NCBI GenBank assembly: GCA_029262515.1
Contig: JAJCZH010000004.1
Span: 1 to 35,862, forward strand
DNA from: Deltaproteobacteria bacterium
GTDB lineage: Bacteria > Desulfobacterota > GWC2-55-46 > JADFVP01
Direction of reading: 5' to 3'
DNA: 35,862 nt
This document shows, piece by piece, positions 1 through 35,862 of the stretch. Under the pieces are notes generated by a model. The model was given only the letters and a program-made list of their open reading frames with translations. It had not been told where the DNA came from and made no database searches. Numbering within the stretch: position 1 is the first letter of the stretch; the number at the start of each line of letters is the position of its first letter. The position numbers and the translations under genes were made by a program.

Positions 1-28
1 CGGCCGCAAATCGGGTGTTTGTGCCCGA

Positions 29-57
29 TTGACGACACGGCGGTCTCACCGTAGTCT
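29..57 (+). promoter_or_regulatory. Candidate promoter of tRNA-Leu
   Basis: TTGACG at 29-34 and TAGTCT at 52-57 are separated by 17 nt, a sigma70-like arrangement that would start transcription a few bases before the mature tRNA 5' end at 67. The -10 is poor and the region is at the window edge, so this is tentative; the tRNA may instead belong to a longer transcript entering from the left. Confidence 0.3.
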
Positions 58-66
58 CGGCGCGCT

Positions 67-153
67 GCCCGGGTGGCGGAATTGGTAGACGCGCCAGGTT
101 CAGGACCTGGTGGGCGCAAGCCTGTGGGGGTTCGAGTCCCCCCTTCGGCACCA
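67..153 (+). tRNA. tRNA-Leu (anticodon CAG)
   Basis: Class II tRNA of 87 nt with encoded CCA (151-153). The anticodon arm is CCAGG-TTCAGGA-CCTGG, giving anticodon CAG for CUG codons. The long variable arm (TGGGCGCAAGCCTGT region) and the D-loop text AATTGGTAGAC are typical of bacterial tRNA-Leu. The T arm is GGGGG-TTCGAGT-CCCCC (126-142). In the acceptor stem GCCCGGG (67-73) faces CTTCGGC (143-149): the fourth pair is C:C and the fifth and sixth are G:U, a weaker stem than usual. Every other arm is intact, so I call it a real tRNA gene. Confidence 0.96.
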
Positions 154-321
154 CTTTATTACGTTTCACGAACCTCTCCCGTACAGACCCGTTCAAGTAC
201 AACAGCCCTAAAAAAGCTCCACAAAAGGGCCATTTACCTAAATCAAACGCAAAAATCTCCGATATAAGGGTAGTCGACAGACCCTCAATCATAGTAACTA
301 TAAAGATTATACAAGACCCAA

Positions 322-1059
322 ATGCATAGAAAAACGCCGGAGTTGACTCGACCTGTGAAAGAGCCCAAGATACTGATTATTATCCCTGCCTTTAACGAGG
401 CCGAGACTCTCGGCTATGTCGTCGGTGACATTAGGGCGCACCAGCCCGGTACCGACATACTCGTCGTAAACGACGGCTCGGGAGACTCAACCGGCAAGAT
501 TGCCGAAGGGTTAGGGGTAATCGCACTGCACCACCCGTACAACCTCGGCATAGGGGCCACCATGCAGACCGGTTACAAGTATGCATGGAGGTACGGTTAC
601 GACATAGCCGTGCAGGTGGACGGCGACGGGCAGCACAGGGCAGACCAGGTCTCCGCGCTTCTCGGGCCGATCATAGAAGGCAGGGCAGACATAGTTGTCG
701 GGTCCCGTTTTCTAGGACTCGGCGAGTACTCGCCGAGTCTGGCGCGCAGCGCCGGTATCCGTTTCTTCTCGAAACTTGTCTCAACCATAATCGGCGAACA
801 CGTATCCGACACGACATCCGGCTTCAGGGCGTCGGGCAGACGAACCATTCAGTTCTTCAACGGCCACTACCCCGATGACTACCCGGAGGTAGAGGCCCTT
901 GTGCTACTGCACAAGTTAGGCTTTAATATTACCGAAGTCCCTGTTAAAATGGCGGAGAGAGGCGGCGGACAATCGTCTATTACGCCCGTAAGGTCGGTCT
1001 ACTACATGGTAAAGGTTCTGCTCGCCATACTGATCGACATGATCAAGAAACTCGACTGA
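322..1059 (+). CDS. GT2 polyprenol-phosphate glycosyltransferase (Dpm1-like)
   Basis: A 245-residue family 2 glycosyltransferase of the dolichyl/polyprenyl-phosphate mannose or glucose synthase type. The fold starts at about residue 16 with the IIIPAFNEAETL motif, followed by VVNDGSGDST (about 48-57) and the metal-binding QVDGDGQH motif (about 98-105). There is no C-terminal GtrA or paired-helix membrane domain, so it is a cytoplasmic-face enzyme that probably works with a membrane partner. The next gene, 108 bp downstream, is a DUF2304 protein, a common companion of such enzymes, and then a GT-C membrane protein. Inference: it charges a lipid phosphate with a hexose for use by that GT-C enzyme. 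No good ribosome binding site precedes the ATG. The sugar cannot be told from sequence. Confidence 0.88.
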   Translation: MHRKTPELTRPVKEPKILIIIPAFNEAETLGYVVGDIRAHQPGTDILVVNDGSGDSTGKIAEGLGVIALHHPYNLGIGATMQTGYKYAWRYGYDIAVQVDGDGQHRADQVSALLGPIIEGRADIVVGSRFLGLGEYSPSLARSAGIRFFSKLVSTIIGEHVSDTTSGFRASGRRTIQFFNGHYPDDYPEVEALVLLHKLGFNITEVPVKMAERGGGQSSITPVRSVYYMVKVLLAILIDMIKKLD

Positions 1060-1167
1060 GAGCTGCGCGCAGAACGAGAATTAATTACGGACACTTAGAC
1101 CATGCGTACCAACAGGCTTACTCGTGTTCTGTGGTTCGCGCTTAATAAAAACACCAACAGGTGATAG

Positions 1168-1587
1168 ATGCGTATTTATCAGATACTCGCTATACTCGGC
1201 TCTCTAGCCCTCTTCGGCTTCGTTATTGACTTTGTGCGGCGCGGACTCCTAAAAGAGAAGTACTCGGTGCTCTGGCTCGCCTGCTCCGTTGCCATACTGA
1301 TACTCTCGGCACAGAAGGGGCTGCTCGACCTTCTGGCCAGCTACATCGGCATTGCCTACGCGCCGTCTCTCCTCTTTCTGGTTGCCTTTCTCTTCATACT
1401 CCTTATAATGCTCCATTTCTCCGTAGTAATCTCAATACTGCACGAAAAGAACAAAGTGCTGACCCAGGAGATTACGCTTTTGCAAGAGGCGGTAAAGAGG
1501 TCCGGGGTTACAGTCTTCTCCGATTCGGTCGCGGACTCTGCTCCGAACGCTGCCAGTAGCGCTGCAAACAATAAAAAGAAGGGCTAG
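1168..1587 (+). CDS. DUF2304 domain membrane protein
   Basis: A 139-residue protein with three hydrophobic helices (about residues 5-24, 33-50 and 66-92) and a basic linker RRGLLKEKYSVLW that matches the DUF2304 pattern as I know it. The C-terminal part is a short heptad-like helix (about 92-112) and an Ala/Ser-rich tail ending in KKKG. In other genomes DUF2304 genes sit beside Dpm1-like GT2 enzymes, as here; the working idea is that it anchors or regulates the GT2 enzyme at the membrane. It ends 16 bp before the next gene, so the three genes are probably one transcript. Biochemical role unknown. Confidence 0.8.
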   Translation: MRIYQILAILGSLALFGFVIDFVRRGLLKEKYSVLWLACSVAILILSAQKGLLDLLASYIGIAYAPSLLFLVAFLFILLIMLHFSVVISILHEKNKVLTQEITLLQEAVKRSGVTVFSDSVADSAPNAASSAANNKKKG

Positions 1588-1603
1588 AAGACCAAAGCGA
1601 ATT

Positions 1604-2959
1604 ATGGAAAGAGTGCTCACCTCAAGATGGTTTAACCCAATAGCCCTGCTCCTGTTAACAGGGGTTATCGTGGTCGTCTACTCCGGCACCTTTGATGCGC
1701 CCTTTCAGTTCGACGACCAGATAAACATACTCAAAAACCGGGGCCTGCACGACTTAAAGAACCTATGGGGCATATTAGCGGGACCGCGCGGGATAACAAA
1801 CGCCACTTTCGCCCTCAACTACGCAGTAAACGGAACCAGCGTTACCGGTTACCATGTGGTAAATACCGCTATCCACATAATTAACGCCATACTCGTATAC
1901 CTGCTTATTCTTTCGACCCTGAGACTCGCGCACTATAGAGTAGGGCAGGCGCGCTGGGCAGCCTTCTTCACCTCGGCGCTTTTTGCCCTCCACCCGCTAC
2001 AGACCCAGGCCGTTACTTACATAGTCCAGCGCATGGAGTCCCTCTCATGCCTCTTCTACCTGCTCGGCATGCTGCTCTTTATCCGGGCCGCAGGGTCGAA
2101 GAGAGCCGCACTGCGCGGCCTGCTCTATGCCCTGATCGGACTCTCGTACTGGGCCGGTTTTTACTCCAAGGAGAGCGTGCTTACGCTGCCGGCTGTGGTC
2201 CTGCTTTACGACCTTTTCTTCTTCTCAGGTTTTAAGATTAACGGGCTTATTCGTAAATGGCCGCTCTACCTGCTGCTTTCGATCCTCTTTATTATCTTTT
2301 CAATAAGAACCGTTGCTCCGCTTGCGGGCATAGAACTATTTGACCGCACAGAACCCGTTGCCGAGACCGTTAAGGTAGAACGGAACACCGCCGAAACCAG
2401 AGTTGCCTCACCTGTAACAGGTGGAGGCGTTGCAGACTCAACCAAAACCACCGCAAAAACAAAGATCGCAAAAAACAGAGGCAGCATAACCGCCGGTTTC
2501 GGCTTGACATCCATCAGCCCGCGTAATTACCTCTACACCCAGTTCAATGTAATCACGTACTACTTTACGCTCCTGCTCTGGCCTGCCAACCAGAACCTCG
2601 ACTACGACTTCCCGGTCTCCTCAAGCCTCTTCGAAACCCCTGAGTTACGCCCCGGCGCGATCCTCAACATTCCTCTGCCCCCGCCCATACTCTCGCTCGG
2701 ATTCCTTGTGCTTATTATTCTTGCGGCCTTCTATCTTACGCTCCGCTCGGTGAGACTCGAAGAGAATGTTATGTCGCGCGCTAAAGTCATTGCGTTCTTC
2801 ATCTTCTGGTTCTTTATAATTCTCTCACCGACCTCAAGCTTCGTACCCATTCGAGACGTCATCTACGAACACCGCCTCTACCTGCCTTCGGTCGGCTTCT
2901 TTTTAATTGCCGTGCTCTGCCTCGATATGCTTTTATCGCAAAGATATAAGAGTAATTAA
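1604..2959 (+). CDS. TMTC-like GT-C membrane protein without TPR domain
   Basis: A 451-residue polytopic membrane protein with about ten hydrophobic segments. After the first helix comes an extracytoplasmic loop with FQFDDQINILKN (Asp37-Asp38), the acidic loop expected of GT-C, lipid-phosphate-sugar-dependent glycosyltransferases. Further family-typical text is HPLQTQAVTYIVQR (about 128-141) and, near the end, EHRLYLPSVGFF. This resembles the membrane half of bacterial TMTC/O-mannosyltransferase-like proteins, which usually continue into TPR repeats; here the protein stops right after the last helix. A polar Thr/Ala/Lys-rich stretch (about 250-290) interrupts the middle. With the Dpm1-like and DUF2304 genes just upstream, I infer a glycan or protein glycosylation module. 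Acceptor unknown. Confidence 0.75.
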   Translation: MERVLTSRWFNPIALLLLTGVIVVVYSGTFDAPFQFDDQINILKNRGLHDLKNLWGILAGPRGITNATFALNYAVNGTSVTGYHVVNTAIHIINAILVYLLILSTLRLAHYRVGQARWAAFFTSALFALHPLQTQAVTYIVQRMESLSCLFYLLGMLLFIRAAGSKRAALRGLLYALIGLSYWAGFYSKESVLTLPAVVLLYDLFFFSGFKINGLIRKWPLYLLLSILFIIFSIRTVAPLAGIELFDRTEPVAETVKVERNTAETRVASPVTGGGVADSTKTTAKTKIAKNRGSITAGFGLTSISPRNYLYTQFNVITYYFTLLLWPANQNLDYDFPVSSSLFETPELRPGAILNIPLPPPILSLGFLVLIILAAFYLTLRSVRLEENVMSRAKVIAFFIFWFFIILSPTSSFVPIRDVIYEHRLYLPSVGFFLIAVLCLDMLLSQRYKSN

Positions 2960-3065
2960 CCCTGATTATACAAATATACGGAAAACAAGCTAAAGTTTCT
3001 TGCGAAAAGACCGAATAAATACTGCGTCACATAAAAAATATTGACTATAGACATAATAATATAAT

Positions 3066-3716
3066 ATGCTTACAAAAATTAACCCCAGTAGTCACGAAGG
3101 CTATAATAACGTCATGATGGCAACCACTGAACACGATAAGTCCGACCATAGAGTTCTAATTGCTGAAGATAATGCAAAAACGAGACTCTTTCTAAAGAAC
3201 CAGCTCGAGTTGCTCGGCTATACGGTAGCGGGTACCGCAAGCAACGGCCAGGAAGCGGTCGACATGGTTGAAGAGCTTGAGCCGACGCTATTGATCATGG
3301 ATGTCAAGATGCCGAAAAAAGACGGCATAGAGGCTGCCAAAGAGATAAGCGCCAGCAGGACCATACCGATAATTCTTATTACAGGACTCTCATCCGACGA
3401 AATGGCCACCAAGGCTATTGAGGCCGGAGTCTTCTCCTATCTCGTAAAACCGGTCACAAAAAAGCAGCTGGAGCCTGCAATAAAACTCGCCTTAGCGCGC
3501 TACGAAGAGTTCAGCAGCCTCAAGGTCGAGGTGAACGACTTAAAGGACGCCATAGAGACTCGCAAGCTCGTAGAGAAGGCCAAGGGCATTCTCATGAAGA
3601 GATGCAACCTCTCCGAAGAGGACGCCTTTAAGCTGCTACAGGCCCACTCCCAGAAAGAGAATAAAAAGATGCTCGAGATCGCGGAGTCGATAATCTCTGC
3701 AAGCAAGCTGCTCTAA
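3066..3716 (+). CDS. ANTAR-domain response regulator (AmiR/NasR type)
   Basis: A two-domain regulator. The receiver domain (about residues 27-143) has the acidic pocket (AEDN), phosphoacceptor Asp79 in LIMDVKMP, Thr106 and Lys128. A short coiled linker is followed by a C-terminal ANTAR RNA-binding domain (about 150-210) with the typical ETRKLVEKAKGILMKR text. ANTAR proteins act as antiterminators by binding paired RNA hairpins in nitrogen- or carbon-utilisation leaders. No cognate kinase is adjacent. The start is uncertain: a TATAAT at 3060-3065 abuts the ATG at 3066, and residues 1-26 are not part of the receiver, so ATG 3114 or 3117 is a good alternative. The gene is followed by a 500-bp regulatory region for thiamine genes, to which it need not be linked. 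Confidence 0.92.
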   Translation: MLTKINPSSHEGYNNVMMATTEHDKSDHRVLIAEDNAKTRLFLKNQLELLGYTVAGTASNGQEAVDMVEELEPTLLIMDVKMPKKDGIEAAKEISASRTIPIILITGLSSDEMATKAIEAGVFSYLVKPVTKKQLEPAIKLALARYEEFSSLKVEVNDLKDAIETRKLVEKAKGILMKRCNLSEEDAFKLLQAHSQKENKKMLEIAESIISASKLL

Positions 3717-3907
3717 GACCGGTCTATGCCCCCCCATATTCTCAAACTTGCCAGTACTGCTAATAAACCCTTAAGCAACCGATGCTCGTGCAACTGACCG
3801 ACCTGCCCCGGACAGCCTTAAATAGACATCTCGCTTTTTTCACACTTGTATTCCATACGTAACCGAACCGACTTTCCCAGCCCCGACGCCCTGTTAAGGC
3901 AAAGAGC
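3717..3907. other. Intergenic stretch, nothing recognised
   Basis: Between the ANTAR gene stop and the thiamine promoter. I see no tRNA, no strong hairpin with a U-tract and no convincing coding frame. A reverse-strand open frame covering 3760-4068 runs through the riboswitch and is not credible. Confidence 0.5.
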
Positions 3908-3936
3908 TTGACGCCCGGATATACTCCTGCTATCCT
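3908..3936 (+). promoter_or_regulatory. Promoter of the thiamine operon
   Basis: TTGACG (3908-3913), a 17-nt spacer and TATCCT (3931-3936) form a good sigma70-type promoter. The predicted start, about 3943, lies just ahead of the TPP riboswitch, as required for a riboswitch leader. Confidence 0.65.
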
Positions 3937-3957
3937 TACAGTACTTAAAAATTGAAT

Positions 3958-4054
3958 ATCGCTAGGGGAGTCTTCGATTATTAATGACTGAGAGTACTCA
4001 AAAAGAGTAGACCCTGACGACCTGATCTGGTTAATGCCAGCGTAGGGAAGCGGT
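3958..4054 (+). promoter_or_regulatory. TPP riboswitch (THI element)
   Basis: A thiamine pyrophosphate-sensing aptamer with all its consensus parts. P1 pairs the CGCT at 3960-3963 with AGCG at 4049-4052. AGGGGAGTC followed by GACTGAGA gives the 5' half, including the invariant CUGAGA of the pyrimidine-binding side. TACTC-AAAAA-GAGTA is an intact P3a hairpin. The 3' half CCTGATCTGG-TTAATG-CCAG-CGTAGGGA matches the pyrophosphate-binding side. It lies between a promoter and an intrinsic terminator and upstream of thi genes, so TPP binding presumably favours termination. It is the only TPP element I find in the window. Confidence 0.97.
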
Positions 4055-4085
4055 TTTAGTTGTTTCATAAAGATACTTGTCGAGA

Positions 4086-4122
4086 GGCCGCCCCTTACTT
4101 TTTTTGGGACGGCCCTTTTTTT
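4086..4122 (+). terminator. Riboswitch-associated intrinsic terminator
   Basis: GGCCGCCCC (4086-4094) pairs with GGGACGGCC (4106-4114) with one C/A mismatch, followed by seven T residues (4116-4122). It lies about 30 nt after the TPP aptamer and 99 nt before the first thi start codon, so it is the likely off-switch of the operon. Confidence 0.8.
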
Positions 4123-4150
4123 ACGCTTTTTTAGCGACTAGCCACAACAG

Positions 4151-4188
4151 AGGCGTGCCCAGGTACCCCCGGTACCATCGGCACACCT
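4151..4188 (+). promoter_or_regulatory. Stable hairpin between terminator and start codon
   Basis: AGG-c-GTGCC (4151-4159) pairs with GGCAC-a-CCT (4180-4188), and inside it GGTACC (4162-4167) pairs with GGTACC (4171-4176) across a CCC loop. There is no U-tract, so it is not a terminator. It lies 32 nt before the ATG at 4221 and could stabilise the processed mRNA or affect ribosome access. Function is inference. Confidence 0.5.
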
Positions 4189-4220
4189 ACCATCAAGTAC
4201 GGACTTACTGGTGAGAAAAA

Positions 4221-5627
4221 ATGTTAACACTCGATACGATGCAGATAGACGAGACTCTTTTAAAGACCCTTCTGGACGGGAAACCGCCTGAAGAGAGTGT
4301 GGTGCGTCAAGTTCTGGCGTGCGCCGACCATGCGCGCGGCCTGAGTCTAAACGAGACCGCAATTCTGCTTAAGACGGTAGAGCCGGAACTCCTGCGCGAA
4401 ATATTTGAGTGCGCTGGCAGGGTAAAACAGAAGCTCTTCGGGTCGAGAGTAGTCCTCTTCGCCCCGCTCTACCTCTCCAACCACTGCAACAACGGCTGCC
4501 TCTACTGCGGTTTCAGGGCCTCCAACTCTTCGCTTGAAAGAAAAAGCCTGTCACCTGAGCAGGTAGTCAAAGAGGCCCAGGCTCTTGAAGAGATGGGCTT
4601 TAAGCGCATACTGATGGTAACGGGTGAAGACCCGAACTCGTGGTTCGATAACACCATAAAATCGGTTGAAGCCGTCTACACAGAGACCGGCATACGTATA
4701 ATTCATGTAAACGCCCCGACAATGGAGGTAGAGGCCTTTAAGGAACTCAAGAAGGCCGGGGTCGGGGTCTACCAGGCTTTTCAGGAGACGTACCACAGGG
4801 CGACGTACGCCCGTATGCACCCGACGGGTCCGAAACGCGACTACGACTACCGGCTGGGCGCAATGGACCGCGCAATGGAGGCCGGTTTCGGAGACGTAGG
4901 CATCGGGCCGCTTCTCGGGCTCCACGACTTCCGCTACGAGGTCCTCGCCTCGATTGCTCACTCCGCACACCTCTACAGGCGGTTCGGGGCGCATGCCCAT
5001 ACCATCTCGGTACCGCGCCTTAGGCCTGCCGAGGGTTCGGGTCTGGAGAGCGTGCCGAGCCCCGTATCGGACGAGGAGATGAAACTGACTGTAGCGGCGC
5101 TTCGCCTCGCGGTACCGACCACAGGGGTCGTGGTCTCCACAAGAGAGTCGGCAGAGCTTAGAACCGAGCTGCTGCACACGGGCGCTTCTCAACTCAGCGC
5201 TGCTTCGCGCACAGATCCTGGAGGTTACGCGCCGGAAGGCTCTAAGGAGGGTAAAAAGACGCTCGAACAGTTCTCGACCGACGACCACCGCCCGCTCTTG
5301 GAAGTTATGAAGTCGATAGCGAACGAGGGTTTCGTACCGAGCCTCTGCACCACCTGCTACCGCACGGGCCGAACCGGCAGCAACTTCTTCGATACCACGA
5401 TAGAAGGCGACATGGAGACGCGGTGCCGGGCCAATGCGATTTTAAGCCTCAAGGAGTATATGGTCGAACAGGCAGGTAATAACCGGGCCGAAAACGAAGA
5501 ACTGAACAGGCTCTTCGACTCCGTTATCTCCGGCTCCTTCGATGAAGTCAAAGACGAAAGAGTAAAAAGGAGTCTGGCCGAAAAACTGAAAGAGATTGAG
5601 AGCGGAAAACGGGACCTCTTCTTTTAG
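4221..5627 (+). CDS. thiH: HydG-type radical SAM lyase in thiamine operon (ThiH role)
   Basis: A radical SAM tyrosine lyase of 468 residues. Cleavage of tyrosine gives p-cresol and dehydroglycine; in ThiH this feeds thiazole synthesis, in HydG it is broken down to CO and cyanide for the H-cluster. The radical SAM cluster site is CX3CX2C (Cys89, 93, 96). The C-terminal domain carries Cys376-X2-Cys379-X22-Cys402, the exact spacing of the HydG auxiliary cluster, which ThiH lacks; the length also fits HydG rather than ThiH (about 370). Motifs such as AMDRAMEAGFGDVGIG are HydG-like. Yet it is first in a TPP-riboswitch operon before thiS and thiG, and no hydE, hydF or hydrogenase gene is present. 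I infer a HydG-like protein serving as 2-iminoacetate synthase. GGTGAG precedes the ATG by 5 nt. Confidence 0.9.
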   Translation: MLTLDTMQIDETLLKTLLDGKPPEESVVRQVLACADHARGLSLNETAILLKTVEPELLREIFECAGRVKQKLFGSRVVLFAPLYLSNHCNNGCLYCGFRASNSSLERKSLSPEQVVKEAQALEEMGFKRILMVTGEDPNSWFDNTIKSVEAVYTETGIRIIHVNAPTMEVEAFKELKKAGVGVYQAFQETYHRATYARMHPTGPKRDYDYRLGAMDRAMEAGFGDVGIGPLLGLHDFRYEVLASIAHSAHLYRRFGAHAHTISVPRLRPAEGSGLESVPSPVSDEEMKLTVAALRLAVPTTGVVVSTRESAELRTELLHTGASQLSAASRTDPGGYAPEGSKEGKKTLEQFSTDDHRPLLEVMKSIANEGFVPSLCTTCYRTGRTGSNFFDTTIEGDMETRCRANAILSLKEYMVEQAGNNRAENEELNRLFDSVISGSFDEVKDERVKRSLAEKLKEIESGKRDLFF

Positions 5628-5669
5628 ATTTTATCTATTTGGAAAAAAAGATTTTTTTGTGAGGAAAAG

Positions 5670-5870
5670 GTGCAAATACGGATTAACGGTGAGAACCGAG
5701 AAGTAGCTGAAGGCCTAAACCTTGAAACGCTGCTCTGCGACCTCGACATATCGACCGCCGGTACGGCGGTAGAGCTGAACCGCGAGGTAGTGCCAAAAAG
5801 AACGTACGGCGAGACTAGACTCTCGAACGGCGACGTTGTGGAAATAATCCGTATGGTCGGCGGCGGCTGA
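5670..5870 (+). CDS. thiS: Thiamine biosynthesis sulfur carrier ThiS
   Basis: A 66-residue ubiquitin-fold carrier ending in the required Gly-Gly tail (MVGGG). The C-terminal glycine becomes a thiocarboxylate that donates sulfur to ThiG. Length and the NGDVVEIIRMVGGG ending match the family. The start is GTG at 5670, with GAGG a few bases upstream. It lies 42 bp after the radical SAM gene. No thiF adenylyltransferase is visible in the window, so activation must rely on a ThiF or MoeB-like enzyme encoded elsewhere. Confidence 0.93.
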   Translation: MQIRINGENREVAEGLNLETLLCDLDISTAGTAVELNREVVPKRTYGETRLSNGDVVEIIRMVGGG

Positions 5871-5874
5871 ACCC

Positions 5875-5919
5875 GTCTGCCGCGCGCAGCAAAGTCTGTT
5901 TTTTTTGCGCAGACCTTTT
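5875..5919 (+). other. Weak hairpin with T-tracts between thiS and thiG
   Basis: GTCTGC (5875-5880) pairs with GCAGAC (5909-5914), extendable by two GC pairs around a bulged C, followed by CTTTT. The loop itself holds T8 (5899-5906). This could be a partial terminator or processing site that lowers expression of the genes after thiS. The stem is short and the loop long, so I am unsure. Confidence 0.3.
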
Positions 5920-5943
5920 ACACCACCGGTCTCCATAATGCTA

Positions 5944-6113
5944 TTTGGGGAAAAGAGCGACTTTCAATCAAAACCAGGCATATGTATTTAGGTATTTTTC
6001 CAAGGCCAAGGCGAGGTGAAAGATCTAAGCGGAGCATACTTTTTACTTTAGCGCATACTTTTCTACCTGTCGTTCCAACAAAGCCGTTTGGAAAAAAGAG
6101 CAATTTTAAATCA
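5944..6113 (+). repeat. Degenerate 27-bp direct repeat upstream of thiG
   Basis: 5944-5970 and 6087-6113 share 22 of 27 bases around TTTGG-AAAAGAGC-TTT-AATCA, with about 116 bp between them. The stretch 5871-6134 holds no gene; it also contains two GCATACTTTT copies (about 6035 and 6052). The origin and role are not evident. The second copy ends about 10 bp before the thiG ribosome binding site. Confidence 0.5.
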
Positions 6114-6134
6114 TAAAAAGAAGGAGACTCTGTC

Positions 6135-6908
6135 ATGAGTAATATCTTGAAAGTAGGCAAGCACGAATTCTCATCCCGCCTCATGGTCGGCACCGGCAAG
6201 TACGCCTCGAACGAAGAGATGGTAGAGGCGCATGCGGCCTCAGGGGCCGAAGTGATTACCGTGGCCGTTCGCAGGGTAAACCTCGACAGAACCGGTGAGT
6301 CGATGCTCAACCATATCGACACCAAAAAGTATACGCTGCTGCCGAACACTGCGGCCTGCTTCACGGCAGACGAAGCGATACGCACCTCGCGCCTGGCGCG
6401 CGAAGCGCTCGAGACCGACCTGATTAAACTCGAAGTTATCGGTGACGAGAAGACTCTCTTTCCCGATAACGAGGCACTTTTAGAAGCGGCAGCGGTTCTG
6501 GTAAAGGAGGGCTTTACCGTTCTGCCGTACACCAGCGATGACCCTATCATGGCCCGAAAACTCGAAGACATCGGCTGCGCAGCGGTTATGCCTATGGCTG
6601 CGCCGATAGGCAGCGGGCTCGGGGTCTGCAACCAGTACAACATACGCATAATACTCGAAGCCGCTTCGGTGCCTATCATCGTGGACGCCGGAGTCGGCAC
6701 GGCCTCTGACGCGGCCCTAGCCATGGAACTCGGCTGCGACGGCCTGTTGATGAATACCGCAATAGCCGGGGCTAAAAATCCGGTGGCAATGGCGCGCGCA
6801 ATGAAGCTCGCCACAGAGGCCGGAAGGCTCGCATACGAATCCGGCAGGATAGAGAGAAAACTGTACGCAACGGCATCAAGCCCGGTTGACGGGCTTATAG
6901 GCGCCTAG
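6135..6908 (+). CDS. thiG: Thiazole synthase ThiG
   Basis: A 257-residue TIM-barrel enzyme that condenses deoxyxylulose 5-phosphate, dehydroglycine and ThiS thiocarboxylate into the thiazole phosphate. Visible family features are the N-terminal [10 protein letters not shown], the Schiff-base lysine region [30 protein letters not shown], and the phosphate-binding [25 protein letters not shown] sits about 9 nt before the ATG. The dehydroglycine would come from the radical SAM enzyme at 4221. Full length, no anomalies. The gene is followed closely by lgt, 26 bp downstream. Confidence 0.97.
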
Positions 6909-6934
6909 AGGCTAACTTATTCAGGAGGCAATAC

Positions 6935-7765
6935 TTGCACCCAATACTCTTTCAATTCGGCTTTATAGAAATCCGCTTCTACGGTCTTATGTACGTGGTA
7001 GCGATACTCGTCGGCACGGCGCTTATTCGGCGCGAGGTAGTCCGGCGCTCTATAGACCTTACAAAAGAGTCGGTACAAAACTTCATAATCCTGGTCGTTG
7101 TGGGCGGGGTCGTAGGCGCGCGTATCTACTACGTTATCTTCAACCCGGCTTTCTATATCGCCAATCCGGCAGAAATCCCGGCGATCTGGCACGGGGGCCT
7201 TGCGATACACGGCGGGCTTATCGGCGGCATTACGGTTGCCTTCTTCTATCTCAGGAAACACCGAATACGCTACTGGCAGATGGCTGACGCAGTGGCCCCT
7301 GCGATAATTCTCGGGCAGACCTTCGGGCGTTTCGGCAACTTCATGAACGGAGACGCGCACGGAAGGCCGACGGAGATGGCGTGGGGAATAATATTTCCGC
7401 CCACCTCTATAGCGGGGACCGAGTTTCCCGGAATTCCGCTCCACCCGACCATGCTCTACGAGCTGGTAATTAATTTTTCTATCTTTTTGCTTCTCTGGTT
7501 CGTGCTTAAAGAGCGGAGTCATAAAAACGGTTTTATCTTCGCCTCCTACATACTGCTCTACTCGGCCGGCAGGTTCGTTGTCGAGCACTTCAGGGCAGAC
7601 AGCCTGATGCTCGGGCCCCTGAAGGCGGCGCAGGCCCTAAGTTTAGCGATCATAATTATAACCGGGGCCTTAATTATCGGTTATAAACTCTGGGGCAGCC
7701 CGACGGAGCCGGAGAGTATGAAGCTCAAGAGCCTAAAGAGAAAGAGTTCCCGAGGGGCGCAGTAG
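6935..7765 (+). CDS. lgt: Prolipoprotein diacylglyceryl transferase Lgt
   Basis: A 276-residue inner-membrane enzyme that transfers diacylglycerol from phosphatidylglycerol to the lipobox cysteine of prolipoproteins. It has about seven hydrophobic segments, the HGGLIGG motif (about 92-98) and the Lgt signature GRFGNFMNGDAHGRPT (131-146), plus the C-terminal RFVVEHFRAD. The start is TTG at 6935, well supported by AGGAGG about 7 nt upstream; no ATG fits. The stop codon directly abuts the thiE start codon, so the two are probably translationally coupled. Its place inside a TPP-controlled thiamine operon is unusual. The tail after the last helix is Lys/Ser-rich. Confidence 0.96.
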   Translation: MHPILFQFGFIEIRFYGLMYVVAILVGTALIRREVVRRSIDLTKESVQNFIILVVVGGVVGARIYYVIFNPAFYIANPAEIPAIWHGGLAIHGGLIGGITVAFFYLRKHRIRYWQMADAVAPAIILGQTFGRFGNFMNGDAHGRPTEMAWGIIFPPTSIAGTEFPGIPLHPTMLYELVINFSIFLLLWFVLKERSHKNGFIFASYILLYSAGRFVVEHFRADSLMLGPLKAAQALSLAIIIITGALIIGYKLWGSPTEPESMKLKSLKRKSSRGAQ

Positions 7766-8473
7766 ATGAGCCTGTTGAATAAGTCGGAAAGGGCGAACAG
7801 GATTAAGGGCTTCTTTCCGGCTAAAACCGGTTATGGATTATATCTTATAACCGACGGGTCTGTAAAAGACGAACTTTCAGAAACAAAGCTCTTGAGCAGA
7901 GTGGAAGAGGCGCTTAAGGGCGGGGCCGGGTTCATACAGTTAAGGGAGAAGGTTCTCGATACCGAGAGACTTAAAGGGCTTGCTATCAGGATGCGCGCAC
8001 TTACTCTCTCTTACTCGGCGGGCCTTATAATAAATAGCGATATTACGGTTGCAATAGCCTCCGGGGCCGACGGTCTGCACCTTCCGTCAACAGGTTTCGG
8101 TATAAGTGCCGCACGTGAGGGCTTAGGCGATGAGGCCCTTATAGGAGTCTCAACCCACTCAATAGAAGAGGCCAAGAGGGCACAGAGAGAAGGTGCGGAC
8201 TTTATAACCTTCGGGCCGGTCTACTATACGGAGTCGAAAGCAGAGTACGGCGAGCCGATCGGGCTGAAGAAGCTTAAAGACACGGTAGACAGACTCGACA
8301 TACCGGTCTTCGGACTTGGCGGTATAGGCAGAGCGCAGGTTACCGAGGTTCTCTCTACGGGCGCCGGGGGGGTCGCCCTTATATCGGCAATCCTGTCAAG
8401 GCCGGATATACTTGCTGCGACACGCGAGATAATAGATCAACTTGACAAACAGAAACGGGTTGCATCGATTTAA
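7766..8473 (+). CDS. thiE: Thiamine phosphate synthase ThiE
   Basis: A 235-residue TIM-barrel enzyme that joins hydroxymethylpyrimidine diphosphate and thiazole phosphate into thiamine phosphate. Family motifs are LYLITDG (about 26-32), GGAGFIQLREK, the phosphate/Mg site NSDITVAIASGADGLHL, GVSTHSIEEA, DFITFGPVYYTESK and FGLGGIG. It starts on the base after the lgt stop. No thiD kinase is fused to it or lies next to it, so HMP kinase must be encoded elsewhere. The first 20 residues are an extension beyond the usual ThiE start. Confidence 0.95.
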   Translation: MSLLNKSERANRIKGFFPAKTGYGLYLITDGSVKDELSETKLLSRVEEALKGGAGFIQLREKVLDTERLKGLAIRMRALTLSYSAGLIINSDITVAIASGADGLHLPSTGFGISAAREGLGDEALIGVSTHSIEEAKRAQREGADFITFGPVYYTESKAEYGEPIGLKKLKDTVDRLDIPVFGLGGIGRAQVTEVLSTGAGGVALISAILSRPDILAATREIIDQLDKQKRVASI

Positions 8474-8545
8474 CAGAGCTACACTGCTGTATAGACATAA
8501 AAACGTATTCAGTATAGATGCCTTAACTATAAAAGGAGACGGAGC

Positions 8546-9826
8546 ATGACACAGCTTGACTTCGCCCGCAAGGGTGAGATAACCGAAGAGATGAGAACCG
8601 CTGCCGCATTTGAGGGCGTTGAGCCGGAGTTTATACGCGCGTCGATTGAGGCCGGAACAGTCGTCGTCATACGGAATAAGCTGCACCGCTCGATAAAAGC
8701 CTTGGCCGTCGGCACGGGCCTGAAGACCAAGGTAAATGCCAACATAGGCTCTTCTCAGGATCATATCTCACCGGAAGAGGAGCTCGAAAAGCTCAGAGCC
8801 GCCATGGAGGCCGGGGCCGATGCGGTAATGGATCTATCCACCGGGGGCGACGTCGATGCCATAAGAAAGGCGATAATGGCCGAGTCTACCGTGCCGATAG
8901 GCACTGTGCCTATCTACCAGGCGGCGCTGGAGTCGAAACAGAAGGGTAAATCTTTTGTAGAACTCACGGCAGACGACATCTTCGAAGTAATCGAAAAGCA
9001 GGCCGAGGACGGCGTCGATTTCATGACAATCCATTCGGGCGTTACTCAGGTATCACTGGAGCGGATAAAGAACGAAGGACGCATAATGGGCGTCGTCAGC
9101 AGGGGTGGGGCGCTTACGGCGGAGTGGATGAAGTACAACAAGAAAGAGAACCCGCTCTTTGAGCAGTTCGACAGGATGATCGCTATCGCCAAGAAGTACG
9201 ACGTTATCCTGAGCCTCGGCGACGGGCTCCGTCCGGGCTGCCTGGCCGATGCCACGGACAAGGGGCAGGTACAGGAGCTTATTATTCTCGGCGAACTTAC
9301 CAAGAGGGCGCGTAAAGCCGGAGTACAGGTCATGGTAGAGGGGCCGGGGCACGTGCCGATCGACCAGATAGAGGCGAACATACTGCTGCAGAAACGGCTC
9401 TGCAACGGCGCGCCCTTTTATGTGCTTGGCCCGCTCGTAACCGACATTGCTCCAGGATACGACCACATCACCTCAGCCATAGGCGGGGCCATCGCGGCCA
9501 AGGCCGGGGCAGACTTTCTCTGCTACGTAACGCCTTCCGAGCACCTGCGGCTGCCAACACCGGAGGACGTAACCGAGGGCGTTATCGCAGCGCGTATAGC
9601 GGCCCATGCCGGTGATATAGGCAAAAAGACCAAGGGAGCGATGGAGCAAGACATAGAACTCTCTCACGCACGCAAGGCGCTCGACTGGGATGCCCAGATA
9701 AGGCTCTCTATCGACCCTGTAAAGGCCGGACGAATCCGCGCCGAGAGCCCGCCTGAAGACGCTGACGTCTGCACCATGTGCGGTTCGTTATGCGCGATAA
9801 AAATCGGAGATGAGGAGCTAGTTTAA
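8546..9826 (+). CDS. thiC: Phosphomethylpyrimidine synthase ThiC
   Basis: A radical SAM enzyme converting aminoimidazole ribotide to HMP phosphate. At 426 residues it is the short form, lacking the long N-terminal domain of E. coli ThiC. Family text includes GLKTKVNANIGSS, MDLSTGGD, VPIGTVPIYQA, DFMTIHSGVT, SLGDGLRPG, VEGPGHVPIDQI and GADFLCYVTPSEHL. The C-terminal cluster site is Cys409-X2-Cys412-X3-Cys416 (CTMCGSLC), one residue shorter than the CX2CX4C of long ThiC; I believe this is normal for the short clade. AAGGAG precedes the ATG. The 72-bp gap after thiE has no second riboswitch, so it should depend on the TPP switch at 3958. Confidence 0.97.
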   Translation: MTQLDFARKGEITEEMRTAAAFEGVEPEFIRASIEAGTVVVIRNKLHRSIKALAVGTGLKTKVNANIGSSQDHISPEEELEKLRAAMEAGADAVMDLSTGGDVDAIRKAIMAESTVPIGTVPIYQAALESKQKGKSFVELTADDIFEVIEKQAEDGVDFMTIHSGVTQVSLERIKNEGRIMGVVSRGGALTAEWMKYNKKENPLFEQFDRMIAIAKKYDVILSLGDGLRPGCLADATDKGQVQELIILGELTKRARKAGVQVMVEGPGHVPIDQIEANILLQKRLCNGAPFYVLGPLVTDIAPGYDHITSAIGGAIAAKAGADFLCYVTPSEHLRLPTPEDVTEGVIAARIAAHAGDIGKKTKGAMEQDIELSHARKALDWDAQIRLSIDPVKAGRIRAESPPEDADVCTMCGSLCAIKIGDEELV

Positions 9827-9915
9827 CTGCTACGCGCAGGACGAGTATAAGTTATTAATTTAGGAGGATTGAAAACCTGGACAGGTATTGGCGGCTTTCC
9901 GGTTAACACTTATTA

Positions 9916-9932
9916 GAAAGAGCGAACGCTCT
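9916..9932 (-). terminator. Weak terminator between convergent thiC and diguanylate cyclase
   Basis: AGAGC-GAAC-GCTCT (9919-9932) is a perfect short palindrome. On the minus strand it is followed by TTCTAATA, a poor U-tract, placing it just past the stop of the diguanylate cyclase gene. It may also serve thiC from the other side. Only five GC-mixed pairs, so uncertain. Confidence 0.35.
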
Positions 9933-9935
9933 GTG

Positions 9936-11384
9936 TTAGTCGTTGCTGCACTTTATGCAGTTCTTGCCGCTGTGTTTTGCCATATAGAGCGCGTTGTCGG
10001 CTTCATTAACCAAATCGCCTGCATTCATTACCTTTGTGGCATGATCGTAGGCCGCAATACCCATGCTCATGGTAATTTCACCCTTGGCGAGTCCGGCAAA
10101 AGCTTGTTCCGCTACGACCTCTTTGAGCATCACCGCCTTCTCGACGCCGCTCTCCAGTGTCGTATGCGGCAGTATTATCGCAAACTCTTCGCCACCATAC
10201 CGCGCCACAATATCGGTCTGCCTGACGCACGACTTTATGCATTCTGAGATTTCACGCAATACGGCGTCTCCGGTACGGTGACCACGGGTATCGTTTATAT
10301 GTTTAAAGTCGTCTATATCCATCATCAAGAGCGCTATCGCCGTACCGTAACGATGGGCGCCTTCGAGCTCATCGGACAACCTCTGGTAGAAGTAATTGTG
10401 ATTATATAACGAAGTCAACTGGTCCGTAACGGCAAGCTCCCTCAGCTTCTCCTTTTCGCGGCTGACCTCGGCAAAGAGGCGCGCATTCTTTATGGAGTGG
10501 AACGAAGAGTTCGCCACAACCTGACAGAACTCTATCTCCTTCTTGGTAAAGCCGCTTTCCTTGCGTTTGGTTCTTAAGAAGAGGGTACCTAAAACCGTGT
10601 CATTTATGACTATAGGCACTATCAGTACGCTCATGCCCCCCAGGTTCCCGATAGTATTGCGCACCTTCGACATAAGAGGGTGGTTTAGCATATCTTCTAA
10701 AATTACCGGCGCTCTCTTCTCTATCGCCTCGGTAATCTCCGGGTACTTGTCGAGATTAACCTTCTTCTCATGCATCTCAGGGTTGTCGTGCGCCGCGAGT
10801 ATATAACCCTCGTTCTCCTTTGCCACCAGCACTATCGAACAGCGGTCAGCCTTCATCACCTCGGCAACCCTCATGACGATAGTATCGAGTACCTCGACAG
10901 TATCGAGCGTTGCGGTAACCGCGCACGTTATATCGAGTATGGTCTCAAGGCTCCTGTTATCTTCCTCTACCTCGCAGTAGAAGTCGCTTATCCGAAGCTG
11001 CGAGGTAATGCGGGCCAGAAGTTCCGACTCGTTGAATGGTTTCATGACGAAATCGTCGGCCCCCCTGGACAGAGCGCCTACGACAATATCATTATCGCTC
11101 TCGGAACTGACGATAATGATCGAAGGGCGCCGCGGAAGCTCGAGACGACGCACCTCTTCGCAGACCTCCAGACCACCCATACCCGGCATAATAAGATCGA
11201 GCAGTATGACCGACGGGGCCCACTCATTAACAAGCTTTATAGCTTCGGCGCCGTTAAAGACGCAGCGCGTCTCATAACCGGCGTCGAGCATCACCCCTTC
11301 CATCATAGCATTGGTAGTAGGGCTATCGTCCACAACGAGTACTCTGTTGCGTACCGAACCGTCTACTTCTTCAAACTCGCTCAT
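9936..11384 (-). CDS. REC-GAF-GGDEF diguanylate cyclase response regulator
   Basis: A 482-residue signalling protein. The N-terminal receiver (about 13-130) has the VVDDS acidic pair, phosphoacceptor Asp63 in LLDLIMP and a Lys in FVMKPF. A GAF domain follows (about 150-305). The C-terminal GGDEF domain (about 320-480) has an intact active site GGEEF and, five residues before it, RQTD, the RxxD inhibitory site for c-di-GMP feedback. It should make cyclic di-GMP when phosphorylated or when its GAF ligand is bound. It is a lone minus-strand gene convergent with thiC, with no histidine kinase beside it. A TTGCAG-N17-TAGGTT pair upstream on the minus strand is a possible promoter. Confidence 0.95.
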   Translation of the reverse strand: MSEFEEVDGSVRNRVLVVDDSPTTNAMMEGVMLDAGYETRCVFNGAEAIKLVNEWAPSVILLDLIMPGMGGLEVCEEVRRLELPRRPSIIIVSSESDNDIVVGALSRGADDFVMKPFNESELLARITSQLRISDFYCEVEEDNRSLETILDITCAVTATLDTVEVLDTIVMRVAEVMKADRCSIVLVAKENEGYILAAHDNPEMHEKKVNLDKYPEITEAIEKRAPVILEDMLNHPLMSKVRNTIGNLGGMSVLIVPIVINDTVLGTLFLRTKRKESGFTKKEIEFCQVVANSSFHSIKNARLFAEVSREKEKLRELAVTDQLTSLYNHNYFYQRLSDELEGAHRYGTAIALLMMDIDDFKHINDTRGHRTGDAVLREISECIKSCVRQTDIVARYGGEEFAIILPHTTLESGVEKAVMLKEVVAEQAFAGLAKGEITMSMGIAAYDHATKVMNAGDLVNEADNALYMAKHSGKNCIKCSND

Positions 11385-11486
11385 ATTCCTATTCGATCCC
11401 TTTGAAGAGCACTTTCTACAAACCTAACAGCTCTGTACCAAACCTGCAACCAGCCAATTCATGGCAATATAAAGACAATTAAAACC

Positions 11487-11515
11487 TTGACAAATCAGGC
11501 AATTGGGCTTACTTT
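11487..11515 (+). promoter_or_regulatory. Promoter of tRNA-Thr
   Basis: A consensus TTGACA (11487-11492), 17-nt spacer and TACTTT (11510-11515). Transcription would start near 11522, giving a leader of about 43 nt to be removed by RNase P before the tRNA at 11565. Confidence 0.65.
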
Positions 11516-11564
11516 TAAGTGCAGCATCCACAAGCCTCAAACCACTTCCGCACAACATCCAAAC

Positions 11565-11640
11565 GCCAGCGTAGCTCAGTCGGTAGAGTAACTGATTCGT
11601 AATCAGTAGGTCGGGGGTTCGATTCCCCCCGCTGGCTCCA
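11565..11640 (+). tRNA. tRNA-Thr (anticodon CGT)
   Basis: A 76-nt tRNA with encoded CCA. The acceptor stem GCCAGCG/CGCTGGC is perfect. The D arm is GCTCAGTCGGTAGAG, the anticodon arm ACTGA-TTCGTAA-TCAGT gives CGT, reading ACG codons, and the T arm is GGGGG-TTCGATT-CCCCC. The discriminator base is U, as in bacterial tRNA-Thr. Nothing nearby suggests use as an integration site. Confidence 0.97.
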
Positions 11641-11778
11641 TAAAACACCCTGACGACCAATAAAGATCGTTTTCCAACAGGTTATCGAACCCGGGTAGTC
11701 GGGCGAAACAGAGCCGAGCATACCCGTGAGTACACTTTATATCGGTAGAATCGGTTCAGAAGTTAAGTATTACTTGAA

Positions 11779-12579
11779 TTAATCTTCAGACTCGCTTTTG
11801 GGGGAATCTATCAGTTCCAGGAGCACCTGGGCCGGCACGTAACCGGGTATAAGCCTGCCGTCGGGCAGTACCGTTGCCGGGGTTCCGCCAATACCGAGCT
11901 CTTTACCGAGTTTTAGGTTATTATCAACCTCATCGGTCTCGCAATTCGGCTTCGGCAGGTCCTTGCCGTCAAAGGCGTCCTCGAGCATACTGCCTGAACC
12001 GGAACAGACGATAGAGGTAGCTTTATCGTACGCTTCGGGGTGCGTTGGAAGCGGGTAGAGTTTAATATAAAAAGCGATATCATTACGCTCTTTTAGGATA
12101 CGTTTTATCTCCATGTGCAGTTTTTTGCAGTACGTGCAGTCCGGGTCGTCAAAGATTACCACTTTATGCTTCGCCTTCTTGCTCCCGAAGAGGATAGCGC
12201 GGTCGAGAGGGATCTTCGTAACGTCCACTGTCTTCAGGTCAGGCCCTTTTCCTACCTTGTCGAGCGGGATAAACCTGCCCTCGACAAGATACTGCTTTGC
12301 AAAGTCTATATAGAGCCTCAGGCGCTTATCACCCTGCTCTACATCCACCTCCCAGAGCCCCTTGACGGCACTGAGCCTTACGTCCTTGACTACTGCCCTG
12401 AACTTGTCGGTATGGAGAAGTTTACCGGCCTCCTCTTTTGTCAGCGTATGGCAGGCAGTACAGTCGCCAGAGCAGCCCTCCGGCTGAAAGGCGAAGACGG
12501 ACGGGGCGTCGAAAACGAGGCTTATAGTAAAGACCGCAAAGAGCAGTACGAGCAGCTTTGATATATATGACTTCATCAT
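11779..12579 (-). CDS. DsbC-like periplasmic thiol protein with c-heme motif
   Basis: A secreted thioredoxin-fold protein of the DsbC/DsbG type. A signal peptide (hydrophobic core LLVLLFAVFTISLVF) ends near SVFA. Numbered from the upstream ATG at 12591, the mature N-terminus carries Cys40 and then Cys44-X2-Cys47-His48 (CTACH), a c-type heme attachment motif. A DsbC-like N-domain (about 60-130) precedes the thioredoxin domain, with redox pair Cys152-X2-Cys155 in DDPDCTYCKK and the cis-Pro loop GGTPATVLPDG. I chose ATG 12579 because GGAG lies 6 nt before it. Role inferred: disulfide isomerase or reductase, possibly heme-linked. It lies 68 bp after dapB on the same strand. Confidence 0.88.
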   Translation of the reverse strand: MMKSYISKLLVLLFAVFTISLVFDAPSVFAFQPEGCSGDCTACHTLTKEEAGKLLHTDKFRAVVKDVRLSAVKGLWEVDVEQGDKRLRLYIDFAKQYLVEGRFIPLDKVGKGPDLKTVDVTKIPLDRAILFGSKKAKHKVVIFDDPDCTYCKKLHMEIKRILKERNDIAFYIKLYPLPTHPEAYDKATSIVCSGSGSMLEDAFDGKDLPKPNCETDEVDNNLKLGKELGIGGTPATVLPDGRLIPGYVPAQVLLELIDSPKSESED

Positions 12580-12647
12580 GTCTCTCTCCATAAAGTTACG
12601 TATTAATAGAGCTATTTCTTAATCCACCCGTAAACAGGGCAAGGGGC

Positions 12648-13454
12648 TCAGTCCTTGAGGCCGAGCACATCCTGCATATCGTACATTCCGTTCTCTTTAT
12701 CCGCCAGCCAGAGCGCGGCCTTTACGGCGCCAACGGCAAAATTCTGGCGTGACGACGCCTTATGCGTAATCTCTATCCGCTCGCCAGGGCCGCCGAATAT
12801 AACTGTATGGTCGCCGACTATATCACCTGCGCGGATCGTCTGTATGCCGATTTCTCCGGGCTGGCGCTCGCCGATTATGCCCCTGCGCTCATAGACCGCA
12901 ACATCATCTATGTTGCTTCCGAGCGCGTCCGCCACCACCTCCGAGATCCGTATGGCAGTACCAGAAGGCGCGTCTTTCTTGTGCCTGTGGTGCGCCTCAA
13001 TTATCTCAATATCGTAGTCGTGGCCGACCTTGAGTGCAGCGTCATGAACGAGTTTGAAGAGCAGGTTGACGCCGACACTCATATTAGGCGCCATTACCAG
13101 GCGCACGTTCTCGCTCAGTTCCTTGATATGGTCTCTCTGGTGGTGCGAGAAACCGGTAGTGCCTATTACGATCGCCTTGGAGAGACGAGCGGCCTCCTCT
13201 ATATTCTTTATAGACGCCTCGGGCGCGGTAAAGTCGATAATAACATCGGCCTCGCCAAAGGCTATTGCCCGGCTCTCCGCTATCCTTATATCAGCATGTC
13301 CGGCCCCGGCCACCTCACCGGCATCGTGGCCAACCATAGGGGAGCCCTCGCGCTCGAGCGCGCCGACAAGCCTTATACCTCCGTTCGACTGCACGGCGTT
13401 TATAATCGCCATTCCCATTCTTCCGGCCGCGCCTGTTATTGCTACGTTTATCAT
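12648..13454 (-). CDS. dapB: 4-hydroxy-tetrahydrodipicolinate reductase DapB
   Basis: Reduces the DapA product to tetrahydrodipicolinate in the diaminopimelate/lysine pathway. The 268-residue protein has the N-terminal nucleotide loop AITGAAGRMG, the IDFTAPEA and IGTTGFS motifs, the NMSVGVNLLF segment, and the substrate signature HHRHKKDAPSGTA. The C-terminal FGGPGERIEITHKASSR stretch is also typical. It starts 3 bp after the dapA stop, so the two are cotranscribed and probably coupled. Normal length. Confidence 0.97.
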   Translation of the reverse strand: MINVAITGAAGRMGMAIINAVQSNGGIRLVGALEREGSPMVGHDAGEVAGAGHADIRIAESRAIAFGEADVIIDFTAPEASIKNIEEAARLSKAIVIGTTGFSHHQRDHIKELSENVRLVMAPNMSVGVNLLFKLVHDAALKVGHDYDIEIIEAHHRHKKDAPSGTAIRISEVVADALGSNIDDVAVYERRGIIGERQPGEIGIQTIRAGDIVGDHTVIFGGPGERIEITHKASSRQNFAVGAVKAALWLADKENGMYDMQDVLGLKD

Positions 13455-13457
13455 GCC

Positions 13458-14342
13458 TTACCCCTCTATTGTATCGAACCCGAAATCATTGAGCGCCGAG
13501 ACGAGTCCGGCCCTTTTAACCTCTTCCATTGTAACGAGCGGCAGCCTGAACTCTTCGGCGCACTTGCCGAGGACCGCCAGGGCGGTCTTGACCGGCAAGG
13601 GATTGGTCTCTAAAAACATAGCCCTGTGCAGCGTACAGAGCCTGTAGTGCAGTTCTTGCGCTCCTGCCATATCTCCATCGAAGTAGCGGCTGACCATAAG
13701 CGCCATCTCCTTCGGCGCTATATTCGACGTCACCGAAATTACCCCGTGCGAACCGATCGAGAGCATCGGAAGGGTAACTTGATCATCTCCGGACAGTATA
13801 ATAAATCCGTCTGCCGAGTACTCGATAACGTCGCTCACCTGCGCGAGGTCTCCGGTAGCCTCTTTAATTCCGATAATATTATCGAACTCCGAAAGGCGCG
13901 CGACCGTCTCCGGCAGCATATTGAGCCCGGTCCTGCTCGGCACGTTATAAAGGAAGAGCGGAAGGTCTACCGCCTCGGAAATATTCTTATAATGCTCGTA
14001 CAGGCCCTGCTGCGACGGTTTGTTGTAGTAAGGCGTTATGAGCAGCGCCGCGTTCGCCCCGGCCCTCTCGGCATTTTTAGTCAGCATCAGCGTCTCTGAG
14101 GTCGAGTTGGAGCCGGTACCGGCCACAACCGGCACCCTGCCGCCGGCCTTCTCTATCGTAAGCTCTATTACGCGGTTATGCTCTTCGTGACTGAGCGTCG
14201 CGCTCTCGCCCGTGCTGCCGCACGGCACGAGCCCGTCTATGCCTTCGGCGATCTGAAAATCGATCATCGCCCCCAGCGAGTCCGTATCAACGCTACCGTC
14301 CCTGAAGGGCGTAACCAGCGCCGTCAACGCGCCTTTAATCAT
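13458..14342 (-). CDS. dapA: 4-hydroxy-tetrahydrodipicolinate synthase DapA
   Basis: Condenses pyruvate with aspartate semialdehyde. Starting at ATG 14342 gives 294 residues, the usual DapA length, and the start is preceded by AAGGAGG with good spacing; a longer reading frame to 14399 has no such site and adds unrelated residues. The start MIKGALTALVTPF, PCGSTGESATLSHEEH, the catalytic tyrosine in YNVPSRTG and the Schiff-base lysine in GIKEATGDL are all present. dapF ends upstream at a terminator, so dapA-dapB probably has its own promoter (see 14418). Confidence 0.97.
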   Translation of the reverse strand: MIKGALTALVTPFRDGSVDTDSLGAMIDFQIAEGIDGLVPCGSTGESATLSHEEHNRVIELTIEKAGGRVPVVAGTGSNSTSETLMLTKNAERAGANAALLITPYYNKPSQQGLYEHYKNISEAVDLPLFLYNVPSRTGLNMLPETVARLSEFDNIIGIKEATGDLAQVSDVIEYSADGFIILSGDDQVTLPMLSIGSHGVISVTSNIAPKEMALMVSRYFDGDMAGAQELHYRLCTLHRAMFLETNPLPVKTALAVLGKCAEEFRLPLVTMEEVKRAGLVSALNDFGFDTIEG

Positions 14343-14417
14343 CTCAAATACCTCCTTCTGCATACAAAAACGAATTAAAAAAAACCGGAACGCAGGCACG
14401 CAATTATGGCCCCGGCT

Positions 14418-14426
14418 ATTATAGCA
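14418..14426 (-). promoter_or_regulatory. Candidate extended -10 promoter for dapA-dapB
   Basis: Minus strand TGC-TATAAT: a perfect -10 hexamer (14418-14423) with an upstream TGN. It begins inside the U-tract of the dapF terminator and would start transcription about 65-70 nt before the dapA ATG. No -35 match is visible at 17 nt. Confidence 0.4.
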
Positions 14427-14446
14427 AAAAAAAGAGCGTACCGCTC
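14426..14446 (-). terminator. Intrinsic terminator after dapF
   Basis: On the minus strand GAGCG-GTA-CGCTC is followed by eight U residues. It lies 2 bp past the dapF stop, separating lysA-dapF from dapA-dapB. Confidence 0.85.
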
Positions 14447-14448
14447 CC

Positions 14449-15291
14449 TTAGAGATCTACCGTACCGGTAAAGACCTCTACGGCAGGCCCTGTCATGTAG
14501 ACGCGAGAACCTTTGCCTGCCCCTGCCGGCGATAGCTCTATATGAAGAGGCCCGCCCAATAGATCGACCCGTACCTTGCGCCCGGTCAAACCGAGACTGT
14601 TGGCCGCCACCACAGAGGCGCACGCCCCGGTGCCGCACGCAAGCGTCTCTCCGGCGCCGCGCTCCCAGACGCGCATCTTTATTCGACTCTTCGAGACCAC
14701 CTCTATGAACTCCACATTCACCCTCTGGGGGAAGAAAGCGTTCTTTTCCAGGAGCGGCCCGTACTTTTCAAGGCCGCACTTGTCGAGATCCTTGACAACA
14801 ACTACCGCATGAGGGTTGCCCATAGAGACGCAGGTTACCTTAAAACTCTTGCCACCCACCTTTATCGGACGGTTCTTAATAATACCGTCGGCGCGAACCG
14901 GGATCTTGCGACCCTCTGTAACGGGTTCGCCCATATCGACGCGCACCAGATCTTTGTGCTTCGGGTCAGACTCTGGGCGTATGATACCTGCCATGGTCTC
15001 GATCTCCAGAACCGACTTCTGCGATAACCTGCGCTTCCATATATAAACCGCAAGGCAGCGGATGCCGTTGCCGCACATCTCGACCTTGCCGCCGTCACTA
15101 TTGTAGATCTCCATCTTGAAGTCGGCCTTTCTCGACTTCTTCAGGATAAGGGCCTGGTCGAAACCGATACCGAACCTCCTGTCACCGATAGAGGCCATGA
15201 CCGAGCCGATTTCAGGAATGCTCTTATTTCTGCAATCGACAACGATAAAGTCGTTACCGAGGCCGTGCATCTTGGTAAATGGGAGTCTCAT
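14449..15291 (-). CDS. dapF: Diaminopimelate epimerase DapF
   Basis: Interconverts LL- and meso-diaminopimelate. The 280-residue protein has the N-terminal KMHGLGNDFIVVD motif and both catalytic cysteine motifs: MCGNGIRCL and CGTGACASVV. GNPHAVV in the middle is also typical. It begins one base after the lysA stop, so translation is likely coupled. An intrinsic terminator follows directly. The lysA-dapF pair with an LptM-like gene upstream mirrors the arrangement in many proteobacteria. Confidence 0.97.
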   Translation of the reverse strand: MRLPFTKMHGLGNDFIVVDCRNKSIPEIGSVMASIGDRRFGIGFDQALILKKSRKADFKMEIYNSDGGKVEMCGNGIRCLAVYIWKRRLSQKSVLEIETMAGIIRPESDPKHKDLVRVDMGEPVTEGRKIPVRADGIIKNRPIKVGGKSFKVTCVSMGNPHAVVVVKDLDKCGLEKYGPLLEKNAFFPQRVNVEFIEVVSKSRIKMRVWERGAGETLACGTGACASVVAANSLGLTGRKVRVDLLGGPLHIELSPAGAGKGSRVYMTGPAVEVFTGTVDL

Positions 15292-15292
15292 C

Positions 15293-16594
15293 TTACTTCT
15301 TGCCCTTCTTCAAAACCTTCTTGCTCTTTGCCGGCGCGAGTCCGGAAAGCTTTGCGTTCTCGCCCCGAATGAGGTCGGATAGCGTCTCTCTCTTTCTCAC
15401 TACTTCATACTTATTGCCGGCAACCATCACCTCGGCGGCCCTCGGGCGCGAGTTGTAGTTGCTAGCCATTGTATAACCGTAGGCCCCGGCGCTCTTTACG
15501 GCGAGCAGCTCTCCCGGCTCCACTCTCTCTATCTTCCTGCCCTTGGCCAGAAAATCCCCTGACTCGCAGATAGGCCCGACTATGTCGGCCTTTATCTCTT
15601 CCCTGTTCCTCGGCCTGACCGGCTCTATGGCATGATACGAACCGTAGAGGCTCGGTCTCGTCAGATCATTCATCCCGGCATCCACCACCACGAAACTCTT
15701 CTTGCCGGAGTTTTTCGTATAGATGACCTTTGTGACCAGAATACCCGCGTTTCCGGCCATAACCCTGCCCGGCTCGAAGATAAGCGTTACGTCGAGGCCG
15801 CGCGTCGCAGCAATAACCTCGGTGGCGTATGCGCTCGGCAGCGGCGGGGTCTCTGCCTCGTAAGTGATACCGAGGCCGCCGCCGATATCAAGGTACTTTA
15901 TCTCGGTTCCGGCCTTACGCAGTTTTATTATGAGGCTCTTTACCTTTTCCAGCGCAGCTACAAATGGAGCCACCTGCGTGAGCTGGGAGCCTATGTGACA
16001 GTCTATGCCGACCGCCTTAAGGTTCTTTAAGGATTCGCGAGCATACGCGTACTCGCTAACCGCATCTTTAACCGATATGCCGAACTTGTTCTCTTTGAGC
16101 CCTGTTGAGATATAGGCATGTGTCTTCGGGTCTACGTCCGGGTTTACGCGGATAGAGAACGGGGCCACGGTCTTGAGCCTTTTGGCTATCCTGTTAATCG
16201 CTCTCAGTTCCTGGGGGCTCTCGACGTTGAACATAAGTATCTTCTTCTTTATCGCGTACTCTATCTCTTCGTCCGTCTTGCCGACCCCGGAAAAGACTAT
16301 CTTCTTTACATCCGCCCCGGCCTTTACGGCCCTGAACAGCTCTCCGCCGGAGACGATATCGAAACCGCTGCCCTTGTCGGAAAAGGTCTTCAGAACGGCC
16401 AGGTTTGAGTTAGCCTTTACCGAGTAACAAATAAGGTGAGGCACCGTGGTAAAAGCGGACTCAAAGGCGTCGTAGTGCCTGACGAGCGTTTTGCGGCTGT
16501 ATATATAGACCGGCGTTCCGACCTCTTTTGCTATGCGCGCCACCCCGACACCCTCGGCAGCGAGCCCGTTCTTTTTGTAATTGAAAAAATCCAT
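15293..16594 (-). CDS. lysA: Diaminopimelate decarboxylase LysA
   Basis: A PLP enzyme making lysine from meso-diaminopimelate, 433 residues. The PLP lysine sits in CYSVKANSNLAVL, HIGSQ binds phosphate-side residues, LDIGGGLGI is the glycine-rich loop, and EPGRVMAGNAG and the C-terminal CESGDFLA (partner-subunit cysteine) and GAYGYTMASNYNSRPR motifs are all intact. GGAGG precedes the ATG by about 9 nt. The C-terminus ends in a Lys-rich tail (KSKKVLKKGKK), longer than usual; similar basic ends occur on ArgH and the DHS-like protein here. It lies 113 bp after the small lipoprotein gene. Confidence 0.97.
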   Translation of the reverse strand: MDFFNYKKNGLAAEGVGVARIAKEVGTPVYIYSRKTLVRHYDAFESAFTTVPHLICYSVKANSNLAVLKTFSDKGSGFDIVSGGELFRAVKAGADVKKIVFSGVGKTDEEIEYAIKKKILMFNVESPQELRAINRIAKRLKTVAPFSIRVNPDVDPKTHAYISTGLKENKFGISVKDAVSEYAYARESLKNLKAVGIDCHIGSQLTQVAPFVAALEKVKSLIIKLRKAGTEIKYLDIGGGLGITYEAETPPLPSAYATEVIAATRGLDVTLIFEPGRVMAGNAGILVTKVIYTKNSGKKSFVVVDAGMNDLTRPSLYGSYHAIEPVRPRNREEIKADIVGPICESGDFLAKGRKIERVEPGELLAVKSAGAYGYTMASNYNSRPRAAEVMVAGNKYEVVRKRETLSDLIRGENAKLSGLAPAKSKKVLKKGKK

Positions 16595-16707
16595 TCAGCA
16601 AAAACCTCCGTAAAAGTATGTGACCTATACCTATAGAGGGCGCGCTCCCTTGCCCAGACACTGCCGAACCTCTAAAACCGCAAAGGCACCGGTACATGTC
16701 CGTCGAA

Positions 16708-16887
16708 TCAGGAAGCGCCCCTGCTTGTCTCTACCTCAAGTTCCATTCCGGAGTCGAGCGGCTCCGGCGGAGCCTTCTTGCCGCACGCGATAGCACCTGT
16801 AGCGAGAAAAAGAAGAAGCGTTAAAAGCGCTACAGAAGAGACAAGGCCGACTTCGGTGCGGACAACCTTCTGCATACCAAACTTCAT
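16708..16887 (-). CDS. lptM: Small LptM/YifL-like lipoprotein
   Basis: A 59-residue lipoprotein just under common length cut-offs. It has a basic start, a hydrophobic core (about 15-30) and Cys35 after a lipobox-like AIA, followed by GKKAPPEPL. A Cys-Gly-Lys-Lys then Pro-rich short tail is the pattern of LptM (YifL), which in E. coli helps mature the LPS translocon LptDE. AGGAG lies 8 nt before the ATG. The context supports it: LptM-like genes lie beside dapF in E. coli and beside lysA-dapF in Pseudomonas, and here it precedes lysA-dapF. It follows argH by 19 bp. That it is a real gene is likely; the LptM role is inference. Confidence 0.75.
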   Translation of the reverse strand: MKFGMQKVVRTEVGLVSSVALLTLLLFLATGAIACGKKAPPEPLDSGMELEVETSRGAS

Positions 16888-16906
16888 AGAAAAAACTCCT
16901 ATGCCC

Positions 16907-18352
16907 TTATTTGCCCACTTTAAGGTCGGTGAGCCCGGCTTTTATCTTCTTCAGGCGCGCCTTGACGGTCGAACGCGCCGTGCCGCCGTATACCTTTCGT
17001 GCATCTACCGATCTTTTAATTGAAATCGCCTTTTTTATGTCATCTTTAAAGAGCGGCGAAAACTTCTTCCACTCGCCGAGCTCCATCTCTTCGAGCGTCT
17101 TCGACCTACTAATACACCAAGCGACAATACGCCCGGTAACGGCGTGCGCCTCCCTGAAAGGAAGCCCTTGCTCGACGAGATAATCAGCCGCGTCAGTTGC
17201 GTTTAAGAAACCGCGCGCAGCGGCGCTCTCCATTGCCTCTCTCTTTATGCTCAAACTCTTCAGCATCGGAGAGAAGACCGCATAGATGCTCTTAACGGTA
17301 TCTACGGTATCGAACAGCGGCTCCTTGTCCTCCTGCATATCCTTGTTGTAAGCGAGCGGCAGGGCCTTCATGGTAGTCAAGAGCGCTATCAGATTACCGT
17401 AAACGCGGCCCGTCTTGCCTCTGGCAAGCTCGGCGATATCCGGGTTCTTCTTCTGCGGCATGATAGATGAACCGGTAGTAAAGGCGTCCGAGAGCTCTAT
17501 AAAACCAAACTCCTGAGAAGACCACAAAATAAGCTCTTCGGCCAGACGCGACAGATTCGCCATGGCTATGGAGGCGACGGACAAAAACTCAAGCACAAAA
17601 TCACGCGAGCCTACGCCGTCGAGGCTGTTCTCCGTGATAGCGGAAAAACCTAAGAGCTTTGCCGCGAGTTTACGGTCGAGGTTATACGGGCTTCCTGCCA
17701 GCGCCCCGGAGCCGAGCGGCATTATATCTACCCTGTCGAGACAGTCGAGATACCGGTCGATATCACGGGTAAACATCTCGAAGTAGGCGAGCAAATGGTG
17801 GGCCAGCAGTATCGGCTGCGCTCTTTGAAGGTGTGTATAACCTGGCATCACGACGTCAATATTGGCGTCGGCAATCTCAACGATTGTGCAGTTGAGCTCA
17901 TGCAGAAGCCCTACCGTCTCGTAAATCTCGTCCTTTAAGTAGAGGCGAATATCGAGTGCGACTTGGTCGTTTCTCGAACGGCCAGTATGGAGCTTGCCGC
18001 CAAGCGGGCCTATTAACTCGGTCAGGCGCGCCTCTACCGCCATATGGATATCCTCCATATCAGGCGTAAAAGCGAACTTGCCTGAAACTATCTCGGACTC
18101 TACCTTACCGAGACCGCTTACGATTCTTTTGCGCTCGGCCTCGGTCAAAACTCCCGCCTTCTTCAAGACGGCTGCATGCGCAACAGAACCGCGAATATCG
18201 TGCGCATAGAGACGGGAGTCGAAAGAGATCGAGGCGTTCAGCTCTTCAACCAGCTTATTTGTGACCTCTTTAAAGCGGCCCGCCCAGAGTTTTGTTTTAC
18301 TCCCACTCTTCTTTGCGGTCGCCTTCCCTAAGCTTCTCTTTTTCTTTACCAT
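16907..18352 (-). CDS. argH: Argininosuccinate lyase ArgH
   Basis: Last step of arginine biosynthesis, splitting argininosuccinate into arginine and fumarate. The frame is open to 18397, but I start at ATG 18352 (481 residues): the extra 15 residues are unrelated and neither start has a strong ribosome binding site. The enzyme has the LWAGRF start, HTGRSRNDQVALD, GYTHLQRAQPI, and the fumarase/aspartase signature GSSIMPQKKNPD. The N-terminus bears a basic stretch (MVKKKRSLGKATAKK) and the C-terminus is also basic. A 322-bp leader with possible RNA structure lies upstream. Confidence 0.95.
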   Translation of the reverse strand: MVKKKRSLGKATAKKSGSKTKLWAGRFKEVTNKLVEELNASISFDSRLYAHDIRGSVAHAAVLKKAGVLTEAERKRIVSGLGKVESEIVSGKFAFTPDMEDIHMAVEARLTELIGPLGGKLHTGRSRNDQVALDIRLYLKDEIYETVGLLHELNCTIVEIADANIDVVMPGYTHLQRAQPILLAHHLLAYFEMFTRDIDRYLDCLDRVDIMPLGSGALAGSPYNLDRKLAAKLLGFSAITENSLDGVGSRDFVLEFLSVASIAMANLSRLAEELILWSSQEFGFIELSDAFTTGSSIMPQKKNPDIAELARGKTGRVYGNLIALLTTMKALPLAYNKDMQEDKEPLFDTVDTVKSIYAVFSPMLKSLSIKREAMESAAARGFLNATDAADYLVEQGLPFREAHAVTGRIVAWCISRSKTLEEMELGEWKKFSPLFKDDIKKAISIKRSVDARKVYGGTARSTVKARLKKIKAGLTDLKVGK

Positions 18353-18561
18353 CTCTTTGCTTTCCCTCAGGCCCTTCGGGCCTTCTATTTTACACATATT
18401 TCAACAGCTACAAATACTCAGACGCTTATAACCTTCCAATGACCAAACAAACGCTGTGCGCGTAGTGCACGCCCTGCGCGCGGCTTGCGCCGTTTCTATT
18501 AAGCGCGGACCCCTTAGCCGGTTGATACATGTTTAAGCATGCGAATCTGCAAGACCTTAAA

Positions 18562-18633
18562 GCAAATATACGCCCTGCGCGGAGCAGACTACAGTTGCTC
18601 TATTATGGCCGGACCTTCGGTCTTTATATTTGC
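18562..18633 (-). promoter_or_regulatory. Nested inverted repeats in argH leader (possible structured RNA)
   Basis: In the 322-bp gap upstream of argH, GCAAATATA (18562-18570) and TATATTTGC (18625-18633) form a perfect 9-bp outer stem. Inside lie two hairpins: GAGCA/TGCTC (18582-18586 with 18596-18600) and GACC-TTC-GGTC (18612-18622). Together they would fold as a three-way junction of 72 nt. The gap also has an exact 12-bp direct repeat ACGCCCTGCGCG (18469-18480, 18570-18581). It matches no riboswitch I know. Strand is assumed from the argH context; the structure could form on either strand. Confidence 0.35.
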
Positions 18634-18674
18634 GCAGACCGCAGCATCTACAACTACACCACGTCAACCGGATT

Positions 18675-19634
18675 CTACAGCTGCTCGATAATCGCCGCGT
18701 ACAAGAGCGGAAACATTATCTCGTGGTGGCCCGTAAGCGCATAACCCTTGCCCGATCCCTGGGTAGGGCGCCTGACGACATTTGTCGCTGGCCGGTAGTG
18801 CTGAATAAAATCCATGTTTACGGTCGTCAGGCCGGCGACCTTAAAACCCTTGTTTCTCACAAGCGTAAGGGCCTTTAAAAATATCTCCGGCATTAAGACG
18901 GCTGAGCCGAGGTTGATATAGACCCCCTTATCAAGCGTAGAGACTACAGAGGCGAAGAGCTTGAAATCCTCCATCGATGCCACGCCGGTAGCCGCCGCGT
19001 CCATCTGCGGGTGGATATGGAGTATATCGGTGCCGAGCGCAACATGCACCGTGGCCGGAACCTCGCACCTTGCCGCTGCTCCGAGCAGGCTCAGGTGCTT
19101 GTACTCGAAACGGGACTTTAAAATCATCTCGCCGACCGAACGACCAAGCCCCTTCTCCGGGTCCTTTTTTATCGCGCGGTTTAACAGCTTGCCCGTCTCT
19201 TCGGCCATGCCGAAGGTGCCGCCGCCAATCTCGGAGTCCACGTCCTCTGAGGTGCAACCGACATAGGCTGCCTCGAAATCGTGCACGACGCACGCCCCGT
19301 TCATGGCAACAGAGTCTATGATACCGCGCTCCATGAGATCGATTATAAGAGGGGCGAGACCGACTTTGATAACGTGCGCGCCCATACCGAGCGATACCGT
19401 CTGTCCGGCCTTGTGCGCCTTAACCACGGCGTTTGCGACAGCGCGCAGGCTTTCGGCAGCCAGAATACGCGGCATGCTGTCGAGAAGTTCGGCTACGGTG
19501 CCGCCCTTCTTCGGCAGAGAGGCAAAATCGTCTACGCTGACCTTGCTCTTGCGCTTCTTTATTGAATAGGTCTTTATGCCTGTTAAGGAGATCGGCTTAA
19601 AGGCCTTCTTCTTTGCCGCCTTCTTTTTTACCAA
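18675..19634 (-). CDS. Deoxyhypusine synthase-like protein
   Basis: A 319-residue protein of the deoxyhypusine synthase (DHS) superfamily, NAD-dependent enzymes that move the aminobutyl group of spermidine or a related polyamine. NAD-fold text includes TVSLGMGAHVIKVGLAPLIIDLM, MNGACVVHDFE and YINLGSAVLMPEIFL. At the C-terminus, GSGKGYALTGHHEIMFPLL aligns with the end of DHS, but the catalytic Ser-Trp-Gly-Lys motif is replaced by text around NVVRRP. Bacteria usually lack eIF5A, so hypusine formation is unlikely; a polyamine-related reaction is possible. The start is TTG with a Lys/Ala-rich extension and a weak site. Neighbours are argH and gmhA. Confidence 0.85.
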   Translation of the reverse strand: MVKKKAAKKKAFKPISLTGIKTYSIKKRKSKVSVDDFASLPKKGGTVAELLDSMPRILAAESLRAVANAVVKAHKAGQTVSLGMGAHVIKVGLAPLIIDLMERGIIDSVAMNGACVVHDFEAAYVGCTSEDVDSEIGGGTFGMAEETGKLLNRAIKKDPEKGLGRSVGEMILKSRFEYKHLSLLGAAARCEVPATVHVALGTDILHIHPQMDAAATGVASMEDFKLFASVVSTLDKGVYINLGSAVLMPEIFLKALTLVRNKGFKVAGLTTVNMDFIQHYRPATNVVRRPTQGSGKGYALTGHHEIMFPLLYAAIIEQL

Positions 19635-19693
19635 TGATCTATCCGTATAAAAAGAGTTTATGTCCTGAATAACAGAATCCCTGAACCTTCTGC

Positions 19694-20278
19694 CTAAACC
19701 TTCTGAAAGAGCATATAATCGACCAGCTCGCAGAGTATATGCAGCACGGTTATATGAACCTCCTGCACCCGCGCCGTGGTTGCGCCCCCGGCCTGCAGGG
19801 CTATATCCGCCTTTTCCGCCAGCTTGCCGCCGGAAGCCCCGGTAAGCGAAATAACCTTTATGCCCATCGATACGGCGGCCCCTGCTCCGCTGATGATATT
19901 CAATGAGTTGCCGCTTGTCGAAATGGCGAGCAACACGTCGTCCTCTTTGCCGAGCGCCCTTATCTGCTTTACATAGACCTGATCGAAGGCGTAGTCGTTG
20001 CCGATAGAGGTAATGGTAGAGGTATCGGTGGTGAGCGCAAGGGCCGGCAACGGCGGACGCTCTATCACAAACCGGTTTACGAACTCTGCGGCCAGGTGCT
20101 GCGCATCGGCGGCAGAGCCGCCGTTACCCATGATAAGGAGCTTGCCCCCGGCCTTGAAGGCGCCGGCGACCATTTCAGCGGCCTTTACGATAAGGGCCGA
20201 GTTCTCTTCGGTGAAGAAACCCTGCTTTGCGCTTAACGACTCGGTAAAGGATTTGCGTACTATATTGAGAGAGTCCAT
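19694..20278 (-). CDS. gmhA: Sedoheptulose 7-phosphate isomerase GmhA
   Basis: First committed step of ADP-heptose synthesis: sedoheptulose 7-phosphate to D-glycero-D-manno-heptose 7-phosphate. A SIS-domain protein of 194 residues from ATG 20278, the family length, with AAAGG 6 nt upstream; the frame is open to 20392 but the extra residues do not belong. The phosphate-binding NGGSAADAQHLAAEF and STSGNSLNI motifs are present, as are the catalytic-region residues TTDTSTITSIGND and QVGGATTARVQEVH-like C-terminal text. Genes for later steps (gmhB, waaF, waaC) lie 4-6 kb away on the other strand; hldE is not in the window. Confidence 0.94.
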   Translation of the reverse strand: MDSLNIVRKSFTESLSAKQGFFTEENSALIVKAAEMVAGAFKAGGKLLIMGNGGSAADAQHLAAEFVNRFVIERPPLPALALTTDTSTITSIGNDYAFDQVYVKQIRALGKEDDVLLAISTSGNSLNIISGAGAAVSMGIKVISLTGASGGKLAEKADIALQAGGATTARVQEVHITVLHILCELVDYMLFQKV

Positions 20279-20570
20279 GGAAAACCTTTCGGGTCTAACT
20301 CTGCTTTCAGGCTTAATTCTAAAGGATATGCAGAAGCGGGTAAACAGGTTATAAAGTATCTTCTGCGCCCCTGTCGTGTCAAGGTTTTTCACCTCTAAAA
20401 GCGCATACTTGGGCCGAAAAGAGCCCTTTACTGCGTCATACGAAGCGCCGGGGCGCAGAGGGCCTGACGGAAATAGAAAAAGTGCTGAAAAATAACCATA
20501 TTCCTACAGGCAGCGTAATCGTAAAAAGCCTGAAGGGCCGAAGGTTCAAAGGGCTGACAGGGCTAAAAGA
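20279..20570. other. Gap between gmhA and aminopeptidase; open frame without start
   Basis: A plus-strand frame is open from 20344 through 20613 with coding-like text (for example LTEIEKVLKNNHIPTGSVIV, encoded near 20464-20523) but with no credible start codon or ribosome binding site, and it runs antisense into the aminopeptidase 3' end. It may be a gene relic or chance. No tRNA or strong terminator was found. Confidence 0.3.
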
Positions 20571-21641
20571 CTATATGAGAAACTTCCCGTTCTTCTGTAT
20601 CATCTTTCCGTCGAGGTAGATCGCGCCCCTCTTTCTCAGATCCTTTATCATGTCCCAGTGGATCGTCGAGACATTCTTTCCTCCTGCCGACTCGTACGAA
20701 CGGCCCACAGCCAGGTGCACGGTTCCGCCGATCTTCTCGTCAAAAAGAATATCCTTTGAGAACTGCTTAATGCCGTAGTTGACCCCGATGCCGAGTTCGC
20801 CCAGGTAACGCGCGCCATGATCCGTATCTAACATCGAGATAAGAAACTCTTCGTTCTTCTCGGCGCTCGCTTCAACCACCTTGCCCGCGCTAAATCTGAG
20901 GCGAATCCCCAAGACCTCGCGCCCCTGATAGATAGCCGGCATCTCGTAGTATATAAAACCCTCTGCCGAGTCCTCCAGGGGCGAGACATAGACCTCGCCG
21001 TCCGGCATGTTGCGAAGGCCGTAGCAGGGGATCGCGGACCTGCCCTTTATACCTATGGTTATGTCGGTCTCCGGGCCGGTTATATGGACGGTCTCGGCAC
21101 AGTCGAGATGCTTCTTGAGCTTCTTCTCTTTCGCCTTTATCTTCATCCAGTCGATATTCGTTGCGTTGTAGAGGAAGTTCTCGTATTCCTCTAGGCTCAT
21201 CTCGGCCTCCTGGGCGAGCGCATGGGTCGGAAAGTTGCAGAGCACCCACCGCTTATCGTTCACTATCACCTCGGAGATCGGCCGCACCACCTTGCACCGT
21301 GCGCCGACTTTTGCCGGGTCTACCGTGCTAAGCGCCTTCTTGTTGGCGGTAGCGCGGATATTTACGACACAATCCATATTCTGCGCCTCAAAGAGCTTTG
21401 CCTCCGGAAAGTGCTTTATCTGGGAGTTATTGGCATTGGCGTAGAAGATGTTGGTCGTCTCCTCAAAACCGACCGAGAGGCTCGGATGTCCGCCCGCTTT
21501 CAAGACCTCCTTATACACTTCGAGCACAAGCGGTTTCGCAAGCTCCGAGGTTGCCGAGATCAGCACCCTCTCATTCTTCTTCACCCCGAGCGAATGCCTT
21601 ACCAGTATAGACGCCAGTTTCGTAATACGCGCTTCGGCCAT
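20571..21641 (-). CDS. M29-type (thermophilic) aminopeptidase
   Basis: A 356-residue metallopeptidase of the M29/AmpS family, cytosolic enzymes with a dinuclear metal site that remove N-terminal residues. The N-terminal half (about 1-200) has the NERVLISATSELAKPLVLEV start; the catalytic half contains RNMPDGEVYVSPLEDSAEG (a metal glutamate region), ELGIGVNYGI, HLAVGRSYESAGGKN and HWDMIKDLR (metal-binding His, Asp). It is somewhat shorter than the 400-410 residues of classical M29 members. GGGGAGAG precedes the ATG. It lies 28 bp after the radical SAM gene, so they are likely cotranscribed. The substrate is unknown. Confidence 0.88.
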   Translation of the reverse strand: MAEARITKLASILVRHSLGVKKNERVLISATSELAKPLVLEVYKEVLKAGGHPSLSVGFEETTNIFYANANNSQIKHFPEAKLFEAQNMDCVVNIRATANKKALSTVDPAKVGARCKVVRPISEVIVNDKRWVLCNFPTHALAQEAEMSLEEYENFLYNATNIDWMKIKAKEKKLKKHLDCAETVHITGPETDITIGIKGRSAIPCYGLRNMPDGEVYVSPLEDSAEGFIYYEMPAIYQGREVLGIRLRFSAGKVVEASAEKNEEFLISMLDTDHGARYLGELGIGVNYGIKQFSKDILFDEKIGGTVHLAVGRSYESAGGKNVSTIHWDMIKDLRKRGAIYLDGKMIQKNGKFLI

Positions 21642-21668
21642 AAATTTTCTCTCCCCTGTTATCTGTTC

Positions 21669-22676
21669 TTATCTTCTGTTACACGCACCAACGGTCTCCG
21701 TACCGTGCAGGTTTTCATCACTTCTGCCGCTCTCATCACTTCTGCCGCTCTCTTCGCTAATATAACACGCGCCCTGCTCCGTGCCGCTCTCTTTTATAAT
21801 ACCGATGATTCTGTCGGCTATCAGAAACTTGTTCGCGCCCCATTTGGGCGCAACTATAAAACGGTCCGGCAGGTCGCCCGAAAGCCTGTGGATTACGGTA
21901 GCGGGCGGCAACAGAGCCAGAGCCTTGGCCACGTGAGGGGCGTACCTTTCAATCGTAAGCGCCTCTACTCCGCCCTTCTTCCATAACTCTTCCATGCGGG
22001 TTCCTTTCACAACCTGAAGCTGGTGGAACTTTACGCCCCATACATTCTGCGAGGCGAGCAGTTTTACCGTTTCCAGATACATCTCTTCGGTTTCGCCCGG
22101 TAGCCCTGCTATTATATGGGTGCAGACCTTTATTCCCGCAGCATGCGCCCGCTCAACCGCCTGCTTGTATGTCTCTACCGTATGGCCCCTGTTGAGAAGC
22201 TCTAACGTTGAGTCGAGAGCGCTCTGAAGGCCGAGTTCGACCCAGACGTCATAATCTTTAGAGATCCCGCTCAAGAGATCGACAACGTCCGCCCCGAGAC
22301 AGTCGGGCCGCGTTGAGACAGCGAGCGCCACCACATCAGGGTGTGCGAGCGCCGTGGCATAGACCTCTTTCAAAAAACCGAGCTCGGCATGGGTCGAAGA
22401 GTTTATATTGAAGTAGGCGATATACTTCTTTGCGCCGTGCCTCTTAACGAGCCGCTCCATGCCCTCGGCAAGTTGTTTTTCTATCGGCATCGCGCCCTTA
22501 AAACCGAGCGGCATAAGGGTCTCGGAGTCGCAGAAGGTGCAGCCGCCGGTCGCAACCGTGCCGTCGCGGTTCGGGCACGTAAGGCCGATGTCGAGCGTGA
22601 TTTTATAGACCTTGGTCCCGTACGTCTCCCTTAAATAGGCGCTTAAGGGATAGTACGGTTTATCTCTGTTATGCAT
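21669..22676 (-). CDS. YhcC-type radical SAM protein (TIGR01212-like)
   Basis: A 335-residue radical SAM protein. The cluster site is atypical: Cys34-X11-Cys46-X2-Cys49 (TCPNRDGTVATGGCTFC), as in the YhcC/Elp3-like group. Further family text is YFNINSSTHAEL, VSTRPDCLG, WVELGLQSALDSTLELLNRGH, HIIAGLPGE and GVKFHQLQVVKGT. The C-terminus after about residue 300 is variable and includes a duplicated ESGRSD unit encoded by an 18-bp tandem repeat. The biological reaction of YhcC is not established to my knowledge. It is placed between rqcH and the aminopeptidase, all minus strand and closely spaced. Confidence 0.9.
   Translation of the reverse strand: MHNRDKPYYPLSAYLRETYGTKVYKITLDIGLTCPNRDGTVATGGCTFCDSETLMPLGFKGAMPIEKQLAEGMERLVKRHGAKKYIAYFNINSSTHAELGFLKEVYATALAHPDVVALAVSTRPDCLGADVVDLLSGISKDYDVWVELGLQSALDSTLELLNRGHTVETYKQAVERAHAAGIKVCTHIIAGLPGETEEMYLETVKLLASQNVWGVKFHQLQVVKGTRMEELWKKGGVEALTIERYAPHVAKALALLPPATVIHRLSGDLPDRFIVAPKWGANKFLIADRIIGIIKESGTEQGACYISEESGRSDESGRSDENLHGTETVGACNRR
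21715..21750 (-). repeat. 18-bp tandem repeat in radical SAM gene 3' end
   Basis: Two exact copies of an 18-bp unit (plus-strand TCATCACTTCTGCCGCTC) at 21715-21732 and 21733-21750, in frame, encoding a doubled Glu-Ser-Gly-Arg-Ser-Asp. A third, degenerate unit follows. Likely slippage in a dispensable C-terminus. Confidence 0.85.
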
Positions 22677-22745
22677 TTTTCTCTTTCTCTAACGCGTCTG
22701 TCTGTACATTAAAAGGGTTGTTAGCGGAACGCAAACCTCTCCTTT

Positions 22746-24275
22746 TTATTGCTCTGTTGCCATCTCCTTCGGGCGCACCTTTATCGACCGGTACTCACTG
22801 ACCGTAACCGAGCCCGGTTTCGCCCCTCGCGGTTTCTTCACAAACTTCGCCTCGGCATAGATCACCGCAACAAGGCCGGACTCCTTCGCCTTGGAGTAGA
22901 AGGCCGCAAGCCCGGCGGCCTGCTCGAGCGTTACTCGCGTTAGCTCTTTGGCCCGCCCGGCAACCTTTATCAGCACATGGGAGCCCGGCACACCCTCGGC
23001 ATGAAACCAGATATCTTCGTTAGCGGCCTCTCTCTTTACGAGCCGGTCATTGGCAGAGCCCGACTTGCCGCAGAGCACGACAAAACCCTCGCTCGACATA
23101 TACCGCCTGAAAGGATCGGTCCCTGAGGTCGAGCGCCTGCCGCCGCCTTCCGACTCATTTGCGCCTTTTCTGCCCATAACGCTACTATTACCCTCTCTTG
23201 CCTTGCTCTTTTCTTTTAAAAACCCGGTTTTGACAAGCTCTTCTTTAAACAATACGAGATCAACGTCGGTAGCGGCGCTGTCGAGTTCATAGAGCAGCGT
23301 ATCCATATACTCAAGCTCGCGCTCGGCTTCCGGCAGGCGAACCGAGAGCATCTTGAGCGCCTTTTTTGCCTTTCGCGCCTTTTTAAAGTATCTTTCTACG
23401 TTCTCCTGCGGCCCTATCTTTTCATCGAGCGCTACGGTTACCTTTACCGGAGGTACCACCGTATAGTCGTCAGCCTCTATAACTTTTGCTCCGCGCTTTA
23501 TCCGTGGCCTGTTGGCCAGAAGAAGCTCGCCGAACCGTCTCTGCTCTTCGCCCTTTAAGGCAAGCTCCCTATCCCCGATCAGGTTTCGTAACTTGCGTGC
23601 CGCCCTTTTACGCGCCTTGTTTAAAAGCCGTTTGAGGCCGCCTCTTTCAAGCCCTTTTCTCTCTTCATTCACCAGCGTTGTATAATACCTGTCCGCTGCC
23701 TCGTTCCAGCCTTCGTCCTGAAGCCTAAGAACCTCTTCCGCCCCGCCCGGCCCCGGTTTATACTCAGGCGGCTTTAAGGGCAGGGGTTCGAGATATACCC
23801 CCGGGGTTACGGCCCGTTTTGACGTGCCGGGCTCAAAGTACTTTAGGCAGTCGAGCACAAAACCTTCAGAATCCAAAAGTATGGCATTGGCAGACTTTCC
23901 GGTCAACTCAATTACCATAGAGTAGGTGCTCCGGGCCCTGTTCCCGCTGCCATCGAACAGGCTCTTTTCGAACCCTATATTCGCGACCCGTTCGCACCCG
24001 ATCTGCTCTATGCCCGTTACTTTAGCGCCCGTTAAACGGGCGCGCAAAAGGGCGCAGAAGCGTTTTGGAACAGGCGGGTTTTCGGGCCGCTCTTCTGTTA
24101 TATGAAACCTGCAGTAAAGAGGATGGGTAGAAATCAACAAGCGGGACTCTGTGCCGCGCGCAAAGATACGGAGCACAAGCGTCCGGCTGTCCGGCTGATG
24201 CACCTTCTTTAATATCCCGCCCGTAAGCCTCTCAGCCAGTTCGGCGACCAGATTTTTCAAAAGATCCGGACCCAT
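22746..24275 (-). CDS. rqcH: NFACT family protein, RqcH homologue
   Basis: A 509-residue ribosome-associated quality control factor. NFACT-N (about 1-170) begins with the VAELAERLTGGILKKVHQPD text; a basic helical region (about 200-340) includes the likely coiled coil; and NFACT-R (about 395-505) has FVVLCGKSGSANDRLV, EDIWFHAEGVPGSHVLIK and the tail region AEAKFVKKPRGAKPGSVTV. In bacteria RqcH binds stalled 50S subunits and adds alanine tails. The conserved Asp-Arg pair needed for tailing in B. subtilis is Glu95-Arg96 here (GCERVANIGF), a conservative change. It is first in the minus-strand series; the ribosome binding site is weak. Confidence 0.9.
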   Translation of the reverse strand: MGPDLLKNLVAELAERLTGGILKKVHQPDSRTLVLRIFARGTESRLLISTHPLYCRFHITEERPENPPVPKRFCALLRARLTGAKVTGIEQIGCERVANIGFEKSLFDGSGNRARSTYSMVIELTGKSANAILLDSEGFVLDCLKYFEPGTSKRAVTPGVYLEPLPLKPPEYKPGPGGAEEVLRLQDEGWNEAADRYYTTLVNEERKGLERGGLKRLLNKARKRAARKLRNLIGDRELALKGEEQRRFGELLLANRPRIKRGAKVIEADDYTVVPPVKVTVALDEKIGPQENVERYFKKARKAKKALKMLSVRLPEAERELEYMDTLLYELDSAATDVDLVLFKEELVKTGFLKEKSKAREGNSSVMGRKGANESEGGGRRSTSGTDPFRRYMSSEGFVVLCGKSGSANDRLVKREAANEDIWFHAEGVPGSHVLIKVAGRAKELTRVTLEQAAGLAAFYSKAKESGLVAVIYAEAKFVKKPRGAKPGSVTVSEYRSIKVRPKEMATEQ

Positions 24276-24396
24276 TTTATAAATATATCACATCCCTTCA
24301 CCCTTTTACCCCCTTCTATCTAATTATTTAACCTGCTTTTGCCGAATAGAAGAGGCCGGCTTTGCTCCGCTCGCGGTACTAGACTCGCTTCGTCGA

Positions 24397-24426
24397 TCGA
24401 TACCAAGGCGATACCAGGCGATACCC
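24397..24426 (+). repeat. Triple 10-bp repeat in divergent intergenic region
   Basis: TCGATACCAA, GGCGATACCA and GGCGATACCC lie in tandem within the 331-bp gap (24276-24606) between divergent rqcH and waaF. Flanking it, CGGTACT (about 24374) and AGTACCG (about 24447) form an inverted pair. A TATAAT at 24483-24488 could be a -10 for waaF but has no matching -35. No gene or RNA is recognised otherwise. Confidence 0.5.
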
Positions 24427-24542
24427 GGCCCGAAACCATCTTGCGGAGTACCGAATGAAAAGGGTTTCCAGATGCATTGATTTATAATATACTAAATGAT
24501 TAAGGTACTTTCGGCAGGCGGACGTGAAGCCGGTGGAGGATC

Positions 24543-24607
24543 ATGGACCTGAGACCGACATGACTTCGGCAACCACCGTACCTGAAAAATTGAACGGGAC
24601 TGAATAG
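24543..24607 (+). other. Two overlapping tiny ORFs leading into waaF
   Basis: ATG at 24543 opens a 6-codon frame ending in TGA 24561-24563; GGAGG (24535-24539) lies 3 nt before it, closer than ideal. ATG 24560 overlaps that stop (ATGA) and opens a 15-codon frame ending in TAG 24605-24607, whose last G is the first base of the waaF GTG. waaF itself has no clear ribosome binding site and a TGA in its own frame directly upstream, so its translation may depend on these frames. Speculative. Confidence 0.35.
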
Positions 24608-25770
24608 TGACCTCAGGAGCAGAAGATAAAAAAATAGTCGTTCGTGTACCTAACTGGATAGGCGACGCAATAATGTGCCTGCCGGCGCTCGACGCGCTTA
24701 AAAGGCTCTACCCCGAGGCCGGTATCACGGTGCTTGCAAAACCGGTCGTTATGCCGATCTTCGAGAACAACCCGGTCGTAGAGCATATTATCGAATACAA
24801 GAGCGATAGCGAGCATTCGGGGCTAGGCGGCAGGATGAGACTCGCGCGCGAGCTAAGAGCGCTGAAGTACAACATGGCGGTCCTCTTTCAAAACGCCTTC
24901 GATGCCGCCTTGATCGCCCGGATGGCCCGCATACCGATACGCGCCGGTTACGCGCGCGATTTAAGAGGCCCGCTGCTGACCCACCCTGTAGAGGTAACAG
25001 AAGAGATAAAAGCGCGCCACCAGGTCTTCTACTACTTAAATATAATAGAGTCTCTCGGGCTCGGACCAATGACAGAACCGCCGGAGGCGCACCTGTACGT
25101 AACCGAGGAGGAGGATACCTGGGTAGACGGTTTTTATAAAGACGCCGCCCTTGCAGGCGAGATCCTTATAGGGGTATCTCCAGGGGCGAGTTACGGCGAT
25201 GCGAAGAAGTGGCCCGCCAAGAACTTCGCTTTCGTACTTAACCACTTTGCTAAAGAGCTCGGCGCGCTTCCTGTTCTCTTTGGCGGGCCCGGTGACGTCG
25301 AAACGTCGCGCGCGGTTTCTTCCGATGTAACCGTAAAGGACTTAAACGTCACAAGCCGTCTCTCGCTCAGGCAGTTCATGGCGCTGCTGCCGCGCCTTGC
25401 GGTCTTTATAACAAATGATTCGGGCGCAATGCACATAGCCTCGGCACTCGGCGTGCCCACAGTGGCCATCTTCGGCTCCACGGAACCGAGGAGCACAGGG
25501 CCTTTAAACAAAAACTCCATTGTTCTAAAAACCCCAATCGAGTGCAGCCCCTGTTTCGAACGCACCTGTCGCTACAAACATTACGATTGCCTGAAAAATA
25601 TTACGCCTGAAGCGGTTATAGAGGCCGCCTTAAAGCTTATGAAAGACGAAGTGATTTCAAAAAAAGAGACTTCAAACAACGAAACTTTAAATATTGAAAC
25701 TTTAAACAAGGACAAAAAGAGCTTGAAGAGCAGTGAAGCAGAAAACAAACTCTCCGAAGTCAGGGTGTAA
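24607..25770 (+). CDS. waaF: LPS heptosyltransferase II (GT9)
   Basis: Adds the second heptose to the LPS inner core from ADP-heptose. A 387-residue GT-B enzyme of family 9 with the WaaF N-terminal motif RVPNWIGDAIMCLPAL, the central GVSPGASYGDAKKWP nucleotide-side motif, FITNDSGAMHIASALGVP and FGSTEPRSTGP, and the C-rich C-terminal ECSPCFERTCRYKHYDC segment. The start is GTG. The last 40 residues are a Lys/Asn/Ser-rich tail with a 15-bp tandem repeat, absent from typical WaaF. It ends 2 bp before gmhB, first of a close-packed heptose operon. Confidence 0.94.
   Translation: MTSGAEDKKIVVRVPNWIGDAIMCLPALDALKRLYPEAGITVLAKPVVMPIFENNPVVEHIIEYKSDSEHSGLGGRMRLARELRALKYNMAVLFQNAFDAALIARMARIPIRAGYARDLRGPLLTHPVEVTEEIKARHQVFYYLNIIESLGLGPMTEPPEAHLYVTEEEDTWVDGFYKDAALAGEILIGVSPGASYGDAKKWPAKNFAFVLNHFAKELGALPVLFGGPGDVETSRAVSSDVTVKDLNVTSRLSLRQFMALLPRLAVFITNDSGAMHIASALGVPTVAIFGSTEPRSTGPLNKNSIVLKTPIECSPCFERTCRYKHYDCLKNITPEAVIEAALKLMKDEVISKKETSNNETLNIETLNKDKKSLKSSEAENKLSEVRV
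25666..25710 (+). repeat. 15-bp tandem repeat in waaF 3' end
   Basis: Three in-frame units of 15 bp: GAGACTTCAAACAAC, GAAACTTTAAATATT and GAAACTTTAAACAAG, encoding ETSNN, ETLNI, ETLNK. A local low-complexity, AT-richer expansion in the C-terminal tail. Confidence 0.85.
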
Positions 25771-25772
25771 TA

Positions 25773-26369
25773 ATGAAAAAGAGTAAAAAGAGAGAGGGCG
25801 CCGTTTTTCTCGACCGCGACGGCACCATCAATGTCGATACCGGTTACATGTCCGACCCCGGTGCGCTCGAACTCCTTCCCGGTGCGGGTCGCGCTATTAA
25901 AAAACTTAACAATCAGAGCGTAAAAGTTGTGGTTATAAGCAACCAGAGCGCGGTTGCGCGCGGTTACGCCACACAGGAGCAGGTAGAGAGCGTTAATAAC
26001 CGCCTTACCGAGCTTTTAGACTCTGAAGATGCTTACATCGATGCAATCTACTTCTGCTCGCACCACCCGGACGACGGATGTGTCTGCAGAAAACCGGCAC
26101 CGGGCCTTATTGAGGCCGCTGCAAAGAAGCACTCGTTAATCCCGGAAGCGTCTTACGTTGTCGGCGACAAGAGAACCGATATGGAGCTTGCCCGCGCCGT
26201 CGGGGCGAAGGCTGTAATGGTCCGCACGGGGCTCGGTGAGGTCGAGCTGAAAAGGAGCGATACGGAACCGGACTACGCGGCCATAAACCTCTTTGACGCT
26301 GTCGAGTGGATACTTCATGACATGGAGAAGTGTAAAGAGGAAGAGTCTAATAATGAGGGCGGGGCTTGA
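25773..26369 (+). CDS. gmhB: Heptose 1,7-bisphosphate 7-phosphatase GmhB
   Basis: A HAD-superfamily phosphatase (198 residues) of the ADP-heptose pathway. The nucleophile and acid are Asp14 and Asp16 in VFLDRDGTIN. SNQSAVARGY and KPAPGLIEAAAKKH follow, with VVGDKRTDMELA as the metal-binding aspartate motif. The zinc loop is Cys95-x-His97 and Cys103-x-Cys105 in CSHHPDDGCVC, with a shorter insert than in E. coli GmhB. It starts 2 bp after waaF and its last four bases (TTGA) overlap the start of waaC, so all three should be translationally coupled. Confidence 0.95.
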   Translation: MKKSKKREGAVFLDRDGTINVDTGYMSDPGALELLPGAGRAIKKLNNQSVKVVVISNQSAVARGYATQEQVESVNNRLTELLDSEDAYIDAIYFCSHHPDDGCVCRKPAPGLIEAAAKKHSLIPEASYVVGDKRTDMELARAVGAKAVMVRTGLGEVELKRSDTEPDYAAINLFDAVEWILHDMEKCKEEESNNEGGA

Positions 26370-27415
26370 AGGTACTGATAGTAAAACTCTCCTCCATAGG
26401 AGACGTAATACATACCCTGCCCGCACTCGCCGCCCTGAAGGAAGGTTACAAGAAAAAAGATTCCGACTTCGAAATAGACTGGATTGTTGAAGAGGCCGCC
26501 TCCGGCCTGCTGATAGGCAATCCAATTATCGATAACGTAATAGTAGTAAAGCGCAGGGGGTGGAGCCGCTCTTTTAGAGAGAACTGGAAGAGAGCGAAAG
26601 AGCTTCGGACACGCCGTTACGACATGGTAATAGACTTTCAGGGCCTTGCAAAGAGCGCCATCTGGGTCTGGCTCTCAAGAGGCAAGAGGAGGGTCGGTTT
26701 CGCTCGCGGCAGGGAGCTGAGCAGCCTGCCTCTAAACGACAAGCTGCCGCCGTACGACCCTGAAAAGCATGCCGTGGAGAGGTACCTCGACCTTGCGCTC
26801 CACGCAGGCGGCAAAATAGACGGCGGTATCTTCTTTCCTATCCATATAACGGACGAAGAGGCCGCAAGCGCGAAAAGAGTCGTAGAAAAGAGTATAAAGA
26901 CAGCTGACAAGAGCTTTTTTGTAATTGCCGCCCGGGCCCGCTGGAAGACGAAGTTGTGGAGCGACGAAAATTTTATAGAGTTTGCCAGGATAGTTACAAA
27001 AAAATACTCTCTGCATGCCTTGTTAATCGGCTCTGCCGACGATAAAGAGGGACTCGAGGCCATGGCCGGAGCAATCGGCGAAAACGCAACAAACATCGCG
27101 GGCCAAACGAACTTGAAAGAGCTTGCTGCGCTCTTGGGTCTTGCACGATTCGCCATAACGGTCGATACCGGGCCCATGCACCTGGCCGCCGCAATGGGCA
27201 CGCGCACGGTCGCGCTCTTCGGCCCCACAGCGCCGTGGAGAACAGGACCGTACGGACGAGAGCACATCGTTATACGAAAGGGGCTCGAATGCAGTCCCTG
27301 TTATAAAAGAGAGTGTGCGGACCCTGTATGCCTGACGGAAATAGAAGTGGGTGAGGTCACAGAGGCCCTCGACCGGCTGCTGCTCAGCACGGCCAAGAGC
27401 GGGTGCAGGGGCTAA
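26366..27415 (+). CDS. waaC: LPS heptosyltransferase I (GT9)
   Basis: Adds the first heptose to Kdo. A 349-residue GT9 enzyme with the WaaC-type N-terminus KVLIVKLSSIGDVIHTLPAL, DWIVEEAA, DFQGLAKSAIW, ARWKTKLWSDENF (acceptor/phosphate side), ITVDTGPMHLAAAMGT and FGPTAPWRTGPYG. A C-terminal Cys-rich segment (ECSPCYKRECADPVC) resembles that of the neighbouring waaF product. The start is TTG, overlapping the gmhB stop by 4 nt; a GGGCGGGG stretch precedes it. WaaC versus WaaF is assigned from the SSIGDVIHTLPA and WIGDA motifs. Confidence 0.92.
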   Translation: MKVLIVKLSSIGDVIHTLPALAALKEGYKKKDSDFEIDWIVEEAASGLLIGNPIIDNVIVVKRRGWSRSFRENWKRAKELRTRRYDMVIDFQGLAKSAIWVWLSRGKRRVGFARGRELSSLPLNDKLPPYDPEKHAVERYLDLALHAGGKIDGGIFFPIHITDEEAASAKRVVEKSIKTADKSFFVIAARARWKTKLWSDENFIEFARIVTKKYSLHALLIGSADDKEGLEAMAGAIGENATNIAGQTNLKELAALLGLARFAITVDTGPMHLAAAMGTRTVALFGPTAPWRTGPYGREHIVIRKGLECSPCYKRECADPVCLTEIEVGEVTEALDRLLLSTAKSGCRG

Positions 27416-27452
27416 GTTGTTACTGCGGCGCAAAGCGCTATAGGGGACACGG

Positions 27453-28025
27453 ATGGACTCGATAATAGAACTCGACTACGCGCTCTTTCACCTCGTCAAC
27501 TCCAGACTCAAAACCGGTCTGCTCGACGTACTGATGCCGCTGATTACCGACGATACCACTCTCTTCTTCTTTACGCTCTTTATCCTTATCGGCCTCTTCG
27601 CTCTCTACAGAAAGAGGGACCTGAGCGGCTTTGCGGTCCTTGTTGCGCTCGTACTCATTAGCGACAAGCTGACGGAGACTCTAAAGGCGCTGATCGCAAG
27701 ACCGCGCCCCTGTCTGTCGTTTGAAAGTATGGGGGGGAGCGTGGAACTGCTCATCGGGTGCAGCTCCTCATACTCTTTCCCCTCCGGGCATGCCACCAAT
27801 ATCTTTGCGGCAATGGTCTTTATTTCGCTCAAGTACCCGAAGTGGGCGCCTTTGCTTATCGCAATTGCCTTTCTCGTCGCCTACTCGCGGGTCTATGTCG
27901 GGGTGCACTACCCGGCCGATATAACTGTCGGCGGTTTAGTCGGTACCGGACTCGCCTTTGCCGCCTTCTATCTAGAGAAGTACCTTAAGAGTTTTTTTTG
28001 CAAAAGCACGGAGCAGGGCGCATAA
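27453..28025 (+). CDS. PAP2-family membrane phosphatase
   Basis: A 190-residue integral membrane phosphatase with five or six helices. All three PAP2 signature motifs are intact: Lys78-X6-Arg85-Pro86, Pro110-Ser-Gly-His113, and Ser145-Arg146-X5-His152-X3-Asp156. Members dephosphorylate undecaprenyl pyrophosphate (BcrC/YbjG), phosphatidylglycerol phosphate or lipid A. Its place directly after waaC and before a polyprenol-sugar synthase favours a lipid carrier or lipid A substrate, but sequence alone does not decide. It is 37 bp after waaC, probably the same transcript. Confidence 0.9.
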   Translation: MDSIIELDYALFHLVNSRLKTGLLDVLMPLITDDTTLFFFTLFILIGLFALYRKRDLSGFAVLVALVLISDKLTETLKALIARPRPCLSFESMGGSVELLIGCSSSYSFPSGHATNIFAAMVFISLKYPKWAPLLIAIAFLVAYSRVYVGVHYPADITVGGLVGTGLAFAAFYLEKYLKSFFCKSTEQGA

Positions 28026-28192
28026 CGAAAAGCGCGAGGGATCAGCTAACAGACGAACAGAGTGCGCCGAAGTAGTTGAAGTTATACGAAATTCATGCGA
28101 TAAGAAAGGTGGGCATACAACCCTGCTTTTAACTCGAACAGATTCCGGCCCTTGTCAGCCGGTAAGCATACATACCTTAATGGAGGTTCAAG

Positions 28193-29314
28193 TTGTCTGA
28201 ATCCGTTTCCATAGTAATCCCTGTCTTCGAAGAGGAAGAGAGCCTGCCCTACCTTTACGCCTCGCTCAAAGAGGTGATGGAGCCGCTCGGACGCGAGTAC
28301 GAACTACTCTTCGTAGACGACGGCAGCCGAGACTCCACGCTCAAGGCCTTGACCGAGCTTAACGAAAAAGACGACAAGGTCGTTGTCATCTCCTTCAGGC
28401 GCAACTTCGGCCAGACCGCCGCAATGGCCGCAGGCATGGAGCACGCAAAGGGCGACATAATCATCACCATGGACGCCGATCTTCAGAACGACCCGGCCGA
28501 CATACCGAACCTGCTCGAAAAGGCCGCAGACTTCGATGTGGTAAGCGGGTGGCGAAAGAGCCGCAAAGACCCATTTCTCTCAAGAAAACTGCCGTCGCTC
28601 CTGGCAAACGGTCTCATTTCAAAGGTAACCGGCGTAAAGCTTCACGACTACGGCTGCACGCTCAAGGCATACAGAAAAGAGGCTATCGAGAACGTGCGCC
28701 TCTACGGAGAGATGCACCGCTTTATCCCTGCAATAGCCAACTGGTACGGAGCTACTATAACCGAGGTCGAAACGACCCACCACCCCAGAAAATACGGAAA
28801 ATCGAAGTACGGGATATCGCGCACAATACGCGTTATACTCGACCTCATTACGGTAAAATTTCTCCAGAGTTTTGCCACGCGCCCTATCCACGCCTTCGGG
28901 CCCATAGGACTCCTGCTCGGCTTCTTCGGTTTCATTATCGCGCTCTATCTCACTTTTGATAAAATCGCGCTCGGCCACGACATCGGGTCTAGGCCGCTTC
29001 TTCTGCTCTCCGTATTACTGATCATACTCGGGGTACAGGTACTGGTAATGGGCCTTCTGGCGGAGGTGCTCGCGCGAACATACCACGAGAGCCAGAACAA
29101 ACCGATCTATACGATCAAACTCCACCTCGACCGATTGAGGCCCTCTGCCGAACCTGCGCAGAACGAGAGTATAAAAGAGATGCGGGACAAGAGGCCGAGA
29201 AAGACAAGAGCGCCGAGGAAAGCGGCGACGCCGAGAAGAACGACCAAAAGAGTTGAAAAGACAGCCGAAGAGAGAGCGAATGCTCCGGCCTCCCAAGGGG
29301 CCGGAGAGAAATGA
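28193..29314 (+). CDS. GT2 polyprenol-phosphate sugar synthase with two membrane helices
   Basis: A 373-residue GT2 enzyme of the GtrB/ArnC/DPM type. The catalytic domain (about 1-225) has SIVIPVFEEEESL, LLFVDDGSRDST, RRNFGQTAAM and MDADLQNDP (metal-binding DxD), and HHPRKYGKSKYG. Two transmembrane helices (about 237-257 and 270-292) anchor it. A Lys/Arg-rich tail of about 55 residues follows, longer than typical. TTG start with TGGAGG 6 nt upstream. It overlaps the next gene by 4 nt (ATGA). It would make an undecaprenyl-phosphate sugar for LPS or lipid modification; the sugar is unknown. Confidence 0.92.
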   Translation: MSESVSIVIPVFEEEESLPYLYASLKEVMEPLGREYELLFVDDGSRDSTLKALTELNEKDDKVVVISFRRNFGQTAAMAAGMEHAKGDIIITMDADLQNDPADIPNLLEKAADFDVVSGWRKSRKDPFLSRKLPSLLANGLISKVTGVKLHDYGCTLKAYRKEAIENVRLYGEMHRFIPAIANWYGATITEVETTHHPRKYGKSKYGISRTIRVILDLITVKFLQSFATRPIHAFGPIGLLLGFFGFIIALYLTFDKIALGHDIGSRPLLLLSVLLIILGVQVLVMGLLAEVLARTYHESQNKPIYTIKLHLDRLRPSAEPAQNESIKEMRDKRPRKTRAPRKAATPRRTTKRVEKTAEERANAPASQGAGEK

Positions 29315-30306
29315 AAAACCTGCTCTCCACGTTTGTAAAGATAGGTATCAGCGGAGCGATACTCTACTTTCTCTTCAGTAACATCAACTCCGAACTCTTC
29401 TTCGAGACCGCGCTATCGATCAACCCGCTATTTCCGATCGGTACGGGACTGATCTTTATGGGAACCCAGGTGCTCTCGGTACAGAGATGGCGCACGATTC
29501 TGGCAAAAGACATTCCGATGCCGTACAGAAAGCTGCTCTCGTACTACTTCATCGGCATGTTCTTCAATAATTTCCTGCCGACAATGGTCGGCGGCGACGT
29601 CATCAAAGGCTACTACCTCTATAAAACCTCAAGACGCGGGGACGTCTCCGTTACCTCGATCTTCATGGACAGGTACTCCGGTTTCACCGCCCTTATCTTC
29701 TTAACCACCATAGCCGTTATAATCGGCTACCCGGTTATAAGAGGCACGGCGCTGCCCGGCTTCTTCGTCCTCCTCATCGGCGGATACGTCTTCGCGAGTC
29801 TCGTAATCTGGGTAGGGCCGCTGCACAACTGGGCAATGGCCTTAATGGCAAAAATACACTTCTACGGCATCAACAAGAAGATAGACTCGCTCTACAAGGC
29901 CCTTATGGGTTACAAGTCGCACCCCGACATACTGATCAAGGTCTTCAGCTACTCCCTTGTGGTTCAGGCCGGCGTAATAATCTGCTACTGGCTGCTCGGC
30001 ATCGGGCTCGGCATGGAACTCTCTTTAATCTACTTCTTCCTCTTTATACCGCTCGCAACCGTCATCTCGATGCTGCCTGTCTCTCTGGCCGGGCTAGGCA
30101 TACGCGAGGGCGCCTTCGTCTACCTCTTCACACGCGTCGGCGCCACCCCCGAAGAGGCCCTTACGCTCTCGCTAATGTGGTTTGCGATAATGGTAGTTGT
30201 TAGCATTGTCGGAGGAGTAGAGTACGTAAGGCTTGGCGGTAAAAGCTCTCTGGCGCCGCCGCCCGGCGCTGAAGATGGTACGCAGGCGGAAAGCACCTCC
30301 GTTTAA
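29311..30306 (+). CDS. LPG synthase TM-region family membrane protein
   Basis: A 331-residue polytopic membrane protein of the lysylphosphatidylglycerol synthase transmembrane (flippase-like) family. About eight hydrophobic segments; family text includes QRWRTILAKD, YYFIGMFFNNFLPTMVGGDVIKGYYL, IFMDRYSGF and LPVSLAGLGIREGAFVYLF. It lacks the soluble aminoacyl-transfer domain of MprF. Such proteins often pair with GT2 enzymes and are thought to move lipid-linked sugars or lipids across the membrane. It overlaps the upstream GT2 gene by 4 nt, which supports a joint role. Confidence 0.88.
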   Translation: MKNLLSTFVKIGISGAILYFLFSNINSELFFETALSINPLFPIGTGLIFMGTQVLSVQRWRTILAKDIPMPYRKLLSYYFIGMFFNNFLPTMVGGDVIKGYYLYKTSRRGDVSVTSIFMDRYSGFTALIFLTTIAVIIGYPVIRGTALPGFFVLLIGGYVFASLVIWVGPLHNWAMALMAKIHFYGINKKIDSLYKALMGYKSHPDILIKVFSYSLVVQAGVIICYWLLGIGLGMELSLIYFFLFIPLATVISMLPVSLAGLGIREGAFVYLFTRVGATPEEALTLSLMWFAIMVVVSIVGGVEYVRLGGKSSLAPPPGAEDGTQAESTSV

Positions 30307-30333
30307 GAGCAAAAACACCTGTTTAAATTCACT

Positions 30334-30362
30334 TTTACAACCACTACCCGTTATGGTATAAA
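30334..30362 (+). promoter_or_regulatory. Promoter upstream of Trm112-like gene
   Basis: TTTACA (30334-30339), 17-nt spacer and TATAAA (30357-30362), with TGG just before the -10 (extended -10). It separates the membrane-protein gene from the small gene at 30458. Confidence 0.55.
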
Positions 30363-30457
30363 TTGACCTTTGCGATTGGAAAAAAGGATCGGTTCGTGAT
30401 AAAGTTGAATATTAGTACTCTTTGACGTCTGCTAAAACAGTATCGCAGGAGGTTCTC

Positions 30458-30655
30458 ATGGCAGTAGATAGTGAGCTTTTAGAAATTCTGGCCTGTCCTA
30501 AATGCAAAGGCAAACTCGCTCTCAACAGTTCCGGCGACGGAATCATCTGCGGCGCCTGCCGCCTTGTCTACCCGATAAAGGACGACATTCCGGTAATGCT
30601 GATAGACGAAGCCGATACGCTTGGCCCGGAAGAACCGGTTTTACAAAAATCGTAA
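30458..30655 (+). CDS. Trm112-like/UPF0434 zinc-ribbon protein
   Basis: A 65-residue protein starting at ATG 30458, preceded by AGGAGG at good spacing (a longer frame to 30422 has no site). It matches the Trm112p-like/YcaR family: LLEILACPKCKGKL, then ICGACRLVYPIKDDIPVMLID. Four cysteines form the likely zinc site. In E. coli ycaR lies between lpxK and kdsB, and Trm112-like proteins elsewhere partner methyltransferases; here it lies among LPS genes. Exact role unknown. Confidence 0.92.
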   Translation: MAVDSELLEILACPKCKGKLALNSSGDGIICGACRLVYPIKDDIPVMLIDEADTLGPEEPVLQKS

Positions 30656-30865
30656 GGACGCAGCCTCTCTTTTTCACTACTTTATTTTTCACTGCCAGAC
30701 TCTTCCATTATACAAGGCCGGGCCGCTCTGTTCCCGCTGCCGTCGTTTATCTATAAAGGCCTCAACAGTAGAGGGTCGCAAAGCGGCCCGTAACTTTCGG
30801 AGTCCGAACAAGCGGGGAAAAAAAGGAGTCTATAGACCGGCAAGGCAGGTAGGGCCCTTATATTT

Positions 30866-31627
30866 ATGAACAGAATCTCCGCCACGATAATAGTCAAGAA
30901 CGAAGAGGCCAATATAAGCGACTGCCTCAAGAGTCTCGACTGGGTCGATGAAATAATCGTCTCAGACACCGGGAGCACCGATAAAACAGTAGAAATCTGC
31001 ACAGCGCACGGGGCAACCGTCTACACGGACGACTGGCTTGGTTTTGGCAAGCAAAAGAACCTCTGCCAGTCGAGAGCAAAAAGTGAGTGGATCTTCAATA
31101 TCGATGCTGATGAGCGCGTAACGCCTGCACTGAAAGAGGAGATGCTCTTGGCAATTGAGGATAACGAAAGCGGCTACGCCGGTTATTATGTTCCGCGCAA
31201 GAATCACTTTGCGGGTAGATGGGTCAGACACTGCGGCTGGTATCCGGACTACAACCTGAGGCTGTACAGAAAGAGCGCCGGGGCCTTCAACGAACGCAGG
31301 GTTCACGAGGCGGTTCAGCTTACGGGGTCGAAAAGGTATTTGAAAAACCCTATAATCCACCTGACGTACAAAAATTTGGCCGACTACCACGCCCGCTCCG
31401 AGAGGTACTCAACACTTGCAGCAGAAGAGATGTACGCGCAGGGACGGAGGGCCGGGGCCACGGATACCACGCTAAGGCCGCTCTTTACCTTCTTCAAGAT
31501 GTACTTTTTAAAGCTCGGCTTCTTAGACGGCGCGCTCGGATTCAGACTCTCTACACTGTATGCCGGGTACACGCGGGCAAAATACGCCAAGCTTAAAGGG
31601 CTTGACCGTAAAGAGAGCAACGGATAA
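30866..31627 (+). CDS. waaE: LPS core glycosyltransferase, WaaE/KdtX-like (GT2)
   Basis: A 253-residue GT2 enzyme resembling WaaE/KdtX, beta-1,4-glucosyltransferases acting on heptose I. Motifs: ATIIVKNEEANISDCL, EIIVSDTGSTDKT, LGFGKQKN, FNIDADERVTP (DxD), the acceptor-side PRKNHFAGRWVRHCGWYPD and NERRVHEAV. The ending KMYFLKLGFLDGALGFRL is also typical. It lies 210 bp after the Trm112-like gene. Between them, GGGCCGCT (30720-30727) and AGCGGCCC (30782-30789) form an inverted repeat of unknown role. The sugar and acceptor are inferred by family only. Confidence 0.87.
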   Translation: MNRISATIIVKNEEANISDCLKSLDWVDEIIVSDTGSTDKTVEICTAHGATVYTDDWLGFGKQKNLCQSRAKSEWIFNIDADERVTPALKEEMLLAIEDNESGYAGYYVPRKNHFAGRWVRHCGWYPDYNLRLYRKSAGAFNERRVHEAVQLTGSKRYLKNPIIHLTYKNLADYHARSERYSTLAAEEMYAQGRRAGATDTTLRPLFTFFKMYFLKLGFLDGALGFRLSTLYAGYTRAKYAKLKGLDRKESNG

Positions 31628-31823
31628 GCAAACAGGATACAACTCGAACGTCAGGCCCGACATCCTGTCTTTCGTAGAAGAGAGACCGACGGCGAGGGTA
31701 CTCGAAATAGGGTGCGGCAGGGGCAACTCCCTTGCTTACCTCAATGAAAAAGGGTACGCTTCATACTTGGCACCTGCAGGGTATGCAGGTAGATTCAGGG
31801 CCAATATAGAGAATTACAGTTAA
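31602..31823 (+). pseudogene. Remnant of a SAM-dependent methyltransferase
   Basis: A short frame overlapping the waaE-like 3' end by 26 nt. It encodes the N-terminal part of a class I methyltransferase: RPDILSFVEERPTARVLEIG leading into the SAM loop EIGCGRGNSLAYLNEKGY, then diverges after about 50 residues and stops. The break falls by a palindrome ACCTGCA-GGGTA-TGCAGGT (31772-31790). The rest of a methyltransferase is not found in any frame before 31931. The start could be TTG 31602. The plus-strand methyltransferase loss contrasts with an intact but different one at 34778. Confidence 0.6.
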
Positions 31824-31930
31824 TTACTGAATACACGGGTTGCTTTAGATGGTTCTTTACCTGCCAGCACACTTTTAAGCTGAGACTCAAAGAGTAGTAT
31901 TTCGCCCGACCATTTTTTAAGGTATGCTAA

Positions 31931-32920
31931 ATGATCCATCTCCTGCTATGCCCACATATTCTAGACTTCGGCGGCTCCCAGTCAAGCCTGCACCACTGGG
32001 CCCGACACATCGACAAGTCAAAGTTCAGGATAAGCATACTGGCGATGGGCAGAGGCGGCCTTAGCGAAAAGTTCGAGGCAGAATACCCGACCTTCTACGA
32101 CGAGCCAGGGTACCCGAACATAACCCGTTTCATTCGTGAACTCGCCCCGGATATACTTCATGCGGGGCCCGGCGGAGGGGTAGATCATAACTACATAACC
32201 GAGGCGGCAAAACTGACAACCGTTACCCAAACCGTTATGTGCCCGAGACAGGCAGGGAACTTGCACGACGTTGCCGGCAGCGTCGTGCCGTCGAACTTCT
32301 CTCATTCGCTACAGACTCAAGGCGCAGAAAAAACGATACAGATCGATCACCCGTTCGACGTAACGGATTACGACGTCAAATACGACAAGCAGCACTTCGG
32401 CCTTCCCGGTGACAAAATACTGATCGGCTCTCTCGGAAATGCGCGAAAGGAAAACAGCCATTTTCTCAAAATAGCGCGCCATTACAGCAACCCTGACGTT
32501 CACTTCGTCATCAAGTCGAACCAGAAGTACAAGTACCTCTTTGGCCGCAACCGTATCACGTCGATAGAGAGGCAGATAAGCGAGGATGAGAAGCTGAGCC
32601 TCATTAACTGCCTCGATATCTTTCTCTATCCCACGTCGAACGAGGCTTACGGCATAGTCTTCCTTGAGGCAATGAGCCAGAAGGTTCCTGTTTTAACCTA
32701 CGACGACTCGGCCAACCCGGAAACGGTAGGCACCGGCGGGCTGCTCGCCCCGCTAAATGATATCAATACGATGACGTCACTTCTGGACGAACTCGTAATA
32801 AACAGAACCAGAAGAGGAGAGGTCGGCCAGAGCGGCTACGACCTATTCGTAAAAAGAAACGACCCGAAGATGATAGCGAAGAAGTACGAAACATTTTTTG
32901 AAGAGATAATCAAAAGATAG
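31931..32920 (+). CDS. Glycosyltransferase family 4-like (GT-B)
   Basis: A 329-residue GT-B enzyme. The N-terminal acceptor domain begins LLLCPHILDFGGSQSSLHHW; the nucleotide-sugar domain has IGSLGNARKENSHFL (about 156-170) and the GT4 donor motif region IFLYPTSNEAYGIVFLEAMSQ, followed by VPVLTYDDSANPETVG and GGLLAPLND. The EX7E-type glutamates (Glu in NEAYGIVFLE) are present. It most likely adds a sugar to the LPS outer core or O-antigen. It is followed after 6 bp by another GT gene. Donor and acceptor are unknown. Confidence 0.87.
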   Translation: MIHLLLCPHILDFGGSQSSLHHWARHIDKSKFRISILAMGRGGLSEKFEAEYPTFYDEPGYPNITRFIRELAPDILHAGPGGGVDHNYITEAAKLTTVTQTVMCPRQAGNLHDVAGSVVPSNFSHSLQTQGAEKTIQIDHPFDVTDYDVKYDKQHFGLPGDKILIGSLGNARKENSHFLKIARHYSNPDVHFVIKSNQKYKYLFGRNRITSIERQISEDEKLSLINCLDIFLYPTSNEAYGIVFLEAMSQKVPVLTYDDSANPETVGTGGLLAPLNDINTMTSLLDELVINRTRRGEVGQSGYDLFVKRNDPKMIAKKYETFFEEIIKR

Positions 32921-32926
32921 AGCCAT

Positions 32927-33934
32927 ATGAAGAAAAAACTGAAAATCAACTTCCTCTCACACTTGAACCCGTTCCATTACCACGGTGGCGGCGAGCAGAT
33001 TACAAACGCCATCATAAGAGAGGGTAGGGAGCGCGGCCACGATATCAAGGTAATCGCCATGAAGCCGAAGAAGTTCCGGCTTACATCCCGCGTTCTCAAA
33101 CACAGGATACCGGACCTCTGGCTCCTTTTCGATGTCTTTAACTGCCCTGAAGCTAAGGACCATTTTGCACGCGGTTTTATCGACTCTATTATCTCGACCG
33201 GAAAATATGTTATAGGGCAGAACGCCTACAGCGATATCTGCTACTTAAATGCCCTGCCGTGCAACGGCCAAACCGGAGACGGCAGAAAGTGCGTAGTAAC
33301 GAAGGACGACTACTACGGCAAGTTCGGTAACAGCTCGGGCTGGAAGAACGGCTACTGCCCGGTAAGCGACAACAAACGGCTCTTTACCAATGCGCTCGAA
33401 TGCATCTTCCTCTCACCTCTGCACGCCTCTGTCTTCGAGACGATCTACCCAGAGATAACCGACAAGACCTATATACTGAAACCGCTCGTCGACGTTGAAC
33501 TCTTTACCGACAAGAAGGGTACGCGCGACATAAAGTACGCCTCGTACGGTGGCATGAGCGAGACCAAGGGTTTTTACAATATACGCGCCAAGTTCCCGGA
33601 CGAGCATGTAGTCTTCTTCGGTTCCAGAGGAGAGCACCTGGCCGAGAATTACAACTACGGCGAAGTGATCGGGCGTATTCCGTACGAGGAGATGCCGGAC
33701 TTTCTAAACCGTGTTGAGAACTATATCCATATGCCGCGCTGGCCGGAACCGCACGGCCTTATAATAAATCAGGCTGCGCTATCTGGCTGCAACCTTATTC
33801 TCAACGACATGGTCGGAGCTACCACCCACGAAACAGACCCTGCCGACAGGGCCGGATACGAGAACAACGCCTCGGAGTTCTGGGTCCATCTCGAAGAGGT
33901 CGCCAAAAGAACCAAAGAAATGAACAAAGGGTAA
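32927..33934 (+). CDS. Putative GT-B glycosyltransferase
   Basis: A 335-residue protein with a GT-B outline. The start INFLSHLNPFHYHGGGEQITNA has a glycine-rich loop like the acceptor side of GT4 enzymes. The C-terminal half has YASYGGMSETKGFYNIR, VVFFGSRGE and YIHMPRWPEPHGLIINQAAL, which matches the donor-binding part of GT4 (E-P-H-G and a downstream region in place of the classical EX7E). A cysteine-rich insert (about 108-145) is unusual. Belongs to the local GT cluster; function in surface polysaccharide is inferred, substrate unknown. Confidence 0.72.
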   Translation: MKKKLKINFLSHLNPFHYHGGGEQITNAIIREGRERGHDIKVIAMKPKKFRLTSRVLKHRIPDLWLLFDVFNCPEAKDHFARGFIDSIISTGKYVIGQNAYSDICYLNALPCNGQTGDGRKCVVTKDDYYGKFGNSSGWKNGYCPVSDNKRLFTNALECIFLSPLHASVFETIYPEITDKTYILKPLVDVELFTDKKGTRDIKYASYGGMSETKGFYNIRAKFPDEHVVFFGSRGEHLAENYNYGEVIGRIPYEEMPDFLNRVENYIHMPRWPEPHGLIINQAALSGCNLILNDMVGATTHETDPADRAGYENNASEFWVHLEEVAKRTKEMNKG

Positions 33935-33939
33935 AACAG

Positions 33940-34740
33940 ATGAAAAAAAGGATCGGCGTCCTTTGCGCCTTTATTGAAGAAGAGCCCATGCACAGCCCGT
34001 ACAGCATTCACGGCCTTATCAATACGCTCTCGTGCATAAGTAACCTCTCGATACTCGCCGTTGCCAACGGAGCGGATATATCCGAAGAGACCAGAAAACT
34101 TTTTAAGGACACCCCGCACGCCATACTGCTGGAACTGCCCGAGAATATAGGCGTACCTGCCGCATGGAATTTAGGTATTGAGCTTCTCGACTGCGAATAC
34201 CTCTTTATCCTGAACGACGATCTTTGGATAAAAACAGACTGCATCCTGGAGCTTGCCAAAGTGCTCGAAGACAGGCCCGACACTGCTGTCATAGGCGTTG
34301 AAGGCGTGATCTGTACTGAACTGGATGAAAACGGTTTTCCGAGGGCAACGACCAAGTACAAGAAGCAGAAACAGAGAGGCTTTTTCAACACGGCCCCGAA
34401 GTTTTCAAAAGCAATTGTAGATGTAAGCGCAGTCGGCGGGTTCCTCTTCGGGCTCTCAATGGATTTTGTAAAGAAGACCGGCTTCCGCTTCGACACCCGC
34501 TACAGCCCGGCCTTCTGCGAAGAGTTCGACCTCGCCTACTTTGCAAGATCGAAGGGGTACAAGACACGAGTCCAGCTCGGCCTCGACTCCTCCTACGACC
34601 ATATTCACGGCATAAGCTCAGGTCCCGTTGAGATAGAGTACCTCGGAAAAAAAATTATGAGCGACGAGTTGTCAGCGAGAAACACAAGGCTCTTCTCGGA
34701 AAAGTGGAAAGAGCGGCTCGAAGAACTGCTGACCCCGTGA
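33940..34740 (+). CDS. GT2-like glycosyltransferase
   Basis: A 266-residue GT-A enzyme. The N-terminal strand is RIGVLCAFIEEE, and the region ELPENIGVPAAWNLGIELLD followed by YLFILNDDLWI carries the DxD-like NDD motif; CEEFDLAYFARSKGY is the typical catalytic acidic (E-E-F-D) segment. It lacks the usual VPxYN start, so it is a divergent member similar to rhamnosyl/GlcNAc transferases. Starts 5 bp after the preceding GT gene, last in the plus-strand cluster. Substrate unknown. Confidence 0.8.
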   Translation: MKKRIGVLCAFIEEEPMHSPYSIHGLINTLSCISNLSILAVANGADISEETRKLFKDTPHAILLELPENIGVPAAWNLGIELLDCEYLFILNDDLWIKTDCILELAKVLEDRPDTAVIGVEGVICTELDENGFPRATTKYKKQKQRGFFNTAPKFSKAIVDVSAVGGFLFGLSMDFVKKTGFRFDTRYSPAFCEEFDLAYFARSKGYKTRVQLGLDSSYDHIHGISSGPVEIEYLGKKIMSDELSARNTRLFSEKWKERLEELLTP

Positions 34741-34777
34741 ACCGATACCGTTCCGACGCCTCCTAAAGACCCTGTCA

Positions 34778-35398
34778 TCAAACACCCGGCCTCTCGAATA
34801 TAAAGATATTCTCATTCCACTTGTCCGGCGCACCCGGCCTCAGAGCCAGATACCGCTCTCTAATTTCCCCTGTCTTTTCCGGGTTGTAGGCTAGGCCCTC
34901 TCCCTTTAAAAACTTAATCCACTGCCTGTCAGACTTTATATTTATATGGCCGGCAATACTCTTTGCTCTCGAAATATTCAAGAACAGCACAGGCAGCCTC
35001 CTTACCTCTTTAAGCAAAACCTTTATCTCGGAATCATTCAAATGCTCAAAGACGTCAAAAGCTATAAACAGATCGAAGTCCTTGGAAGCGCACTCGTCAA
35101 GGCTCTCGAAATACCTCTGCGGATACTTGCCGTACCTCTCAAGGTAGAGCGAGTGTGCCTCTTTTGAATAGTCGCAGCCTACATAGTCGTAACCGCGCCC
35201 GTTCATATAGTCGATCATCACGCCCGGACCGCAACCGAAGTCGAGTATACTCTTCCAGTCCGGCCCGACCGCTATCAATTCGCCGAGCACGGGCATTAAA
35301 ACCTCCCACCCTTCGAACCAGCCCGGCCTGAAGAATGATTCGTTATAGATTACAGGCTCGGCCTTTTTCTTTCCGAATATCTTGTTAATCAGACCCAC
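34778..35398 (-). CDS. Class I SAM-dependent methyltransferase
   Basis: A 206-residue methyltransferase. The SAM-binding glycine loop is ILDFGCGPGVMIDYM (about 51-65), with the acidic residue after strand 2 in YVGCDYS and motif FDLFIAFDVFEHLND. The N-terminus is basic (KIFGKKKAE) and contains no signal. It lies in a surface polysaccharide locus, so it may methylate a sugar or terminate a chain; that is inference. It is convergent with the GT cluster and 73 bp downstream of a GT9 gene on the same strand. Confidence 0.86.
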   Translation of the reverse strand: MGLINKIFGKKKAEPVIYNESFFRPGWFEGWEVLMPVLGELIAVGPDWKSILDFGCGPGVMIDYMNGRGYDYVGCDYSKEAHSLYLERYGKYPQRYFESLDECASKDFDLFIAFDVFEHLNDSEIKVLLKEVRRLPVLFLNISRAKSIAGHINIKSDRQWIKFLKGEGLAYNPEKTGEIRERYLALRPGAPDKWNENIFIFERPGV

Positions 35399-35471
35399 CG
35401 TACTCCACCCCCGTTCGCTCTACCGGCTCTCCAGCACCGCATACGCATACAGTACCGCATAAACCGCCGGG

Positions 35472-35862
35472 TTATAACTTATCGAGCCTCTCTTTTATTG
35501 CGTCGAAGACAGTATCGACCTCTATCTCGGTAATACAGTCGCTTATCTTGGTGCCGTCGCAGCCGTCCTGACCGCACGGCCTGCACTCGAACCTGTCGAG
35601 GGTAATAACCCCGTGACCTTCGCCCCACGGGGCCCAGTCAACATCGAACGACGGACCGAAGAGCGCCACCACCGGAGTTTTCAGCGCGGCGGCCATATGC
35701 ATCGGTGCGGAATCGACGCCGAAGAAGAGCGCGCCACGGCGTATAATAGCGCCGAGCTCCAGCAGAGAGAGCCTTCCGCTAAGATCCACCACGTCACTTT
35801 CGAGTCTTGCCAGCACCTCTTCTATATACTCAAACTCAACACCATCCGGCCCGGAGGTAAGC
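35472..35862 (-). CDS. GT9 heptosyltransferase-like protein, cut by window edge
   Basis: The C-terminal part of a GT9 enzyme of the WaaQ/RfaQ (heptosyltransferase III) type. The frame is open to the right edge, so the N-terminus is missing; an internal GTG at 35816 is not the real start because the sequence upstream (GPDGVEFEYIEEV) also fits the family. Visible motifs: LLELGAIIRRGALFFGVDSA, PMHMAAALKTPVVALFGPSF, and a Cys-bearing ECRPCGQDGCDGTK segment like that of the WaaF and WaaC products here. Likely adds heptose to the core; donor inferred. Confidence 0.85.
   Translation of the reverse strand, partial: LTSGPDGVEFEYIEEVLARLESDVVDLSGRLSLLELGAIIRRGALFFGVDSAPMHMAAALKTPVVALFGPSFDVDWAPWGEGHGVITLDRFECRPCGQDGCDGTKISDCITEIEVDTVFDAIKERLDKL

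Follow-up and report, generated by a model that had tools for sequence, protein, structure and literature searches.

The gene described here lies at positions 4221 to 5627 of the window, the whole stretch of 35,862 nucleotides that was analyzed. Its open reading frame encodes a protein of 468 amino acids, and it heads a set of thiamine biosynthesis genes behind a TPP riboswitch. The features of the locus are as follows.

3954 to 4065, forward strand: TPP riboswitch aptamer, RF00059 (cmscan, 75.1 bits against a gathering score of 54.3; full model, 1 to 105).
4082 to 4122, forward strand: terminator-like GC hairpin followed by a T-run, in the interval between aptamer and gene (fold MFE of −17 kcal/mol, z of −3.3).
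4221 to 5627, forward strand: gene for a radical SAM enzyme of HydG architecture, thiamine-linked clade (TIGR03955, tree, and operon conservation).
4485 to 4508, forward strand: radical SAM CX3CX2C site, codons of C89, C93, and C96 (from the sequence; invariant in 64/64 thiamine-linked proteins, 27/27 HydGs, and 7/7 ThiHs).
4998 to 5000, forward strand: codon of H260, aligned with TiHydG His265 (His in 64/64 thiamine-linked proteins and 27/27 HydGs; Val or Ile in ThiH).
5346 to 5426, forward strand: auxiliary cluster site CX2CX22C, codons of C376, C379, and C402 (from the sequence; in 63/63 whole thiamine-linked proteins, none in ThiH).
5670 to 5870, forward strand: thiS, sulfur carrier protein, with a GTG start and a GGG end (TIGR01683, 67.1 bits; cut-off, 37.45).
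6135 to 6908, forward strand: thiG, thiazole synthase, of the type that does not partner ThiH (PF05690, 371 bits; PDB matches and ThiG tree).
6935 to 7765, forward strand: lgt, prolipoprotein diacylglyceryl transferase, within the thi operon (TIGR00544, 214.9 bits; cut-off, 118.9; same position across the class).
7766 to 8473, forward strand: thiE, thiamine phosphate synthase (TIGR00693, 169.9 bits; cut-off, 145.1).
8546 to 9826, forward strand: thiC, phosphomethylpyrimidine synthase (NF009895, 657 bits; cut-off, 410).

The protein scored 424.8 bits against the NCBIfam HydG model TIGR03955, above its cut-off of 312.15, and 304.3 bits against the ThiH model TIGR02351, which is below the cut-off of 380. 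Pfam models placed a radical SAM domain and a BATS domain in it. The nearest solved structures were the HydGs 4WCX (402.6 bits) and 4RTB (336.7 bits), followed by the ThiH 7PD1 (191.9 bits); these come from Thermoanaerobacter italicus, Carboxydothermus, and Thermosinus, respectively (PMC6212873, PMC9046217). Identity was 42 to 43% with both HydGs and 37% with TcThiH. H260 aligned with His265 of TiHydG, which we take to be a ligand of the dangler iron; TiHydG numbering was fixed by setting the histidine of HTISVPR as His265. The original prediction of a HydG architecture with CX3CX2C and an exact CX2CX22C was thus correct, coordinates included. The combination of CX3CX2C and a C-terminal CX2CX22C has been termed essential for [FeFe]-hydrogenase maturation (PMC9431212). 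A scan of genome contigs with the protein alone returned two sequences, a near relative (L011) and a more remote ThiH (L012).

The thiamine context also proved to be as predicted, with the riboswitch upstream and thiS, thiG, thiE, and thiC downstream, and with lgt as a further gene that the prediction had not listed. A simple consensus scan for an intrinsic terminator at 4082 to 4122 returned none, its limits being exceeded by the 11-nucleotide loop; folding shows the hairpin, which is probably the expression platform of the riboswitch. As expected, an aptamer followed by a hairpin and T-run fits transcriptional attenuation, and the same control arrangement has been described for other deltaproteobacterial thiamine operons (PMC545781). 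Directly upstream of the riboswitch, at 3066 to 3716 of the window, lies a gene for a response regulator with an ANTAR RNA-binding domain. ANTAR proteins are antiterminators, and a link between this gene and the hairpin is conceivable.

Next, the genome that carries the window was searched for the genes of H-cluster synthesis and for other sources of dehydroglycine. The assembly comprises 2.5 Mb in 38 contigs and is 98.45% complete with 0% contamination. Against it, the HydG model matched the gene at 4221 to 5627 and a single 18-bit sequence, and nothing else. E. coli ThiH is picked up by the same model in control genomes, which means that this search would have revealed any ThiH or additional HydG; no ThiH was seen in the genome. 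No HydF above the cut-off was found there (best score, 83 bits against 325.55), nor any match to the [FeFe]-hydrogenase large subunit, PF02906. HydE proteins give 42 to 64 bits against the HydG model, and from the matches to that model HydE is probably absent from the genome as well. ThiO was found neither in this genome nor in 60 relatives (E of 1e-20). On the [NiFe] side, the genome (G000) has one NiFeSe_Hases match (C8:243356, 62.6 bits). Hence hydE, hydF, and hydA together with a separate canonical ThiH, the finding that the original prediction named as evidence against a thiamine role, did not turn up in a 98%-complete genome, the case of HydE being indirect. Its second option, that the organism ties H-cluster synthesis to thiamine status, is excluded for this genome by the lack of HydF, [FeFe]-hydrogenase, ThiH, and ThiO, a pattern that is the same across the class.

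The class-wide pattern was read from 117 related genomes, among which members of the class typically hold one HydG-type gene (about 380 to 450 bits) adjoining thiG. In fifty class relatives this gene sits in the thiamine operon; HydF and HydA were absent from all fifty and were found nowhere in the class. The gene order HydG-thiS-thiG-lgt-thiE-thiC is kept in nearly all class loci read, with lgt a stable neighbor between thiG and thiE (6935 to 7765 in the window) throughout the class. Most apparent exceptions to the order are contig ends (G001, G002, G010, G040, and G055); G017 has a partial HydG-type gene and no thiG match, and three genomes (G004, G038, and G048) lack thiG and the HydG-type gene alike. 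A TPP riboswitch above the gathering score lay just upstream of the HydG-type gene in 14 of 15 relatives tested. This recurrence, together with the presence of CX2CX22C in every whole thiamine-linked homologue, rejects chance as the origin of the motif and of its riboswitch context. Beyond the class, the same protein heads thiS-thiG-thiE-thiC in four other families of the phylum (f39, f53, f57, and f97), where lgt is missing. Within f39, nine genomes carry the HydG type, four carry a ThiH-level match instead (beside thiG in two of these), and none carries both.

An even sample of 395 genomes was used to survey the phylum. Twenty-nine genomes had a thiG-linked HydG-type gene, 28 of them by position and one (G104) with both genes at contig ends and a protein that falls inside the clade. 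HydF occurred in 0 of these 29 and in 46 of 50 genomes with another HydG above about 420 bits (two of the 46 HydFs being just below the cut-off); Fisher's exact test gave a p of 1.2e-17, a value that overstates independence since the genomes are akin, and the pattern appears in several families. In three genomes that have both HydF and thiG (G095, G113, and G136), inspection of the loci showed a separate ThiH beside thiG. In an earlier genome profiling of HydG and ThiH, HydG was nearly always accompanied by HydF (179 of 180 genomes) and no thiamine type was described (PMC3226654), and a literature search that took in few subscription papers returned no earlier report of one. Of the 81 genomes in our sample that have a protein above the TIGR03955 cut-off, 29 carry the thiamine type. 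The curated model therefore mislabels these proteins and is an unsafe marker of [FeFe]-hydrogenase maturation.

Phylogenetic analysis placed the 64 thiamine-linked proteins in one clade, with 99 SH-aLRT support in a tree of 111 rows and 99 bootstrap/97 SH-aLRT support in a tree of 81 rows. The remaining HydGs, those from HydF genomes among them, formed a second clade (97/81), and ThiH formed a third (100/100), both in the 81-row tree. The protein at 4221 to 5627 thus lies outside the clade of HydGs from HydF-bearing genomes and outside the ThiH clade. The final tree was built without 4RTB and the f52 paralogues described below, which have long branches. As the tree is unrooted, ThiH, the thiamine type, and the other HydGs are three clans, and the tree gives no order for the thiamine and H-cluster roles.

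The residues of the active site were then compared. The tyrosine-binding residues of TcThiH are T299, R300, R306, S318, and S321 (PMC9046217), and their counterparts T307, R308, R314, S326, and S329 are invariant in 64/64 thiamine-linked proteins. ThiH E158, which contacts the tyrosine carboxylate, is replaced by N164 in thiamine-linked proteins, as in most HydGs. A Glu at TcThiH position 128, TiHydG position 133, has been named as carboxylate binding in HydG (PMC9046217). All thiamine-linked members have Val at position 133 and so lack this Glu, as do 16 of 27 reference HydGs; we dropped the residue as a HydG marker, since Val occupies the position in 11 of the 27 and in the solved 4RTB. The auxiliary cysteines retain their 2/22 spacing in 63/63 whole thiamine-linked members from five or more families (one further row is broken by the assembly), and every whole member has H260 and R381/R384 (the YR/R384 motif).

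Alignment columns were ranked by their divergence between the thiamine-linked proteins and the 27 reference HydGs. Nine columns showed complete or near-complete separation (F127, I160, H162, V183, H258, T300, V304, L375, and F390). Every one of the 64 thiamine-linked proteins has 0/9 HydG-type residues at these positions and every one of the 27 reference HydGs has 9/9, a split that is partly by construction because the positions were picked on the same two groups. Sequences outside the selection act as HydG: NiFe-linked HydGs have 9/9 in six of seven cases and 8/9 in one, and two unassigned HydGs have 9/9.

The location of the nine positions was deduced from strand register, in which residues an even number apart in a barrel strand face the same side. 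By this rule, seven of the nine lie an even number of positions away from a residue that is known, or can be expected, to point into the lumen (F127 relative to V133, I160 and H162 to N164, V183 to F187, H258 to H260, and T300 and V304 to R308). These are mostly N-terminal on their strands, which would put them at the bottom of the barrel. The second HydG cluster is located at the base of the barrel cavity, with about 2.4 nm separating it from the first cluster (PMC6212873). As for the other two, L375 directly precedes C376 and F390 is within the same C-terminal domain. Lumen-facing positions were more divergent than outward positions (mean of 0.55 versus 0.28; permutation p of 0.015). The nine positions would therefore line the barrel tunnel and the surroundings of the auxiliary cluster. 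With the tyrosine pocket invariant and the switched positions mapped in this way to the barrel bottom and the C-terminal domain, the tyrosine site appears untouched, and both the path to the auxiliary cluster and the shell around it appear changed. The expectation of a determinant that sets the protein apart from true HydG was borne out at the level of sequence, in nine positions that probably lie in the tunnel and auxiliary pocket.

The ThiG partner was also characterized. The best PDB matches of the window's ThiG were a ThiG at 318 bits and one at 285 bits, entries that we take to be from Pseudomonas and Bacillus, respectively. In the ThiG tree, ThiGs adjoining ThiH fall on one side (99%), and those linked to the HydG type cluster with the Bacillus and Pseudomonas ThiGs, which are presumably partners of ThiO, and with ThiGs from genomes that lack a tyrosine lyase. 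Because the HydG-type-linked ThiGs stand apart from the ThiH partners, ThiG and lyase seem to have been swapped as a pair; the simplest story is that an oxygen-independent lyase was recruited to a ThiG not adapted to ThiH. Loci L190 to L201 come from genomes that have thiS-thiG-thiE but in which neither HydG nor ThiH was matched at any place and no ThiO was evident next to thiG. Geobacter has likewise been described without thiH (PMC545781, PMC3543383).

HydG and ThiH act on the same substrate, with a product that leads to CO and cyanide in one case and to vitamin B1 in the other. The thiamine type shares with HydG (TIGR03955; 4WCX and 4RTB) its full-length architecture, both cysteine motifs, the His265 equivalent, the tyrosine pocket, and the Asn at the E158 position; unlike HydG, it has a thiamine operon with a TPP riboswitch, a separate clade, and nine switched positions, and it lacks HydE, HydF, and HydA. 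With ThiH (TIGR02351; 7PD1) it shares the tyrosine pocket, a place beside thiS and thiG, and TPP regulation, whereas ThiH has E158 and no C-terminal cluster domain, and the thiamine type scores below the ThiH cut-off, falls outside the ThiH clade, and is paired with another type of ThiG. ThiO would supply the same product, dehydroglycine, to ThiG, and its partner ThiGs cluster with the window's ThiG, but ThiO is a flavoprotein that requires O2 and is absent here. The protein differs from HydG in context, clade, and diagnostic residues and from ThiH in score, domain, E158, and clade. We regard it as a tyrosine-lyase variant, probably ThiH-like in role and HydG-like in build.

Together, these results make it highly likely that the enzyme at 4221 to 5627 serves thiamine synthesis and that dehydroglycine is mainly spared from conversion to CO and cyanide. 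On the best reading, it would be an oxygen-independent 2-iminoacetate (dehydroglycine) synthase standing in for ThiH, from a branch of the HydG/ThiH tyrosine-lyase family that is devoted to thiamine synthesis. Low TPP would let the riboswitch permit transcription of the operon. Radical SAM chemistry would then cleave L-tyrosine to p-cresol and dehydroglycine, and ThiG would join dehydroglycine with DXP and ThiS-thiocarboxylate to form the thiazole. A retuned tunnel and cluster shell would keep dehydroglycine from being broken, or mainly broken, to CO and cyanide. The enzyme would thus take the place of ThiH (and ThiO) in this bacterium and its class, as well as in several further families of the phylum. 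The first option of the original prediction, in which a HydG-type protein keeps its auxiliary cluster and supplies the dehydroglycine for the thiazole, is supported by the genome evidence, namely, the lack of HydF, [FeFe]-hydrogenase, ThiH, and ThiO here and in the class alike. Counting against the thiamine reading are the HydG-type N164 in place of ThiH E158, the Val at position 133, and the retention of the auxiliary cysteines, H260, and the YR/R384 motif, which are more than a simple ThiH would need.

An Fe-S cluster very probably remains bound at the C-terminal CX2CX22C site. The clade would pair the auxiliary site of HydG with the B1 pathway in genomes that lack H-cluster machinery, and it offers nine candidate determinant positions. 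What the site does is a matter for more tentative proposals. Possibly, although we put this forward with some reserve, the site works in B1 synthesis, its open iron or the dangler iron at H260 holding dehydroglycine intact and handing it to ThiG. If so, the clade would represent a third class of tyrosine lyases, intermediate between ThiH and HydG, and a site able to form CO and cyanide would be present but switched off by a few tunnel residues.

Rather unlikely is an auxiliary cluster that is an inert structural leftover, which would make the enzyme functionally a long-tailed ThiH. The conserved tyrosine pocket and the clear thiamine context agree with this view. If it had no use, the site should have decayed in at least a few lineages, yet all 63 whole members keep the cysteines at their exact spacing, H260, and R381/R384; a structural role would preserve the site too.

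A bifunctional enzyme, delivering dehydroglycine to ThiG and also forming CO at the auxiliary cluster, for instance for the organism's own [NiFe]-hydrogenase-like protein, is distinctly improbable. The auxiliary site is complete, the genome has its NiFeSe_Hases match, and related HydGs occur in [NiFe]-hydrogenase loci, but the HydG type tracks thiG and not NiFe: G003 (99% complete) has the HydG type and no NiFe match, and G004 and G048 (97 to 100%) have NiFe and neither the HydG type nor thiG. Moreover, NiFe-linked HydGs keep eight or nine of the nine HydG-type residues and the thiamine-linked clade keeps none. A NiFe hydrogenase as the reason for the retained cluster was rejected on the same grounds.

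Auxiliary clusters serve as sulfur donors in LipA-type enzymes. With that precedent, and with thiF missing from the operon, the cluster could be supposed to give sulfur or act otherwise in thiazole formation, for example by replacing part of the ThiF/IscS route, but a thiS with an intact GG tail points to ordinary ThiS thiocarboxylate chemistry, and we consider this very doubtful. Hardly credible is a true HydG that makes the [FeFe]-hydrogenase H-cluster under thiamine control: a score above the curated cut-off and an intact auxiliary motif would suit it, but thiG-linked copies never occur alongside HydF, and the absence of HydF, [FeFe]-hydrogenase, and (by indirect evidence) HydE refutes it for this genome unless all three genes lie in the missing ∼2%, against which the class pattern speaks.

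Other groups of HydG relatives were encountered in the survey. Seven HydGs are paired with a HypC-HydE fusion (L051, 7403 to 10296; L052, 405 to 3127; L053, 9075 to 11946; L054, 8725 to 11422; L055, 9058 to 11694; L056, 1251 to 3949; and L162, 7566 to 10243) and split over two clades. HypC Cys2 is kept in most of the fusions, and the HydE part of the three scanned scored 269 to 277 bits, above the HydE cut-off. Four of the seven loci hold [NiFe]-hydrogenase or Hyp genes, including subunits, a HycI-type protease, and a HypB-like protein. Like the thiamine type, these are HydG-family proteins in genomes without HydF or HydA; they differ in the fusion linkage, in the [NiFe]-hydrogenase genes of those four loci, and in having kept the HydG-type residues. 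The contrast suggests that the HydG family is used in at least three ways.

Three HydGs from HydF genomes (L108 in G089, L188 in G259, and L189 in G342) have a changed tyrosine pocket (T312A, S331D, and S334T in TiHydG numbers), and two of them, including L108, have Gly at the second auxiliary cysteine (CTAGYR). Family f52 has a third HydG-like paralogue (L165 to L168) on a very long branch, in which CX2CX22C is kept and the tyrosine pocket is lost (R314W and S326L). In some genomes it occurs beside a true HydG and ThiH, and the surroundings of L165 and L166 include a gene that is likely to encode alanine dehydrogenase. Finally, [NiFe]-hydrogenase large subunit genes whose reading frames continue across one or two TGA codons, which probably encode selenocysteine, were seen in G037 (C49:63924-65381) and also in G004, G005, G007, G009, G056, G057, and G059.
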